Below, in pieces: positions 1-64,000 of a stretch of 64,000 nucleotides of DNA. The stretch lies in the NCBI RefSeq assembly GCF_024345975.1, contig NZ_JAGQCD010000008.1:62001-126000 (forward strand), written 5' to 3'. Numbering within the stretch: position 1 is the first letter of the stretch; each line of letters starts with the position of its first letter. This stretch comes from Cyanobium sp. Cruz-8D1 (lineage in GTDB: Bacteria > Cyanobacteriota > Cyanobacteriia > PCC-6307 > Cyanobiaceae). The notes beneath the pieces were generated by a model that saw nothing but the letters and a program-made list of their open reading frames with translations, did no database searches and had not been told where the DNA came from. The translations under genes and the position numbers were made by a program.

Positions 1-48
1 TGTAACTCCTTAGCAGGGAGCCGCTTTCAACCACTCAGCCACCTCTCC
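1..48 (-). tRNA. tRNA-Ser(GCU), 3' part cut off by window start
   Basis: Read on the minus strand from base 48, the sequence starts GGAGAGGTGGCTGAGTGG, the usual 5' acceptor stem and D-arm of a bacterial serine tRNA. It continues into an anticodon stem-loop CTCC-CTGCTAA-GGAG, giving anticodon GCT. The long variable arm, T-arm and acceptor 3' strand lie outside the window. The gene sits directly downstream of alr on the same strand. Confidence 0.85.
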
Positions 49-66
49 AGTGGCCATCAGAGCTTA

Positions 67-1272
67 TCAGGGCTCGGTCGCCGCTTCAGGCTCGGTGGGC
101 AGCGCCAGGCGCGGCAGGCGGTGCTTGAAGCCGCACAGGATCTCCCAGGGGATCGTGCCGCAGCGCTCGCTCCAGTCGAGGGGGCTGATGCTCTCTCCCC
201 CCTGTTCACCCAGGAGGGTGACCAGGCTGCCCACCTCGATCCGGGGAGCCTCGGTGGCGTCGATCACCAGCTGGTCCATGGTGATGGCACCCACCTGGGG
301 CAGGCGCTGGCCGTCGAAGAGCACATCCATGCGGTTGGAGAGCTGGCGGGGCACCCCGTCGGCGTAGCCGATCGAGACCACCGCCAGGCGGCTGGGCCGG
401 CTGGTGCGGAAGCGGTGGCCATAGCTGACGCCGACCCCCGCCCCCACCTGGCGCAGCAGGGTGACGCGGGCGTGGATCTGCAGGGCTGGCTGAAGCGACA
501 CCACGCCGGCCAGGTGGGCCGCCGGCGGCTGGCCGTAGAGAGCCAGCCCCACCCGGACCAGGTCGTAGTGCTGCTGGTGCCCCCGCAGGGTGCCGGCCGA
601 ATTGGCGAGGTGCCGGCAGCCGGCCGTGAGGCCCTGCTCGGCCAGGCTGGTGAGGACGCTCTCGAAGCGCTGTTGCTGGAGCTCGCTCAGGCCGTCGTCT
701 GCCTCTGGAGGGGCATCGGCGCAGGCCAGGTGTGAATAGAGGCCCGCCAGCTCGATGGCTTCCATGCCCCGCAGGGCCGCCACCAGCCGCGGGCCCTCCT
801 GCCAATCGGCGCCGAGCCGTGCCATGCCGGTGTCCAGCTTCAGCTGAACGGCCATGGTGCGGCCGCTGCCGCTGGCCAGGTTCTGGCAGAGCAGGGCCTC
901 CCGCATGCTGCTGAGCGTCGGCATCAGCTGCCAGCGCAGACAGCTGCGCAGTTCCTCGGGCTGGGTGAGGTTGCCCAGGACCAGCACCGGGGTGGAGATG
1001 CCGGCGCGACGCAGCTGCACCCCTTCCGCCAGGGTGGCGACGCCGAAACAGGCCGCCCCCGCCTCCAGGGCGGCCCGGGCCACCGGCAGGGCGCCGTGGC
1101 CGTAGGCGTCCGCCTTGACCACGGCCATCAGCTGGGTGGCCGGTCCGATGTGGCGCTGCAGGGCGCGCACATTGGCCTGGATGGCCGCGGTGTTCACCTC
1201 CACCCAGGCCCGCTGCCGCGGCTGCGGGGACTCCTCCGTCGCGCTGGTGGGAGCGAGCGAGGCGCTGGTCAT
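67..1272 (-). CDS. alr: alanine racemase
   Basis: PLP-dependent interconversion of L- and D-alanine in the cytoplasm, supplying D-Ala for peptidoglycan. The 401-residue protein has the full-length fold. The N-terminal TIM barrel carries the PLP-lysine motif MAVVKADAYGHG near residue 55. The C-terminal beta domain contains the GVSYGH segment with the second catalytic tyrosine and the IGYADGVPR motif. The first 20 residues (Ser/Thr/Glu/Pro-rich) are a non-conserved leader, so an internal start is possible. It is transcribed away from the HNH gene at 1347, leaving about 75 bases for divergent promoters. Confidence 0.95.
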   Translation of the reverse strand: MTSASLAPTSATEESPQPRQRAWVEVNTAAIQANVRALQRHIGPATQLMAVVKADAYGHGALPVARAALEAGAACFGVATLAEGVQLRRAGISTPVLVLGNLTQPEELRSCLRWQLMPTLSSMREALLCQNLASGSGRTMAVQLKLDTGMARLGADWQEGPRLVAALRGMEAIELAGLYSHLACADAPPEADDGLSELQQQRFESVLTSLAEQGLTAGCRHLANSAGTLRGHQQHYDLVRVGLALYGQPPAAHLAGVVSLQPALQIHARVTLLRQVGAGVGVSYGHRFRTSRPSRLAVVSIGYADGVPRQLSNRMDVLFDGQRLPQVGAITMDQLVIDATEAPRIEVGSLVTLLGEQGGESISPLDWSERCGTIPWEILCGFKHRLPRLALPTEPEAATEP

Positions 1273-1346
1273 GGACGCCGGTGCGAAGGGAGAACCATGG
1301 AATGCATGGGAATCCCGTTAGCATGCCGCCTATCCAGCGGACTGGA

Positions 1347-1847
1347 ATGGGCCACGTACTCGTTCTGAATGCGTCCTACGAACCGCTGAACATCACCACC
1401 TGGCGTCGGGCCATGGTGATGCTGCTCAAGGGGAAGGCCGAGGGTCTGGAGCACGACCCTGAAAAAGCCATTCGCCCTGACCATTTTCTGCCCACGGTGA
1501 TCCGGCTGCGCCAGTTCGTGCGGGTGCCCTACAAGCCGCTCCCCCTGACGCGCCGCAACGTCTTCCACCGCGACGGCCACGCCTGCCAGTACTGCGGCTT
1601 CCATGGCGAGCAGCTCTCCATCGACCATGTGGTGCCCCGCAGCCGGGGCGGCACCGACGTCTGGGAGAACGTCACCACCGCCTGTCTGCCCTGCAACGTG
1701 CGCAAGGGCAACCGCACCCCACGGGAGGCGGGCATGCCCCTGGCCCGGGAGCCCCGCCGGCCCCTGGGCAGCCTGAGCTTCGAGGCCAACCGGCGCATCC
1801 GCTCCGGCCAGCACCAGGAGTGGGCCAAGTACGTCATCGGCGCCTGA
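1347..1847 (+). CDS. HNH endonuclease family protein (cyanobacterial conserved)
   Basis: Small HNH-fold protein of 166 residues from the chosen start. The zinc-binding pair CQYCG is followed by the active-site segment DHVVPRSRGG and the second pair CLPCN, the standard zinc-ribbon HNH layout. The reading frame is open to ATG 1281, but family members start with MGxVLVLNASYEPLNIT, which fits ATG 1347; an ATG at 1323 is the alternative. Such single-copy HNH proteins are common in cyanobacterial chromosomes and their substrate is not known. It converges with prfA. Confidence 0.8.
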   Translation: MGHVLVLNASYEPLNITTWRRAMVMLLKGKAEGLEHDPEKAIRPDHFLPTVIRLRQFVRVPYKPLPLTRRNVFHRDGHACQYCGFHGEQLSIDHVVPRSRGGTDVWENVTTACLPCNVRKGNRTPREAGMPLAREPRRPLGSLSFEANRRIRSGQHQEWAKYVIGA

Positions 1848-1886
1848 ACCGCCCTCCCGCTCAACCACCGAGCTCATCCACGGTTC

Positions 1887-3002
1887 TCATCCACCGGTGC
1901 CGGTGGCCTCGAGGGCGAGCGCCTCAAGACCCTGGCGCTGCTCCTCGGCGATGCAGGCGCCGATCAGGTCCTCGATCTGGCCGGCCAGCACAGGCTCAAG
2001 GGAGAAGTTGCGTCCCAGCCGATGGTCGGTCACCCGGTTGTCCTTGGCGTTGTAGGTGCGGATCTTCTCGCTGCGGTCGCCACTGCCCACCTGGGCGCGA
2101 CGCACGGAGCGCTCCTCGGCGTTCGCTTCCGCCAGCTGGCGCTCGTAGAGCTTGGCCCGCAGGATCTCCATCGCCCGCTCCCGGTTCTGCATCTGGGAGC
2201 GTTCCTGGGTGCAGAACACCCGGATGCCGGTGGGTTTGTGCAGCAGGTCGACGGCCGTTTCCACCTTGTTGACGTTCTGGCCACCGGCGCCGCCTGAGCG
2301 GGCCGTGCTGATGTCCAGATCGCCCGGATCGATCTGCACCTCCACCGGATCGGCCTCAGGCATCACCGCCACGGTGGCGGTGGAGGTATGCACCCGACCC
2401 TGGGATTCGGTGGACGGCACCCGCTGGACGCGATGCACGCCCGCTTCGAACTTCAGCTGGCTGTAGACCCCATCGCCGCGGATGGCGAGGATCAGTTCCT
2501 TATAGCCGCCCAGGTCGGCCTCCGAGGCACTGACGGGTTGTACCTGCCAGCCCTGGCTCTGGGCATAGCGCTCGTACATGCGGGCCAGATCGCCCGCCCA
2601 GAGGCTGGCCTCGTCGCCGCCGGCCCCGGCGCGGATTTCCAGCATGACGCTGCGCTCGTCGCGGGGATCGGAGGGCAGCAGGCTCAGGGTGAGCCGGTTG
2701 TTCAGGGTGGCGATCAGGCCCTCGAGGCTGACCAGCTCCTCGCTGGCCAGAGTCACCAGTTCCTCGGCGGCGGGGTCGTCGCGGTGGGTCTTCAGCAGGC
2801 AGCGGGCCTCCTCCCGTTCCTGTTCCAACTTGCGCAGCCGCTGGTAATCATTGACGAGGGGCTCTAACCGCGACCGCTCCCGGGCGATCGATTGCAGACG
2901 GGCCGGATCGGAGGCCACCGCCGGGTCCGCCAACTGGCGCTCCAGGGTCTGGAAGGTGCGGCAGGCGGTATCCAGCCGGGATTGCAGCAGCTCGGAATCC
3001 AT
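1887..3002 (-). CDS. prfA: peptide chain release factor 1
   Basis: Recognises UAA and UAG stop codons and triggers peptide release. The 371-residue protein has the catalytic GGQ loop ([10 protein letters not shown]) and a PST tripeptide (VPSTESQGR) at the stop-codon recognition position, matching the RF1 PxT type rather than the RF2 SPF type. ATG 3002 ([10 protein letters not shown]) is chosen. The ORF is open to 3050, but that extension runs through the terminator hairpin at 3021-3048 and is not conserved in type. It is the last gene downstream of the ribosomal cluster and the terminator separates it from rpmE, so it probably has its own promoter or depends on read-through. Confidence 0.95.
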
Positions 3003-3020
3003 GGGCGGCACCCGAAACGG

Positions 3021-3048
3021 AAAAAGCCGGGTGCTGGTGGCACCCGGC
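3021..3048 (-). terminator. rho-independent terminator at the end of the ribosomal protein cluster
   Basis: Bases 3026-3034 and 3040-3048 form a perfect 9-bp GC-rich inverted repeat (GCCGGGTGC / GCACCCGGC) with a 5-base loop. On the minus strand the hairpin is followed at once by five T residues (forward AAAAA, 3021-3025). Orientation fits transcription leaving rpmE and stopping before prfA. Confidence 0.85.
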
Positions 3049-3123
3049 AAGAGAAAGACCGGGCCGAAGCGGCTGTCCGATTCGGGCGGCCGGCTTCATC
3101 CTGAGGATCTCAGGCTGAACGGT

Positions 3124-3426
3124 TCAGGCTTCGGTGGCGACTGGCGTTTCAGCCTCGACCTCGGCAGCCGGAGCTTCGGCGGGCTTGGCAGCCTTCTTGG
3201 CTCCGGAGGCGGAATCGGTGCTGCCCATGCCGTACTTGCGCATGAAGCGGTCCACCCGGCCTTCGGTGTCGAGGATCTTCTGGGTGCCTGTGTAGAAGGG
3301 GTGGTTGCCACTCCACACGTCGACCGTGAGCTCGGGGTGGGTGGAGCCGGTGGTCATGACCACCTCCCCATTGCAGATCACCTTGGCGTCCGGATACCAG
3401 GTGGGATGGATGTCGGCTTTCGGCAT
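3124..3426 (-). CDS. rpmE: 50S ribosomal protein L31 (zinc-free type)
   Basis: Large-subunit protein at the central protuberance bridging to the 30S head. It has 100 residues; residues 1-70 match L31 (DIHPTWYPDAKVICNGE, HPFYTGTQ, GRVDRFMRKYG). The CxxC pairs of the zinc-binding form are missing: only one Cys is left (VICNG) and the second pair reads WSGN, so this is a C-minus paralogue. The last 25 residues are an Ala/Glu/Pro-rich tail. It lies 8 bases after rpsI and is followed by the terminator. Confidence 0.95.
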   Translation of the reverse strand: MPKADIHPTWYPDAKVICNGEVVMTTGSTHPELTVDVWSGNHPFYTGTQKILDTEGRVDRFMRKYGMGSTDSASGAKKAAKPAEAPAAEVEAETPVATEA

Positions 3427-3434
3427 GACGGAAA

Positions 3435-3842
3435 TCAGCGCTTGGAGAACTGGGGAGCCTTGCGGGCTTTTTTGAGGCCGTACTTGCGACGCTCCTTGGC
3501 CCGGGGATCGCGGCTCAGGTGGCCTTCGATCTTGAGCGGCTTGCGGTTGTCGGGGGACAGATCGCAGAGGGCGCGGGCTGCACCCTGCTTGATGGCATCG
3601 GCCTGGCCCGTGAGGCCACCGCCGCGCACGTTGACCAGCAGGTCGTACTGGGCTTCGAGGCCCAGGGTCTGCAGAGGGGCCTTCACCGCCGCCAGGTAGA
3701 CGGGGTTGTAGTTGAGGTAGTTGTCAGCGGGGCGGCCGTTGATGGTGACGCTGCCACTGCCGGGGACGACCCGCACACGGGCCACGGCGGTCTTGCGACG
3801 GCCGGTGCCCCAGTAGACGACGCGGTTGGAGGTGCTGGTCAT
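3435..3842 (-). CDS. rpsI: 30S ribosomal protein S9
   Basis: Small-subunit head protein whose C-terminal tail reaches the P-site tRNA. The 135 residues include [19 protein letters not shown] at the N-terminus and the basic end [16 protein letters not shown], with the terminal Arg conserved. Its ATG overlaps the rplM stop codon in a 4-base ATGA, indicating translational coupling. Confidence 0.97.
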
Positions 3843-4291
3843 TGGGCGGCGGCGGCGGGATCGAGGGCGAGGGGCTGGGGCTGCTGGGCGGCGTGGGGAT
3901 GCTCGGCGCCCTTGTAGACCTTGAGCTTGCGGAACAGCTGACGGCCCAGGGCGTTGTGGGGAAGCATGCCCTTGATCGCCTTCTCGATGATGCGCTCCGG
4001 CAGACGGGCCTGGAGGTGCTCGAAGGTTTCGGTCTTCATGCCGCCGGGACGGCCGGAATGGCGCCGGTAGATCTTCTGGGTGGCCTTGTTGCCGCTGACG
4101 CGAACCTTGTCGGCGTTGATGACCACCACGAAGTCACCGGTGTCGAGGTGAGGCGTGAAAGTGGGCTTGTTCTTGCCGCGCAGCACCTGGGCGACTTCGC
4201 TGGCGAGACGGCCGAGGGTCTGATCCGCAGCGTCGACCAGATACCACTGGCGGTCGAGCGAATCAATGGAGGGTGTGGTTGTCTTGTTCAT
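3839..4291 (-). CDS. rplM: 50S ribosomal protein L13
   Basis: Early-assembling 23S rRNA-binding protein, 150 residues from ATG 4291 ([10 protein letters not shown]). Conserved segments are [28 protein letters not shown] and [19 protein letters not shown]. The frame is open to 4432, but the upstream residues are not L13-like. The end is an Ala/Pro/Gln tail. It is coupled to rpsI by an ATGA overlap. Confidence 0.97.
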
Positions 4292-4438
4292 CGCGCCGGC
4301 GGGCCGGTTTGGGGTGAGCCCATCGCAGCCGGATGGGTCGGGACAGGGAGATTCGACCCTACCGTGTCGCCGGATCCGGCGAATTCGGCAAAGACACGCT
4401 CCGCATGGGGCCACGGAATGGGGCTCCTGCAAGGCCGC

Positions 4439-5284
4439 TCAACCGATCGGATCACCGACGAACGGATCGACGGGAGGATCGCGCGATTCCAACAGAAATC
4501 GCGGTTGACAATCATACCAGGCGGCATCAGGGAAGAGGTCCTCTGGGTACCCCACCCGCAGCAGGCAGAGGCCCTGGGGCGGCGCCGCCTCCTTCACGGC
4601 GTGGCGGGCGCCGCTGCGCCAGCGCTGCAGGAACTCCTCAGCCTCGAGGCGTCCCTCCCCCACGGCCACCAGCTGACCCATCAACAGGCGCACCATGCCG
4701 TAGAGAAAGCCACTGGCCTGCACCTCGGTGACCAGCAGATCCCCCTGCCGATCGATCCGCACCTCCTGCAGGGTGGTGCGGGCATGGGCGCGGCGGCTGC
4801 CGGCCCGCTGGAAGGCGGAGAAGTCGTGGTCCCCGAGCATGGCTTCCAGGCAGCGGGCCATGCGGACCTCATCGAGGCGCCACTGATAGCGATGCCAGCT
4901 CCACGGAGCCAGGAACAGGTTGGGGCTGCGGGCGTTGAAGATCGTGTAGCGGTAGCGCCGGTAGGTGGCGCTGTAGCAGGCGTGCCAGTCGGAAGAAACC
5001 TCGGCGGCAGCTCTCACCCGGATCGTGGGTGGCAGGCGGCCGTTGAGGGCCTTGGCCCAGCGGGCCACGGGGATGGGGCCACTGGCATCAAAGTGGACCA
5101 CCTGGGCGGCGGCATGGACGCCAGTGTCGGTGCGACCCGCGGCCACCGCCTGGGCGGGGCGATGGGGGTCGAGCGCGGCGATCGCCCCTTCCAGGGTTTC
5201 CTGAACGCTGCTGTGGTGAGCCTGACGCTGCCAGCCGTGGAACGAGGAGCCCTCGTACTGCAGCGAGAGGGCGATCCTTTTCAG
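4439..5284 (-). CDS. truA: tRNA pseudouridine(38-40) synthase, non-ATG start
   Basis: Isomerises U38-U40 in tRNA anticodon arms. The catalytic Asp lies in [10 protein letters not shown]. Coding for the essential N-terminal strand ([16 protein letters not shown], then [11 protein letters not shown]) continues upstream of the GTG at 5146, but no ATG, GTG or TTG exists in this frame before rplQ. The best start is CTG at 5284-5282, which overlaps the rplQ TGA as CTGA. This mimics the ATGA junction of rpsI-rplM and gives 281 residues, normal for TruA. A start at 5146 would remove the first 46 residues of the fold and is unlikely. Confidence 0.85.
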
Positions 5285-5631
5285 ACCAGCTCGATGATCG
5301 CCATCTCGGCGTTGTCGCCACGGCGGCGCACCGTACGGATGATGCGGGTGTAGCCACCCTGGCGTTCGCCGTAACGGTCCTGGGCCTTGTCGAACAGGGC
5401 GTGAACGAGCTGCTTGTCGTAGATGTAGCCGATGGCGCGGCGGCGGGCGGCGAGGGTGCCGTCCTTGGCCAGGGTGATCATGCGCTCGGCTTCATCACGC
5501 AGGGCCTTGGCCCTGGCCTTGGTGGTGGTGACGCGGCCTTCACGGATGAGCTGGGTGGTCAGACCACGCAGCATGGCCTTGCGTTGGTCGGCGGGGCGTC
5601 CCAGCAGGGGGACTCGGCACTGGTGTCGCAT
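5281..5631 (-). CDS. rplQ: 50S ribosomal protein L17
   Basis: Large-subunit protein near the exit tunnel, 116 residues. It starts [20 protein letters not shown], the conserved RLGR/LGRPxxQRKAML region, and ends in a typical [23 protein letters not shown]. It lies 47 bases downstream of rpoA, the usual alpha-operon order, and its stop codon overlaps the probable CTG start of truA. Confidence 0.97.
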
Positions 5632-5678
5632 GGTGGGGACGGGGGCGGGTGGCGTAACGGGGAAGGGGAAACCGCCTT

Positions 5679-6617
5679 TCAGCCGCTGGTGCGGCTCTGG
5701 GGCAGGGAGATGCCGATCCTCTCGAGAGCCTCGATCACCTCGTCGGCGGACTTGGATCCGAAGTTCTTGATCTCCAGGAGGTCTTCGTAGCTGAAGCCCA
5801 TGAGGTCGGAGACGGAATTGACCTGGGCCCGCTTCAGACAGTTGTAGGCGCGGACGGAGAGGTTCAGTTCCTCCAGGGGGATCTGGGCCTCGGCCGAAGG
5901 CTCGGGCTCCAGGCCTGGCTCCTCGGTCATGGAGAGGGTGGCCAGGGGCTGGAACAGCTCCATCAGCTGGTTGGCGGCCTGGGCCATGGCGTCGTCGGGG
6001 GTGACGCTGCCGTTGGTCTCGATCTCGATGCGCAGGCGCTCGCGGGCCGAACCGCCTTCGCCGACCGCCGTTTCATCGACGGTGTAGTTGACCCGGCGCA
6101 CCGGCATGAAGACCGCGTCGATCTGGAGCAGGTCGATGGCGGTGGTGTCTTCGTTGTGGCGATCCACCGGCCGGTAGCCGATGCCACGCTCCACGTGGAC
6201 CTCCATCTCGAGGCTGTGGCCCTCGGCCACGGTGGCGATCTCCCGATCGCCATCGATGACCTGCACCTGGGGGGAGAACTGCAGATCCGAGGCGGTGACC
6301 CGCGCCGGACCGTTGACCATCAGGCGGCCGATCTCCAGATCACGGCTGCGGCTGTTGACGGGAACCGACTTGCAGTTGAGCAGGATGTCGAGCACGTCCT
6401 CGCGCACCCCGGGCACCGTGGCGTATTCGTGGTTGACCCCGGAGAGACGCACCGCCGTGATGGCGCTTCCTTCAAGACCACCGATCAGCACGCGCCGCAG
6501 GGCGTTGCCGAGGGTGGTCGCCTGGCCCCGATCCAGGGGGCCGATCAGGAAGACGCCCGTCTGGGAACGGTCGTCGGCAACCTGGTGCTCGACCCGATCG
6601 ATCTGGTAGTGCAACAC
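5679..6617 (-). CDS. rpoA: RNA polymerase subunit alpha
   Basis: Dimerises to nucleate RNA polymerase assembly. The 312-residue protein has the N-terminal assembly domain ([22 protein letters not shown]-like region near residues 25-45) and a short linker. The C-terminal DNA- and activator-binding domain is at about 245-305 ([36 protein letters not shown]). It lies between rpsK and rplQ as in other alpha operons. Confidence 0.97.
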
Positions 6618-6699
6618 GGTCTGAGGAGGTGAGAAAGGAAAGGTGGCCGCGACAGCGGCCCTGGGGAATCGGGCGGGAGTCCGGAGGAGTCCGGAGGAC

Positions 6700-7092
6700 T
6701 CAGACCCGGCGGCGCTTGGCCCGGCGGCAGCCGTTGTGGGGCAAGGGGGTGACGTCGCGGATCAGGGTGATCTCGAGACCGGCCACCTGCAGCGCCCGGA
6801 TGGCGGTTTCACGCCCGGAGCCGGGACCGCGCACCAGCACCTCGATCTGACGCATGCCTTGCTCGAGGGCCCGGCGGCCGGCCGCTTCGGCGGCGGTCTG
6901 GGCGGCGAAGGGGGTGCCCTTGCGGGCTCCCTTGAAGCCGCTCGCACCGGCTGACGACCAACTCACCACTTCACCGGCGGTATCAGTGATGGAGACGATC
7001 GTGTTGTTGAAGGTGCTCTGGATGTGCGCGACCCCGTTGGGGACGTTGCGTTTGGCCTTCTTGGGGCCTGTCTTCTTGGTTGGTTTGGCCAT
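6700..7092 (-). CDS. rpsK: 30S ribosomal protein S11
   Basis: Platform protein of the small subunit contacting the E-site mRNA path. It has 130 residues from ATG 7092 ([16 protein letters not shown]); the open frame to 7209 is an artefact of high GC. Conserved [18 protein letters not shown] and the C-terminal [15 protein letters not shown] are present. The 171 bases to rpsM hold no gene. Confidence 0.97.
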
Positions 7093-7263
7093 GGCGGTGA
7101 CCCTGCAAAGGCAGGGAGGTGATCGGAGGACTGGGGGGGAGTCCCGGTGACGGCCTCCGGAGATGGAGGCCGGCGGGACTCGGGCCCGGTGGCTGCCGCA
7201 AGGAACCACGGGCCTGGAAGAAATGCAGGTACAGAGGGGAGAATGGGCCCGGAGGCCCGGAAC

Positions 7264-7629
7264 TCACTTCTTCTTGCCGGCCACGGTCTTGCGGGCGCCG
7301 CGGCGGGTGCGGGCATTGGTGCGGGTGCGCTGACCACGCACGGGCAGTCCCATGCGATGGCGGCGACCCCGCAGGCAGCCGATGTCCTGCAGGCGCTTGA
7401 GGGCCATGCCCTCTTCGCGGCGCAGGTCGCCCTCGAGCACGAAGGAATCGGCGGCGCCGCGCAGCTTCTGCACGTCGCCATCGCTGAGGTCCTTCACCCG
7501 GATGTCGGGGCTGACCCCCGATTTGGCGAGAATTTTGCGGGCCCTGGTGAGCCCGATCCCGTACACGTAAGTGAGTGAGATCTCAACCCTCTTGTCACGA
7601 GGGATATCGACACCGGCGATCCGAGCCAC
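7264..7629 (-). CDS. rpsM: 30S ribosomal protein S13
   Basis: Head protein forming intersubunit bridges and contacting P-site tRNA, 121 residues. It starts [19 protein letters not shown], has the helix-two-turn-helix [12 protein letters not shown], and ends in the basic tail [21 protein letters not shown]. It lies downstream of rpmJ in the usual L36-S13-S11-rpoA order. Confidence 0.97.
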
Positions 7630-7695
7630 GTCAGGAAACGATCAGAGGGCAATGGGGGTGGCGGCCGAAGGCGGCTGCCGTGCAGGCGTGGGGAG

Positions 7696-7809
7696 TCAAC
7701 CCTGACGCTGCTTGTGCTTCGGGTTGGTGCAGATCACCATGACCCGGCCGTGGCGACGAATCACCCGGCATTTGTCGCACATCTTCTTGACTGAGGCACG
7801 CACCTTCAT
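7696..7809 (-). CDS. rpmJ: 50S ribosomal protein L36
   Basis: Smallest large-subunit protein. The minus-strand frame encodes 37 residues beginning [19 protein letters not shown]. The zinc ligands C-x2-C, then C and H ([12 protein letters not shown]), are all present, so it is the zinc-binding form. It lies 43 bases after adk; there is no infA between them. Confidence 0.95.
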
Positions 7810-7852
7810 GGGCGTTGTGCTCTCCGAATTTGCAAACAGCTATCCTATCACA

Positions 7853-8404
7853 TCAGTCCATCAGGCTGGCTACGATCCTCTCCCCGATCTCCGCCACCGT
7901 GCCGGAGGCTTCAACGCTGCGGAGCAGGCCCAGCTGGCGGTAGTGGTCGATCAGGGGGGCGGTCTGCTCCTGGTACACCACCAGGCGATGGCGGATCACC
8001 GCTTCGTTGTCGTCGGCCCGGCCGCGGGAGAGCAGGCGCTGGATCAGCACCCCGTCCTCCAGCTCCAGCAGCAGCACCCGTTCGATGCGCTGGTCGAGCT
8101 CGGCCAGCAGCCCGTCGAGGGCCTCCGCCTGGGCCAGGTTGCGGGGAAAACCATCCAGGAGCCAGCCCCCCTGGTGCCCCTCCAGGCGGCTGCGCACGAT
8201 GGCCAGCACCAGGGCATCGCTGACCAGCTCGCCGCGGGCCATCACCGCTTCCGCCTCCTGGCCGAGGGCGCTGCCGGCCTTCACCTCCGCCCGCAGCAGT
8301 TCACCGGTGGAGAGGTGCAGCAGCTGCTGGTGTTCGGCCAGACGCTCGGCCTGGGTGCCCTTGCCGGCGCCGGGGGGGCCGAGGAAGAGGAGTCGCTGTT
8401 TCAT
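7853..8404 (-). CDS. adk: adenylate kinase (short-lid type)
   Basis: Interconverts ATP + AMP and 2 ADP. The 183 residues have the P-loop FLGPPGAGKGTQAERLAE near residue 10, the AMP-binding STGELLRAEV, the DGFPRNLAQAEAL motif and a very short LID (SRGRADDNEAVIRHRL), typical of cyanobacterial Adk. It follows secY, the standard order. Confidence 0.96.
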   Translation of the reverse strand: MKQRLLFLGPPGAGKGTQAERLAEHQQLLHLSTGELLRAEVKAGSALGQEAEAVMARGELVSDALVLAIVRSRLEGHQGGWLLDGFPRNLAQAEALDGLLAELDQRIERVLLLELEDGVLIQRLLSRGRADDNEAVIRHRLVVYQEQTAPLIDHYRQLGLLRSVEASGTVAEIGERIVASLMD

Positions 8405-8429
8405 GGAAGAGGAGACGGGGGAAAGGGGC

Positions 8430-9749
8430 CTACTGCCGGACCAGTCCTTCGTAGCGCTGGGAGATCACGTAGGTCTGGACCTGCTTGGCGGTGTCGATGG
8501 CCACGCCCACCAGGATCAGCAGGGAGGTGGCCCCCAGGCCCTGGAAGGTGCGCACCTGGGTGGCGCCTTCGACGGCCGAGGGGATGATCGCGATGGCCCC
8601 GAGGAACAGCCCCCCCAGCAGGGTGAGCCGGTTGGACACCCCGGAGAGGTAGTCGGCGGTGGCCGAGCCGGGGCGCACCCCGGGGATGGCGACGCCGGAG
8701 CGCTTCAGGTTGGTGGCGATGTCCACCGGGTTGACGGTGAGGGAGGCGTAGAAGAAGGCGAAGCCGCAGATCAGGGCGAAGTACACCAACGCATAGACCC
8801 AGGGGGTGCTGCTGGTGGGGTTGAGATAGCCCGCCACCCGGATCAGCCAGGCGCTTTTGGTGAGGTTGGCGATGGTGAGCGGCAGGAACACCACCGCCGA
8901 GGCGAAGATGATCGGCATGACGCCGCCGGCGTTGAGCTTCAGGGGCAGGTAGCTCTGGCGCGAGGCCAGGGTGCTGGCACCGCCCACCTGGCGCTTGGCG
9001 CTCACGATCGGGATGCGGCGACTGCCTTCCTGAAGAAAGATGATCCCCACGATCGTCACCAGGAAGACGAGCACGAGGACGACGATGCCGCCCACCGTGG
9101 CCCGGTCACCGCTCTGGGCCAGCTGGATGGTGGAGCCCAGGGCCTTGGGCAGGGTGGCCACGATGTTGATGAAGATCACCAGGGAGGCCCCCTGGCCGAT
9201 GCCCCGTTCGGTGATCACCTCGCTGACCCACATCACCACCATCGAACCGGTGACCAGGGCCAGGCTTGTCTGGACGACGAACAACCATTCCGGCAGGCCC
9301 GGCAGGGCGTATTGCCGCAAGATGAGGGCAAAAACGACGCTCTGCAGGATGCCCCAGCCGAGGGCCACATAGCGGGTGATCTGGGCCAGCTTGCGTCGGC
9401 CGGCCTCGCCTTCGTTCTTCTGCAGCTCCTCGAGCTGGGGCAGGGCCGCCGTCATCAGCTGGATGATGATCGAGGCATTGATGAAGGGCAGGATGCCCAG
9501 GGCGAACACCCCCAGGGTGGAGAGGCCGCCGCCGGTGAAGATGTCCAGGAAGCCGATCAGCTGGCCGCCCTGGCGGATGAAGTCCTGGAAGGCCACCCGG
9601 TCGATGCCTGGCACCGGGATGTAGATGCCGAGTCGCACCAGCAGCAGCAGGCCCAGGGTGGTGAGCACCCGATCCCGCAGGCCCTTCGACTGGACCAGCT
9701 GGACGAGGATTTCAGCGGCGCTCGGATTGCGCCCCCTGCTGAGGAGCAT
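8430..9749 (-). CDS. secY: protein translocase subunit SecY
   Basis: Central channel of the Sec translocon. The 439 residues contain ten hydrophobic segments, the GIYIPVPGID N-terminal region, the plug-side stretch GGGLSTLGVFALGILPFINASI and the C-terminal GGLFLGAIAIIPS and LLILVGVAIDT. Start ATG 9749 (MLLSRGRNPSAAEI) is chosen; the frame is open to 9809, but upstream residues are non-conserved. In cyanobacteria the same SecYEG would serve plasma and thylakoid membranes. Confidence 0.97.
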   Translation of the reverse strand: MLLSRGRNPSAAEILVQLVQSKGLRDRVLTTLGLLLLVRLGIYIPVPGIDRVAFQDFIRQGGQLIGFLDIFTGGGLSTLGVFALGILPFINASIIIQLMTAALPQLEELQKNEGEAGRRKLAQITRYVALGWGILQSVVFALILRQYALPGLPEWLFVVQTSLALVTGSMVVMWVSEVITERGIGQGASLVIFINIVATLPKALGSTIQLAQSGDRATVGGIVVLVLVFLVTIVGIIFLQEGSRRIPIVSAKRQVGGASTLASRQSYLPLKLNAGGVMPIIFASAVVFLPLTIANLTKSAWLIRVAGYLNPTSSTPWVYALVYFALICGFAFFYASLTVNPVDIATNLKRSGVAIPGVRPGSATADYLSGVSNRLTLLGGLFLGAIAIIPSAVEGATQVRTFQGLGATSLLILVGVAIDTAKQVQTYVISQRYEGLVRQ

Positions 9750-9857
9750 GGTGATGTCGGGAGTGGATGGAACGGGTCGATACGACCGGAGCCGCCTGCC
9801 GCAGCACAAGGCTACGGGCAGACGGCTCCGGGCTGGAGGCAGGGCAACGGCCCGGGC

Positions 9858-10313
9858 TCAGTCGATGACTTCGCAGCTGCCGCCGGCGGCTTCGATCTTG
9901 GCGCGGGCCGAAGCGGTGAAGGCGGCGGCCTGGACCGTCAGTTTCACCGTGAGTTCACCATTGCCGAGCACCTTGAGCGGGTAGCGGGGGCTGGTGACCA
10001 GACCGGCCTGCTCCAGGGAGTCGAGGCTGACGCTGCTGCCCGCCTTCAGCTCACCCAGCCGTGACACGTTGATCACGGTGTAGTGGGTGGGGTTGATGAC
10101 CGGGAAGTGCTTGAGCTTCGGAATCCGGCGGTAAAGGGGCATCTGGCCACCCTCGAAGCCGGGGCGGGTGGGGCTGCCGGAGCGGGACTTCTGGCCACGC
10201 ATGCCGAAGCCGCAGCTGGCGCCCTGGCCGGCGGCGATGCCGCGACCCTTGCGCAGCTTGCGCTTGCGGGACCCCTTCTGGGGCTGGAGGTTGTTGAGAG
10301 AGAAGGACGTCAT
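9858..10313 (-). CDS. rplO: 50S ribosomal protein L15
   Basis: Late-assembly large-subunit protein of 151 residues. Typical Gly-rich N-terminus ([19 protein letters not shown], then [10 protein letters not shown]) and C-terminal mixed domain ([20 protein letters not shown]). It follows rpsE directly; rpmD (L30) is absent between them, as usual in cyanobacteria. Confidence 0.97.
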
Positions 10314-10321
10314 GGCGGGCC

Positions 10322-10987
10322 TCAGGAGTAAATCTGCTCGAGGGAGATGCCCCGCTCCTTGGCGGTCTCCTTGTGGGTGCGCAGGCCTTCGAGGGCCTGC
10401 ATGGCGGCGCGGGCGTTGTTGAGCGGGGTCTTGGAGCCCAGCCGCTTCGCCAGCACGTTTTTGATACCGGCCAGTTCGAGCACGGTGCGGATCGAACCGC
10501 CCGCGATCACCCCGGTACCGGGGGCAGCCGGGCGGATCAGCACGCTGGCGGCGCCGTCGCGGCCGTTGCTGAGGGTGGGGATCGAACTGTTGCGGGTGAG
10601 GGGCACCTTGACCAGATGTTTCTTGCCATCGGCCACGCCCTTGCGGACGGCGCCGATGACATCGCCGGCCTTACCGACGCCCACGCCCACCTGGCCGCGC
10701 TCGTTGCCGACGACGACGATGGCCCGGAAGCTCATCTTCTTGCCGCCTTTGACGGTCTTGGAGACACGGCGGATCTGCACCACCCGCTCCTGCCATTCGG
10801 AGTCGCGTTCCTGGCCGCGGCGGTTGTCGCGGCCACGGCCGCCGCCGCCGCCCCGGCGGTCGCCCTTGGCATCGCCGCGGCCGCCACCGCCGCCCCGGCG
10901 CTGCTCCTGCTGGCCTTCAGCAGCGGCGGGGACGTCGGAGGCCGCAGGTACGGCGCCGGTCTGGATCTGGTCGTTGGTTTCGGTCAT
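10322..10987 (-). CDS. rpsE: 30S ribosomal protein S5
   Basis: Small-subunit accuracy protein at the mRNA entry. It has 221 residues, with an N-terminal low-complexity Gly/Arg/Asp-rich extension (about residues 20-65) followed by the S5 double-stranded RNA-binding domain ([20 protein letters not shown]-like) and the C-terminal beta-alpha domain. The extension is also seen in other cyanobacterial S5 proteins. Confidence 0.97.
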
Positions 10988-11001
10988 GGTGAGAGCAGGG
11001 A

Positions 11002-11367
11002 TCAGAACTGAAGGCCCGCTTCCCGGGCGGCGTCAGCAAGGGCCTTGACCCTGCCGTGGTACAGGTTGCCGCCGCGATCGAAGACCACCTGCTGGATGCC
11101 CTTGGCGAGGGCGCGCTGGGCGACGAGCTGGCCCACGGCGACGGAGGCGTCACAGGTGGAGCTGGCCTGGACGCTGGTGCGCAGGTCCTTGTCGAGGGTG
11201 GACGCAGCGCAGAGGGTGCTCTGGGCGTCGTCGTCGATGACCTGGGCGTAGATGTGATTGTTGGAGCGGAACACCGCCAGCCTGGGACGGCTGGCGGTGC
11301 CGGAGAGCAGACGACGCAGGCGGCGGTGACGCTTCTGGGTCTGCTGTTTGCGGGAGAGGGTAGACAT
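11002..11367 (-). CDS. rplR: 50S ribosomal protein L18
   Basis: 5S rRNA-binding protein of the central protuberance, 121 residues. Conserved [32 protein letters not shown] and the C-terminal [20 protein letters not shown]. It lies between rplF and rpsE. Confidence 0.97.
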
Positions 11368-11399
11368 GGGGGATCAGACGGATGACGCTCGAGCAGACC

Positions 11400-11939
11400 T
11401 CATTTCTTGCCGGTCTTGCCGGCCTTGCGCAGAATCCGCTCACCTTCGTACTTGATGCCTTTGCCTTTGTAGGGCTCGGGGGGACGAATGCCGCGGATCT
11501 TGGCCGCCTCGTTGCCCACCAGCTCCTTGTCGGGGCCGGAGACGAAGACCGAGGTGTTGTTCTCGACCGAGAAGGTGACCCCTTCGGGGGGGACCATCTC
11601 CACCGGGTGGCTGTAGCCGGCGCTGACCACGAGCTTGCGCCCCTGGACCTGGGCGCGGTAGCCGACACCGATGATCTCGAGCTTGCGGGTGAAGCCTTGG
11701 CTGACCCCTTCCACCATGTTGGCGACGAGGGTGCGGCTGAGGCCGTGGCGCTCGCGGGAGCGACGGTGGCTGCTGGTGGGGCTCACCACCACCGTGCCGC
11801 CGTCCTGGCTGACGCTGACGCCCTCCGGGAGAACGCGGCTGAGTTCCCCTTTGGGTCCCTTCACGGTGACCGCCAAGCCATTGAGGCTGACGGTGACCTT
11901 GTCGGGAATGGGGATCGGGGCTTTACCGATACGAGACAT
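11400..11939 (-). CDS. rplF: 50S ribosomal protein L6
   Basis: Large-subunit protein by the sarcin-ricin loop, 179 residues, two similar domains. Start ATG 11939 ([15 protein letters not shown]). The signature [13 protein letters not shown] and the C-terminal [15 protein letters not shown] are present. The longer open frame to 12008 is not conserved. Confidence 0.97.
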
Positions 11940-11955
11940 GGAACAACTCCTGGGA

Positions 11956-12357
11956 TCAGTAGACGTAGCAGAGCACTTCGCCGCCGACGCCCTGCTTGCG
12001 GGCATCACGGTCGCTCATCACACCCCGGGAGGTGGAGATGATCGCCACGCCGAGGCCGCCCAGCACCTTGGGCAGCTGGCGGGTGTTTTTGTAGATGCGC
12101 AGACCGGGCTTGCTCACCCGCTGCACGGAGCGGATGGTGGGCTGGCGGTGCTTGCCGCTGTATTTCAGCTCAAGCACCAGCTGGCGCTGCACGCCTTCGC
12201 CTTCTTCAGCGATGGTGGCGATGAAGCCTTCCTGTTGCAGCACGTTGGCGATGCTGCGGATAAGCCGCGAGGCGGGAATCTTGGTGCGCTCGTGGCGCTT
12301 CTCACTCGCGTTGCGAAGGCGGGTGAGCATGTCTGAAACTGGGTCGTGGTTGGCCAT
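11956..12357 (-). CDS. rpsH: 30S ribosomal protein S8
   Basis: Binds the central domain of 16S rRNA; 133 residues starting [20 protein letters not shown]. The C-terminal [20 protein letters not shown] motif that contacts helix 21 is intact. S14 (rpsN) is not between rplE and rpsH here, as usual in cyanobacteria. Confidence 0.97.
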
Positions 12358-12377
12358 GGTCGTGTCCGGGAGGGGGC

Positions 12378-12917
12378 TCAGGTATTGCGGAACGGCATTC
12401 CCATTTCGCGGAGGAGGGCCCGGCCCTCTTCGTCGTTACGGGCGTTGGTCACGATCGTGACGTCCATCCCCCGGATGGCATCGATCTTGTCGAAGGAGAT
12501 CTCGGGGAAGATGATCTGCTCCCGGATCCCCAGGGTGTAGTTGCCCCGGCCGTCGAAGCTCTTGGGGCTCACGCCGCGGAAGTCGCGAATGCGTGGCAGC
12601 GCCAGGTGGATGAGACGCTCCAGGAAGGCATACATCCGCTCGCCCCGCAGGGTGACGGCCACGCCGATCGGCATGCCCTGGCGGATCTTGAAGCCGGCGA
12701 TGGCCTTCTTGGCGCGGGTCACCACCACCTTCTGACCGGTGATGGTCGCCAGTTCGGTGATCGAAGCCTCGAGGGACTTGGCGTTCTGGGCGGCTTCACC
12801 GAGGCCCCGGTTGACGGTGACCTTGACCACCTTGGGAACCTCGTGGACGTTGGAGAGGTTGAGATCCTTCAGCAGTTTCGGCTGGATCGTCTCCCGGTAG
12901 CGCTGTTTGAGTGACAT
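12378..12917 (-). CDS. rplE: 50S ribosomal protein L5
   Basis: 5S rRNA-binding protein of 179 residues, starting [20 protein letters not shown]. Conserved [22 protein letters not shown] and [18 protein letters not shown]. About 120 GC-rich bases without a gene separate it from rplX. Confidence 0.97.
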
Positions 12918-13039
12918 GACGGGGGAATGGTGGTGCGCTTCTGGACGTGGTCAGAAGGCGGACGGGGGAGGGGAGCAGGGACGCGGAGCGGGGGGGACGT
13001 CGCGCGGTGGGGCGTGGGGGGCGACGCGGTGGGGGGCGG

Positions 13040-13396
13040 TCAGTCGATCACCTCCCCGGTCTTCTTGAGACGGCGCTTCTTGCTGCCGTCGTCCTGGACG
13101 ACGATCCCCACCCGGCTGGCGACCTTGTTGGCGGTGGAATACAGCATCACGTTGGAGGCATGCAGGGACGCTTCCTCGGTGACGATGCGGCCCGTCTCGC
13201 CTTCCTGGGCGGGTTTGACGTGGCGGGTGCGCAGGTTGATGCCCTGCACCACGACACGGTTTTCGTTGGGCAGGGTGCGGAGCACCTCGCCGGTCTTGCC
13301 CCGATCCTTGCCGGCGATCACCTGGACGGTGTCACCTTTGCGGATGCGCATCTTGATGCGCTCGACGGGCCTGGCTTTGGGGGTTGCGGCGGCCAT
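13040..13396 (-). CDS. rplX: 50S ribosomal protein L24
   Basis: Assembly initiator protein of the large subunit. It has 118 residues, with a KOW motif ([21 protein letters not shown]) near residue 20. The Ala/Thr/Lys N-terminal 14 residues are a short extension. One base separates it from the rplN stop codon. Confidence 0.97.
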
Positions 13397-13397
13397 G

Positions 13398-13763
13398 TCA
13401 GATCACCTCCGGAGCGAGGGACACGATCTTGGTGAAGTTGCGCTCACGCAGCTCCCTGGCGACCGGACCGAAGACCCGGGTGCCCTTGGGGTTGTTGTCG
13501 TTGCCCAGGATCACCGCGGCGTTGTCGTCGAAGCGGATGGCGTTGCCGGTGTCACGGCGCAGTGTGGCCCGGGTGCGCACCACCACGGCCTTGACCACAT
13601 CCGACTTCTTGACGCCCATGTTGGGCATGGCGTCCTTGACGGCGGCCACGATCACATCGCCCACGTGGGCGTAGCGACGGTTGGTGCCGAGCACCCGGAT
13701 GCACTGGATGCGCTTGGCGCCGCTGTTGTCAGCGACGTTGAGGAAAGTTTCCTGCTGAATCAT
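13398..13763 (-). CDS. rplN: 50S ribosomal protein L14
   Basis: Interface protein of 121 residues. It starts [20 protein letters not shown] and has the family signature [16 protein letters not shown] plus the end [12 protein letters not shown]. It lies between rpsQ and rplX. Confidence 0.97.
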
Positions 13764-13773
13764 GGGGGGTTCC

Positions 13774-14025
13774 TCAGCCGGCGCTGGTTGTGGAGAGAAC
13801 TTCGGCCACGGCCCAACGTTTGGTGCGGCTGAGGGGACGGGTCTCGGTGATGCGGACCCTGTCGCCCACGCGGCAGCTGTTGGCTTCGTCGTGGGCTTTG
13901 TAGCGGGTGGTGCGGCGGACGGTCTTCTGATAGATGGGGTGAGGGAAGCGGTTTTCCACCGCCACCACCACCGTTTTGTCCATCTTGTCGCTGACGACGG
14001 TGCCGACCCTTTCCTTGAGTGCCAT
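13774..14025 (-). CDS. rpsQ: 30S ribosomal protein S17
   Basis: Primary 16S rRNA-binding OB-fold protein, 83 residues from ATG 14025 ([20 protein letters not shown]). Conserved [19 protein letters not shown] and [18 protein letters not shown]. The same frame stays open to 14397, but this is a GC-rich artefact overlapping rpmC. Confidence 0.97.
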
Positions 14026-14042
14026 GGGGATCGAGGGGGGAA

Positions 14043-14255
14043 TCAGGAGGCGACGGTGGAGCGCTGACGCTCCTCCTGCACCGTCAGCAGGTGGGCCAGC
14101 TTGATGCGGGCCTCCTTGAAGCGGTGCGGCTGCTCCAGACGGCGGGTGGCCTGCTGGAAGCGGAGGTCGAACAGTTCGCGACGGACGCCGTCGATCTGTT
14201 CGCCGATCTGGGCGTCGCTGAGCGAACGCACGTCGGTGATGGTGGGACGGGCCAT
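14043..14255 (-). CDS. rpmC: 50S ribosomal protein L29
   Basis: Helical-hairpin protein at the tunnel exit, the docking site for SRP and trigger factor. It has 70 residues with [22 protein letters not shown]-like core and an [16 protein letters not shown] end. Its start is 2 bases from the rplP stop codon. Confidence 0.96.
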
Positions 14256-14257
14256 GG

Positions 14258-14716
14258 TCAGGACTCCACTGCGAGGGCGGGTTCGGGGGCGGCTGCCACC
14301 TGATCGGCCAGGGCAAGGAACTTCGTCTTGACCGGCAGTTTGTACTGGGCCAGACGCATGGCTTCCTTGGCGATTTCGGGCGTGATCTCGGGACCACCCA
14401 TCTCGAAGAGAATTCGGCCCGGCTTGATCACGGCCACCCAGAATTCCGGGTTGCCCTTACCGGAACCCATGCGGGTTTCGGCGGGTCGCATGGTGACGGG
14501 CTTGTCGGGGAAGATCCGGATCCAGATCTTGCCCCCCCGCTTGACATGGCGGGTCATGGCACGGCGGCTGGCTTCGATCTGTCGGGAGGTGATCCACCCG
14601 CACTCTTGGGCCTGCAGGGCGAAATCGCCGAAGGCGATCGTGTTGCCGCGCGTGGCGACGCCGCGCATACGGCCTCGCTGCTGTTTTCGGAACTTGACGC
14701 GTTTTGGACTCAGCAT
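14258..14716 (-). CDS. rplP: 50S ribosomal protein L16
   Basis: Large-subunit protein by the A-site tRNA elbow, 152 residues. It starts [19 protein letters not shown]; conserved [38 protein letters not shown] and an Ala-rich C-terminal tail. It lies 16 bases after rpsC. Confidence 0.97.
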
Positions 14717-14732
14717 GGTTCAGGCCTCCTGA

Positions 14733-15461
14733 TCACTCCTCGTTGGAGCGGTCTTCAAACTGTTGCGGCCGGCGGTTGGCCCGGCGTTTCGGTGCTCCAC
14801 CCACGGGCAGCTGATCTTGCTGACCGGGAAGCAGCTCCCCTTTGAACACCCAGACCTTGATGCCCAGGACCCCGTAGGTGGTGGTGGCCACCTTGGTGGC
14901 GTAATCGATGTCGGCGCGGAGCGTGTGCAGGGGCACGCGACCCTCGCGGGTCCATTCCGTCCGGGCGATTTCGGCGCCGTTGAGGCGGCCGCTCACCTGG
15001 AGCTTGAGACCCAGCACCCCGGCCCGCTGGGCGCGTTGCACCGCCATGCGCATGACGCGCCGGAAGGCCACCCGCTTCTCCAGCTGCTGGGCGATGTACT
15101 CGGCCAGCAGGAAGGCGTCAGCGTCGACCCGCTCCACCTCGACCACGTTGATGCGCACCTGACGGTGGGCATCGCCGAGGGTCTTCTGGATGCCGGCGCG
15201 CAGCTCCTCAATGCCGCTTCCCTGGCGGCCCACGAGAACGCCCGGACGGGCGGTCTTGAGTTCCACTTCGAGCTGGTCGGCCTTACGGGCGATCAGCACG
15301 TCGCTGATGCCGGCGGCGGCATACTTCTTGTTGATGAACGACCGGATCCGGTCGTCCTCCTGAAGGAGGACGGGATAGGTCTTGCTTGGGGCGTACCAGC
15401 GGGAGCGGTGATCCTGGGTGATCCCCAGGCGCAGGCCGGTTGGATGGATCTTGTGTCCCAT
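14733..15461 (-). CDS. rpsC: 30S ribosomal protein S3
   Basis: Part of the mRNA entry helicase region. It has 242 residues from ATG 15461 ([20 protein letters not shown]), a KH domain near residues 40-110 ([20 protein letters not shown]) and the C-terminal domain ([20 protein letters not shown]). The tail is basic and rich in Arg/Gln/Asn. Confidence 0.97.
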
Positions 15462-15480
15462 CGGGCGGTGTCCTCGGGGG

Positions 15481-15840
15481 TCAGGCGGTGGGCGCTGCCA
15501 CAGCAATGCTGATGTGGCAGGTCTGTTTCTTGATGGCGAAGGCGCGGCCCTGGGCTCGGGGCCGGAACCGCTTCAGGGAGGGGCCCATGTCGGCACTGGC
15601 CTGGCAGATGACCAGGGTGGCCGGATCGAGGCCGAGGTTGTGCTCGGCATTGGCGACCGCGGAGCGGAGCACCTTGGTGATCGGGCCGGTGGAGCGGTAG
15701 GGCATGAACTCGAGCATGATCAGGGCGTCGCGGTAGGTGCGACCCCGGATCTGATCGAGAACCCGGCGCACCTTCGACACGGAACCGCGGATGAAGCGAC
15801 CGTGTGCCAGGGCCTGGGTGTCGGGTGTGGTGGTTGCCAT
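15481..15840 (-). CDS. rplV: 50S ribosomal protein L22
   Basis: Contacts all 23S rRNA domains and lines the exit tunnel with its beta-hairpin. It has 119 residues with [20 protein letters not shown] and the hairpin region [20 protein letters not shown]. It is placed between rpsS and rpsC as usual. Confidence 0.97.
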
Positions 15841-15844
15841 CGGA

Positions 15845-16120
15845 TCAGCGGCCTCCCTTCTTGTCTTTGATGTGACCGCGGAATGTGCGGGTGGGGGCGA
15901 ATTCGCCCAGCTTGTGGCCCACCATCTGCTCCGTCACGTAGACGGGCACGTGGGCCTTGCCGTTGTGAACGGCAATGGTGTGACCGATCATCATCGGCAG
16001 GATGGTGGAGGCCCGTGACCAGGTTTTGATCACGGTCTTGTCGTCGGCAGCGTTCTGCCTCTCCACCTTGCGAAGCAGGTGGTCGGCGACGAACGGACCT
16101 TTTTTGAGTGAGCGTCCCAT
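15845..16120 (-). CDS. rpsS: 30S ribosomal protein S19
   Basis: Head protein paired with S13, 91 residues. It starts [20 protein letters not shown]; the signature [20 protein letters not shown]-like region and the end [20 protein letters not shown] are clear. Confidence 0.97.
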
Positions 16121-16155
16121 GGCGGATCAGGCGAACAGCAGAGCGGTGTTGGTCA

Positions 16156-17019
16156 TCAGGAATCGCGTCCGCCACGGCTCCGTTTGGAGGTGCGGCGTCG
16201 TTTCCGCAGCACGAACCGGTTGCTCGGCTTGTTGCGCTTACGGGTCTTGAAGCCCAAGGCGGGTTTGCCCCAGGGCGTGACAGGACCGGAACGGCCGATC
16301 GGTGCCCGGCCCTCGCCGCCCCCATGGGGGTGGTCGCAGGGGTTCATCACGCTGCCGCGCACTTGCGGACGGCGCCCCAGCCAGCGCTTGCGGCCGGCCT
16401 TGCCCAGGCTGGTGTTGCGCTGTTCGGAGTTGCCGACTTCACCGAGGGTGGCGTAGCACTCCCGGCGCACCAGCCGCACCTCGGTGGAGGGCAGCTTGAG
16501 GGCGACGTAGTCGCCTTCCTTGGCCACCACCTGGGCGCTCGCCCCGGCGGTGCGCACCATCTGGCCGCCGCGACCGGCGTAGAGCTCAACGTTGTGAACG
16601 CTTGAGCCCAGGGGGATGGCCGAGAGGGGCAGGGCGTTGCCGTTCTCGATCGGGGCCTCGGGACCGGAGATGACGCTCTGGCCCACGGCCACGTTGGCGG
16701 GCGCCAGGATGTAACGCTTCTCGCCGTCGGTGTAATAAAGCAGCGCCAGACGGGCGTTGCGGTGTGGGTCGTAGTGGATCGCGGCCACCTTGGCGCTCAC
16801 CCCGTGCTTATCGCGACGGAAGTCGACGATGCGGTAGAGGCGCTTGTGGCCGCCGCCGCGGTGGCGGCAGGTGATCACGCCGCGGTTGTTGCGGCCCTTG
16901 TGGCGGTGCTTGGACACCACCAGGCCCCGTTCCCGGTTCTTGCCCGTGATGTCGCTGAAGTCGGTGACGACCAGCGTGCGGGTGCCGGGGGTGATGGGCC
17001 TGTAGTTACGGATTGCCAT
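16156..17019 (-). CDS. rplB: 50S ribosomal protein L2
   Basis: Large-subunit protein near the peptidyl-transferase centre, 287 residues. It starts [20 protein letters not shown], with the OB/SH3-like RNA-binding core and the signature [18 protein letters not shown] holding the conserved His. The C-terminus is basic ([14 protein letters not shown]). Confidence 0.98.
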
Positions 17020-17034
17020 GACGTTTCAGATCCC

Positions 17035-17337
17035 TCAGGACTCAGGGAACAACTGGATGGCGTTGCCTTCGGCAAGGCGCACCACGGCTTTCTTCACCTG
17101 GGCGCGTTTGCCGGCGAAGCGGCCCACCCGACGGGAGCGGCGGGGGGGATTCATGGTGCTGACGCCGACGACCTTGACGTCGAACAGATGCTCGACGGCC
17201 GCCTTGATGTCGGGCTTGGCGGCCCGATGGTCCACCTCAAAGGTGTACTGGTTGATCTCGATGGCCCGGGTGGCCTTCTCAGTGATCAGCGGGCGACGGA
17301 TCACGTCCGCCAGCCGGCCTGCAAAACGCTCAGACAT
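17035..17337 (-). CDS. rplW: 50S ribosomal protein L23
   Basis: Tunnel-exit protein that recruits trigger factor and SRP. It has 100 residues from ATG 17337 ([20 protein letters not shown]); the signature [20 protein letters not shown] is near the middle. Its start overlaps the end of rplD by 8 bases. Confidence 0.96.
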
Positions 17338-17965
17338 CGCCGTAGACCTCCTGAATCTTCGCCAGTGCCTCTTCGCTGAGCACCAGCTTGTTGGCATGGA
17401 GCAGATCGAACACGTTGAGCTGATCAGCGGCGATCAGCTTCACCTTCTCGAGGTTGCGCACCGAGCGGGTCACCGCTTCGGGGGCACCGTCGAGGATCAG
17501 CAGCACCTTGTCGCCGGCCTCGATGCCGAAGCGGGACAGGGCGGCGATGATCTCCTTGGTCTTCGGGGTGTCGAGTCCGGCGCCGAAGCCCTTCACCACG
17601 GTGATGTCCGCGACGCGACTCATCAGGGCGGTGCGCAGGGCCAGGCGACGCTCCTTGCGGTTCATCGCCACGGCATAGCTGCGGGGCTTGGGTCCGAAGA
17701 TCACGCCACCGCCGGGCCGCAGCGGGGTGCGGATCGAGCCCTGGCGGGCCCGGCCGGTGCCTTTCTGCTTGTAGGGCTTGCGGCCGCCGCCGGCCACTTC
17801 GGCGCGGGTGAGGGTGCTGGCGGTGCCCTGACGGGCATGGGCCAGCTGGCGCACCACGGCCCTGTGCAGCAGGCCGTTGGCGGATGTTTCCTTGGCGACC
17901 TTGAGGTCGAGGGGAGCCTTGCCGCTCTCCTTGCCTTGCCAGTCGCGAATCACACAGTCAGTCAT
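17330..17965 (-). CDS. rplD: 50S ribosomal protein L4
   Basis: Tunnel-constriction protein of 211 residues. It has the extended loop [20 protein letters not shown] and the C-terminal domain ([20 protein letters not shown]). In E. coli L4 represses its own operon through the leader; no such leader can be judged here. It lies 11 bases after rplC. Confidence 0.97.
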
Positions 17966-17976
17966 GGGTGTTCTCC

Positions 17977-18624
17977 TCAGTTCGCGGCGGGGACGCCAAC
18001 CCGCCGGGCCGGGCGGATGTCGAGCAGGGCGCCGGGCTTGCCGGGTACCGAGCCCTTCACGACCAGCAGATTGCGTTCCGCATCCACCTTGAGGATGGTG
18101 AGGCCGCGGGTGGTGATCTGCTTGCCGCCGTAACGGCCAGCCATCCGCTTGCCGGGGTAGACCCGGCCGGGGGTGGTGCCGGCGCCGATGGAGCCTGGTT
18201 CGCGGTGGTTCTTGGAACCGTGGCTCATGGGACCACGGCTGAAGCCGTGACGCTTCTGCAAGCCTGAGAAGCCGCGACCGATCGTGTCGCCGCTGACGTC
18301 AACTTTCTGGCCGGGGCTGAAGTCACCGACGGTGACGGGCGCTCCCAACTCAAGGCCGTCGATGGCCTCCAGCCGGTATTCCTTGAGGTGCCGCAGGGGC
18401 TCCTCGCCGGATTTGGCCAGGTGGCCCTTGGCGGGCTTGTTGACGAGCTTCTCGCGGATGTCGCCGAAGCCGAGCTGCACCGCGGTGTAACCGTCGGTGG
18501 CTTCGCTCTTGAGTTGGGTGATGCGGCAGGGACCCGCTTCGATCAAAGTGACCGGAATGGATTTGCCATCTTCGTCGAAGAACTGGGACATACCCAGCTT
18601 CTTCCCGAGAATGCCGATGGACAT
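17977..18624 (-). CDS. rplC: 50S ribosomal protein L3
   Basis: Early assembly protein reaching the peptidyl-transferase centre. It has 215 residues from ATG 18624 ([20 protein letters not shown]), and the signature [20 protein letters not shown] is present. It is the first gene of the cluster. rpsJ is absent upstream, as in other cyanobacteria, and the promoter must lie in the 414 bases shared with ndhN. Confidence 0.97.
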
Positions 18625-19038
18625 GGGAGGGAGAACAACACCAGCTGGACGGCCGCGGCGAGCCGCCATGGATCGAAGGCCGAGGCCCGAAATCCTTGGA
18701 GGACCCGCTGGGCGGCGGGGGGCTGAATTCGTGGAATCGCAGATTGACCCGAAGGTCAGGGGCTAGCGAGGCGAATCAGCGGGCTGGGACTTGCCGGAAG
18801 CGTGGAGGCCTCGGGCAGTATCCCGACGCTCACAGCTGCGACGAGCGCGGCAGGAGTCGTACGGGCCAGAAAGGGTTCGTCATCAGTGACAAACCCCGTG
18901 CTGTTCTCTGGAGGCCCGGCTAGCGGACGGGCACAAATCATCAGCACAAGAGCCAACCCTACCCCATGGTGTGCACCACCACCCCCCGAGCCCCTCACCG
19001 GCTGCCAGACTCAGCCAGCGATCCGCTTCAAGCTCCCG
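18625..19038. other. intergenic region between divergent rplC and ndhN
   Basis: The 414 bases must carry the promoter of the large ribosomal cluster (minus) and that of ndhN (plus). I see no credible gene here; the ORFs that cross it are open only because the sequence is GC-rich. I could not pick a convincing -35/-10 pair by eye, nor a leader structure for autoregulation. Confidence 0.5.
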
Positions 19039-19500
19039 ATGCCTCTGCTGATGACCGGCCGTGGTTTCCGCACCGAGCTGGAGCGCTGCGGCGCCCTCGC
19101 CCTGCTCGTTCCCCTGGAGGGGGGCGCCGAAACCCGCCTGCTGCGGCGGCTGCGGGCGGCCGGCTACCGGGCTCACCTCACCTCCGCCCGGGGGCTGGGC
19201 GATCCGGAGGCCTATCTCCTGCAATTGCATGGCATCCGTCCGCCCCACCTGGGCCACCACAGCGTCGGGCGGGCGGCCGCCGTGGGCGAGGTGCAGCGGG
19301 TGATGCCCCTGCTGGGCCCCCAGCTGGCCGGCGATGGGCCGGTGCTGCTGTGGCTGCTGGAGGGTCAGGTGCTCAGCAGCTCCGAGCTCAGCGCCCTCTG
19401 CGACCTCTGCCGCCGCGAACCGCGGCTGAAGCTGGTGGTGGAGATGGGAGGCGCCCGGGCCCTGCGTTGGCAGCCGCTGGAGCAGCTCGTTCCTGCCTGA
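19039..19500 (+). CDS. ndhN: NAD(P)H-quinone oxidoreductase subunit N
   Basis: Peripheral subunit of the cyanobacterial and plastid NDH-1 complex on the thylakoid membrane, used in respiration, cyclic electron flow and CO2 uptake. It has 153 residues from ATG 19039 ([20 protein letters not shown]), with [39 protein letters not shown] and the C-terminal [20 protein letters not shown]. The open frame back to 18802 is not conserved. It has its usual place beside the ribosomal cluster. Confidence 0.92.
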
Positions 19501-19547
19501 GCTGGTCCAGCCCATAGCCTGGGCCCGTCCCGCGGACTCCATGGGCG

Positions 19548-20804
19548 TTGAGTGAGCGGCTGGCACTGATCTGGGGTTCGGCCTTCTTCGCCGGCTCCCT
19601 CGCCCAGGCCACGGCCTGGGTCACCGGCCAGCCCGCGGTGGTGCTGCTGCTGGGCATGGGTCTGCTGGCGGGCCATGCCGGCTTCGACATCGTCCATCCC
19701 GAGAACCTCGGCGCCGGCCTGGAGCCCTTGGTGGGTCTGCTGGTGAGCCTGGTGCTCTTCGATGGTGGGCTCAACCTGCGCCTGGCTGGCCGCGACCTGC
19801 AACGCTCGGTGCTCCAGCTGGTGCTGGTGCGCCTGGTGTTGGGGCTGCCTGTGGCCGCCCTGTTGGCCCACGCCCTGGCGGGTCTGCCCTGGTCCCTGTC
19901 GCTGGTTTATGGCGCGATCGCCCTGGCCACCGGTCCCACCGTGGTCACGCCGATGGTGCGCCAGCTGCGCCTGGCTCCGAAGCTGGGCCAGCTTCTGGAG
20001 GCGGAAGGACTGATCCTCGAACCGGTCAGCGCCGTGCTGGGCCTGGTGCTGCTCCAGGTGACCCTGGGCGATTTCGGCGGCTGGCAGGAGGTGGCCTCCC
20101 GGCTGTTGCTGCGGCTGGGGGGCGGGGTGGCCCTCGGCGGACTGGCGGGGCTGCTGCTTTCGGAGGCTCTGCGGCGGCTCGGCACCCTGGCGACGACCAG
20201 GGGGGGGGACGGGTCTGCCCTGGCGGAAGCCAACGGCCTCGAACTGCAGCTCACCCTGGGGGTTCTCTTTCTGATGTTCAGCGGCTGTGAGGCCCTGCTG
20301 CCGGAATCGGGCTTGCCGGCGGCGGTGAGCGCCGGGGTGGTGGTGGGACTGCGCCTCGATGCGGCCGCGACCCAGCTCGATGCACTGATTCGCCAGCTGG
20401 CCATGCTGGCCATCACCGTGCTGTTTCCTCTGCTGGCGGCCGATGTCTCCTGGGCGGAGCTGAGCCCCCTCGGCCTGGGAGGCGTGGGCTGCGTCGTGGC
20501 CCTGATGCTGGCGCGCTGGCCGCTGATCCAGCTGACGGGCCTGGGCCTGCCCAGCCTCGACTGGAAGGAGAAGACGCTGCTCAGCTGGATTGCCCCGCGG
20601 GGCATCGTCACTGCGGCGGTGGTCAGCCTCTTCGCCCTCGAACTGGACCGGGCCGAGGTCCCCGGCGGCGGCGCCCTCAAGGGGCTGGTGTTCCTGACGA
20701 TCCTGATGACCGTGGGCCTGCAGGGGTTCACCGCACCCTGGCTGGCGAACCGCCTGGGGCTCGCCCAGCCCGAGGCGGCGCCGGAGCTGCCTCAGGGCGG
20801 CTGA
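19548..20804 (+). CDS. Na+/H+ antiporter, CPA1 type
   Basis: Integral membrane exchanger of about 418 residues with 11-12 hydrophobic segments, resembling NhaP-type sodium:proton antiporters. Family landmarks are LVSLVLFDGGLNL (TM with FDGG), ATGPTVVTPMVRQL (the TDP-like site of CPA1, here GPTVVTP) and SWIAPRGIVTAAVVSLFALE near residue 350 (the APRG motif). The start is TTG at 19548, because no ATG or GTG fits the beginning of the first membrane helix. It lies between ndhN and ldpA on the same strand. Confidence 0.85.
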   Translation: MSERLALIWGSAFFAGSLAQATAWVTGQPAVVLLLGMGLLAGHAGFDIVHPENLGAGLEPLVGLLVSLVLFDGGLNLRLAGRDLQRSVLQLVLVRLVLGLPVAALLAHALAGLPWSLSLVYGAIALATGPTVVTPMVRQLRLAPKLGQLLEAEGLILEPVSAVLGLVLLQVTLGDFGGWQEVASRLLLRLGGGVALGGLAGLLLSEALRRLGTLATTRGGDGSALAEANGLELQLTLGVLFLMFSGCEALLPESGLPAAVSAGVVVGLRLDAAATQLDALIRQLAMLAITVLFPLLAADVSWAELSPLGLGGVGCVVALMLARWPLIQLTGLGLPSLDWKEKTLLSWIAPRGIVTAAVVSLFALELDRAEVPGGGALKGLVFLTILMTVGLQGFTAPWLANRLGLAQPEAAPELPQGG

Positions 20805-20848
20805 GCCCCGAGGCGGTGCCAGGATCGGCCCATCCCGTTGCCAAACCG

Positions 20849-21877
20849 ATGGCTGCCATGGCCCGGGACCCGGAGCACGCCCTGGCCCGGGGGGGCTGGG
20901 TGAAGCTGATCGGCGGAGCCAGCAACCAGGATCTGGCTGCCATCGAGGATCTGGCCGGCATCCATGCCCTGGCCGGCGTGCACTGCATCGATGTGGCGGC
21001 CGATCCGGCCGTGGTGGCCGCCACCCGGCGCGGCCTGGCCTGGGCCGAAGCCCATGGCGCGGCGCGCCCGTGGCTGATGGTCAGCCTCAGTGATGGCCTC
21101 GACCCCCACTTCCGCAAGGCCTGGTTCGATGCGCGGCGCTGTCCGCCCTCCTGCCCGAGGCCCTGCGAGCGGGTCTGCCCCGCCCTGGCCATCGATGCAC
21201 ACGGCGTCGTGGCGGCGCGCTGCTACGGCTGCGGCCGCTGCCTGAGCGCCTGTCCCCTGGGGCTGATCGAGGAGCGCAGCCAGGTGCTGGAGCCGGCTGC
21301 CGTGGGGGCCCTGCTGGCGCAGCTGGCCCCCGACGCGGTGGAGCTGCACACCCAGCCCGGGCGGTTGGAGGCCTTCGCCGAACGGGTGGCGCAGCTGGCC
21401 GCCAGCGGTGTGGCCCTGCGCAGGGTGGCGGTCAGCGCCGGCCTGGAGGGGGGCGCCACGGCCGAGGGGCTGGCGACGGAGCTCTGGCAGCGTTTCCGCC
21501 TGCTGCGCGGGGCCGGCTTCCGGCCGCTCTGGCAGCTGGATGGGCGGCCGATGAGCGGGGATGTGGGGGCCGGCACGGCCCATGCGGCGGTGGGGCTGCT
21601 GGAGCGGCTGGGTCCGCTGGCGCCGCCGGGCCCGCTGCAGCTGGCCGGTGGCACCAACGCCCACACCCTGGCCGTGTTGGCGCGCTCCGCCGCCGGACCG
21701 CGGGCGGCCGGGGTGGCCTTCGGTGGCGTAGCCCGGCGGCAGTTGCAGCCCCTGCTGCTGGAGGCCCAGGCGGAGGGACGGCGGCTGCTGGACCTGCCCC
21801 GGCTCTGGCCCCGGGCCCTGGAGATCGCCGTGGCCCTGGTGGGCCCCTGGCTGGCCCGCGATGTCGCCGGCCCCTGA
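20849..21877 (+). CDS. ldpA: iron-sulfur protein LdpA (light-dependent period)
   Basis: Redox-sensing protein that tunes the period of the cyanobacterial circadian clock to light. From ATG 20849 it has 342 residues. The N-terminus WVKLIGGASNQDLAAIEDL is followed by AGVHCIDVAADPAVV. Two cysteine clusters, CPPSCPRPCERVCP and CYGCGRCLSACP, would hold 4Fe-4S centres. The C-terminal half is a barrel-like domain with GGTNAHTL. The frame is open to GTG 20816 and another ATG lies at 20858, so the start is uncertain by about ten residues. Confidence 0.88.
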   Translation: MAAMARDPEHALARGGWVKLIGGASNQDLAAIEDLAGIHALAGVHCIDVAADPAVVAATRRGLAWAEAHGAARPWLMVSLSDGLDPHFRKAWFDARRCPPSCPRPCERVCPALAIDAHGVVAARCYGCGRCLSACPLGLIEERSQVLEPAAVGALLAQLAPDAVELHTQPGRLEAFAERVAQLAASGVALRRVAVSAGLEGGATAEGLATELWQRFRLLRGAGFRPLWQLDGRPMSGDVGAGTAHAAVGLLERLGPLAPPGPLQLAGGTNAHTLAVLARSAAGPRAAGVAFGGVARRQLQPLLLEAQAEGRRLLDLPRLWPRALEIAVALVGPWLARDVAGP

Positions 21878-21987
21878 GGTCTGGCTAGAACGAACGGGCA
21901 GCTCCCCCCGGCGCCCCCCTGGAGCCTTCGCCCCACCCCTCCCTCTCCGCCCAGCGGGTCAGCGACGATCTGGATCGTCTGCTGGCC

Positions 21988-23595
21988 GTGCTGCCGCCCG
22001 TGGTGCAGCGGGCCCTGGCGGGGCCGGAGCAACGGGAGGGGTTGCTGGAGGTGGTGCTCGACCTGGGCCGGGTGCCGGAGGCCCGCTATCCAGGCCGGGT
22101 GCTGGCCCTGGGGGCCGACGCCATCGAGCGCTCCGATCTGGCGGCGGTGCTGCAGCGTCTCGGTCCCTTCGGTGGCGACAACCGGGCCGGCATCGAGCGC
22201 ACGCTGCACCGCATCAGCGCCATCCGCAACCGCACCGGTGACGTGGTCGGCCTCACCTGCCGGGTGGGCCGGGCGGTGTTCGGCACGGTGGCGATGGTGC
22301 GCGACCTGCTGGACACGGGGCAGTCGCTGCTGCTGATGGGCCGCCCCGGGGTCGGCAAGACCACCGCCCTGCGGGAGATCGCCCGGGTGCTCGCCGACGA
22401 CCTGCAGCGTCGGGTGGTGGTGATCGACACCAGCAACGAGATCGCCGGTGACGGCGACATCCCCCATCCCGCCATCGGGCGGGCCAGGCGGATGCAGGTG
22501 GCGCGCCCGGAGCTGCAGCACCAGGTGATGATCGAGGCGGTGGAGAACCACATGCCCGAGGTCATCGTGATCGATGAGATCGGCACCGAACTGGAGGCCC
22601 AGGCGGCCCGCACCATCGCCGAACGGGGCGTGATGCTGGTGGCCACGGCCCACGGCAACGAACTGGCCAACCTGATCCGCAATCCCACCCTCAGCGACCT
22701 GGTGGGCGGCATCCAGTCGGTGACCCTGGGGGACGAGGAGGCCCGTCGCCGCCGCACCCAGAAGACCGTGCTGGAACGGGCGGCCGAGCCCACCTTCCCC
22801 CTGGCGGTGGAGATGCACAGCCGCCACCGCTGGCTTGTGCACCGCGATGTGGCCGGCACCGTGGACCTGCTGCTGCGCGGCCAGCTCAGCCATCCCCAGG
22901 TGCGGGAACTGGGCCGTGATGGCCGCCTGGTGCTGCGCGATGAGGGCCCCCTCCGCCCGGCCCCGCCGCCCGCCTGGGCCACCGCCCCGGCCCCCCGGCG
23001 CCCGGGCCCCGCCCCCCTGGCGATGGTGCCCCTGCCCGATCCTGCGGCGCCCCGGCCAACGGTGGCCAGCGCCTCCCTGGCGGTTCCGGCCCTGCGGGTC
23101 TTCGGGGTGGGGCTGGCGGCCCAGCAGCTGGAAGAGGCGGTGCGCCGCCGTCAGCTGCCGGTGCAGGTGGTGGAGGAGCCGGAGCAGGCGGATGCGGTGC
23201 TGAGCGTGCGCGGCCAGCTGGGCCTTGATCCGGAGCTGCGGCGCCAGGCCCGCGACCTCGGCCTGCCGATCCTGGTGATCAAGTCGGACACCCCCCACCA
23301 GCTGCAGCGGGCCATGGAACGCCTGCTGGAGCGGCGCCAGGGGGGAGGCGGCGAGGCGCCAAGGGAAGACCCGGCCAGCCCCGCTGCGGTCCGCCCTGAT
23401 GACGCCCATGCGGCCCTGGAGGAATGCCGGCTGGCGGTGGAGCAGGTGGTGCTGCCCCAGGGCCGCCCGGTGGAGCTGCTGCCCCGCAGCGAAGCGGTGC
23501 GGGGCCTGCAGGCCGAGCTGGTGCACCACTACGGGCTGCGCAGTGCTGTGTTCGGCCGCGGCCGTCAGCAGCGGCTGCGCGTCTTTCCCGCCTGA
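21988..23595 (+). CDS. ycf45: Ycf45 / R3H-domain AAA ATPase
   Basis: Cyanobacterial and plastid conserved protein related to the stage III sporulation AA ATPase family. It has Walker A GRPGVGKTTALREIARVL, Walker B EVIVIDEIGTE and a C-terminal R3H-like nucleic-acid-binding end (VHHYGLRSAVFGRGRQQRLR). Between them lies a Pro/Ala-rich linker around residues 310-360. GTG 21988 gives 535 residues, but ten typical residues (SDDLDRLLAVL) are coded just upstream in the same frame, with no ATG, GTG or TTG back to the stop at 21886. A rarer start codon upstream (for example CTG 21919) is likely. Function is not established. Confidence 0.85.
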   Translation: MLPPVVQRALAGPEQREGLLEVVLDLGRVPEARYPGRVLALGADAIERSDLAAVLQRLGPFGGDNRAGIERTLHRISAIRNRTGDVVGLTCRVGRAVFGTVAMVRDLLDTGQSLLLMGRPGVGKTTALREIARVLADDLQRRVVVIDTSNEIAGDGDIPHPAIGRARRMQVARPELQHQVMIEAVENHMPEVIVIDEIGTELEAQAARTIAERGVMLVATAHGNELANLIRNPTLSDLVGGIQSVTLGDEEARRRRTQKTVLERAAEPTFPLAVEMHSRHRWLVHRDVAGTVDLLLRGQLSHPQVRELGRDGRLVLRDEGPLRPAPPPAWATAPAPRRPGPAPLAMVPLPDPAAPRPTVASASLAVPALRVFGVGLAAQQLEEAVRRRQLPVQVVEEPEQADAVLSVRGQLGLDPELRRQARDLGLPILVIKSDTPHQLQRAMERLLERRQGGGGEAPREDPASPAAVRPDDAHAALEECRLAVEQVVLPQGRPVELLPRSEAVRGLQAELVHHYGLRSAVFGRGRQQRLRVFPA

Positions 23596-23706
23596 GGGGG
23601 CCTGCCGTCAGGGTGGACGCGGGCGAGTTGACGAAGGACCAGCCGCTGTGGGTAACTAGCAAGGCGCCGGTACCAGACCGACGTCTTTCCCATCCCATGG
23701 GTTGAT

Positions 23707-23778
23707 TGGGCCGTCGCCAAGCGGTAAGGCATCGGGTTTTGGTCCCGACATTCCTAGGTTCGAATCCTAGCGGCCCAG
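23707..23778 (+). tRNA. tRNA-Gln(UUG)
   Basis: Acceptor stem TGGGCCG pairs with CGGCCCA and is followed by discriminator G. The D-arm GCCAAGCGGTAAGGC, the anticodon stem-loop CGGGTTTTGGTCCCG with anticodon TTG, and the T-arm CTAGGTTCGAATCCTAG are all complete. A run of T follows at once. CCA is not encoded. Confidence 0.97.
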
Positions 23779-23798
23779 TTTTTTACTCTTTCCTGCCG

Positions 23799-24590
23799 GT
23801 GCCTGAACGCCCTCTGCTGGTGTTCGATTTCGATGGCGTGCTGGTGGACGGCATGGCCGAGTACTGGTGGTCGGCCCGGAGGGCGGCCCTGGCCTTGGTG
23901 GCTGGGGAGGGCGCCCGAAGCGCCCCGGCCGCCTGGCAGCTGCCGGAGCAGGCACCGGCGGGCTTCGCCCGGCTGCGGCCCCTGATTCACAAGGGTTGGG
24001 AGATGGTGCTGATGGCGGCCGAGCTGGGGCGGCCCGAGATGGATCTCGACGCCGCCCTGGCCGACTACGACACCTTCCTGGCCCGGGCTCTGGAGCGCTG
24101 GGGCTGGAGCACCGAGCAGCTGCAGCGGGCGCTCGAGGACCTGCGCCAGGAGGCGATCGCCACCGATCTGGACGCCTGGCTGGCCCTACACCGCTTCTAC
24201 CCCGGCGTCGAGGCCCGCCTGGGCCGGCTGGCGGCGGAGGGGGCCGACTGGGCTGTGCTCACCACCAAGGGTGGGGCCTTCGCCGCCCGGCTGCTGGCCG
24301 CCGCTGGCCTCACGCCCCTGGCGCTCTACGGCCACGAACAGGGCAGCAAGCCCTCGGTGCTGGGGCGGCTGCTGGCCGAGCGGGATCCGGGCGAGCGGCC
24401 CCTGTGGTTCGTGGAGGACCGCCGTCCCACCCTGGAGCTGGTGCGGCGGACGCCGGGGCTGGAGGACGTGCGCTGCTATCTGGTGTCATGGGGGTATCTG
24501 GGCCCGGGGGACGGGCAGGGGTTGGCCCCCCTGGGGATCCGCTGGCTGGAGCCCTCCGGTTTCGAGGCCCCCCTGGCGCAATGGCCCTGA
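23799..24590 (+). CDS. HAD-superfamily hydrolase
   Basis: Likely phosphatase of the phosphoglycolate-phosphatase-like HAD group, 263 residues. Motif I is VFDFDGVLVDG at residues 8-18, motif II is LTTKGG, and the acidic motif is WFVEDRRPT. An alpha-helical cap lies between motifs I and II. The frame is open through the tRNA-Gln gene, so GTG 23799 (VPERPLLVFDFDG) is taken as the start. The conserved cyanobacterial place upstream of recA is noted; the substrate cannot be told. Confidence 0.8.
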   Translation: MPERPLLVFDFDGVLVDGMAEYWWSARRAALALVAGEGARSAPAAWQLPEQAPAGFARLRPLIHKGWEMVLMAAELGRPEMDLDAALADYDTFLARALERWGWSTEQLQRALEDLRQEAIATDLDAWLALHRFYPGVEARLGRLAAEGADWAVLTTKGGAFAARLLAAAGLTPLALYGHEQGSKPSVLGRLLAERDPGERPLWFVEDRRPTLELVRRTPGLEDVRCYLVSWGYLGPGDGQGLAPLGIRWLEPSGFEAPLAQWP

Positions 24591-24598
24591 GCCGCTAG

Positions 24599-24612
24599 AG
24601 TACGCCCGTACT
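24599..24612. promoter_or_regulatory. LexA-type operator upstream of recA
   Basis: AGTACGCCCGTACT is a perfect AGTAC-N4-GTACT palindrome. It matches the cyanobacterial LexA box, a direct relative of the Gram-positive Cheo box, and lies 147 bases before the recA start codon and 9 bases after the upstream stop. It suggests that recA is under LexA repression and DNA-damage control in this strain. Confidence 0.75.
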
Positions 24613-24758
24613 ACACATTGATACGCCGGCCTCTCCGGGTGGCACTGGTTGTCCAGAGGTCGCACGACGGCGCCCGGTTCCGGCTCCCCATCTCCTCCTC
24701 CACCCACCGCCTCGACGGCTCCGGCCTGCTGCGGCCCGTTCCATCACCCATTCCCACC

Positions 24759-25952
24759 ATGCCTGCCGATTCCAGGGCCTCTCTTTCCTCCGGCTCTCCC
24801 TCCACGTCCACCTCCTATGTCTCCGCCGCCGCCCCCAGCGGCGACCCCAAGGCCGCTGCGGAGCGCGACAAGGCCCTGGGCCTGGTGCTGACCCAGATCG
24901 AGCGCAATTTCGGCAAGGGTTCGATCATGCGGCTGGGGGATGCCTCCCGCATGCGGGTGGAAACGGTCCCCACTGGGGCCCTCACCCTCGACCTGGCCCT
25001 GGGGGGCGGCTATCCCAAGGGGAGGGTGGTGGAGGTTTACGGGCCGGAGAGCTCCGGCAAGACCACCCTCACCCTCCACGCCATTGCCGAGGTTCAGAAG
25101 CGCGGCGGCGTGGCGGCCTTCGTCGATGCCGAACACGCCCTCGACCCGGTCTATGCCGCCGCCCTGGGGGTCGACATCGAGAACCTGCTGGTCTCCCAGC
25201 CGGACACCGGCGAGATGGCCCTGGAGATCGTCGACCAGCTGGTGCGCTCGGCCGCCGTCGACATCGTCGTCGTCGACTCGGTGGCGGCCCTGACGCCCCG
25301 GGCGGAGATCGAGGGGGAGATGGGCGATCTGGCGGTGGGCAGCCAGGCCCGGCTGATGAGCCAGGCCATGCGCAAGATCACCGGCAACATCGGCAAATCC
25401 GGCTGCACGGTGATCTTCCTTAACCAACTGCGCCAGAAGATCGGCGTCACCTACGGCAACCCGGAAACCACCACCGGTGGCAACGCCCTCAAGTTCTATG
25501 CCTCGGTGCGGCTCGACATCCGCCGCATCCAGACCCTCAAGCGCGGCACCGAGGAGTACGGCATCCGGGCCAAGGTGAAGGTGGCCAAGAACAAGGTGGC
25601 GCCCCCCTTCCGGATCGCCGAGTTCGACATTCTCTTCGGCCGCGGCATCAGCACCCTGGGCTGTCTGCTGGATCTGGCGGAGGAAACGGGTGTGGTCACC
25701 CGCAAGGGCGCCTGGTACAGCTACGAGGGCGACAACATCGGCCAGGGCCGCGACAACACAATCACCTGGCTGGAGCAGAACCCCGGGCCGAAGGAGGTGA
25801 TTGAGCAGCTCACCCGCAAGAAGCTCACCGAGGGCTCCGAGGTCACCGCCAACTCGATGAAGCCGCTGGCGGCGGCGGCCAAGTTGGCGGCGTCCAAGCC
25901 CCAGGCTGGTGAAGACGCCGCTGCGTTGGAGGAGTTGCCCGCCGCCGGCTGA
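24759..25952 (+). CDS. recA: recombinase RecA
   Basis: ATP-dependent strand-exchange protein for homologous recombination and SOS signalling. It has 397 residues from ATG 24759; the first 35 residues are a Ser/Pro/Ala-rich extension, with the core starting at [20 protein letters not shown]. Walker [10 protein letters not shown] is at residues 95-103; loop-L2-type residues are in [20 protein letters not shown]. The open frame to 24618 lies inside the leader and operator. A LexA-type palindrome precedes the gene. Confidence 0.98.
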
Positions 25953-25984
25953 TCACCGGGCTCCAGCGGAGACACGGGCCCGGC

Positions 25985-26344
25985 TCAGGCCTTGGCCAGG
26001 GCGGCTTCGGTCGCCCCCTCGGGGGCCGCGACGGGCTCGCTGGGCTGCAGCACCAGCACCACCCGCTGGAGTTCCTGGATGGCATCGGCGCCCTCCAGCT
26101 TGACCAGCTCCTGGCCGTTGCGGGATTCCACCCAGCTGATGCCGAAATCGGAGACGAGCAGCCGCACCATGTGGTTGTCGCCCAGGTCGGCCACGAAGGA
26201 GGCGCCTTGGCCGTCGCGGCCATCGCCGCAGGTGTAGCAGGTGGCCACATGGCCCTGTCTCCGCAGAGACACTGCCAGGGCCTGGAGGCTCAGGATCAGA
26301 TCCTTAACGGCCGAGCGGTACTGCTCGGCCAGCCGGAGAAACAT
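25985..26344 (-). CDS. DUF1815 family protein
   Basis: Cyanobacteria-specific conserved protein of 119 residues with unknown role. It starts MFLRLAEQYRSAVKDLILSL, has a CYTCGDG motif (CxxC) and GDNHMVRLLVSDFGISWVE. The last 20 residues are an Ala/Pro-rich tail. It converges with recA with 32 bases between them, and lies in the cyanobacterial recA-DUF1815-DUF2839 neighbourhood. Confidence 0.85.
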   Translation of the reverse strand: MFLRLAEQYRSAVKDLILSLQALAVSLRRQGHVATCYTCGDGRDGQGASFVADLGDNHMVRLLVSDFGISWVESRNGQELVKLEGADAIQELQRVVLVLQPSEPVAAPEGATEAALAKA

Positions 26345-26453
26345 GGGAGGTGTCCATTACGATCCGCAGATCATAAGAATTTCTTCCGATTCAGGCCAGG
26401 CGCTAAGGCCCGTATGTGCAGACCGGCACCTCAACGCCACGGCGGCAGCCTGC

Positions 26454-26705
26454 TCAGCCGTCCGACAGGGACCACCAGCCCACCGCCGGGCCGATGAAGC
26501 GCACAGTGATCCAGAACAGGGCCAGGCCGCCGATGCCGATCCAGGCAGCCTTGGTGGTGATCGCCACGAAGCGGGAGGCCTGGTTGCGGGTCAGGGGCAG
26601 CCAGGTGACGATCCGGGGTGAGGTGTCGATGTCCTTGGCCTTGCTGACGCGCGGCTTGTCACGGGGCGGCAGTCCCTGTTCGGCCCGGCGTTTGGCTTCC
26701 CCCAT
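26454..26705 (-). CDS. DUF2839 family small membrane protein
   Basis: 83 residues starting MGEAKRRAEQGLPPRDKPR, a signature of the DUF2839 family found in cyanobacteria. A basic cytoplasmic N-terminus is followed by two short hydrophobic segments (about residues 48-75, AWIGIGGLALFWITVRFIG). The role is unknown. It lies 28 bases downstream of the helicase-like gene on the same strand. Confidence 0.8.
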   Translation of the reverse strand: MGEAKRRAEQGLPPRDKPRVSKAKDIDTSPRIVTWLPLTRNQASRFVAITTKAAWIGIGGLALFWITVRFIGPAVGWWSLSDG

Positions 26706-26733
26706 CAGGGTTCAGACGGCAACTGGGGGCAGG

Positions 26734-28191
26734 CTAGGGGTCGGGCCGCAGCCGCACCAGTTCGACCCAGGGCTCGAGGGCGGTGAACACCAGCTGTCCC
26801 CAGCTGCGGCCCCGCAGGCGACCGTCCAGCACCGCCAGCCGACCGCCGCTGCGCCGTAGCCCAGCCACGCCTCGCTGCAGCCGGTTGAGGGCCTCGGGCA
26901 GTAGCAGTTCCCGGAACCAGTCACGGCCCTGCTGGCGCAGCACCCCGACCCGGGCAGCGGTGAGCGGATCCTCCAGGCTGGCGATCGGAAGGAGTCCCAC
27001 CACCACCTGGCAGGGCTGGGGCAGCCGTGACTGGTGCTCCAGCCACCAGCTCCAGCTGCAGCACACCACACCATTGCTCTCCGGTGACGTGTTCTGGTGG
27101 CACACCCGGCTGCCGAACTCGGCGGCCAGGCCGCTGGCCAGGCCCAGGCAGAGGGCCGAATCGTCGATCAGCACCACCGTCAGGCCGCTCTGGCCCAGCA
27201 CCAGCCGCCGGCCCTGCTCGAGCAGGTGCTGGGCGTAGTGGGGGCTGTTGGGCAGCGGCTGGCGCAAGGGGGCGAACAGGGGCAAGGGGTCGGACAGGGG
27301 GGGATCGGCCAGATCCAGCACCACCGCGGGCTCCAGCCCCAGGGCGGCGCCGGAGGCGGGCTGGCCCTCCGCCGCCCGGCCGGTGGCCAGCTCCCCGATC
27401 AGCACCGCCCCCCGTCCCACCAGCAGGCCGGCCAGTTCGCTCAGGGGTTCGAGCGGTTGGCGAAGCAGGCTCCACTGCAACAACGTCGGATCCACCCGGG
27501 CCCAGCTGCTCCAGCCGGCGCCGGCGCTCAGCCAGTGGGGCCAGGGCTCCGGCAGCGGCTCGAGCAGGCGCAGCAGGTGGCGCAGGGGGGCTTCGTCATC
27601 GTCGGCGAGGGCCACCAGCCGGTGGGGGGAGCGGGGATGGGCCATCACCCGGCGGCTGAGCCGTTCGTGCAGGTTGAGCAGGCAGGCTTCGGCGCAGGGC
27701 TGGGCGCGGCGCAGCTGATCCCAGTGACGGGGCTCCAGTTCCACCTCAAGGGCCTGGCGCAGGGCCACTTCCAGGGTCTCCGCCTCGGGGATCACCAGTT
27801 GCCGCTCCCCCAGCTCGCCGTTGCGCCAGGCCACCACCAGCTCCCGATGGTCGAGCAGCCAGAGCCGGCTGCCGGGCGGGGGCCCGGGCCCTTCCCAGCA
27901 GGGAAGCTCCAGCCCCACGCTGCGCAGGCGCGGCCATTCCACCAACAGCAACCGCTGGCGCAGGGCCGGCGTGACCACCAGGGCCAGGGGCGTTTCGCTG
28001 AGGGCCAGGGGCACCAGCAGGCTGATCCACCAGCTGGGGGCGGTGCCGGGGGCCAGGCGCACCAGGGTGTGGTCGACGCGGCGCAGGCTGCGGGCCACCA
28101 GGCGGCTGAGGGTGAGGTGATGGGGCCAGCGTTCCACCCCCTCTCGCTGAAGGAGAGCCTTGAGGTGCTGGTGGGCGCGGGCTTCCAACAT
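26734..28191 (-). CDS. divergent helicase-related protein, conserved in cyanobacteria
   Basis: A 485-residue protein from ATG 28191 (MLEARAHQHLKALLQREG). It begins with an HHLTLSRLVARSLRR region that resembles DinG/DEAD-type helicase-like proteins annotated beside tyrA in picocyanobacteria. I cannot find an intact Walker A lysine motif, and the usual DEAH box is replaced by LIDDSALCLG, so activity as a helicase is doubtful. It is transcribed divergently from tyrA across 43 bases. The frame is open to 28359 only as an overlap with tyrA. Confidence 0.6.
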   Translation of the reverse strand: MLEARAHQHLKALLQREGVERWPHHLTLSRLVARSLRRVDHTLVRLAPGTAPSWWISLLVPLALSETPLALVVTPALRQRLLLVEWPRLRSVGLELPCWEGPGPPPGSRLWLLDHRELVVAWRNGELGERQLVIPEAETLEVALRQALEVELEPRHWDQLRRAQPCAEACLLNLHERLSRRVMAHPRSPHRLVALADDDEAPLRHLLRLLEPLPEPWPHWLSAGAGWSSWARVDPTLLQWSLLRQPLEPLSELAGLLVGRGAVLIGELATGRAAEGQPASGAALGLEPAVVLDLADPPLSDPLPLFAPLRQPLPNSPHYAQHLLEQGRRLVLGQSGLTVVLIDDSALCLGLASGLAAEFGSRVCHQNTSPESNGVVCCSWSWWLEHQSRLPQPCQVVVGLLPIASLEDPLTAARVGVLRQQGRDWFRELLLPEALNRLQRGVAGLRRSGGRLAVLDGRLRGRSWGQLVFTALEPWVELVRLRPDP

Positions 28192-28234
28192 GGCTGGATC
28201 GTAGGAAGCTGGCCCCAGCCGATCCGCAGCGACG

Positions 28235-29122
28235 ATGACACCCCTCTGGCAGCGCGAACCGGTGGGCGTGGTGGGCCTGGGGTTGATCGGGGGCTCGCTG
28301 GGCCTCGATCTGATGGCGATGGGAGCGCAGGTGCGGGCCCTGGTGCACCGTCCGGCCACCGCCGAGCGGGCCGCTCAGCGCGGGCTGGCCACCGAGGTGA
28401 GCACTGATCCGGCCGTGCTGGAAGGGTGCGGCCTGGTGGTGCTGGCCCTGCCCCTCGACCGTCTGCTGGATCCGGAGCCCGCCCTGGTGGCGGCCCTGCC
28501 GGCCGGGGCCGTGATCACCGATGTGGGTTCGGTGAAGGCGCCGGTGCTGCGCCGCTGGCGGGAACTGCTGGCGGCGACAGGCGGCGGCCCGGCTCCCTGG
28601 CGCTTCGTGGCCTCCCATCCGATGGCGGGCACCGCCCGGGCCGGGGTCGAGGCAGGGGAGCCTGGGCTGTTCCGCGGCCGGCCCTGGGTGGCGACCCCCG
28701 AGGCGGGCACCGATCCGGCGGCCCTGGAGGCGATGCGAGAGCTGGCGGAGGCCTTAGGGGCCCGCTGGCTCTGTTGCGACGCCGAGGCCCACGACCGGGC
28801 CGTGGCCCTCATCTCCCATCTGCCGGTGCTGGTGGGGGCAGCCCTGCTGCAGGCGGCCAATGCGGGTGGAGGGGCGGAGGCCGGAGCGGCTCTGGTGCGG
28901 GCCCTGGCCTCCAGTGGTTTTGCCGACACCACCCGGGTCGGCGGCGGCAATCCGGAGCTGGGGATGTTGATGGCCCGCGCCAACCGGGCGGCGCTGCTGG
29001 AGGCTCTGGGGCACTACCGCCACTCCCTGGCCTGTCTGGAAGCGATGGTGGCTGGGGAGCAATGGTCGGACTTGCAGCAGTCGTTGGAACTCAGCCAGCG
29101 GCTACGGCCCGACTTTCTCTGA
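28235..29122 (+). CDS. tyrA: prephenate/arogenate dehydrogenase
   Basis: Oxidises the prephenate or arogenate ring for tyrosine synthesis. It has 295 residues, with a Rossmann fold starting at VGVVGLGLIGGSLGLDL, VVLALPLDRLL, DVGSVKAPVL and the catalytic-His segment SHPMAGTARAGVEAG. Cyanobacterial enzymes are usually NADP-dependent arogenate dehydrogenases, which is inference here. Confidence 0.93.
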   Translation: MTPLWQREPVGVVGLGLIGGSLGLDLMAMGAQVRALVHRPATAERAAQRGLATEVSTDPAVLEGCGLVVLALPLDRLLDPEPALVAALPAGAVITDVGSVKAPVLRRWRELLAATGGGPAPWRFVASHPMAGTARAGVEAGEPGLFRGRPWVATPEAGTDPAALEAMRELAEALGARWLCCDAEAHDRAVALISHLPVLVGAALLQAANAGGGAEAGAALVRALASSGFADTTRVGGGNPELGMLMARANRAALLEALGHYRHSLACLEAMVAGEQWSDLQQSLELSQRLRPDFL

Positions 29123-29173
29123 ACCTGGGCTGCCGATAGGCTCCCAGCAACTCCTTCGCATCCGGGCCGGCCG

Positions 29174-30286
29174 ATGAAGACCAGGCCGCCGAGACAATCC
29201 CCGCGCATCCGTGTTGCCGCCGGCAGCAGCGGCATCCGTGGCAAGCGGATCAGGCCCGGATCCTTCCCGGGTGCCGTGGTGTTCGTGGGCGAACAACGGC
29301 TGGCGAAGGTGCAGATCGATGTCATCCACTACGACGGTGACGGCTGGTCGGAGCAGTTGGATGTGTCGGCGCGAAGTGGCGCCGATGTGGTGCGCCAGGA
29401 CAGCATCACCTGGATGAACGTCAGCGGCGTCCATGACGTCGACCTGGTGGAGCGCCTCGGCGAGTGCTTCGGCATCCATCCGATGACCCTGGAGGACATC
29501 GCCAACACCACCCAGCGTCCCAAGGTGGAGGAGTTTCCAGATTACGTCTTCATGGTGTTGAAGATGATCGCCTTCAACGAAGATACCAAGACCATTGACG
29601 TCGAACATGTGAGCGTGATCCTCGGCGATCACTTCGTGATCTCCTTCCTCGAGGATGATGGTGATGTCTTCGATGGGGTGCGTGATCGCATCCGCGCCGC
29701 CAGTGGCCGGATCCGCTGGATGCAGGCCGACTACCTCGCCTACTCTCTGCTGGACGCCGTTGTCGACCATTACTTCCTCGCGGTGGAGCGGATGGGCGAC
29801 ATCATCGAGGAGGTGGACGACCGGCTGCTTGAGGATCCCCACCCCGGCGACATCAAGGAGATCCATGGTCTGAAGCGGGGCATTCTGAGCCTGCGCAAGG
29901 CCGTCTGGCCGATTCGCGAGGAGGTGGCCATGATCTGCAAGAGCGAATCTAAGCTGCTGTCGGCTGATTGTCGGGTGTTCTGGCGTGATCTCTACGACCA
30001 CTGCATCCAGATCATCGATCTGGTGGAAACCCACCGCGACATTCTCGGGGGTATGCATGACACCTATCTGTCGACCCTCAGCCATCGGATGAATGAGGTG
30101 ATGAAGGTGCTGACCATCATCTCGACGATCTTCATTCCCCTCACCTTCATTGCCGGTGTGTATGGCATGAACTTCAAGGAAATGCCCGAGCTGGAGTGGC
30201 GAGGCGGGTACTATTCAGTGTGGGCAGTGATGCTTGTGATCAGTGCCAGCCTGTACCTCTTTTTCCGCCGCAAGCAGTGGCTTTGA
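29174..30286 (+). CDS. corA: magnesium/cobalt transporter CorA
   Basis: Pentameric Mg2+ channel of the plasma membrane. It has 370 residues: a large cytoplasmic alpha/beta domain, a long stalk helix, then two C-terminal membrane helices with the selectivity motif GMN (VYGMNFKEMPE) and the basic end FFRRKQWL. The start ATG 29174 is 51 bases after tyrA. Confidence 0.95.
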   Translation: MKTRPPRQSPRIRVAAGSSGIRGKRIRPGSFPGAVVFVGEQRLAKVQIDVIHYDGDGWSEQLDVSARSGADVVRQDSITWMNVSGVHDVDLVERLGECFGIHPMTLEDIANTTQRPKVEEFPDYVFMVLKMIAFNEDTKTIDVEHVSVILGDHFVISFLEDDGDVFDGVRDRIRAASGRIRWMQADYLAYSLLDAVVDHYFLAVERMGDIIEEVDDRLLEDPHPGDIKEIHGLKRGILSLRKAVWPIREEVAMICKSESKLLSADCRVFWRDLYDHCIQIIDLVETHRDILGGMHDTYLSTLSHRMNEVMKVLTIISTIFIPLTFIAGVYGMNFKEMPELEWRGGYYSVWAVMLVISASLYLFFRRKQWL

Positions 30287-30392
30287 TGCCGCCGATCCGC
30301 AGCACTTGACTTGCGTAGCAAGCGACACCAAATTTGGCTTTACTTCCTTTTCGCTACGGATCATTGCCGCTTGCCAATGTTGGTGGGCATCG

Positions 30393-30836
30393 ATGGCGGC
30401 TGTTTCTAGGGTTCTTCAAGATGTCGGTGAACGGACAGTGAGTTTCCTGAGCGAGGCGATGCAGCTCCTGGAGGGCGCCGGCGCTGCGGCGGGCCTGTCA
30501 GAAGGGGCCATCAAGTGCCATGCCGGCTGCTACCGGGAGAATCTGTCCCGCTGCAGCGACGCGATGCTCCAGTACGAGCGGGTGTGGCTGCAGCAGCAGC
30601 TGCGGGCCCTGCGCGATTGCCAGGGCCATCCGGTGTTGATGGCCCGGGTGGGGGGTGAGGAGCGCTTGCATGGGCTGGTGTCCCAGAGCGTGCTGTTCCA
30701 GTTGCTGCTGCAGAACGAATTCGCCAGGCGGGGTCTGACGCCGGTGGAACAGCATGGACCGGTTGTGGCGGCCGAGGAGGCCTGGGAGATCACCAGCGTG
30801 CAGGTGAAGCGCGAGTGGGGCATCCTGCCGGCCTGA
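30393..30836 (+). CDS. hypothetical protein, pairs with downstream ATP-grasp gene
   Basis: A 147-residue protein from ATG 30393 (MAAVSRVLQDVGERTVSFLS); the frame is open to 30243, overlapping corA. It is mostly helical by composition, with a CHAGCYRENLSRC cysteine cluster (residues 41-53). I do not recognise the family. It overlaps the start of the ATP-grasp gene by 22 bases, so the two are probably translated together. Confidence 0.55.
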   Translation: MAAVSRVLQDVGERTVSFLSEAMQLLEGAGAAAGLSEGAIKCHAGCYRENLSRCSDAMLQYERVWLQQQLRALRDCQGHPVLMARVGGEERLHGLVSQSVLFQLLLQNEFARRGLTPVEQHGPVVAAEEAWEITSVQVKREWGILPA

Positions 30837-31813
30837 TCGGCCTGCTGCACCTGGGGCGGATCCACGACGAGACGCCTGAGCTGCGGGCCTTCCTCGCCGA
30901 GGGCGGCATTGCCAGCGAACTGGTGCCCCTGCCTGCCTTGGCCGATTGGGGTGCCACGGATTCCGGTGCCACGGATGGCGACAGCATCGACTGGGGGCGT
31001 TTCGATCGGGTGAGCGTGCGCGACTGCCGCGACAGCCATCGCCACCCCGACTTCCTGGCCCGGATCAGGGCCCTTGCCGCGCACCTCGAGGTCCTCAAGG
31101 TGCCGCTGGCCAATCCGCTGGCGGTGATCGAGGCGGGCCATGCCAAGAGCCATTACCTGCCCCAGCTGGAGCGGCAGGGGGTGGCCCTGATCCCCAGTCG
31201 CTGGCTGCCCCGCGGCTGGCGCGGTTCGTTGACGGGGCTTCTGGAGGCGTGCGGCTGGCGTGAGGCGGTGCTCAAGCCGGCGATCGGCGCCAAGAGCTGG
31301 CAGACCTACCGGGTGCGCCGCCAGGGCCCGGGCCTGGCGATCACCGCGGCCGATGGCTCCAGCCCCGCCGCCGCCTTGGACGCCGTTGACGCCGATGCTT
31401 GGTTGGCCGGCCTGGCGCTGGACGGGGAGGTGTGCGTGCAGCGGTTCCTGCCAGGGATCTGCCGGGCGGGGGAGTTCAGCGCCGTGTTCCTGGGCGGAGA
31501 GTTCTCCCACGCCGTGGCCAAGAGCGTGGCGGCGGGGGGCTGGATCGCCCACGAAGGGTTCGGCGGCCGCAACCGGCTGCGGCAGGCGAGTGCGGCGGAA
31601 CGGTGCTGGGCTGTTGCGGTGGAGGAGCGGCTGCGGCGGCGCTTCGGGGTGTTGCCCTATGCCCGCATTGATGGGATCCGCAACGAGGGCGGTGAGCTGC
31701 TGCTGCTGGAGTGCGAGCTGGTGATCCCCCGGCTGTTCCTCCGCGAGGGGGAGGCCTTCGGCCGTTATGCCGACGTCCTGGTGGGACCGACCAGCACCCG
31801 CATGGCCTGGTAG
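30815..31813 (+). CDS. ATP-grasp enzyme (glutathione-synthetase-like)
   Basis: Likely ATP-dependent carboxylate-amine ligase, 332 residues. The start is GTG 30815, giving the N-terminal Rossmann-like strand LIGLLHLGRIHDE. ATP-grasp features are the nucleotide-binding lysine region AVLKPAIGAKSWQTYRV, the second strand VCVQRFLPGICRAGEFSAVF, KSVAAGGW and the Mg-binding acidic end LLLLECELVIPRLFL (usual form E-x-N). It resembles the prokaryotic glutathione synthetase/DcsG-like ATP-grasp group; the substrate is unknown. The 3' end overlaps the convergent gene at 31765 by 49 bases. Confidence 0.7.
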   Translation: MGHPAGLIGLLHLGRIHDETPELRAFLAEGGIASELVPLPALADWGATDSGATDGDSIDWGRFDRVSVRDCRDSHRHPDFLARIRALAAHLEVLKVPLANPLAVIEAGHAKSHYLPQLERQGVALIPSRWLPRGWRGSLTGLLEACGWREAVLKPAIGAKSWQTYRVRRQGPGLAITAADGSSPAAALDAVDADAWLAGLALDGEVCVQRFLPGICRAGEFSAVFLGGEFSHAVAKSVAAGGWIAHEGFGGRNRLRQASAAERCWAVAVEERLRRRFGVLPYARIDGIRNEGGELLLLECELVIPRLFLREGEAFGRYADVLVGPTSTRMAW

Positions 31814-32475
31814 CCGTCGAGGGAGGGCGGCTCGTTTGCGGCCAGCTCCTCGGAGTGCAGGGCCACGGCCACGGTGGCGACCCAGGGGCGCGTGCCGGGG
31901 TCGGTGGGGAACACCAGCACCACGGTGGCGCCGGAGGGGGTGGTGGCGGGATCTTCCGCCACGATCTCCTGGGCCACTCGGGTGCGGCGGCACTGCAGGG
32001 CTCGGGCCTCCAGCAGCGCTACGAACTCGCCGCTGTTCCAGCGGGCCTCACCGCCCTGGCAGGGGAAGCGCTGGCTGAGGCCGGCGGCGCTGAGCTCCTC
32101 AATGGGGCTACGGCGCTGCCCATCCCAGACGAGCAGCAGGTTGGCGTCATGGCCAAAGGCGTTCTGCTCCACCCGCTCTCGATCCAGCACGAGGCGCCGT
32201 TCCAGGCCCTGTTTCTCCGCAGGCATCGACAGGCACACCTTGAGGGCCTGGGCCACCTCGCAGCTGCGTCCCTCGCAGAACCCCCGGTGGGCGGTGAGGA
32301 TGTCGTCGGCCGCCGACACGATCTCGAGGGCCGGCAGGCTCTGGCTGAGGTCCTGCATCATCGCGTTGAACAGCACACCCCCATCCCCGAATGGACCGCG
32401 GTCGGAATCGGTGGCGGCGAGCATCTGATCGATGGCGGAGCGCACGAGCTCCCGCCTCCAGGTCAGATACGTCAT
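31765..32475 (-). CDS. hypothetical protein
   Basis: A 236-residue protein from ATG 32475, preceded by an AGGAG ribosome-binding site. The N-terminal half contains a CEGRSCEVAQALKVCLSM segment with three cysteines, and the C-terminal half is rich in beta strands (VVLVFPTDPGTRPWVATVAV). I do not recognise a domain. It converges on and overlaps the ATP-grasp gene. Codon use matches its neighbours, so it looks native. Confidence 0.55.
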   Translation of the reverse strand: MTYLTWRRELVRSAIDQMLAATDSDRGPFGDGGVLFNAMMQDLSQSLPALEIVSAADDILTAHRGFCEGRSCEVAQALKVCLSMPAEKQGLERRLVLDRERVEQNAFGHDANLLLVWDGQRRSPIEELSAAGLSQRFPCQGGEARWNSGEFVALLEARALQCRRTRVAQEIVAEDPATTPSGATVVLVFPTDPGTRPWVATVAVALHSEELAANEPPSLDGYQAMRVLVGPTRTSA

Positions 32476-32596
32476 GGGAATTCGCTCCTGGTGCAATTTT
32501 TTGTCAGTGTGTCGCCATGGGCGAAAACAAGCCACGGCCCGTTACATTCCCGGTTTTTGGTATCGAAATTTACAGAATGAGGTGCTGAAACCGTGA

Positions 32597-33334
32597 TCAA
32601 AGGCCCTCTGGCTGGCTGGGTCCAGCGGCACTGTGGCGCTGTAGCCGCAGCATCGGCGTCTCGCCCTCGAAGCCCTCGTCGTAGGCAGTGGGCTCCAGTT
32701 GCCCCTGCCACCCCGGCGGCAGGGAGGCCAGCAGGGGTGCCACCCAGGGATGGGCCCGGGGGTGGCGTTCGATCGTGTGGGCCGGGTAGATCCGCACCTC
32801 CCGCCGGCTCACCCGCAGCAGTTCGGCCAGGGCCCGCCGGTGCCAGTCGAGGTCGAAGTCGGGCCGCTCGCTGAGGCCGCCGTCAGCGATGGGGGCGTAA
32901 CAGAAGAGGAGATGGCCGCAGAGCACCAGATCGAAGCTGGCCGCCTCGAAGGGAAGGGAGGGCAGCGCCGCGGCTCGGTAGGCCTCCGGATGGTCCCGCC
33001 GGTCGGCCAGGAAGGCCTCGAGGGCCTCCAGTTTTCCCTGGCGAAAGCGGGACAGGTCGAAGTCCGGGCGCAGTGTCGGGCTCAGGGCCAGGCGCTCCAT
33101 GGTGAAGGCGACGTCGTCGCGGCAGCGGTGCTCCAGCTCCGGCAGCGACAGGTCGTACAGGGGGTCGGCGGCCACGCTCTCCACCCCGGCAGCGCGGGCC
33201 AGGGCGGTGAACGAACCGGGGCCGCCGGGGCAATCCAGCACCCGGCAGCCCCGCCAGGCCGCCAGATCGAGGTTGAAGAACGCCAGCGCGTCAGCCCCGG
33301 TGCGACCGAAGAACACCACCCTTGGCAGATCCAT
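32597..33334 (-). CDS. SAM-dependent methyltransferase-like protein
   Basis: A 245-residue protein with a class I methyltransferase glycine motif, CRVLDCPGGPGSFTALARAAG (residues 30-50), the acidic turn VAADPLYD and a motif-IV-like DLVLCGHLLFCY. The C-terminal third (LRVSRREVRIYPAHTIERH) fits the final strands of the Rossmann-like fold. Substrate unknown. Its start is 9 bases after the stop of the META-domain gene, so they may form one operon. Confidence 0.72.
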   Translation of the reverse strand: MDLPRVVFFGRTGADALAFFNLDLAAWRGCRVLDCPGGPGSFTALARAAGVESVAADPLYDLSLPELEHRCRDDVAFTMERLALSPTLRPDFDLSRFRQGKLEALEAFLADRRDHPEAYRAAALPSLPFEAASFDLVLCGHLLFCYAPIADGGLSERPDFDLDWHRRALAELLRVSRREVRIYPAHTIERHPRAHPWVAPLLASLPPGWQGQLEPTAYDEGFEGETPMLRLQRHSAAGPSQPEGL

Positions 33335-33343
33335 ACGTGGTTC

Positions 33344-34156
33344 TCAGGGCCCCGGAACGCGCCGCAGGCTGAGGGCGATGGCACCGTCGGCCCGGCGCAG
33401 CTCCAGGGAGTCCCCCTCAAGCCGCAGGCTGGTGGCCGTGGGCAGGGCCGCCAGGAATTGGCGCTCCTGCTCCATCACGCCGGCGCCGGGGCAGCGCTGG
33501 CGGGTCGCCACCGGGGTGCCGATGCTCAGGCGGGTGGCCTCCAGCCGAACCGGGGCCGTGAAGCGGTTGCAGCCGGCCGAGCCGGCCAGCTGGCCGGCCT
33601 TGACGAACCGCAGCGAGAGGGCCGTGCCCAGGATCGGGCTCACCAGCGCCTGGCGGCCGTTGTTGAACCCCGCCACCCGCCAGGTGCTCCCCACCAGCCG
33701 CTGCGACTGGGCCACCAGCACCAGCAGGGGACGGCCGTCGGCGGAAAGCAGCCGCAGGCGCTCGCCTTCGAGGCGGAAACCCCGGCTGGTTGTGAGTGCC
33801 GTCTGGAAGGCCTCCGCCTGCTGCATCACCGCCGGCGGGCAGGCCATCTTCGTGCTCAGGCCCCGGGGTGACACCTGCAGGGCCGTGCCCCGAACCGTGA
33901 CGGGGGCACCGAAGCGGTTGCAGCCATCGCTGCCCGCCACCCGGCCAGCCTCGAAGCGCAACGTGAGGGTGGTGCCGCCGACGGGTTGGCGCTGTCCCAG
34001 CCTTTCCAGCACCCAGGCGGTCCCCTCGAGGCGGGAGGGGGACGGAGTCGCCGCCAGGGCCGCGGCTTGCGGCGCCGATGGCAGCAGGGCCAGCAACGCG
34101 ACCAGGAGCCGCGGGCCTGAGGGGCGCCGCAGTGGTTGGGTGTGCATCGGGGTCAC
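33344..34156 (-). CDS. secreted protein with two META (HslJ-like) domains
   Basis: A 270-residue protein. Residues 9-35 form a hydrophobic signal peptide (LLVALLALLPSAPQAAALA). Two META domains follow: LEGTAWVLERLGQRQP ... GSDGCNRFGAPV (about 42-135) and LVGSTWRVAGFNNGRQ ... GSAGCNRFTAPV (about 150-255), each with the GCNRF motif. META proteins are periplasmic or lipoprotein stress-related proteins of unclear function. The start is GTG 34156 or ATG 34147. Confidence 0.8.
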   Translation of the reverse strand: MTPMHTQPLRRPSGPRLLVALLALLPSAPQAAALAATPSPSRLEGTAWVLERLGQRQPVGGTTLTLRFEAGRVAGSDGCNRFGAPVTVRGTALQVSPRGLSTKMACPPAVMQQAEAFQTALTTSRGFRLEGERLRLLSADGRPLLVLVAQSQRLVGSTWRVAGFNNGRQALVSPILGTALSLRFVKAGQLAGSAGCNRFTAPVRLEATRLSIGTPVATRQRCPGAGVMEQERQFLAALPTATSLRLEGDSLELRRADGAIALSLRRVPGP

Positions 34157-34163
34157 GGGCGGC

Positions 34164-34313
34164 TCAGGAGCCCAGGCGGGCGGCGATCCAGGCGCCCATG
34201 CCGCCGGCGGCGGGGTGGGGCACCGCGTCGCGATCGACCCACCAGAGCGAAAGCGCCACCACGTTCAATCCGAGGATCAGGGCGTAGATCCGCCAACCTT
34301 CCGGCAGCTTCAT
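34164..34313 (-). CDS. small single-span membrane protein
   Basis: A 49-residue minus-strand frame starting MKLPEGWRIYALILGLNVV. Residues 9-25 form one hydrophobic helix (YALILGLNVVALSLWWV), followed by a Pro/Gly stretch and WIAARLGS. It lies between the metallophosphoesterase and META-domain genes on the same strand, ending 7 bases before the latter. It is a hypothetical protein supported only by composition and position. Confidence 0.5.
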   Translation of the reverse strand: MKLPEGWRIYALILGLNVVALSLWWVDRDAVPHPAAGGMGAWIAARLGS

Positions 34314-34368
34314 GGCGTTGGCTTGCGATGCCAGCGACGATAGAACTGGCGGCGCTGGCCCGGCCGCC

Positions 34369-35409
34369 TCAGGCGCTGGGCCGCCGCTGCAGCACCCGGC
34401 CAGCGGTATCGCTGAGCGAGCGGGGCAGCCGCTGCGGGTCGATGCGCCGCAGGGTGCGCAGATCGAAGCTGGTGTCCACCAGGCGGGGCGGGCTGCCGAC
34501 CAGATCCAGCACGGTGAGGGTCTGGAAGGCCGGGGCGTTCTGGCCCAGCAGCCGGCGGGGGCCGCTGCCCATGGCCCCGAGCTGGAACAGATCCAGCTGG
34601 CCGAGGCGGGCCGGGAAGTAGGCGTGCTGATGGCCGCTCACGTAGGCCTCCACCCCATGGCGCTCCAGCAGTGGCTGCAGGGCCGCCGAGCGCGCCAGCA
34701 CCTCCCCGGGGCGGTCGCGGCCCTGGCTCACGGCCCGCAGCGGCAGGTGGCCCACCACCAGACGCCGGCTGGCGGAGCGGGCGGCGGGGCCCGCCAGGAT
34801 CCGCTCGGCCCAGCGCAGCTGCTCCGCCGGCACCTGGGCGGTGGAGGCATCCCACACCAGCACGAAGACGTCGTTCTGGCGGATGGCGTAATGGAAGGGG
34901 AAGTTGCCCGTGTCAACAAAGCTGAGCCCGAGGGCATCACGGCGCGCGTTCCAGAAGCGGGCCGCCTCGGCGCGGTCGTCGGCGAAGAGGAAGCGGCCGG
35001 CGGCGCTGGCGCCGGAGGCGTCGTGGTTGCCCATGGCCGGCGCGAACGGCAGGCCGGCCCGCTGCAGTGGGCTGAGCACGCTGCGATCGAAGCCCGCCCA
35101 CATGGCGGCCAGCCGCTGGCGGCCCAGCCCCGCCTTCTGGCCCGCCACCATGTCGCCGGCGCAGATCACCAGATCCGGGCGCAGCGGCGGGATCAGGGCC
35201 ACGCCCCGGTGCACCTCGGCGACGTAGGTGGTGGAGCCGTAGGAGCTGTTGAGGTCGCTGATCAGCACCAGGCGGGTGCCGCCGCGGGGTGGGGCCGCCA
35301 GGGCGGTGGCGCCCCGGGCGGCGCCTGGCTGCCAGAGCTGCCAGAGGCCTGCCCCCAGGGCCAGGCCGGAGAGCGAGAGCAGCTGGCGGCGGCCGAGGGA
35401 TGGCGGCAT
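34369..35409 (-). CDS. exported metallophosphoesterase
   Basis: Calcineurin-like phosphoesterase of 346 residues. The N-terminus RRQLLSLSGLALGAG has a twin-arginine and hydrophobic core, suggesting Tat export. Metal-ligand motifs appear in order: LVLISDLNSS, LVICAGDMVAG, MGNHDASG, VVGHLPLRA and VSGHQHAYF. The first motif has DLN rather than the common DxH, a variation seen in some members. The substrate is unknown. Confidence 0.82.
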   Translation of the reverse strand: MPPSLGRRQLLSLSGLALGAGLWQLWQPGAARGATALAAPPRGGTRLVLISDLNSSYGSTTYVAEVHRGVALIPPLRPDLVICAGDMVAGQKAGLGRQRLAAMWAGFDRSVLSPLQRAGLPFAPAMGNHDASGASAAGRFLFADDRAEAARFWNARRDALGLSFVDTGNFPFHYAIRQNDVFVLVWDASTAQVPAEQLRWAERILAGPAARSASRRLVVGHLPLRAVSQGRDRPGEVLARSAALQPLLERHGVEAYVSGHQHAYFPARLGQLDLFQLGAMGSGPRRLLGQNAPAFQTLTVLDLVGSPPRLVDTSFDLRTLRRIDPQRLPRSLSDTAGRVLQRRPSA

Positions 35410-35446
35410 GGTGGAATCGCGGCGATCCAGTGATCACAATGGCCGC

Positions 35447-36544
35447 TCAGGGCGCCACGCGCCGGAAGCTGTAGCCCAGGTAGTCGAAGCCGCTCACCCG
35501 GCCGCCGCCATCGCTCTGGAACGGGCACCTGCACCGGTGCGGAGAGCACCCCGGGCCAGAGCCGGTGCAGTGTGTCGCCGTTCCAGGGGCCCAGGGAGGC
35601 GCGGTAGCGGGCCGGACCGGCCAGCACCACCAGCGCACCGTTCTGCTCGGCCACCGTCCAGGAGCCGAACAGGTCGTTGACGTAGGTGCCGGTGTAGGCC
35701 CGCCAGGGGCGGGACGGGGGTTGCGCTTGGGCGGGTCTGGGCTCCACGGCCAGCAGCAGGCCCTCGAGTTCCCTTGCCTGGGCTCGGATCTGGGGCTGCA
35801 GGTCGGCCTCACCCGGCCGTCCAAAGGCCTGCTGCAGCAGGGCCGCCCGCAGCGCCTCTGGCAGGGCCGTGAGGTTGCGGTTGGTCAGGATCGCCACGGC
35901 GAAGCGTTTCTGGGGTACCACCAGCAGCAGGGTGCGAACGCCATCGAGGGCGCCGCCCTTCTCCAGCACCTTGAGGCCGTTGTGGTGGTACATCCCCTAC
36001 CAGCGCATGGGAGCGGCTCACATTGGCGAGCGCTCCGGGACCCGTGCCATCGCCGATCAGGCGGCTGGCGACCCCGGTGGGGTCATGGCCAGGTGCTGGA
36101 AGATCAGATCGCTGCTGAGCTCGGCGAAGGGCTGGCCGCCGGCCTGCGCCGCCAGCTCACCGGCGAGGAAAAACCGATGGTGGAGTGGGCGGGACGGTCG
36201 CGGAAGCCGGCGCGGTGGCTGAGCAGATCCCTGGCGTTCAGCCACTGGCCGGCGTCGGCGTCATGGAGGCGGAAGCCCGGCCGCAGCGACAGCATCGGCT
36301 GCTCCCAGCCCAGCTTCCGGCGATCCACCAGGGCCGCCAGCATGGCGGCGGTGAAGGTCTTCGAGACACTGGCCAGCGGGAAGACCGTGCCGGCGGTGGT
36401 GGGCGCGCCCGTGGCCAGGTCACGCACGCCGAAGCCTTCGGCCAGCACCAGCCGGCCGTCCTGCACCAGGGCGATGGCGGCGCCAGGCACCGCGTACTCG
36501 GCCAGGGCCAGCAGGGGTGCGCTCACGGCTTGGAGGAGGGTCAT
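35447..36544 (-). pseudogene. serine hydrolase (class C beta-lactamase/PBP-like), several frameshifts
   Basis: The intact 5' part starts at ATG 36544 (MTLLQAVSAPLLALAEYAVP) and holds the SxxK nucleophile motif ASVSKTFTAA. The frame breaks near 36190; pieces continue in other frames as FAELSSDLIFQHLAM (near 36110), VSRSHALVGDV (near 36010) and VYHHNGLKVLEKGGALDGVR-like (from 35993). A further shift near 35525 leads to the end FDYLGYSFRRVAP at 35447. At least three shifts are needed, so this is a decayed gene rather than one sequencing error. It lies just upstream of the metallophosphoesterase. Confidence 0.8.
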
Positions 36545-36658
36545 GCCGCTGGGAGGCGTCGAAGGCCTTGGCAAGTCTGCTGAGGGGCGGGCTGGTGCGA
36601 TGAGGTGATCGCCTTTCTGGAGGCGCTGCGATAGAGACGACGCAACGCCTCCGCTGCC

Positions 36659-37470
<812 letters not shown>

Positions 37471-37474
<4 letters not shown>

Positions 37475-37683
37475 GCCTGGCCGACCGGCTGGACAGCGTG
37501 GTTGCGGCGCCGCTGGCGGCAGAGCGGGAGGACACCTTGCGCAGCCTGTGTGTAGACGGGTCTGGATCTCGACGCTCACACCGCCAGCGGATCGCAACTC
37601 TCAGGAGAGTCAGGTCAGGTCAAGTCGCCGCGCCTATTGTCATCTGCCGCACTTGCGTTTTACAGAGAAAGGTCTGGGCTTGA
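37471..37683 (+). CDS. doubtful short ORF coupled to thiD
   Basis: GTG 37471 overlaps the thiD stop as GTGA, and the 70-residue frame starts MSLADRLDSVVAAPLAAERE. After about 30 residues the sequence becomes Arg/Ser-rich and no longer protein-like. It may be the stump of a gene cut by the accessory region that follows. No family is recognised. Confidence 0.3.
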
Positions 37684-37761
37684 TTCTCATGCGGAGATAA
37701 TGTGTTGCTGGCCAAGATGTTCAATCTGGATGATGCGGGATCAACAAAAATGGATTGATGT

Positions 37762-37911
37762 TTATTGTCCATTGGCTCCCAGGCTTCTCAGGATCTTTCT
37801 GGCAAGAGGTTCTTTGATCTCTGCATGGCGTGGTATCGCCTCAATCACTCCTGTGGTTGGAATGATCCAGAGCGAATGGGCACTGCCCTCGCGTTTCAGG
37901 CACCGCTTCAT
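37762..37911 (-). CDS. hicA: HicA-type toxin, N-terminally shortened
   Basis: mRNA interferase of the HicA fold. The frame starts at ATG 37911, overlapping the hicB stop as ATGA, and gives 49 residues: LKREGSAHSLWIIPTTG, then the conserved AIPRHAEIKEPLARKILRSL. Normal HicA of this type has about 14 more N-terminal residues (first helix) before the LKREGS strand. A TGA in frame 36 bases before the ATG rules out a longer start. The catalytic His in the REGSAHS segment remains, but the fold may be compromised. Confidence 0.7.
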   Translation of the reverse strand: MKRCLKREGSAHSLWIIPTTGVIEAIPRHAEIKEPLARKILRSLGANGQ

Positions 37912-38126
37912 CCGATGGGCAGGGGCATGCGCAGAGCGTCAGCCGGCAGGCCACGGCTGATGTCGGCTTCCCGATCCGCCAGAAGGAGTTCGACTGCTCC
38001 AAGCAGATCCTGCCTGGCTTCTTCCACGGTTTGACCCTGGCCGTTGGCACCAGGTAGTTCGAGGCAGATCGCCCAGTACCCACCCTCAGGAGCAGGCTCA
38101 ATCACGGCGGTGAGCTCACCCTTCAT
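37908..38126 (-). CDS. hicB: HicB-type antitoxin
   Basis: A 72-residue antitoxin, from ATG 38126 (MKGELTAVIEPAPEGGYWAI). It has the partial RNase-H fold typical of HicB: PGANGQGQTVEEARQDLLGA and the helix VELLLADREAD. It is coupled to hicA by an ATGA overlap. It lies 76 bases downstream of helicase-tail copy A. Confidence 0.82.
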   Translation of the reverse strand: MKGELTAVIEPAPEGGYWAICLELPGANGQGQTVEEARQDLLGAVELLLADREADISRGLPADALRMPLPIG

Positions 38127-38202
38127 GACGATTGCTGCTTGGCCCCAGTTTAGGGTTGGCGGCAGGTTTACCCAGGATCTCAACTCAGCCACTTCCCTCT
38201 CC

Positions 38203-38250
38203 TCACACCGCCATCGCCAGCTCCGGAAGGAACGCCCCTGGAATCGGCGC
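38203..38250 (-). repeat. helicase 3'-tail copy A
   Basis: Codes the last residues [13 protein letters not shown] plus stop, matching IPAAFVPELALAV at the end of the helicase at 45054. It is followed on the minus strand by hicBA, 76 bases on. It belongs to lineage 1 with copy G and the helicase itself. Confidence 0.7.
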
Positions 38251-38382
38251 GAACGAGGTGGCATCGCGGAGGTTGGCGGGGGCCTCCTCGATGGACTCCC
38301 CCTCCGTTGTGGTTCCCGTTTCAGGGTCGAAGGCCACGTCTCCGCCTTCCTCCGCAGGGGTGAGCACAGCAGTCAGTTCCAG
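38203..38382 (-). pseudogene. HicB fragment fused to helicase-tail copy A
   Basis: The frame reads [40 protein letters not shown] and then, without a break, [16 protein letters not shown] and a stop. The first 43 residues match the intact HicB at 41613-41819 almost word for word, with the start ATG changed to CTG. The last 16 match the end of the DUF3427 helicase (IPAAFVPELALAV). It is a recombination joint between a hicB and a helicase 3' end. Confidence 0.75.
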
Positions 38383-38518
38383 CGGCCCCGTTGCAATCCA
38401 TACCAGGGATGGAGAGGAAGGGCAAGGCGGCCAGGTCGCCACCAATGCCGTCCGCTTCGCCAGGATGACGACCTCAGCGTCAGGGCCATGCCCAGGCCGC
38501 TCTACATCCGAGAGACCC

Positions 38519-40228
38519 GTGTCGACAACCGTGCAAACAACAGTGGCGAAAGCCGTGCCGACCACCACGTTCGCGGCGTTTGCACAACGGGCCGATTATT
38601 CGCTGCTGGATGGCCTGCAGGCGGATCCCCAGGCCACTGGCGATGGCGACGATCACCAGCCCCGCCAGGTGCTCTCCGGCCATTACGTGCCGGTGACACC
38701 CACGCCGCTTCCAGCGCCGGAGCTGGTGGCGCACAGCAGCACCCTCTTCCATGAGCTGGGCCTGGGCGAGGCGCTGGCCCACGACGACCCGTTTCGCCGT
38801 CTGTTTTCCGGTGATATCACGGCGGCCCAGGGGCCGATGCGGCCCTATGGCTGGGCCACCGGCTATGCCCTTTCGATCTACGGCAGCGAATACATCCAGC
38901 AGTGCCCGTTCGGCACCGGCAACGGCTATGGCGATGGCCGGGCCATTTCCGTGTTCGAAGGCGTCTTTGGCGGACGGCGTTGGGAGATGCAACTCAAAGG
39001 TGGTGGCCCGACGCCCTACTGCCGCGGCGCCGATGGCCGGGCCGTGCTGCGCTCCAGCGTGCGCGAGTTTCTGGCGCAGGAGTTGATGCATGCCCTGGGG
39101 GTTCCCACCTCCCGCTCGCTGACGCTCTATGTGTCGCGATCGGAAACTGTGCGCCGGCCCTGGTATTCGGCGAACTCCCGTTCGTTCGATCCCGACATCC
39201 TGGTGGACAACCCGGCGGCGATCACCACCCGGGTGGCGCCGTCGTTTCTGAGGGTGGGCCAGTTGGAGCTGTTCGCCCGCCGCGTCCGCAGCGGTGCCCA
39301 TCCAGAGGCGCGCAACGAACTGCGGATGATCGTTCAGCACCTGATCGAGCGCAACTACCGCCAGGAGATCGATCCGGCTCTGGCGTTCAGCGACCAGGTG
39401 GTGGAGTTGGCGGGGTTGTTCGGCGGACGGCTCACGTCTCTGGTGGCGAACTGGATGCGGGTGGGCTACTGCCAGGGCAATTTCAACAGCGACAACTGCG
39501 CCGCCGGTGGCTACACCCTCGACTACGGCCCCTTCGGCTTCTGCGAACTGTTCGATCCCCGCTTCCAGCCCTGGACCGGAGGCGGCCAGCATTTCAGCTT
39601 CTTCAATCAACCGCTGGCGGCGGAAGCCAACTTCCAGATGTTCTGGGCCTCGCTGCGGCCCCTGCTCGAGGGCAACATCGAGGCGCTGGCCAGGCTGGAT
39701 GAGATCCGTGAGGGCTTCGCGGAAGTGATGGGCCAGGAGCTCGAGGCGATGTGGGCCAGCAAGCTCGGCCTGAACCGCTACGACGCCGAGCTGGTGCAGG
39801 AGCTGCTGCAGCTGATGGTGAGCTCCAAGGTGGACGTCACGATCTTCTTCCGCAGGCTGTCTGAGATCCCCGAGCACGTCTCGGCCCTGCAGGAGAGCTT
39901 CTATGTGCCCTGCTCAGAGGAGCTCGATGCCCAATGGACGAGCTGGCTGCAACGCTGGCGGGGGCAGATCACCAGCAGTGGCGACCCCCGCGAGACAGCC
40001 GCTGCGATGAAGCGCGTGAATCCCGCGGTCACCTGGCGCGAATGGCTGATCGCCCCCGCCTACGAACAGGCGGCGCAGGGTGACTATGGCCTGATCCGGG
40101 AGCTGCAGGAGGTGTTCCGCCATCCCTACGACGCGCTGCCTGCGGAGCTGGCGGCGACGTATGACCGATTGAAGCCCAGGGAATTCTTCAACGCCGGAGG
40201 GGTGTCGCACTACAGCTGTTCGTCCTGA
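38519..40228 (+). CDS. selO: protein adenylyltransferase SelO (YdiU/UPF0061)
   Basis: Pseudokinase-fold enzyme that transfers AMP to protein side chains, linked to redox stress. About 569 residues from GTG 38519 (other GTG codons follow at 38531 and 38543); the open frame to 38132 crosses the hicB fragment. Signatures: [35 protein letters not shown], the ATP-binding region [19 protein letters not shown], and metal-ligand segment [20 protein letters not shown]. It is the only plus-strand gene inside the minus-strand TA array. The C-terminal selenocysteine/Cys site reads VSHYSCSS. Confidence 0.9.
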
Positions 40229-40394
40229 AGGGTGCTCAGGGCAGCACTCGCTCGGCCAGCCGCGGCAAGCGTCGATCCAGGCTGATCATGGTGGCAATCA
40301 AACCCGCCTCGGTTAAAAATACCAATCAGTTTCGGTGCAACAAAGAGTGGCAGCAGCCTGGCAGCCACCCTGCCTTGGCTGCCCGCCGCCTGCG

Positions 40395-40495
40395 CGGCCC
40401 CGGCTCTCCCAGTGGAACAGGGAGGGGCCGAGGGCCAGGTCGCTGTAGCGGGTGGAGGGGGAGAAGCGGGCTTCGCGGTGGAGCCAGGGGGGCTC
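40395..40495 (-). repeat. helicase 3'-tail copy B (fragment)
   Basis: In one minus-strand frame it reads FSPSTRYSDLALGPSLFHWE, matching FSPSTRYNDYAISPWEFHWE of the helicase at 45054. The rest of the tail is gone. Between this copy and selO (40229-40394) a short minus-strand frame ends LISLDRRLPRLAERVLP-like; it may be a remnant of a PIN-type toxin, but that is a guess. Confidence 0.7.
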
Positions 40496-40522
40496 CTCAT
40501 TCCCTCACGACCAGGCTGCTCA

Positions 40523-40888
40523 TCAGGACAGTACGGTCTTCAGCTGAAGGATCAGAAGGGGCAATTCCACCTGGATCACATCCCACACCACATCAAGGTC
40601 GACCCCCAGATAGGCGTGGATGAGTTGATGGCGCATCGCGATGATCTCCCGCCAGGGGATCTCAGGATGAGCGAGTCTCACGCTTTCTGGAAGGCGAGTA
40701 GCCGCTTCGCCGATCAGCTCGATGTTGCGAAGAACGGCATCCTGCACCAGTTGATCGGCATTGAATTGTTCCCGATCGAAACCTTTGCAATAGCTCACGG
40801 CACGATGGGCAAACCGATCCATATCCTGCGCATAGAGGCGCCAGTCACGTTTCGGACTGCCGTCAGAGGGTGATGGCATCCGCTTCAA
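40523..40888 (-). CDS. HEPN-domain toxin (MNT/HEPN pair 2)
   Basis: 121 residues (or from ATG 40879). HEPN ribonuclease-fold toxin of the DUF86 type: QLVQDAVLRNIELIGEAATRL and the RNase motif Rx4H in MRHQLIHAY near residue 95. HEPN partners of MNT proteins can be silenced by AMP transfer to the tyrosine after the motif, here the Y of HAY. It overlaps the 3' end of its mntA by 26 bases. Confidence 0.85.
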   Translation of the reverse strand: MKRMPSPSDGSPKRDWRLYAQDMDRFAHRAVSYCKGFDREQFNADQLVQDAVLRNIELIGEAATRLPESVRLAHPEIPWREIIAMRHQLIHAYLGVDLDVVWDVIQVELPLLILQLKTVLS

Positions 40889-41192
40889 CCGCAGACCTGA
40901 GCTCTTCTCTCAGTGCTCGTTCCGTCACCAGATCGATCGGTTGCTGAAGAAGGTCTTCAAGAAACAGCTGGAGGCCATAGAAGCGCCTGGCTGTGGCGGG
41001 GCCATCAAACTCCACCAGCAGATCAACATCGCTGCTGGGTGTTGCCGTGCCGCGGGCCCAGGAGCCGAACATCCGCAGGCTGCGCACGCCGAAACGTTCA
41101 CTCCAGACGGGCGCGTGCTGGCGCAACCGACTGATCAACGATGCGGAACTGACGTCCATGGCCGGCAGTGAATGCTCAGTCGAGTCCTTCAT
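40863..41192 (-). CDS. mntA: MNT-domain nucleotidyltransferase antitoxin (pair 2)
   Basis: 109 residues with the minimal nucleotidyltransferase motif MFGSWARGTATPSSDVDLLV (GSxARG then DVD) and the closing EADAITL seen in pair 1 too. In MNT/HEPN systems the MNT protein neutralises HEPN by AMPylation or complex formation. It starts 5 bases after the stop of helicase-tail copy C. Confidence 0.85.
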   Translation of the reverse strand: MKDSTEHSLPAMDVSSASLISRLRQHAPVWSERFGVRSLRMFGSWARGTATPSSDVDLLVEFDGPATARRFYGLQLFLEDLLQQPIDLVTERALREELRSAVEADAITL

Positions 41193-41197
41193 TAAGG

Positions 41198-41365
41198 TTA
41201 AACCGCCAATCCCATCACCAGCAGCCAGGCTGCCTGCTGGGCTGCTCTGGCTCTCCCAGTGGAACAGGGAGGCACCGGGGGCCAGGTCGCGGTAGCGGGT
41301 GGAGGGGGAGAAGAGGGCTTCGCTTTTGCGCAGGGTGATGAACAGCAGGCCCGTCAGCGCCCCTC
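41198..41365 (-). repeat. helicase 3'-tail copy C
   Basis: Minus-strand frame gives LLFITLRKSEALFSPSTRYR, DLAPGASLFHWESQ, then a deletion and only GLAV-stop of the tail end. This matches FFITLKKSERLFSPSTRYND and the LALAV end of the helicase. It lacks the small palindromic insert seen in copies E and F. The stop at 41198-41200 is 5 bases before mntA pair 2. Confidence 0.75.
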
Positions 41366-41405
41366 CATGGCTGTACGGGCCGGTGTGATCCGCTTGCGAG
41401 CCAGT

Positions 41406-41620
41406 TCAGAGAAGATCCAGGAACTCGCGCAGATCAAGTTGGGCCTGCCTCAGCAGACCTGCGAATGTTCCAACTTTACCGGCTTGTGGAGAGGAACGAC
41501 GCAACCCCGGCTGCCGCTCCGCATCACCACATGGCTGCCGCTCTGGCGAACGGCTGCGAAGCCCATGCGCTCCAGGGCTCGGATGATCTCCCGTCCGGCA
41601 AGGTGCGGGAATTTAGGCAT
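41406..41620 (-). pseudogene. hicA: HicA toxin with one-base frameshift
   Basis: ATG 41620 overlaps the end of hicB. The frame reads MPKFPHLAGREIIRALERMG, FAAVRQSGSHVVMRS and CVVPLHKPVK, then shifts: the first frame stops at 41450, while the neighbouring frame carries the expected VGTFAGLLRQAQLDLREFLD end down to 41406. One missing base near 41480 explains it. The active His (GSHVV) is intact, so a single correction would restore a normal 71-residue HicA. Confidence 0.75.
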
Positions 41621-41819
41621 GCGCAGGAACGCTGAACATCGTCACAAGGGGATGGCCCTTGATGGCAGCGGGAAACTCCTCGAGGTAGAGCGTGGTGGCT
41701 TCGCGCAGGTTGGCGAGGGTCTCTTCGATGGATTCCCCCTCCGTGGTGGTGCCCGTTTCAGGATTGAAGGCCACGTATCCGCCTTCCTCAGCAGGGGTGA
41801 GCACAGCGGTGAGTTCCAT
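41613..41819 (-). CDS. hicB: HicB-type antitoxin
   Basis: 68 residues from ATG 41819 ([20 protein letters not shown]), with [20 protein letters not shown] and a complete C-terminus HPLVTMFSVPAHA. The same frame stays open upstream into tail copy D because that copy has lost its stop by a small indel. Its partner hicA is frameshifted. Confidence 0.82.
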   Translation of the reverse strand: MELTAVLTPAEEGGYVAFNPETGTTTEGESIEETLANLREATTLYLEEFPAAIKGHPLVTMFSVPAHA

Positions 41820-41875
41820 CTGCCCAGGTCCCGTGGCCTCAGCCTGACGGGGGCTGGGCGTGGGTGCTGACCCCC

Positions 41876-41996
41876 TCAAAACGCCAACGTCAGGGATGGC
41901 GAGGAACAGCTGGTGTGCCACACAACAGCCGTGCAGCCACATCGCCGAGATCTCCCGCCCCAACCGCCAGCGGATCGCCATCGGCCGCTCGCCGCA
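41876..41996 (-). repeat. helicase 3'-tail copy D
   Basis: Reads GERPMAIRWRLGREIS then an inserted WLHGCCVAHQL segment, followed by a frame-shifted SSPSLTLAF-stop. The 20 forward bases 41971-41990 are identical to those in copy E (42671-42690). It belongs to lineage 2 with copies E and F. hicB starts 56 bases after its shifted stop. Confidence 0.78.
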
Positions 41997-42004
41997 GCAG
42001 CAGC

Positions 42005-42349
42005 TCAGCGTGGCGAGCGAATTTCGACCCAGGGGTCCCCTTCGCCAAGGCTGGCCACAGCCGGCTGGAGTGTGCGCAGCAGCGCGGCCTGAAGAGCCTG
42101 CTTGGAACTGTTCCCCACACGAAGCCAGATCACCTGAGGTGGTGGGCCCAGCTCGAAGAGGAGATGCAGGAAGTCGCGATCCTTGGTCATCACCACGGCG
42201 CCAGCCGATCTCGCCTGGGCGAAGATCACACGGTCATCTGCATCCCTGAGGCCGAGCTCTCTGACTGGCACCGCCTGGATCGAATCGAATTGTGCTGTGA
42301 TCCAACTCGCGAGGGCTGGCGACAACTGGGCATCAAGCCAGAGAATCAC
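42005..42349 (-). CDS. DUF5615 PIN-like toxin
   Basis: 114 residues: MILWLDAQLSPALASWITAQ, LGLRDADDRVIFAQARS and VVMTKDRDFLHLL, the acidic positions of the PIN-like DUF5615 fold. Such proteins are putative ribonuclease toxins paired with DUF433 antitoxins. It is coupled to the DUF433 gene by a 4-base ATGA overlap. Confidence 0.83.
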   Translation of the reverse strand: MILWLDAQLSPALASWITAQFDSIQAVPVRELGLRDADDRVIFAQARSAGAVVMTKDRDFLHLLFELGPPPQVIWLRVGNSSKQALQAALLRTLQPAVASLGEGDPWVEIRSPR

Positions 42350-42564
42350 GCCACCAGCACAGGGTGATCAAGCTCGCGTGCGGCGTAGCTGAGGGCGGCC
42401 TGCAGATCATCGGGCTCCAGATCAGGAAGCTCGGAAAGGATCTGATCGGGGGACAGCCCAGCGGCATAAAGGTTGAGCACATCGCTGACGCGGATCCTCA
42501 TGCCTCTGATGCAAGCCTTGCCCCCGCACTGGGCTGGGTTGTGGGTGATGCGGGAATGATCCAT
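42346..42564 (-). CDS. DUF433 antitoxin
   Basis: 72 residues starting MDHSRITHNPAQCGGKACIR, with the DUF433 pattern GGKACIRGMRIRVSDVLNLY and GLSPDQILSELPDLEPDDL, a winged-helix-like antitoxin. It starts 27 bases after the stop of tail copy E and overlaps the DUF5615 toxin gene. Confidence 0.85.
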   Translation of the reverse strand: MDHSRITHNPAQCGGKACIRGMRIRVSDVLNLYAAGLSPDQILSELPDLEPDDLQAALSYAARELDHPVLVA

Positions 42565-42591
42565 GGGCTCAAGTTAGCCGCTTCGGCCCTC

Positions 42592-42882
42592 TCAAACCGC
42601 CAACGCCGCCGCTATGCCAAGCAACAGCCGTGCAGCCACGCCGCCGGGACACTCCCGCTCCAACCGCCAGCGGATCGCCATCGGCCGCTCGCCCTCGTGG
42701 CTTTCCCACGGGGACAGGGAGGGCCCAGGGCCAGGTGGCGGGTGCTGGTGGAGGGGGAGACAATGGCTTCGCTTTCGTGCCTCCGGCACGCTGGCCTGGG
42801 TCCAGGTAGGCGCAGGGTGATGAACAGCAGGTCGCACTGGGTGGCCTGGTGCCAGAGCAAGCCTTCGCGGTGGCTGGCGTCC
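42592..42882 (-). repeat. helicase 3'-tail copy E
   Basis: Frames on the minus strand give TQCDLLFITLRLPG, VSPSTSTRHLALGP and, after small shifts, SHEGERPMAIRWRLERE and AAALAV-stop. These match the end of the helicase at 45054 in order, from CDVFFITLKK to ELALAV. It contains the palindrome CGTGCCTCCGGCACG (42776-42790). It is bounded upstream by the HEPN gene and downstream by DUF433. Confidence 0.8.
42776..42790. repeat. small palindrome in tail copy E
   Basis: CGTGCCTCCGGCACG, a 6-bp stem with a 3-base loop, is inserted in the tail sequence where copy C and the helicase have none. The same 15 bases occur in copy F. Confidence 0.7.
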
Positions 42883-43218
42883 TCAGCTCTGATTGAGGAT
42901 GCTGTCGATCTGGCGACGGATCTCAGCAAAGCGCTGATAGGCCATCCAGACCTCTTCAAGATCCACCTGGTCGTAGGCGTGAATCAGGACATCTCGCATC
43001 CCTGCCATGGCCCGCCAGGGCAGATCGGGGTGAAGACGGCGGAATTCAGGGCTGAGACGCTTGGTGGCCTCGCCAAGAATCTCAAGACAACGGATCACGG
43101 CATCCTGGAGGTAAGCCTTGGCGAGGAATGTCTCTTCGCTGTCAATCGGGTAGCCGAGAGCCCGATCCAGTACGCCTCGGATATCGACCAGAGCCTGGCG
43201 ATCTCTCGCGTCCATCAC
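42883..43218 (-). CDS. HEPN-domain toxin (MNT/HEPN pair 1)
   Basis: 111 residues starting GTG 43218 or ATG 43215 (MDARDRQALVDIRGVLDRAL). Conserved YLQDAVIRCLEILGEATKRL and the HEPN Rx4H motif MRDVLIHAY near residue 85. It is coupled to mntA by a GTGA overlap. It is a paralogue of the HEPN protein at 40523, but clearly diverged. Confidence 0.85.
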   Translation of the reverse strand: MMDARDRQALVDIRGVLDRALGYPIDSEETFLAKAYLQDAVIRCLEILGEATKRLSPEFRRLHPDLPWRAMAGMRDVLIHAYDQVDLEEVWMAYQRFAEIRRQIDSILNQS

Positions 43219-43502
43219 AGGGGGATGGCTTCGGCTTCCACCGTGGCTTTGAGTTCGGGCTTGAGGTTGCGGCGGCGGATCAGATCCACCCGGGTAAGCA
43301 GTAGATCCTCAAGGGCCGATTTCAGCTCGACACGGTCAAACAGGCTGGCGCCGGCCGGAAGGTCCACGAGCAGATCCACATCGCTGCTTGGCGTGGCCTG
43401 ATCCCGCGCCACGGAGCCGAACACGGCCGGATTGCTGGCGCCATGGCGGGCGAGCAGCTCATGGAGCTGGGGGGCCAGTTGCTGCAGCTCGGCGAGACGC
43501 AT
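43215..43502 (-). CDS. mntA: MNT-domain nucleotidyltransferase antitoxin (pair 1)
   Basis: 95 residues from ATG 43502 (MRLAELQQLAPQLHELLARH). Nucleotidyltransferase motif VFGSVARDQATPSSDVDLLV and a closing VEAEAIPL. It starts 43 bases after the stop of tail copy F. With its HEPN partner it forms a probable RNase toxin / AMP-transferring antitoxin pair. Confidence 0.85.
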   Translation of the reverse strand: MRLAELQQLAPQLHELLARHGASNPAVFGSVARDQATPSSDVDLLVDLPAGASLFDRVELKSALEDLLLTRVDLIRRRNLKPELKATVEAEAIPL

Positions 43503-43758
43503 GGGCGCTCCAGGCCTGTCGAGCGCTGAGAGATTTGAGCTGACGCTAGACCGCCAACGCCAGGGATGGCGAGGAAAGCTGGTGTGCCACACAACAGCCG
43601 AGCAGTCAGACCGCCGGGATCTCCCGCTCCAGCCGCCAGCCCCGAAAGGCCACCGCCATCGGCCGCTCCCCCTCGTGGCTCTCCTGGCGCGCCAAGCCCA
43701 GAGGGGCCGAGGGCCAGGTCGCGGTAGCGGGTGGAGGGGGAGACGAGGGCTTCGCTTT

Positions 43759-43773
43759 CGTGCCTCCGGCACG
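43759..43773. repeat. small palindrome in tail copy F
   Basis: The same CGTGCCTCCGGCACG as in copy E at the same place of the tail, showing that E and F share an ancestor that already had the insert. Confidence 0.7.
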
Positions 43774-43900
43774 CTGATCTGCGGCCAGATAGGCGCAGGG
43801 TGATGAAAAGCAGGTCGGTGGCGCGGGACAGGTGAGCGAGCACGCCTTCGCGGTGGATCCAGGGGGCGTCGGCGGTGAGGACGCCATAGCCGCCAGGCTT

Positions 43901-43914
43901 CTGCGTAGGCGCAG
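43901..43914. repeat. second small palindrome in tail copy F
   Basis: CTGCGTAGGCGCAG, a 5-bp stem with a 4-base loop, lies within the tail part upstream of the first palindrome. It breaks the helicase-like frame and looks like a short interspersed repeat. Confidence 0.5.
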
Positions 43915-44004
43915 CCTTCTTGTAGAGAAGCAGTGGGCGGCTTCGATCTCGGCGCGGCTGTAGCGGACTTGCACGTACAGGTTCAGGTTCCGCGATGAAT
44001 GGCG

Positions 44005-44368
44005 TCAGAGGACATCGATGAACGTTTCCGCGTCAACTCCTGCCTGGCGAAGCAGGCTTCCCAGTGTCCCCACCGCCAGATCACGCCGATGGAGAGGCAC
44101 CACGCAGGTCACATTGGCGTCGCCCCCTTCAGGGTTGGGGGACTGTCTTCGCAGCACCACCTGGTTGCCTTTCTGGCGCACGATCTCGAAGCCGAGCCGG
44201 TTTCGGACATTCCTCCAGGTAAAGCTCGGTGGCTTCGCGCAGGTTGGCCAGGGCTTCCTCGATGGTGTCGTCCTGGCTGGCGGTGCCGACTTCCGGGCAC
44301 TCCGCCACATACACCTCCTCTTCCCGGTACAGGATCGCCGTCAGGCGCTGGGCGGTGGCGGTCGTCAT
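44005..44368 (-). pseudogene. hicB-hicA pair collapsed by deletion
   Basis: ATG 44368 starts a HicB of the DUF1902-like type (RLTAILYREEEVYVAECPEV, TIEEALANLREATELYLEEC). Its end is missing; the next bases continue in another frame as HicA (RLGFEIVRQKGNQVVLRRQ, TCVVPLHRRDLAVGTLGSLL, AGVDAETFIDVL) to the stop at 44005. The HicB C-terminus and HicA start have been deleted, so the toxin has no start codon of its own. The HicA His site reads GNQ instead of GSH. Confidence 0.75.
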
Positions 44369-44405
44369 GGTCGCCAGCAGCTTGGTTGATCCAGTCTGGC
44401 CCCCC

Positions 44406-44490
44406 CTCACACCGCCACCGCCAGCTCCGGATAGAACGCCGCAGGGATCCGCTGCTGCAGCCGCCAGCGAATCGCCATCGGCCGCCAACC
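44406..44490 (-). repeat. helicase 3'-tail copy G
   Basis: Reads PMAIRWRLQQRIPAAFYPEL then AVAV-stop, nearly the same as the helicase end PMAIRWRLQRAIPAAFVPEL. Only about 27 codons are kept, and the doc pseudogene abuts it upstream. hicB (broken) starts 37 bases downstream. Lineage 1. Confidence 0.82.
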
Positions 44491-44809
44491 TCATCCCAAG
44501 GGCTTGATCTGCTCCTTGACCCACTCGGTCCATGCCTGCCGATCAAGCGTTCCGGAGGCCACAGCAAGAACAACGGCTTCTGTGGATTCTTTGGAAGCGG
44601 TCAACTCATAGCCGTTGAGCATGAGCATCACCTCTAGGGCTGCATGGCCGACACGCTTGTTGCCATCAACGAAGGGATGGTTCTTGATCAGGGAAAAACC
44701 AAGAATGGCAGCCTTCTCGAAGGTCTCGCAATCCGGGGGAACCCCCGGAGGTGGCGATCAATCGGCGGTGCAGCTCCAGAACCTCACCGAGGCGGAGATA
44801 GCGAATCAC
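44491..44809 (-). pseudogene. doc: Doc/Fic-family toxin with internal deletion
   Basis: GTG 44809 overlaps the antitoxin stop as GTGA and begins [20 protein letters not shown]. After GSPGLRD the frame is lost near 44725 and resumes in another frame at [20 protein letters not shown]. The Fic motif [14 protein letters not shown] and the C-terminus are complete to the stop at 44491. About 30 codons (the usual ALESAVAQP region) are missing. Intact Doc phosphorylates EF-Tu; this copy is probably dead. Confidence 0.78.
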
Positions 44810-45000
44810 GCCAGACGACGGTAAAGCTCCTCATTTTTTGCCAGCACGTTGGATGCGGCTGCTTCGAAGTCTGCGGAGGGTCGGCTCAGGAGATCGCGTA
44901 CGGCGGCCGAGGCCAGGACCTCCTGAGACACGTTGAGCAGCCCGGCCACCTCGGCCAGGGCACGGGACTGTTCTTCGTTGAGCTCAATGGCCAGAGCCAT
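44806..45000 (-). CDS. antitoxin of Doc-type pair
   Basis: 64 residues from ATG 45000 (MALAIELNEEQSRALAEVAG), with a short helix-rich core NVSQEVLASAAVRDLLSRP and the end NVLAKNEELYRRLA typical of the small antitoxins upstream of cyanobacterial death-on-curing toxins. It starts 53 bases after the stop of the helicase and is coupled to the broken doc. Confidence 0.75.
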   Translation of the reverse strand: MALAIELNEEQSRALAEVAGLLNVSQEVLASAAVRDLLSRPSADFEAAASNVLAKNEELYRRLA

Positions 45001-45053
45001 GGCAGACCTCCAGAGCCCCAAGGATAGGAGAGGTCGAAAGGGGATCGCCCCCC

Positions 45054-47309
45054 TCAAACCGCCAACGCCAACTCCGGCACGAACGCCGCCGGAATCGCCC
45101 GCTGCAGCCGCCAACGGATCGCCATCGGCCGCTCGCCCTCGTGGCTCACGTAATCCGCGAACCCCAGGCACAGAAACGGCAGCGTCACCCCACCGCGCTT
45201 GCTTTCCTCCCGCACGAACAGCATCACCCTGCTGCCACGCTCCACATGGTGGATGTAGCGCTGGCCGGTGGCGGACGCTTCCCGGGTGAGGCTCTGGCTC
45301 TCCCAGTGGAACTCCCAGGGGGAGATGGCGTAGTCGTTGTAGCGGGTGCTGGGGGAGAACAGCCGCTCACTCTTCTTGAGGGTGATGAAGAAGACGTCGC
45401 ACTGGGTGGTTTCATCGAATAACACCCCCTCGCGGCCGGGGAAAGGGCGGGCCTCGTTCAACAACCCGAAGGCGGCGAACACCTCGGCGCGGGAGTAGCG
45501 GCCGTGGAGTTTGAGGGGGATGGGGGGCGGATCGGTGCGGCCCCAGTCGAGCGGTTCCACCAGGTGGTCGGTGCGCTCAAGAAGCAGCGCGAACAGCTCC
45601 ACCAGCTCGGCGCGCAGGTCGGCGGCAGCCCAGAGCCGGACGAGGGCCTCGGCCAGGGGCAGGTGCTGCCGGCCGCTGCCCCAGAGCTGGGCCATCAGCA
45701 TGCGCCAGCTGCGCTCGGTGACGGGATCGAAACCCGCCGGATCGGGCGCGAGGTGCCGCTGCAGCTGATCCGCCAGCCAGCGCATCCGCTCGGGGTCGTC
45801 CAGATGCAGCAGCCCCCCGGCGATCCCCCGCCCCAGCCGCTCCTCATCGCCGGTGGCCTCCGCCGCCGCCAACCACCCCAACTCCCGCTGCAACAACGCC
45901 CACGACCCCGCCACCTTGTAAAACTCCCTCAGCTCCATCCCAAGCCCCTCCAGCAACGCCGCCAGCGAACAACGCCCGAGGCGGCGAGCTTCGGCGAGCA
46001 GCTGGGGCCGGCGCGTGGGCAGCGACTCGCGCAGGTTGGCCAGCACACGCTCGCTCGACACCCGATCGAGCTGCAGGCTGCAGCCGGCCGGCAGGAAGGG
46101 AAACCCTCCTTTGATTTGCTGTTCCAGCTGGTCGCGCGTGCCGCCGAGCAGGGCGCGGTAGCGCAGGTCGAAGCGGAAGCTCCGGTGGGCCTGGCCGATG
46201 AAATCGAGCACCGTGAGGCAGCTTTTGCCCCGGCAGAGGCGCAGACCGCGGCCGAGCTGCTGCAGGAACACGATCGCACTCTCGGTGGGCCGCAGGAACA
46301 GCACCGTGTCGATCTCGGGGATGTCGAGGCCTTCGTTGAACAGGTCGACGGCGAAGAGGATCTGCAGCTCGCCGGTTCGCAGGCGGCGGATCTGCTCGGC
46401 GCGCTGCTCCCGCGGGCTTGAGGCATCCAGGGCGGCGGCGCGCAGGCCGGCGGCCACGAGCTTGCGGGCCATCTAATGGGCGTGCTCCACGCTCACGCAG
46501 AAGCCCAGGGCCCGCATCGAATCCAGGTTGGTGACCTTGTCTGCCAGTTCCCGCAGGATCAGCCGCAGGCGCAGGCGGGCGTCGTCGGCGGTGTGGAGGT
46601 TGGAGAGGGCCTCGCTGGCGTAGCCGTTGCGGCGCCATTCGATCTGGGAGAGATCGGTGCCGTCGTGGAGGCCGAAGTAGTGGAAGGGGCAGAGCAGGCC
46701 CTGCTCCAACGCGCTCCAGAGGCGCAGCTCAGCGGCGATGCGGCCGTCAAACCAATGGAGGATGTCCTCACCGCCGGTGCGCTCGGGGGTGGCGGTGAGG
46801 CCCAGCAGCAGCACGGGCGCCAGGTGGCGCAGCCAGCGCTCGTAGCTGGCGGAGGCGGCGTGGTGGAACTCATCGACGATCACCACGTCGAACGTGTCCG
46901 GCGCCAGGCCCGCCGGATCCAGCCCAGCGAGCGACTGCACCGAGGCGAACACATGGCGCCACTGGCTGGGGCGCTGGCCATCCACCAGCAGTTCACCGAA
47001 GGAGCCATCGCGCAGCACCTGGCGGAAGGTGGCGAGGCTCTGCTGCAGGATCTCGCGCCGGTGGGCCACGAACAGCAGGCTGGGGTGACCCGGACCAGCC
47101 TGGCGGGCGTAATCGAGGGCGGCGATCACGGTTTTGCCCGTGCCGGTGGCGGCCACCACCAGGTTGCGCCAGCGGCCATGGAGGCTGCGCTCGGCCGACA
47201 GCTTGTCGAGGATCTCCTGCTGGTAGGCGTAGGGGCGGATGTGTTGTTGCGAGGGCTGTCTTGACTTGGCTGCAGAAACCAGAGGACTCCCTACGGAAGC
47301 CCTGATCAC
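45054..47309 (-). pseudogene. SF2 helicase with DUF3427 C-terminal domain, in-frame amber codon
   Basis: Large DEAD-like helicase of the DUF3427 family, found in defence islands. From GTG 47309: YQQEILDKL, Walker A VVAATGTGKT, DEFHHAAS (Walker B), LGLTATPERTGG and QLGRGLRLCRGKSCLTVLDF (motif VI region), then the DUF3427 end. A TAG at 46473-46475 interrupts the frame between VEHAH and MARKL, where homologues usually have an aromatic residue; the next codon is ATG in the same frame. The N-terminal PLD-like nuclease domain common in this family is absent. Either a nonsense mutant or two separately started halves. Confidence 0.8.
46473..46475 (-). other. in-frame amber stop followed at once by ATG
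   Basis: Forward CTA at 46473-46475 reads TAG on the minus strand, followed directly by ATG (46472-46470). Frame and conserved sequence continue unchanged on both sides, so a single base substitution explains it. The flanking ORFs are 46473-47441 and 45054-46472. Confidence 0.85.
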
Positions 47310-47379
47310 CCCTCCCCCTAACTGACCCAGCCAAAACCGCTCAAAATCGGCAATCCTGGAGGCAGCCGTACGAATCCCG

Positions 47380-47838
47380 ATGCCCCTCCGCTCGGCCACT
47401 GAATTCCCGATCACGCCAGATCCAGAGGCTCTGGAGGGCACCTACCAGGACTGTCGGGCGGCCCTGGTGTCGGCCAACCGCTCCCGAGGCGTGCTCAAGG
47501 CCCAAAGCGACCGGCGGGGGGTGGTGATCGCGGAGCTGCAACGGGAGCTGGTGGAGCTGGAGATGGATCTGGCCGATGAGGCCCGGGCCAAGGCTCGGCT
47601 CCATGCTCTCAACGCCAAGCTCGGCAGCGTGATCCGCGAGCTGGAGGAAACGGGCGATGCGATGGTGGGCCTGATCGACGAGAGCGAGCGCCAAAGTGGC
47701 TTCTGGCTCGTGGAGATGTTCCGCCGTTTGGTTCAGCAGGCCAGGCGCTGGCGCCAGGTGAAGGCCAAGGCTGTTGCGCTGGCGGCAGAAGCGGCCGAGG
47801 CGAGCACTGCCGCGAGCCAGCTCGGAGGAAAGCCATGA
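47380..47838 (+). CDS. coiled-coil protein of unknown function
   Basis: 152 residues rich in Glu, Ala, Arg and Leu. Residues 30-90 look like a long coiled coil (LKAQSDRRGVVIAELQRELV, LEMDLADEARAKARLHALN), followed by a helix with LVEMFRRLVQQARRWRQVK. It diverges from the helicase gene and overlaps the next gene as ATGA (47835-47838). The family is not recognised; its position upstream of hsdM suggests, but does not prove, an accessory role. Confidence 0.6.
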   Translation: MPLRSATEFPITPDPEALEGTYQDCRAALVSANRSRGVLKAQSDRRGVVIAELQRELVELEMDLADEARAKARLHALNAKLGSVIRELEETGDAMVGLIDESERQSGFWLVEMFRRLVQQARRWRQVKAKAVALAAEAAEASTAASQLGGKP

Positions 47839-48215
47839 GCGCGGGCCCGTCGATCGCTGATTTGCTGGAGCAGAGCCACCGTGATCTGGCGGGCACCGAT
47901 GCCCGGGTGTACCGCCGGGTGGCTGACCATCTGCAGCGCTCCAGCGCTGCCCTCCACGACCTCCAGGATCCACAGTCTGGGGGAACCCAGGACCCGAAAG
48001 CCTTGCTGGGCAAGGGGAGTTTCCTGCAACAGCCCGCGGCCAGCCTCAAGCGGCTGTGCAAAGTGCATGGCATCAAGGGGTACTCCAAGTTGCAAAAGGC
48101 CGCTCTGGCCCACCTGCTGGAACGCCATGGCGTGACCCCACCGCCGCCGCCGTTGGAGAGTTTCACGAAGAAGGAGTTGATTGCGCTGGTGCGGCAGTTG
48201 CTGGGGAAGGGGTAG
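47835..48215 (+). CDS. SAP/Rho-N-like domain protein of unknown function
   Basis: 126 residues. The C-terminal half has two helix-turn-helix repeats of the SAP/Rho-N kind, LCKVHGIKGYSKLQKAALAH with LLERHG and then FTKKELIALVRQLLG, separated by a proline run. Such domains bind nucleic acid. It is translationally coupled to the coiled-coil gene and ends 86 bases before hsdM. Confidence 0.6.
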   Translation: MSAGPSIADLLEQSHRDLAGTDARVYRRVADHLQRSSAALHDLQDPQSGGTQDPKALLGKGSFLQQPAASLKRLCKVHGIKGYSKLQKAALAHLLERHGVTPPPPPLESFTKKELIALVRQLLGKG

Positions 48216-48301
48216 ACGATCGCCCCGCACCTGCCCGACTACCCCCCAAACCGCCCCAACTGCAGGCAGACTCCCCTCAGTGGTGACCACCTGATCCCTC
48301 G

Positions 48302-50113
48302 ATGCCCGATCAGGACCAGCTGAACGACTTCCTCGAAGCCCTGGAAGAGGTCGGCAGTCCCGCCAAGAACCTGGCCCTACGCGAGGCCCTCGGCTGGGAG
48401 GAGCCCCTCTACGAGGAGGTGAAGGCGGAACTGGTGGCCAAGGGGATCGTGAAACGCGGCCAGGGCCGCAGCGACACCTTGTTCCTTGCTTACGCCGAAC
48501 CGGTGGTGCAACAGGCCACGCAAGCCAAAGCCCCCCGCAAGGGGAAAGCCTCCGCCAACGGCATCACCAAAGACAAATCCCTCGAATCCTGGATCTGGGA
48601 CGCCGCCTGCTCGATCCGCGGCGCCAAGGACGCGCCGAAATACAAGGACTACATCCTGCCGCTGATCTTCACCAAGCGGCTCTGCGATGTATTCGACGAC
48701 GAGCTGAACCGCATCGCCGCCGAGGTGGGTTCGCGCCAGAAGGCGTTCCAGCTGGTGGCCGCTGATCACAAGCTGGTGCGCTTCTACCTGCCGCTGGTGC
48801 CGGACGACCCGGAGCAGCCGGTGTGGAGCGTGATCCGCATGTTGGCTGACAAGATCGGCGAAGGGGTCACCACCCAGATGCGGGCCATCGCCCGGGAGAA
48901 CCCGCTGCTGCAGGGCATCATCGATCGGGTGGACTTCAACGCCACCACCCACGGCCAGCGCGACCTCGAGGACGACCGCCTCTCGAATCTGATCGAGGCG
49001 ATCAGCACCAAGCGCCTGGGGCTGGGCGACGTGGAGGCCGACATCATCGGCAAGAGCTACGAATACCTGATCCGCAAGTTCGCCGAGGGCAGCGGCCAGA
49101 GCGCTGGTGAGTTCTATACCCCGCCTGAGGTGGGCAGCATCATGAGCAAGGTGCTGCAGCCGGGGCCCGGCATGGAGATCTACGACCCCTGCTGCGGCTC
49201 CGGCGGCCTGCTGGTGAAGTGCGAAATCGCCATGGAAGAGAGCGTGCGGGGCTCGAACGGCGCCGCCATCGCACCGCTGAAATTGTTCGGCCAGGAGTAT
49301 GTGCCCGAAACCTGGGCGATGGCAAACATGAACATGATCATCCACGACCTGGAGGGCCAGATCGAGATCGGCGACACATTCAAGAAACCCTGGTTCAAAA
49401 ACTCAGCGGGCAAACTGCGCACGTTTGATCGCGTCGTGGCCAATCCAATGTGGAACCAGGACATGTTCACCGAGGCCGACTACGACAGCGACGAATTCGA
49501 TCGGTTTCCACCGGGGGCCGGTTTCCCCGGCAAGTCGTCGGCGGACTGGGGCTGGGTGCAGCACATGCACGCCAGCCTCAACGCCAGCGGCCGCGCTGCC
49601 GTGGTGCTCGACACCGGCGCAGCCTCCCGCGGCTCGGGCAATGCCGGGACCAACAAGGAAAAGATTGTGCGCCAGTGGTTCGTTGAGCACGACCTGATCG
49701 AGAACGTGCTCTACCTGCCTGAAAATCTCTTCTACAACACCACGGCTCCAGGCATCGTGCTGTTCCTGAACAAGGCCAAACCAGAGGAGCGCAAGGGCAA
49801 GGTGTTCCTGGTGAACGCCAGCCAGGTGTTCGAAAAGGGTGATCCCAAGAACTTCATCCCTGATGCAGGCATCCAGCGGATTGCCGGCACCCTGATCGGC
49901 TGGCAGGAAGAGGAGAAACTCAGCCGCATCGTCGATCACGCTGAGCTGAAGAAGAACGACTTCAACATCTCCCCCAGCCGCTACATCCACACCAGCGACG
50001 CTGAGTCCTATCGGCCGATTGCCGTGATCGTTGAGGAACTGAAGGTCATCGAAGCAGAGGCCCGGGAGACGGATAAGGCGTTGAAGGTGATTTTGGAGAA
50101 GCTCGGGGTATGA
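48302..50113 (+). CDS. hsdM: type I restriction-modification methyltransferase subunit
   Basis: N6-adenine methyltransferase subunit, 603 residues. An N-terminal winged-helix-like segment (about 1-75) precedes the HsdM N-terminal helical domain (ESWIWDAACSIRGAKDAPKY, then FTKRLCDVFDDELN). The SAM domain has GEFYTPPEVGSIMSKV, motif I YDPCCGSGGLLVK and catalytic motif IV VVANPMWNQDMF (NPxW form). It is the first gene of a seven-gene operon and overlaps hsdS as ATGA. Confidence 0.95.
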   Translation: MPDQDQLNDFLEALEEVGSPAKNLALREALGWEEPLYEEVKAELVAKGIVKRGQGRSDTLFLAYAEPVVQQATQAKAPRKGKASANGITKDKSLESWIWDAACSIRGAKDAPKYKDYILPLIFTKRLCDVFDDELNRIAAEVGSRQKAFQLVAADHKLVRFYLPLVPDDPEQPVWSVIRMLADKIGEGVTTQMRAIARENPLLQGIIDRVDFNATTHGQRDLEDDRLSNLIEAISTKRLGLGDVEADIIGKSYEYLIRKFAEGSGQSAGEFYTPPEVGSIMSKVLQPGPGMEIYDPCCGSGGLLVKCEIAMEESVRGSNGAAIAPLKLFGQEYVPETWAMANMNMIIHDLEGQIEIGDTFKKPWFKNSAGKLRTFDRVVANPMWNQDMFTEADYDSDEFDRFPPGAGFPGKSSADWGWVQHMHASLNASGRAAVVLDTGAASRGSGNAGTNKEKIVRQWFVEHDLIENVLYLPENLFYNTTAPGIVLFLNKAKPEERKGKVFLVNASQVFEKGDPKNFIPDAGIQRIAGTLIGWQEEEKLSRIVDHAELKKNDFNISPSRYIHTSDAESYRPIAVIVEELKVIEAEARETDKALKVILEKLGV

Positions 50114-51279
50114 ACGCCTGGCAAACATGCGCCGTGCCCGATTCGTTCGTTAAGAACAAGGTCGGTCGGCGAAACCAAATTCCGGCGAAGGACATCGCAG
50201 AGGTTGGTCGCTTCCCGGTCGTCGACCAAGGGCAGAAGTTCGTTGCCGGTTACTGCGATGACGAAAGTAGAGTCATCGACTTCGACCTGCCGCTGATTAT
50301 TTTCGGCGACCACACGCGCTGCTTAAAATACGTCGACTTCCCATTCGTCCTTGGCGCTGACGGAACCAAGGTTCTCCTGCCGAACAGGAAGCTCTACGAC
50401 CCGAGGTTCTACTACTTTGCTTTGTTGGCGCTAGAGATCCCTAGTCGTGGCTACAATCGCCACTTCACAAGTCTCAACGAACGCAGCCTCCCTCTCCCCC
50501 CACTCCCCGAGCAGAAGAAGATCGCGCACATCCTTTCGGCGGTGCAGCGAGCGATCGAATCGCAGGAGCGGATCATTCTGACCACCACCGAGCTGAAAAA
50601 GGCCCTCATGCACAAGCTCTTCACTGAAGGGCTGCGTGGGGAGCCTCAAAAGCAGACGGAGATTGGGCTTGTTCCCGAGAGTTGGGAGTTAGTGGAGTTG
50701 GCTGAAGTCGCCATGATCGAGCGAGGCAAATTTTCCCATCGTCCACGCAACGAGCCCCGTTTCTATGGAGGCGAGTATCCCTTTGTTCAAACTGGCGACG
50801 TCTCCAACTGCGACGGCTATGTTCGTTCATATACGCAAACGTTGAACGAGGACGGACTTGCCATCAGTAAGATGTTTCCTGCAGGCACGATTCTCATCAC
50901 GATAGCCGCCAACATAGGCTTCACCGGAATTCTGATGTTTGATTCCGCCTGCCCAGACAGCCTCATCGGAATTACGCCGGAGGAGAACATACACACTGAG
51001 TTCCTGAACTACTACTTGATCACACAACAGACGGAGATGGACCGTCTCGCTCCAAAGGGCACGCAGAAGAACATTAACATTCAGTTTCTCAAACCTTGGC
51101 CGATCCTGATCCCTTCATTAGAGGAGCAAGCCGAAATAGCGGAAGCAATCTCCGCGACAGATCGGAAGATCGGACTGGCACGTCAGAAGTGTAGTGAACT
51201 GCGCAACCTATTTCGGACCCTCCTTCATGAATTGATGACCGCGACAACGCGCGTTCATAGTCTCCAACTCAAAGCATGA
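50110..51279 (+). CDS. hsdS: type I restriction-modification specificity subunit
   Basis: Target-recognition subunit, 389 residues, with two TRDs. The central conserved region LPPLPEQKKIAHILSAVQRA lies near residue 130 and the C-terminal one (IPSLEEQAEIAEAISATDRK) near 340. The second half is visibly richer in AT than hsdM, as expected for exchanged recognition domains. ATGA overlaps occur at both ends. Confidence 0.93.
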   Translation: MNAWQTCAVPDSFVKNKVGRRNQIPAKDIAEVGRFPVVDQGQKFVAGYCDDESRVIDFDLPLIIFGDHTRCLKYVDFPFVLGADGTKVLLPNRKLYDPRFYYFALLALEIPSRGYNRHFTSLNERSLPLPPLPEQKKIAHILSAVQRAIESQERIILTTTELKKALMHKLFTEGLRGEPQKQTEIGLVPESWELVELAEVAMIERGKFSHRPRNEPRFYGGEYPFVQTGDVSNCDGYVRSYTQTLNEDGLAISKMFPAGTILITIAANIGFTGILMFDSACPDSLIGITPEENIHTEFLNYYLITQQTEMDRLAPKGTQKNINIQFLKPWPILIPSLEEQAEIAEAISATDRKIGLARQKCSELRNLFRTLLHELMTATTRVHSLQLKA

Positions 51280-52505
51280 GTAGCCCCATCGCGTCCCGAG
51301 ATGAATCTGATCCTGGCGATCAAGTAATTCGGAAATTCCGCTATCAACATGCATATGGCGTGATCCTTTCAATTGTAATGATCAACAAGAGTCGTCCTTA
51401 CCGCGCGATTTGGTGTGAGCAGCACGAAGATCTTCTGGCCGAAAGAGAAGATGGTTGCTTTGATGCCGTTCAAGTGAAAACCCGTAAAGCCGAAACTGGA
51501 ACATGGAATCTGACTGATGAGGCATTTACCAAGAGTGTCTATCGTTTCATTATGTTGGATAGCAAGTTCCCAGGAAGGATCATGCGATTCTACTTTGTAT
51601 CCAACGCAGAGTATTCAAATTCTGATTCGAAGAGGAGCTCCCATCTAAGCCCGGTGAAACTCGTTGGTGCAATACGCTCTTTGGCCAACCACTGTGATCT
51701 TGAGGGTAATAGAGCAAAAGGATTTGAGGCATTGAGGTCGGCAATCAAATGCGACGCGGATATGCTGTTCTCAGTGCTGTCACGAATTGAGTTGGTGGTT
51801 GGCCCAACTGAGAATGCCTTTGAGGATGAGATTTGCCATACCCACCTTCCGAATCTCGCGGATTGCCAGGGATTGACGCCGCGTTCACTTGCAAAAGTCC
51901 TGAATGCTCTTATCAGCCTAGTTGAGATTGCTGCCGATGTGAAATGTGCCGACCCTATGCGTCATTGTGTCGGCATAACTTCATCTGGCGAAGATGATCC
52001 TGTTGTTCTCGGGAAGAGAATTCTACCTGCGGACATCTTCCATGCCATACGAGGAGCTTGTGATCTTGGGGTTCAGTATCCATCAGAACTTGCAACTCTG
52101 AATTTGAATTCCGGTGAAACTGTTCGTAGTGTCCTCAAGCAGAAGTTAGAGCGGGGTGGTCTCTGGGATCAGTTCGAAGTCATGCGTAGAAAGACTCTCA
52201 TTGCTGAAGCTGCTCTATTAGAAGTCGCAACAAGGACTGCAGAGGGGAAACAGATGGTATCCCAGGTTGAAAACGTTGTTTTGTCGGAGTGCGCTGAAGC
52301 CAGACTGAGAGTCTCTACTCTGACGAATCCACTAGGTCCCCACATGCTAATTGACCTACAAGACCGCTTGGGTCGAATAGCGAGGGATGCTCCGGCGAAA
52401 GTCAATTACCAGCCCTACGAAGTGCTGGTCGGAGTCGCGGGCTTACTGACGGATGCCTGCCAAGTCTGGTGGAGTGACAGGTTTGACCTAGAGGGCAAAC
52501 AATGA
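51276..52505 (+). CDS. Cap4/DUF4297-like dsDNA nuclease, probable ABC-3C effector
   Basis: 409 residues. The N-terminal domain resembles the DUF4297/Cap4 dsDNA endonuclease: GDQVIRKFRYQHAYGVILSI, RAIWCEQHEDLLAE and the PD-(D/E)xK core CFDAVQVKTRKAE near residues 60-73 (D-x2-QVK). The rest (about 240-400, helical, ILPADIFHAIRGACDLGVQ) fits the effector C-terminal domain of ABC three-component systems. No CD-NTase is nearby, so a CBASS role is not supported. It starts by ATGA overlap with hsdS and has low GC. Confidence 0.75.
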   Translation: MSSPIASRDESDPGDQVIRKFRYQHAYGVILSIVMINKSRPYRAIWCEQHEDLLAEREDGCFDAVQVKTRKAETGTWNLTDEAFTKSVYRFIMLDSKFPGRIMRFYFVSNAEYSNSDSKRSSHLSPVKLVGAIRSLANHCDLEGNRAKGFEALRSAIKCDADMLFSVLSRIELVVGPTENAFEDEICHTHLPNLADCQGLTPRSLAKVLNALISLVEIAADVKCADPMRHCVGITSSGEDDPVVLGKRILPADIFHAIRGACDLGVQYPSELATLNLNSGETVRSVLKQKLERGGLWDQFEVMRRKTLIAEAALLEVATRTAEGKQMVSQVENVVLSECAEARLRVSTLTNPLGPHMLIDLQDRLGRIARDAPAKVNYQPYEVLVGVAGLLTDACQVWWSDRFDLEGKQ

Positions 52506-53056
52506 GTCTGAAGACGATCTATCTTGCAGCAGAAATTGAGAATTCGGACGAGTTTCATCTCTCTCGACTACTCATTCTTCTCAAAGCGTGCGGAAAGCGA
52601 AGTAACAAGCCAGTGGATGGCATTATCAAGCTTGCGAAGCTCGATTTCCTGTTGCGCTACCCGAACTGTCTTGTCAGGGTCCTCCAAGAACTGGATAAGC
52701 ATGATCTCGCAGCAAGTATTTCCGAAGAGGATCGCAACACAATCGAGGCGCGGATGATCAGGTTCCGATTTGGGCCATGGGACGATCGATACAGAAGATG
52801 GATTGGGCTTCTGGTCGCAAGGCGATTAGCTCAAACATATCTTGATGGCCGTACAGTCAAAGTTCTCCTTACAGATAGTGGCCTGGAGTTGGCAGAGAGT
52901 CTTGGGAAAAGGAGCGAGTTTAAAGACCTGGCTGCTCGCAGTAAAATGATCTCAGACTGTGTGGGCACATATAGTGCAACTAATCTTAAAAACTTTGTTT
53001 ACAAGGTATTTCCTGAAATCACAACCATGAAATGGGGAGAGGAAATAGCGATATGA
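52502..53056 (+). CDS. ABC-3C-type middle component
   Basis: 184 residues, mainly helical with a winged-helix feel. The segment IIKLAKLDFLLRYPNCLVRV and the RYRRWIGLLVARRLAQTYLD region fit the middle component that sits between effector and ATPase genes in ABC three-component systems. It is overlapped by its neighbours as ATGA on both sides. The identification relies on order and motif, less on strong similarity. Confidence 0.65.
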   Translation: MSLKTIYLAAEIENSDEFHLSRLLILLKACGKRSNKPVDGIIKLAKLDFLLRYPNCLVRVLQELDKHDLAASISEEDRNTIEARMIRFRFGPWDDRYRRWIGLLVARRLAQTYLDGRTVKVLLTDSGLELAESLGKRSEFKDLAARSKMISDCVGTYSATNLKNFVYKVFPEITTMKWGEEIAI

Positions 53057-55032
53057 AATTTGCCCTAAGCGAGCTACATGTAAGTTTTAAAAAGAGCAAA
53101 GAGATAATAGTCTTCACTGATTTCACTTATTTTTATGGGCCGATGGGAGCCGGTAAATCTACAATCGCTAGACTGGTCGATTATTGCCTTGGGGGTCATC
53201 TTGGAGATAAGGAGATGACTCCTGCATTGCAGTCTGAATTCGTGTCTGCAAGTTTGACATTAAGGGTTAAGGATACAGAGTTGAATCTGAGGCGAGATAT
53301 TGGCTCTACCTTGATCCGTGCCAATTGGAGGTACGATAATGAGCAATATGAAGTCATGGTTCCGTCTCGATCGGGCGATGGAGAAGTAATCCCTGGAACA
53401 GGAATTGAAGTCATCTCAGACTTAATCTATGTTTTGAGTGGCCGAATTCCCCCCAAAGTTCGAAAGAGCAAAATCAAAGAAGATTCTGATCTGGCTCGAT
53501 TGAGTCTGCGCGATCTCCTCTGGTATTGCTACCTAGATCAAGACTCGATGGACAGCAGCTTCTTCAATCTCGACGGAGATGCACATACGCACAAAAGACT
53601 CAAAAGCCGGGATGTCCTTCGTTTCCTTGTCGGCTTCCATCAAGAGAAAGTCTCTGAGCTTGAGGTGAGGCTTGAGGTACAACGTTCCGAGAGGCTTAAG
53701 TGCGAGGCAGGCGCGCAAGCTATTCAGGAAGCCTTAAGAGACGCAGAAATTGCAACAAATATAGAGCTTGAAGCTGTTCGCCATGCTTTGAGCCAAAAGC
53801 TGTCAAAAGTTGAACTATCGATTGCTTCACTCCGCGCTGACATGCTTACTACTAAGCCGCACGCTATGGAAGGTCTTCAGGGTGAAGCGAGAGCGCTTGG
53901 GGAGGAGGTAAGCGCAATTGAGCAATCTTCCCGTGATCTAAGAGAGATACTACTCAGAGACAGATCTCATCGAAACGAACTCCTTGCGCTTTCTACTCGC
54001 TTTCGTCGTTCCCAATCTGCAAGAGAGGTGTTAAGTGGAGTGAAGTTCGTAGATTGCCCCCAGTGTGGCCAAGACCTTCCACCACGACCAACCAATGTAT
54101 GCCCTGTTTGCGGATTGGTGCACTTGGAAAATACAACTGGTGTTTTGGACGAAGTCAGTGTTGACAAAGACATGGACGCTCGGATAGCGGAGCTAGCCGA
54201 TTTAATCAAACGACATGAAGCAGCACTCCAAAGAAACGAGCGAATGCTCAGGGAAACTCGGGCAAAGAAACATTCGCTTGATGAGGAATTGAATCGTGTC
54301 GCTCGAAACTATGACTCCGCCTATCTTTCATCTGTGCTTGAATCGGAGACGCAACGGGCCGCAATTCTGCAACAGCTGTCGGACCTTTCAAGAATCGAAC
54401 TACTGGTCCAAAGGATTGTGGAGTTGAACGAGAGGGTGGAGCGGTTGGCAGTGGATGAGAAGAAAACTAGGCATGAACTCAGGGAAGCCAGAGATAAAGC
54501 AGAAGGGGATACGCAGAATTTAGGACGCCTTCAAACCCTCTTCCTTGACTGCCTTTTACGTGCAAAGTTATCGGGTTTCTACATTGATGATTGCGTAGAA
54601 ATGAAGCCTCCACACTTTCTTCCGGAGGTTTCATCGGCTGGCGTAGGAAATTTGGCCGTGACCTCTTTTGGCAATCTCGGAAGCGGAGGTAAGAAGACCC
54701 TATTCAAGTGCTGTTTCGCAGTTGCTGTTCATCGCCTTGCGACAGAAATTGGCGCACTACTCCCTTCTTTGTTGATAATCGACTCGCCAATGAAGAATAC
54801 TAGTGAACGAATAAATCGAGCGCAGTTTGAAGGCTTTATGAAGATGCTGTATGAGCTTTCTCTTGAAGAGCTGAAGGACACACAATTTATTGTGATCGAC
54901 AAGGAGCTTTGCCCGGCTCCAGCCGAGTATTCAAGATCATTTTCCTCGCGTGAGATGTGCCCGAATGAACGAGATAAAAATCCGAATGAAAATCCGAATC
55001 CTCCCCTAATTCCTTACTATAAAGACAAATAG
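53053..55032 (+). CDS. Rad50-like ABC ATPase of an ABC-3C system
   Basis: SMC/Rad50-type ATPase of 659 residues. ATG 53053 is chosen over 53032 because it overlaps the previous stop as ATGA, like the other junctions. Walker A GPMGAGKST is at residues 29-37. Long coiled-coil arms (about 190-330 and 370-500) flank a zinc-hook-like pair CPQCG / CPVCG near 335-353. The signature LGSGGKKTLFKCCF is near 541, and Walker B SLLIIDSPMKN near 575. Low GC. The end is Asn/Pro-rich, IPYYKDK. Confidence 0.8.
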   Translation: MKFALSELHVSFKKSKEIIVFTDFTYFYGPMGAGKSTIARLVDYCLGGHLGDKEMTPALQSEFVSASLTLRVKDTELNLRRDIGSTLIRANWRYDNEQYEVMVPSRSGDGEVIPGTGIEVISDLIYVLSGRIPPKVRKSKIKEDSDLARLSLRDLLWYCYLDQDSMDSSFFNLDGDAHTHKRLKSRDVLRFLVGFHQEKVSELEVRLEVQRSERLKCEAGAQAIQEALRDAEIATNIELEAVRHALSQKLSKVELSIASLRADMLTTKPHAMEGLQGEARALGEEVSAIEQSSRDLREILLRDRSHRNELLALSTRFRRSQSAREVLSGVKFVDCPQCGQDLPPRPTNVCPVCGLVHLENTTGVLDEVSVDKDMDARIAELADLIKRHEAALQRNERMLRETRAKKHSLDEELNRVARNYDSAYLSSVLESETQRAAILQQLSDLSRIELLVQRIVELNERVERLAVDEKKTRHELREARDKAEGDTQNLGRLQTLFLDCLLRAKLSGFYIDDCVEMKPPHFLPEVSSAGVGNLAVTSFGNLGSGGKKTLFKCCFAVAVHRLATEIGALLPSLLIIDSPMKNTSERINRAQFEGFMKMLYELSLEELKDTQFIVIDKELCPAPAEYSRSFSSREMCPNERDKNPNENPNPPLIPYYKDK

Positions 55033-55035
55033 CTA

Positions 55036-57999
55036 ATGTCCAAACCCGGAGAACACAAAACCGTCCAAGCCCGGATTCTCGGCTATGCCGAGTCTATTGG
55101 CTGGACGATTGTGACCCGCGAAGAAGCCGAGCAGCTTCGCGGCTTTGATCCAGGCGCCCCACACGCGGACAGGGCCAAGAACCGGTCCCTCTTCTTCGAC
55201 GATCTGCTTGACGCCAAGCTGCGCGAATTCAACCCGCGCTACGCCGAGGCCGAGGGCGCGTTGCTCGGGCAGTTCCGTCATCTGCACACCGACATCCACG
55301 GCAACCGGGAATTCGTCGAGCACCTGCGCAACCGTGGGAAGTTCTTCGATCACGAGGAGAAGCGCGAGCGTGATCTGATCCTGATCGATTACGACGACCG
55401 CGACAGGGTGCCGGAGGCACGCAAGAACATCTACGAAGTCACCGAGGAGTGGGCCTTCCACAACGGTCACTACGGCACCCGTGAGGATTTGGTCTTTCTG
55501 ATCAACGGCATCCCCGTGCTGGTGATCGAATGCAAGAACGCCAATAAGCAGGAAGCCATCGATCTGGGTATCGATCAGATCCGCCGCTATCACCGCGAAA
55601 CGCCCGAGCTGTTCGTCAGCCAGCAGCTGTTCACCGCCACCGATGCCATCGGCTTTTCCTATGGCGTGAGCTGGAACACAGTGCGGCGCAACCTCTTCAA
55701 CTGGAAGCACGAGCAGGTGGGCCAGCTGGAGGCCAAGATCAAGAGCTTCTGCGCCATCCCGCAGCTCCTCGATTTCCTGCAGCACTACATCGTCTTCGCC
55801 GAGAAAGACGAAGAACTCAACAAATACATCCTGCGCCAGCACCAAACCGCAGCTGTCGATGCGTCCGTCGCCCGTGCCCTAGATCCCCACCGCCGGCGAG
55901 GCCTGATCTGGCACACCCAGGGCAGCGGCAAGACCTTCACCATGATCAAAACAGCGGAGCGGCTCTTCCGTGCCCCAGAAGCCGACAAGCCCACCGTGCT
56001 GTTGATGATCGACCGCAATGAGCTGGAAGATCAGATGCTCAAGAACCTCTCCGCCCTCGGCCTGGGCAACCTGGAGCACGCCAGCAGCATCGCCCGCCTA
56101 AACCAACTTCTCCGCGACAACTACCGGGGAATCATTGTCACGATGATCCACAAATTCCGCGACATGCCTGCGGATCTCAACACCCGCTCGAACATCTATG
56201 TGTTGATCGACGAAGCCCACCGCACCACCGGCGGCGACCTCGGCACCTTCCTGATGGCCGGCCTGCCGAATCCCACCTTCCTCGGCTTCACCGGCACCCC
56301 CGTCGACAAAACCATCTACGGCAAGGGCACCTTCAAAACCTTCGGCTGCGAAGACGACAAGGGTTACCTGCACAAATACTCAATAGCCGAAAGCATCGAA
56401 GACGGCACCACCCTGCCCCTCTACTACCAGCTCGCCCCCAACGAGATGCTCGTGCCCCACGAGATCCTCGACGCCGAGTTTCTCTCCCTTGCCGAAGCCG
56501 AGGGTGTGGCCGACATCGAGGAGCTCAACAAGATCCTTGAGCGGGCGGTGAACCTCAAGAACTTCCTCAAGGGCAAAGATCGCATCCAGCAGGTGGCCCG
56601 CTTTGTAGCCAGACACTATGTGGAGAACGTGGAGCCTTTGGGCTACAAGGCCTTCCTGGTGGGCGTCGATAGAGAAGCCTGCGCTCTCTACAAGCACGCC
56701 CTCGATGCCGTGTTCACCGAGATGGGCCTGCCCCCTGAGATCTCGGAGGTGGTCTACACCCGCAACAACAACGACACCGCCCTGCTCAAGGAGTTCCACC
56801 TCGACCCGAAAAAGGAGCGGCAGATCCGCAAAAGTTTCGGCAAGCTCGATCAGCAGCCCAAGATCCTCATCGTCACCGAGAAACTACTCACCGGCTTCGA
56901 TGCACCCGTGCTTTATGCAATGTATCTCGATAAGCCGATGCGCGATCACACCCTGCTGCAGGCCATAGCTCGGGTGAATCGCCCCTACGAGAACGAGGCC
57001 CTTGAAATGGTGAAGCCCCACGGCTTCGTGCTCGATTTCGTCGGCATCTTCGACAAGCTCGAAAAAGCCCTCGCCTTCGACAGCGACGAGATCAATGCCA
57101 TCGTCAAAGATCTCAAGCTGCTCAAGGTGCTCTTCCAGAACAAGATGGAGAGCAAGGCCCCCGCCTACCTCGCCCTTATTGAGCAGAACTTCAACGACAA
57201 GGACATTGATAACCTCGCCGAGCACTTCCGCGATCCCGAACGGCGAAAGGAGTTCTTTAAGGAATACAAGGAGATCGAGATGCTCTACGAGATCATCTCG
57301 CCCGATGCCTTCTTGCGGCCATTCATCGATGCTTTCACTACGCTCTCGGCCATCTACGCGATTGTGCGCAAGGCGTACAGCACCAGCGTAACGGTGGATC
57401 GTGAGTTTCAACGCAAAACCAATGCCCTCGTGCAAGAAAATGTCAGCGCGAGCCAGATCCAAGCCCGAGGCATTTTCGAGGCTGTGTTGATCAACAGCGA
57501 CACGATTGAACTGATCAAGGCACGGCAGGGTGGAGACGGCACCAAAGTGATCAACCTGGTGAAAAGCATCGAGAAGTTCGCCGAAGAGAACAGCGATGAT
57601 CCCTTCCTGATCGCCATGGCCGAACGGGCTCGGTTGGTGCAAGAGAGCTTTGAGCAGCGCCAAACCTCTACCGCCGAAGCACTGGAGGAACTGCTGGCCG
57701 AAGTTCGACACAACGAAGCACGCAAGAAGGAGCAGGCGGAGAGGGGCTTTGATGACTTGACATTCTTTGTTTTTCAGAACCTTGAAGCTGCACAAATCAG
57801 TCACCCCGTGGAAGTAAGCGCCAAGATCAAAGCGGCTTTCGTGCAGTTCCCCAACTGGCAAAGGAGCGACAACGAGTTGCGTGAGCTACGTAAGAAGGTC
57901 ACATTTGCAATCTTTGCCGAATGCGATCAACTAGAGCAGGTCACGCCTTTGGTTGAGGGGCTATTTGCGTTGCTCTTGAAGATTGATAAGAACGGATGA
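55036..57999 (+). CDS. hsdR: type I restriction-modification endonuclease subunit
   Basis: DNA-translocating restriction subunit, 987 residues. The N-terminal PD-(D/E)xK nuclease has LVFLINGIPVLVIECKNANK. The SF2 motor has Walker A WHTQGSGKTFTMIK, DEAHRTTGGDLGTF, LGFTGTPVDK and the motif VI region AIARVNRPYENEAL. A helical C-terminal domain follows. It starts 3 bases after the ABC ATPase stop and overlaps the metallopeptidase gene as ATGA. GC rises again here compared with the three genes before. Confidence 0.95.
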   Translation: MSKPGEHKTVQARILGYAESIGWTIVTREEAEQLRGFDPGAPHADRAKNRSLFFDDLLDAKLREFNPRYAEAEGALLGQFRHLHTDIHGNREFVEHLRNRGKFFDHEEKRERDLILIDYDDRDRVPEARKNIYEVTEEWAFHNGHYGTREDLVFLINGIPVLVIECKNANKQEAIDLGIDQIRRYHRETPELFVSQQLFTATDAIGFSYGVSWNTVRRNLFNWKHEQVGQLEAKIKSFCAIPQLLDFLQHYIVFAEKDEELNKYILRQHQTAAVDASVARALDPHRRRGLIWHTQGSGKTFTMIKTAERLFRAPEADKPTVLLMIDRNELEDQMLKNLSALGLGNLEHASSIARLNQLLRDNYRGIIVTMIHKFRDMPADLNTRSNIYVLIDEAHRTTGGDLGTFLMAGLPNPTFLGFTGTPVDKTIYGKGTFKTFGCEDDKGYLHKYSIAESIEDGTTLPLYYQLAPNEMLVPHEILDAEFLSLAEAEGVADIEELNKILERAVNLKNFLKGKDRIQQVARFVARHYVENVEPLGYKAFLVGVDREACALYKHALDAVFTEMGLPPEISEVVYTRNNNDTALLKEFHLDPKKERQIRKSFGKLDQQPKILIVTEKLLTGFDAPVLYAMYLDKPMRDHTLLQAIARVNRPYENEALEMVKPHGFVLDFVGIFDKLEKALAFDSDEINAIVKDLKLLKVLFQNKMESKAPAYLALIEQNFNDKDIDNLAEHFRDPERRKEFFKEYKEIEMLYEIISPDAFLRPFIDAFTTLSAIYAIVRKAYSTSVTVDREFQRKTNALVQENVSASQIQARGIFEAVLINSDTIELIKARQGGDGTKVINLVKSIEKFAEENSDDPFLIAMAERARLVQESFEQRQTSTAEALEELLAEVRHNEARKKEQAERGFDDLTFFVFQNLEAAQISHPVEVSAKIKAAFVQFPNWQRSDNELRELRKKVTFAIFAECDQLEQVTPLVEGLFALLLKIDKNG

Positions 58000-58301
58000 G
58001 TTTTGCTGCGAAACTGGCCTTTAAGGAACGTGTGCGCTCCTGGGCACAAAAACTTGATGTGCATGTCGTATGGCTTGGTGTCCGTCCTATGCGCAGCAAG
58101 TGGGCCTCCTGCTCAACCAATGGCCACCTCAACTTCAGCGTTGATCTGCTCAGCCTGGATCCCACATTCTGGGATTATGTAATCGTTCACGAGCTTCTTC
58201 ACTTTTCCATTCCTAACCACGGCCGGCTGTGGAAGGCCCTCATGCGGGCACATCTCGGAGACTGGGAAGAGATCGAGAAGAAACTCAAGCAGAACGCTTA
58301 A
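57996..58301 (+). CDS. YgjP-like metallopeptidase (DUF45, short form)
   Basis: 101 residues. The zinc motif HELLHFSIPNHGRLW (HExxH plus a third His) and the upstream RPMRSKWASCSTNGHLNFSV are typical of the YgjP/WLM metallopeptidases found beside type I hsdR genes. It is shorter than free-standing YgjP (about 160-230 residues) and keeps only the catalytic core. It is the last gene of the operon, coupled to hsdR by ATGA. Confidence 0.88.
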   Translation: MSFAAKLAFKERVRSWAQKLDVHVVWLGVRPMRSKWASCSTNGHLNFSVDLLSLDPTFWDYVIVHELLHFSIPNHGRLWKALMRAHLGDWEEIEKKLKQNA

Positions 58302-58410
58302 ACCAATTGGGTCTTGATGATTGCCCTTCTGATCTCAGACATTTGTGAATCAACCATCACCCAGTGACTGATACACCGGTGGCACTGGCAAGAGCAGTCG
58401 CTCTACCCCC

Positions 58411-58782
58411 TTGGCCACCCGCGCCGTCTTTCCCTTCATCGGCTTTCCAGGAGCCCCGCAGTGCCATCTCTACCTCCATCACGACGGCTACCCCACCGGA
58501 GCCGCCTGGTGCTTTGCGGAGGCCCTGCGCGAAAATCCTGAACCCGCCTCCTTCCTCGCTGCCTTCCTGAGCACCCAGCAGCAAGCGGAACCCCTGGCCA
58601 CCCCAGAGCAGGCCGCCGATGCCGAGTACCGCTACCGAGTGCAGCTCGTCCCGGACGCACACCCCCACCTACAAGTCCAGTGCTGGCGTCGGATCCCAGG
58701 CTGCCGCAGCTGGATTCCCCGCTGCGGACCCATGCCGTTGGCGCCCTTCATCCAGCGCTTCCTGCCCGGTGATCCGCTTTGA
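58411..58782 (+). CDS. hypothetical protein
   Basis: 123 residues from TTG 58411. It starts LATRAVFPFIGFPGAPQCHL-like with YLHHDGYPTGAAWCFAEALR and has a C-terminal VQCWRRIPGCRSWIPRCGP with four spaced aromatic/Cys positions. No family is recognised by name, though the pattern looks conserved rather than random. The 3' end overlaps brnT by 14 bases. There are 109 bases without a gene before it. Confidence 0.5.
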   Translation: MATRAVFPFIGFPGAPQCHLYLHHDGYPTGAAWCFAEALRENPEPASFLAAFLSTQQQAEPLATPEQAADAEYRYRVQLVPDAHPHLQVQCWRRIPGCRSWIPRCGPMPLAPFIQRFLPGDPL

Positions 58783-59038
58783 CCCGGCCAAGCGCCTGCG
58801 AACCCTGGAGCAGCGCGGCCTGGATTTTCTTGATGCTGAGACTGTCTTCGCCGGCCCAACGATCGAGGTCCCCGATCGAAGGCGAGACTATGGTGAAATC
58901 AGAATCGTCTGCGTTGGATGGCTGCGAGGCCGCGCCGTGATCGTGGTCTACACGGAGCGCAACGACATCAGGCACATCATCTCCATGCGAAAGGCCAATG
59001 AGCGAGAACAACGTCGTTTTTTCCCCGATCTTTCCTGA
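58769..59038 (+). CDS. brnT: BrnT-family toxin
   Basis: RelE-like ribonuclease toxin, 89 residues from GTG 58769 (VIRFDPAKRLRTLEQRGLDF). It has the BrnT pattern FDPAKxxxxxxxxGLDFLDAETVF and the C-terminal VVYTERNDIRHIISMRKANE REQ. It overlaps the next small gene by 41 bases. Confidence 0.85.
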   Translation: MIRFDPAKRLRTLEQRGLDFLDAETVFAGPTIEVPDRRRDYGEIRIVCVGWLRGRAVIVVYTERNDIRHIISMRKANEREQRRFFPDLS

Positions 59039-59204
59039 AGGCAAGATCCACTCTGATCTTCAGCGCGTCGATGCCCATGTCATCCAACCCGAAGAATATG
59101 TAGAGATCCCCGAAATCACGGAGGAAGATCTCACTCACGCCGTGATCAAGCGCCCTGGCCAGCCGGATCAGCCTTTTGTGGCCAAACCAACCCAAGCCTC
59201 TTGA
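58998..59204 (+). CDS. BrnA-like antitoxin, probably lacking its DNA-binding end
   Basis: 68 residues from ATG 58998. The middle part (EEYVEIPEITEEDLTHAVI) matches the acidic BrnT-binding section of BrnA antitoxins, usually followed by a ribbon-helix-helix domain. Here the protein ends after KRPGQPDQPFVAKPTQAS, so that domain is missing. Either a truncated antitoxin that binds but cannot repress, or a different short type. Confidence 0.6.
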   Translation: MSENNVVFSPIFPEGKIHSDLQRVDAHVIQPEEYVEIPEITEEDLTHAVIKRPGQPDQPFVAKPTQAS

Positions 59205-59215
59205 CCCCTTAGGCC

Positions 59216-60157
59216 TCAGTGCCTCAGGGCTTCTCGGTGGGCACGCAAGAACGCCTCCTGCTCGCGGCTGAACGGCCGGATCAGATTCGCCCCTTGGATG
59301 CCCCAGCAGCGCAAGGCCTCGCCGGCGGCCTCGTGCTGCCAGATCAGCTCACCGCCTGAGTCGAAGCTGATCCAGTGGCGATCAAACAGCTTGTCCATAT
59401 GGGGGGAGAGCAGCAGTCCGTTGGATCCGCTCAGCCGTTCGCAGTTGTCGCAGGATCGCCAGGGTTTGATGTGGCTCGCCACCAGGAACTCCTGCCGCGC
59501 CAGCCCCGTGACCCGGCAGGCCGGCTCCAGCTCCGACACCCGATGGCGAAACAACCCCTGCCCCAGCCGCGCCTTGGTGAGCGCATCGCGCTCGGTGCGG
59601 CTCGGCACCTCCCGCAACCGCTGCATGTCATCGAGCAGGGCATCGGTGTAGGCGCCCTCTTCCGCTAGTACCACCAGGTGCACCCGCACCGCCGGATCGG
59701 CGTGCTCCTCGATCAGCTTCACCAGCAGCAGCCCCAGGGTTTCGCTCAGCCCAGCCAGGTACACCCCCTGCAGTCCCTTCCCTGTGCTTGTGCTGATCGG
59801 GCTGTGGCGTTCCGGAAGCAGTGGTTGCAGCAGCTCAAAGAACGTCTGCGGCACCAGGGCCTGGCGCAGCGGCTGCCAGTTCACCCGCACCAGCCAGCCC
59901 TCCTGGCTCCAGTTCTCCCCCGCTGAGCCGAACTCCGGCGGCTTGGTGGCCGTGATCGCCGCCGTTTCCACCAGGCCGAGCTGGCTTTTGCGCCCGTTGG
60001 CATAGCTGAACACGACATCCCCCCGCTGGCAGTGGCTGAGGTTGTCGTAGGTCACGTTGCGGGCGCCGTTGGCATTGGCCTTCGGTGACCAGATGTAGCC
60101 GCCGTCGGTCTCTTGCCGGTAGGTCTGCTTGTGGTTCACCCACCAGTAGGAGGGCAC
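59216..60157 (-). CDS. EVE-HNH modification-dependent endonuclease
   Basis: Probable restriction enzyme against modified-cytosine DNA. From GTG 60157 it has 313 residues. The N-terminal EVE-like reader is SYWWVNHKQTYRQE, GGYIWSPKANANGARN, GDVVFSYANGRKSQLG. The C-terminal HNH is RHRVSELEPACRVTG, LVASHIKPWRSCDN and LLLSPHMDKLFDRHWISF. This two-domain order is known from EVE-HNH nucleases. The reading frame is open further upstream to 60997 through remnants of an HNH-HIT gene, so a fused, longer product cannot be excluded. Confidence 0.82.
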   Translation of the reverse strand: MPSYWWVNHKQTYRQETDGGYIWSPKANANGARNVTYDNLSHCQRGDVVFSYANGRKSQLGLVETAAITATKPPEFGSAGENWSQEGWLVRVNWQPLRQALVPQTFFELLQPLLPERHSPISTSTGKGLQGVYLAGLSETLGLLLVKLIEEHADPAVRVHLVVLAEEGAYTDALLDDMQRLREVPSRTERDALTKARLGQGLFRHRVSELEPACRVTGLARQEFLVASHIKPWRSCDNCERLSGSNGLLLSPHMDKLFDRHWISFDSGGELIWQHEAAGEALRCWGIQGANLIRPFSREQEAFLRAHREALRH

Positions 60158-60229
60158 GGATCCGGCCAGTACTTGTGTCTTTGTAGCCGAGGTGAGGCGG
60201 GCTGTCTTCAGTAGGCCCGTCTCGACGGG

Positions 60230-60930
60230 ATTACCACCCGCACGCACCCAACCCCGCGGCTGCTCACTGCCCCCCTCTCGCCTCGGGATCCAATGCCAGT
60301 GCGCTTGAAACACCGTCTGACCCGCCGTCTCTCCTGAGTTCAGCCCCCCTCTTGCGTTGAGCAAACCAGCCCAGCCGCGGATCGACGCGTCCTGGGCACT
60401 CAGTTGCTCCCGCCGCAGCTTCAGCAGCTCCACCACGGCGTTCCACTCCGGCTGGTGCAGCTCCAGCCCGTCGGCCCCATGACGACGAGGGATCACCAGG
60501 CTGTGCCCATCGTTCTCCAGCAGCACCCGGTCGCTGCCCTCCAGCGCGCAGAACACACAGCCCGCTTCGCGGTGGCCGTAGCTGGCCTGCACACCGCGGA
60601 AGTCGGTGCGCCCTCTTGCGTAGGCAAACAGCCGTCGCGCTTGCCGGCGTTGCAGCGGAAGCAGAGCGCCTGCAGGTTGGTGATGGCGTCGGAGCCGGCC
60701 TGGTTTTTGGGGATGATGGGTGCCACCTCCAGGGCGCGCTGGTGCTCGTGCGCGCCGCAGCAATCGCAGCGGCCCTGGGCGCATCGGTGAAGCCGGTATC
60801 TCATCGAGCCGCTGATCGGGCTGCTCGCGGAAGGCATCGAGGCGCTGGCGGCAGAGCTCCAGCAGCGCGTCGCGCTCGCCATCGCTCAGCTCGTCGCCGC
60901 CGATCAGGCTGTAGGCGCCGTCGCTGGGGG
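60230..60930 (-). pseudogene. HNH-HIT gene copy 1, frame-broken
   Basis: Pieces in order: SLIGGDELSDGERDALLELC (N-terminal region), then in another frame the HNH CDCCGAHEHQRALEV, with the catalytic DH replaced by AP (EVAPIIPKNQ), CFRCNAGKR, and back in the first frame the HIT domain GCVFCALEGSDRVLLENDGH ... QTVFQAHWHWIPRREGG. The HIT active triad H-x-H-x keeps AHWHW. Loss of HNH residues and two frame changes mark it as decayed. Its HIT end runs in frame into the EVE-HNH gene. Confidence 0.75.
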
Positions 60931-61061
60931 GCCAGGTGGGGACTGCGGGGTGACAGGGGTGGCACTTGCCCATTGAGGAACCATCTCCTTTTGGCAATGG
61001 CCACCCACCCCGTCCACCAGGACACCAACCTCAGCTCACTTACTATGGTTCAGCCTGAAAC

Positions 61062-61706
61062 ATGGTTCCTGCGATGCCCCCAGCCCTCACCGCCGCCACA
61101 GGGGCTGCCCTGCTCGGAGCCGATGCCCGTCTGCTGAGTCAGGAATACCGCCGTGTGCTGGCCCCGCCCGAATCGCCTTCCTCCACAGCACCGCTGCGCC
61201 TGGGCTTTCGTGAGCTGCTCTACTTCCAGGTGGTCAGCGCACTGAGTGCCGAGGGCCTGCAGCTTTCGCCTGTTCAGAAGCGTCAGGTGTTCCGTGTCCT
61301 CACCGAGAAGACTCAGCGGTTGCCTGTGGACTCACCCCCGGGTCAGGTCGCTGTGGGTGAATGGTCCCGTGGCCACGGTGAACTGCGCAAAACCGGTGCG
61401 GTGTCCTTCAGCTTTGATCTCAGCAGCGTGAGCCGGGAGCTCCGGTATCGCTATCGGCTCCTCAGGCGGCCCCATGCCCTGGTGGAGAGCAATCCAGCCA
61501 TCTGCTCGGGGCAACCTGTGTTTCGGGGCACCCGAATTCCAGTCGCCGTGGTTGTGGAGCAGCTGCGCTCCGGCGTCAGCCGCACCGACCTGGAGGCCGA
61601 CTTTCCCCAGCTCAGCAGGCAGGCCCTCGACTACGCCCAGATCCAGGCCCGCCTGCCGAAGCCTCCAGGCCGTCCCCGCCAACCTCTCACCCTGCAGCGC
61701 GGCTGA
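61062..61706 (+). CDS. DUF433 antitoxin with long N-terminal domain
   Basis: 214 residues from ATG 61062. The first 130 residues resemble a MerR-like or regulatory extension (FRELLYFQVVSALSAEGLQL, SPVQKRQVFRVLTEK). The C-terminal DUF433 domain is NPAICSGQPVFRGTRIPVAV and LEADFPQLSRQALDYA. Long forms of this kind pair with DUF5615 toxins. The downstream toxin is frameshifted. Confidence 0.8.
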   Translation: MVPAMPPALTAATGAALLGADARLLSQEYRRVLAPPESPSSTAPLRLGFRELLYFQVVSALSAEGLQLSPVQKRQVFRVLTEKTQRLPVDSPPGQVAVGEWSRGHGELRKTGAVSFSFDLSSVSRELRYRYRLLRRPHALVESNPAICSGQPVFRGTRIPVAVVVEQLRSGVSRTDLEADFPQLSRQALDYAQIQARLPKPPGRPRQPLTLQRG

Positions 61707-61717
61707 AGGCCCATCCC

Positions 61718-62082
61718 TTGAGGCTGTTGATCGACGAAAACCTCAGCCCTCGTCTCGCCCGTTGGGTCTGTGACATGGGAATTCCAGCAGAGGCGGCCGT
61801 GCATGTGCTGCGGATGAGGATGTCTTCGCCCACGCACTGGCCTGGGATCAGATTGTGGTCACGGTGAACGTGGGGGATTTCATGCGATTGGCCGCCGCCA
61901 TAGACGTTCACCCAGGCGTGATCGCTCTCAGGGAAGCTGGTTTGAATGCGGAAGAGCAATGGCTCAGGGTCCAGTCAGCCTTGCAGCTGATCAACCAGAG
62001 CCGTGACCCTGACATGGTTAACCGGGTGCTTGAAGTTCAATCCGACGTTGTTGTCCGATGGCATGAGATTCCCGCCAGCTGA
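61718..62082 (+). pseudogene. DUF5615 PIN-like toxin with frameshift
   Basis: TTG 61718 begins LRLLIDENLSPRLARWVCDM, the DUF5615 start. After AAVHV (near 61806) the frame shifts by one; the expected ADEDVFAHALAWDQIVVTVN and GDFMRLAAAIDVHPGVIALR continue in the next frame to the stop at 62082. One missing base explains it. Confidence 0.75.
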
Positions 62083-62084
62083 TC

Positions 62085-62685
62085 TCACCACCTCTGTATC
62101 GAATGAACCAGCTCCACCACGGCGTTCCACTCCGGCTGGTGCAGCTCCAGCCCGACGGCCCCATGACGACGCGGGATCACCAGGCTGTGCCCCTCGCTCA
62201 CGGGATAGGCATCGGCGATGCAGAGCGCCTGCAGGTTGCTGATGGCGTCGGAGCCGCCCTGGTTCTTGGGGAGGATGTGGTCCACCTCCAGGGCCCGCTG
62301 GTGCTCGTGGGCGCCGCAGCACTCGCAGCGGCCCCGGGCGCATCGGTGAACCCTGTAGTTCACCGAGCCGCTGATCGGGCTGCTCGCGGAAGGCATCGAG
62401 GCGCTGGCGGCAGAGCTCCAGCAGCGCGTTGCGCTCGCCATCGCTCAGGTCGTCGCCGCCGATCAGGCTGTCGTGGCCATCGCCATGGGCGGTGATGCCG
62501 TTGAGGGTGAACCCGGCCCACCATCGGTTGCCCAGGATCCGCCGGGCCACGTCCTGCGCTGGGGCGGGGCTGCGGCGGCCGAGCAGTTCCAGCAGCATGA
62601 GCGGTTGGTAGATGTGGCTCATGCGCATCTGCTTGGCGATGTACTCGCGCAGGCGCTGGTAGGTGGTGGAGGGGGGCGGGGGCAT
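62085..62685 (-). pseudogene. HNH-HIT gene copy 2, frame-broken and deleted
   Basis: ATG 62685 begins MPPPPSTTYQRLREYIAKQM and reaches DDLSDGERNALLELCRQRLD, then the frame is lost at the same place as in copy 1. The HNH frame reads CECCGAHEHQRALEVDHILP with intact DH, KNQGGSDAISNLQAL, then jumps by deletion to the HIT part ADAYPVSEGHSLVIPRRHG and stops at 62085. The HIT His triad is gone. Confidence 0.78.
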
Positions 62686-62794
62686 GGGGGAATCCTGGCG
62701 GGTGTGACTGGGGGTGGCACTGGTGAAGAGGAAGTTCTGCCGCCAGGTCATGCTTCTCACCCGTCCATGGAACAGAAGTGGCAAGGTCTCTACG

Positions 62795-63034
62795 ATGGGT
62801 GATCTGGAGTTGTCAGAGCCTGTGCGTACCTTCTCAGCCGTGATCGAGCGCTGCCCGGACACCGGTCTGCTGGTGGGGTATGTCCCGGGCTTCCCGGGGG
62901 CTCACAGCCAGGGCGAGACCCTCGACGAGTTGCAGGCCAACCTCCAGGAGGTGATCGCCATGCTCCTTGAAGACGGCGAACCTGCCTTGGAGAGTGATTT
63001 CGTAGGTCTGCAGCAGATCATCGTGCCGGCCTGA
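62795..63034 (+). CDS. hicB: HicB-type antitoxin
   Basis: 79 residues from ATG 62795 (MGDLELSEPVRTFSAVIERC). It has the HicB fold pattern DTGLLVGYVPGFPGAHSQGE and LDELQANLQEVIAMLLED. The frame is open to 62714 without conservation. Two bases separate it from hicA. This pair looks complete. Confidence 0.85.
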   Translation: MGDLELSEPVRTFSAVIERCPDTGLLVGYVPGFPGAHSQGETLDELQANLQEVIAMLLEDGEPALESDFVGLQQIIVPA

Positions 63035-63036
63035 GC

Positions 63037-63261
63037 GTGGGCGCAACGCCGGTTCTCAGACCATCAGAGGTGGCAGACATCCTCAGAAAGCTGGGCTTCG
63101 AAGTTGTTCGTCAGCGTGGCTCCCACCAGCAGTTCCGTGATTCCCGCGGTCGCTGCACCACGGTTCCAATGCATAAAGGCCGCGATATCGCTCCTCCCTT
63201 GCTCCGCCAGATCACCAAAGACATCGGCATGACACTGGCCGAGTTCCTCAGCTACCGCTGA
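63037..63261 (+). CDS. hicA: HicA-type toxin
   Basis: mRNA interferase, 74 residues from GTG 63037. It has the full HicA pattern: VADILRKLGFEVVRQRGSHQ with the catalytic His, CTTVPMHKGRDIAPPLLRQI and DIGMTLAEFLSYR. It is coupled to hicB and is the only clearly intact hicBA with a full-length toxin in this window. Confidence 0.88.
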   Translation: MGATPVLRPSEVADILRKLGFEVVRQRGSHQQFRDSRGRCTTVPMHKGRDIAPPLLRQITKDIGMTLAEFLSYR

Positions 63262-63651
63262 GTTCAGCATCTGCACAAAAGGCTGGCGCCGCAATGACAG
63301 CAGCTGGTTGCATTCCCTGTCGCTTCGGCGATGAACGCGCGCAGGCGAAGGAAGGCAGCAGTGGGGCTGGAGGCCATGGAGTGATGCTGGCGGCTGCCGG
63401 GCGACCGGGCCAGGTTTGGTTTTGGGCAGCCCGGCAGGCAGGCGCCCCTGCTGAGATCCCTTCTGGTGTGGCTGTGCCGCCCCAGTCCCCGACCCGTGCT
63501 CTCGACCGTCGCGTGGACAAGGGCCCGTCGTTATGAGCGTGGACGGCAGGCAGAAGGGAGAGAACCGGGATCCAGCAGCCTGTCCCGAGGACGGGGGCTT
63601 TCTGATTCGGAGATGCCCCAGAGGGCCGAAAAGGTATAGAATAAGCACCCT
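63262..63651. other. region without a supported gene between hicA and brnT
   Basis: The 390 bases have open frames on both strands, but none shows a domain or a start with a ribosome-binding site. Just before brnT there is a -10-like TATAGA at 63635-63640 and then the ATG at 63652, leaving room for only a few untranslated bases. I see no hairpin or repeat that I trust. Confidence 0.45.
63635..63640 (+). promoter_or_regulatory. possible -10 element of brnTA
   Basis: TATAGA lies 11 bases before the brnT ATG, and no purine-rich Shine-Dalgarno is present between them. A start here would give a very short or leaderless mRNA. No convincing -35 can be seen 17 bases upstream. Confidence 0.3.
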
Positions 63652-63915
63652 ATGGAGTTCGCGTTCGATCCAGTCAAGAGTGACTCCAACCTTGCCAAGC
63701 ACGGCATCGACTTCCTTGCTGCCCAGAAGCTCTGGAACGATTCGGAGCTCCTGGAGGTTCCGGCCCGCACCACCGGAGAGCCAAGATTTCCAGTGATCGG
63801 CAGGATTGGCCTCAAGCACTGGTCGGCCGTGATCACCGACCGCGACCGGTGCATCCGATTGATTTCCGTTCGGCGGTCCAGACCAGAAGAGGTGGAGCTC
63901 TATGAACAGTTCTGA
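63652..63915 (+). CDS. brnT: BrnT-family toxin
   Basis: RelE-like ribonuclease toxin, 87 residues, starting MEFAFDPVKSDSNLAKHGID. It has FLAAQKLWNDSELLEVPART, HWSAVITDRDRCIRLISVRR and the end RPEEVELYEQF, all standard for BrnT. It overlaps its antitoxin start by 14 bases. It is unlike the first BrnT at 58769 in sequence. Confidence 0.9.
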   Translation: MEFAFDPVKSDSNLAKHGIDFLAAQKLWNDSELLEVPARTTGEPRFPVIGRIGLKHWSAVITDRDRCIRLISVRRSRPEEVELYEQF

Positions 63916-64000
63916 TTTCGATCAACGTTTCGATGCCGGCGAGTCCGTGCTTGAGGCCCTCGACCTCGGCGGTGCCCGTCGCCGTCGGCTCGAGCAGAAA
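63902..64000 (+). CDS. BrnA/CopG-type antitoxin, cut by window end
   Basis: ATG 63902 starts MNSSDFDQRFDAGESVLEAL and the frame is open to the end of the window (33 codons). The acidic start followed by an Arg-rich turn (LGGARRRRLEQK) fits antitoxins placed after brnT. The DNA-binding part lies beyond the window. Confidence 0.7.
   Translation, partial: MNSSDFDQRFDAGESVLEALDLGGARRRRLEQK

Follow-up and report, generated by a model that had tools for sequence, protein, structure and literature searches.

The reverse-strand open reading frame of 593 codons analysed here is most probably an accident of gene decay and not the gene of a fusion enzyme. It lies in a stretch of 64,000 nucleotides (the window) from the 3.97-Mb genome of Cyanobium sp. 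Cruz-8D1, on contig C87 and 375 bp from the contig end. Our reading, to which we give a probability of about 0.92 on sequence comparison, is that an EVE-HNH endonuclease gene starts on its own at the GTG at 60157, that an HNH-HIT pseudogene adjoins it upstream, that a 4-nt insertion joined the two frames, and that HNH-HIT copies form the repeats in an array of toxin-antitoxin pairs. The features of the joined frame are as follows.

59216..60997 (-): accidental joined frame, 593 codons, TTG start at 60997
59216..60157 (-): EVE-HNH gene, 313 aa, GTG start at 60157, predicted VcaM4I-type modification-dependent nuclease (hmmsearch, Foldseek, shared start)
60181..60187 (-): GCTACAA box, putative -10 element of EVE-HNH (box type common to 27 of 33 upstream regions)
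60208..60210 (-): TGA that once ended HNH-HIT, no longer in the HIT frame (the aligned L040 gene stops at this place)
60244..60247 (-): insertion of 4 nt close to the HIT C-terminus, joining the HIT frame to the EVE frame (from the indels relative to L037; its precise position varies with the alignment)
60208..60926 (-): terminal HNH-HIT copy (copy 1), pseudogene, model nt 243-1002 (nhmmer on L066 4209-4927, E=1e-174)

The EVE-HNH enzyme

In an hmmsearch with a 38-sequence profile, VcaM4I (PDB 6yex, 309 aa) matched the 313-aa EVE-HNH protein over its whole length (E=7.8e-121, profile positions 1-304). A structure model built from the 38-sequence alignment reached a mean pLDDT of 88.8 and a pTM of 0.56, and replaced a model from a shallower alignment (pLDDT 41.9). 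Foldseek with the deeper model placed 6yex at the top (E=1.7e-33, 38% identity), followed mainly by single EVE-like and YTH domains. The architecture of an N-terminal EVE (PUA-like) fold and a C-terminal HNH is present by the model, Foldseek and the HNH_2 match. The Pfam EVE model gave no match at E<=1 in the 593-codon frame; by the full-length VcaM4I profile match and the predicted fold, the first domain is EVE.

The available text of PMC7897488 gives T11, E15, W22, P24, W82, Q128 and Y130 as the residues of the flipped-base pocket and wedge of VcaM4I, and H224, N241, D250 and D254 as the catalytic residues of its HNH. Alignment to 6yex places T12, E16, W23, P25, W83, Q130 and Y133, and H229, N246, D255 and D259, at the equivalent positions of the window's protein. 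All eleven are invariant among the 38 sequences except Q130, which is kept in at least 90% of them. By analogy with VcaM4I, the enzyme would flip a modified cytosine (5mC or 5hmC) into the EVE pocket and cut with the HNH. Its likeness to the VcaM4I-type endonucleases (PDB 6yex, and PMC7897488 as far as its available text goes) consists of the full-length alignment, the domain order, the start and the eleven residues, whereas identity in the Foldseek alignment is the 38% given above; the specificity proposed here is predicted from this likeness. Judged in this way, EVE-HNH adds one more VcaM4I-type nuclease to an already known group.

EVE-HNH matches were found in 36 of the 149 relatives searched, part of them to the HNH end only, and the near relatives were mostly Cyanobium, Aphanothece, Synechococcus and uncultured cyanobacterium records. 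In all 23 oriented loci, the window's own included, a start codon (GTG, TTG or ATG) coincides with that of 60157 or stands one codon further on; of the 23 genes, those of L019, L026, L027 and L028 are interrupted or truncated. A GCTACAA-type box, its words picked after viewing the sequences of these related loci, occurs in 27 of 33 upstream regions, whether HNH-HIT precedes EVE-HNH or not, and its distance to the EVE-HNH start is always 28-32 nt; of 6200 random 60-nt stretches drawn from these loci, 50 (0.8%) contain such a box. The box gives support, and not proof, to a candidate promoter element belonging to EVE-HNH itself. That EVE-HNH is a separate gene starting at GTG 60157 is shown by this comparison among loci. 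A start upstream of HIT was considered, and is contradicted by the shared start and the box, both by comparison only.

The joined frame and the question of a fusion

As the preliminary description had it, the frame consists of HIT remnants and a complete EVE-HNH: it is open from the TTG, residues 163-241 match Pfam HIT (E=1.1e-6) and residues 494-546 match HNH_2 (E=5.8e-11), the HNH-HIT part shows 5' loss and indels, and the alignment to VcaM4I covers the whole enzyme. The decay of the HNH-HIT gene, also proposed there, is borne out. Compared with an intact gene, at least the first 130 aligned nt are gone, the nhmmer match starting at model nt 243, and the alignment with intact L037 gives seven indels of -6, -2, -41, +17, -39, +18 and +4 nt. 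The -39 nt change, common to L040, deletes 13 HIT core residues, and the HNH domain of the HNH-HIT gene no longer lies in the frame. About 110 HIT codons, including an HxHxH-like stretch (QAHWHW), remain open and in frame. The HIT frame runs past the old TGA because of the +4 nt insertion at about 60244-60247; this insertion put the HIT stop out of frame, and stop-free, high-GC DNA completes the joined frame. As far as these alignments tell, the joined frame is a by-product of HNH-HIT decay.

If the 593-codon frame encoded a genuine HIT-EVE-HNH fusion enzyme, its openness and its HIT and HNH_2 matches would be accounted for, and a second in-frame join exists in Synechococcus sp. WH 5701. A fusion is nevertheless highly improbable: the 13 core residues are missing, the HNH of HNH-HIT is out of frame, the common start and the box are both positioned after HIT, the joins in the window and in WH 5701 come from different shifts, and VcaM4I is active without HIT according to the available text on that enzyme. 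The search found 72 further loci, of which 70 were examined, L115 and L117 being skipped because the match began inside the gene. HIT-domain sequence in an open EVE frame was met in one of the 70, that of WH 5701 (L088, about 8885-10939), where HNH-HIT query residues 6-316 lie in the open EVE-HNH frame through a different frameshift, the HIT catalytic stretch thereafter being out of frame. In L092, a piece of the N-terminal half of HNH-HIT (residues 83-154) lies in the open EVE frame, without the HIT domain. An in-frame HIT occurs in a single one of the 70 other loci, through a shift of its own, and in the window the HIT core has a deletion; the fusion protein was rejected. The preliminary description had preferred a frame accident to a true fusion, and the EVE-HNH start at 60157, as in relatives, agrees with it. 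It had also named a start at or near 60157 and an absence of such fusions elsewhere as evidence against a fusion; the former holds by comparison and not by mapping, the latter with a single exception (L088) among the 70 loci. The fusion claim falls, which closes the lead on a new fusion enzyme.

Upstream open frames of 88-246 codons precede EVE-HNH in L119, L122, L124, L126, L128, L129, L130, L134, L135, L149-L152 and L155, which belong to bacteria such as Pseudomonas. Pfam scans of the N-terminal extensions of seven non-cyanobacterial members (six and L119) found DUF7662 in L124 only and HIT in none of the seven. These extensions are possible extra sensors.

HNH-HIT as a neighbour of EVE-HNH

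Intact HNH-HIT genes, open frames ending at their own stop, are present in L023, L037, L038 and L039, and the L023 protein matches Pfam HNH (E=1.4e-14) and HIT (E=5.4e-16). A phage or plasmid origin of HNH-HIT was also looked into and dropped: none of the records spans 80% of the query, and it is the HIT end that the best 15 of 74 and of 72 records cover.

Seventeen of the 32 named loci have, 47-51 nt ahead of the EVE-HNH start, an HNH-HIT copy extending to the 3' end of the model, with its stop. Six of these copies (L090, L093, L101, L108, L111 and L113) are open over at least 348 codons including the gene start; the one in L090 is without the 13 HIT residues. The other 15 loci have no HNH-HIT copy before EVE-HNH, or a truncated one. 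The pairing is not universal. Elsewhere, other genes follow the last HNH-HIT: L073 and L076 have a set of two genes there, and L069 has an IS5 transposase.

These arrangements bear on the earlier proposal that EVE-HNH had landed in an HNH-HIT gene already decayed. The proposal drew on a second HNH-HIT copy, whose existence is confirmed (62034-62685) and which, in favour of the proposal, is not followed by EVE-HNH. Yet copy 1, which precedes EVE-HNH, still extends at its 3' side to the old stop, and in the 17 loci, six of them with an open HNH-HIT frame, the genes stand side by side in the same manner. Insertion is the least probable of all the alternatives considered here. EVE-HNH would be a defence gene that often neighbours the end of the array.

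The two-gene set (L073 12956-14589, L076 5632-7394) stands in the EVE-HNH place, 4 nt after a full-length HNH-HIT, and one of its genes has a weak DnaJ-domain match. The transposase of L069, of the IS5 family, is the one transposase that was noticed.

An array of HNH-HIT repeats and toxin-antitoxin pairs

Upstream of EVE-HNH the window holds further HNH-HIT copies with small genes between them.

61062..61706 (+): DUF433 gene, antitoxin-like half of cassette 1 (Pfam PF04255, E=4e-16; cassette shared with L072 and L082)
61718..62082 (+): DUF5615-type toxin half of cassette 1, frameshifted, two frames needed (3' part clusters with L082:421-714, Pfam DUF5615)
62034..62685 (-): HNH-HIT copy 2, model 1-550 and 687-877, internal deletion (nhmmer; Pfam HNH, E=3e-11)
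62714..63034 (+): HicB-like antitoxin, cassette 2 (Pfam HicB_lk_antitox, E=3e-5, below the curated cut-off)
63037..63261 (+): HicA toxin, cassette 2 (Pfam, E=5e-18)
63311..63377 (-): HNH-HIT copy 3 remnant, model 1-66 (nhmmer, E=2e-4; leader matches the leaders of other copies)
63652..63915 (+): BrnT toxin, cassette 3 (Pfam, E=1.5e-21; antitoxin gene runs past the window end)

At least three HNH-HIT copies are thus present in the window, the decayed gene before EVE-HNH being the last; an intact copy was not found in the window's genome. The remaining 75-aa part of the cassette 1 toxin alone gave no Pfam match. Contig C52 plausibly continues C87, by strand and flanks, the ends having no overlap.

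On the other side of EVE-HNH lie two more loci of the forward strand.

55036-57999 (+): type I restriction HsdR-like gene (PADLOC REase_I, E=3e-96)
58619-59204 (+): BrnT toxin gene followed by a 68-aa ORF, convergent with EVE-HNH (Pfam, E=2e-21 for BrnT)

The type I gene nearby had been reported in the preliminary description and was found again, at these coordinates. A YgjP-like metallopeptidase ORF (Pfam, E=1e-27) follows it, the pair lying within 55036-58301 (+). The 68-aa ORF gave no Pfam match and is presumably the antitoxin of BrnT; the same small ORF adjoins EVE-HNH in L068 and L075.

Among same-genus genomes, 31 of 41 had at least five HNH-HIT matches, and so had 6 of 49 others of the family, counts that include unrelated HIT and HNH proteins. 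For a closer comparison, 20 regions (L066-L085) from 18 genomes, the window's own among them, were chosen for carrying several copies and are not a random sample; they were searched with an HNH-HIT DNA model built from six full-length genes. All 124 matches lie on one strand per region, and in the 32 named loci 84 of 84 matches lie on the EVE-HNH strand, some genomes being in both sets. The 124 matches merge to 107 copies: 12 are full, 72 are 5'-anchored and truncated at the 3' side, 20 are internal and 3 have the 3' end only. The excess of 5'-anchored over 3'-anchored copies (72 versus 3) gives a binomial p of 3.7e-18, for copies that are not independent. Fifteen regions have a last copy that is not flagged at the region end, and in 13 of them this copy includes the 3' end, L071 and L077 being the exceptions; in L075 the first copy in the row also reaches nt 990. 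The ATG is kept in 69 of the 72 start-bearing copies and, gaps excluded, sequence conservation increases in about the last 20 nt leading up to it. Two common leaders extend further upstream, and some copies directly follow another gene.

In nine genomes an array copy lies 80-2340 nt from an AMP-binding gene, which we take to be menE; the window's own genome (contig C52) has part of this gene only. This neighbourhood places the array at one chromosomal position in those genomes.

ORFs of the arrays were called with a home-made codon score and fell into 42 clusters of at least two members. One representative each of 34 clusters was scanned with Pfam; clusters 27, 29-32, 34, 37 and 38, which we took for antisense frames, pieces of EVE-HNH or small partner ORFs, were left out. 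Matches of the toxin-antitoxin type were obtained for 31 of the 34 families, three of them below the curated cut-off: ParE, HicA/HicB, BrnT, PIN/VapB, HepT/NTP_transf_2, GNAT/TacA, PemK, HTH_3/Gp49, DUF433/DUF5615 and others. We infer that GNAT, NTP_transf_2, HTH_3, DUF433 and DUF5615 are toxin-antitoxin parts here. Within clusters of at least three members, 123 of 149 ORFs are oriented opposite to HNH-HIT, and among the remaining 26 are some that resemble antisense frames. From one genome to another, the order of the recurring pairs changes. This comparison of regions shows an array whose repeats are the HNH-HIT copies, with toxin-antitoxin pairs standing between 5' pieces of a nuclease gene; the preliminary description had overlooked it.

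As described in the available text of PMC12413379, a single freshwater or coastal Synechococcus/Cyanobium strain can carry up to 80 toxin-antitoxin genes, and freshwater and estuarine picocyanobacteria have dozens of them where open-ocean relatives have none or few, for which an ecological reason is given; that text gives no mechanism for the build-up. The systems of PMC5498466 and PMC12413379 resemble ours in organism group and kinds of genes, whereas no arrays are described in what is available of the two papers, whose texts do not contain the word 'HNH'. The array may explain how freshwater and estuarine picocyanobacteria amass dozens of toxin-antitoxin genes. A description of the HNH-HIT/toxin-antitoxin array was not found among the papers listed by literature searches, as judged by titles and the beginnings of abstracts. 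A paper that is, by its title, a survey of toxin-antitoxin systems in Synechococcus may bear on the novelty of the array. The array would be at least a novel form of cassette array.

How the array may grow

If copies arose mainly by tandem duplication in place, the nearest relatives of a copy should be in its own genome. They were for 8 of 70 copies, a value reached by 137 of 2000 shuffles, and since same-genome copies are not nearest relatives beyond chance, recent local duplication is unlikely as the main source; local tandem duplication is not supported. The family of a toxin-antitoxin pair is linked to the HNH-HIT start from which the pair diverges (identity 0.780 versus 0.740, 1 of 1000 shuffles), and no link was found to the copy that is truncated (0.728 versus 0.728, 484 of 1000 shuffles). 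These two results point to a unit composed of the pair and an HNH-HIT start, with a variable junction to the preceding copy. A toxin-antitoxin pair with the HNH-HIT start diverging from it would then be what the array passes on as its heritable unit. Units may be gained through recombination between HNH-HIT repeats of different strains, older copies would lose their 3' parts down to the next pair, and addiction would retain the pairs.

A recombinant terminal copy, with a foreign 5' part and a resident 3' part, seemed indicated at first (rho 0.37 versus 0.69, 16 loci), and the effect vanished without the copies gapped at the 5' side: when gapped copies were dropped, the 5' part of the terminal copy tracked EVE-HNH as well as the 3' part did (rho 0.59-0.75 versus 0.67). 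One prediction of array growth at the 3' end failed in this way.

Three explanations were weighed for what may drive array growth. HNH-HIT repeats could be passive homology for recombination between strains, toxin addiction retaining the units, a tentative reading which falls somewhat short of an even chance. It would agree with the dispersal of nearest relatives among genomes (the 8 of 70 above, within the shuffles) and with the link between the pair and the diverging HNH-HIT start, but leaves unexplained why the shared stretch should start so near the HNH-HIT start codon behind differing leaders. That boundary near the ATG would be natural if the HNH-HIT nuclease cut its own gene or start region and so drove the capture of units, like a homing endonuclease; the HNH domain of intact copies and the 3' end in the last copy in the 13 regions (L075 having a second such copy, first in its row) speak in the same direction. 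Cleavage is putative only, however, the window's genome yielded no intact copy, and the failed prediction of a foreign 5' and a resident 3' part in the last copy counts against it, so that a cutting nuclease appears doubtful. More doubtful still is the extended form of this idea, where HNH-HIT would be the engine of a gene capture other than that of integrons, the nuclease acting at or near its own start codon. A donor pair with its own HNH-HIT start would there replace the resident 3' part, leaving a lengthening row of truncated HNH-HIT genes and captured pairs, with one whole gene at the end. If HNH-HIT did drive the array, it would be a cassette-collecting system with neither integrase nor attC.

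The third explanation is an integron, or an attC cluster without integrase. Chromosomal integrons have cassette arrays rich in toxin-antitoxin cassettes, and the arrays described here resemble them in that small toxin-antitoxin cassettes, in shuffled order, form a row with a gene for a full-length enzyme at one of its ends. Integron integrases occur commonly in the genus, and two array regions (L069 and L080) contain one. In contrast to integrons, the other 18 of the 20 regions yielded no integrase, the repeats are 5' pieces of the HNH-HIT gene, and a home-made scan of 314 kb of arrays, which gave six attC-like sites in L128, gave none, paired core words being present in 1 of 49 intervals. Nor was HNH-HIT present in any of six integrase neighbourhoods. 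This explanation is very unlikely, and for most arrays the integron was rejected, with an integrase in 2 of 20 regions and no attC-like sites.

Rhs/CDI orphan modules are displaced, each with a piece of the conserved core gene, a likeness to the units described here, which are modules carrying a core-gene piece as well. Unlike in Rhs/CDI, the truncated gene lies mostly on the strand opposite to that of the toxin pair, and the genes concerned form toxin-antitoxin pairs of the intracellular kind.

Intact integron integrase genes were observed in genomes G023, G018, G008, G013, G002 and G036 (L168-L173), and their six neighbourhoods had no HNH-HIT copies and few toxin-antitoxin-like matches. In a Chlorobiaceae MAG (L128), six attC-like sites, by the home-made scan alone, lie near the EVE-HNH gene, which may there be the neighbour of an integron.
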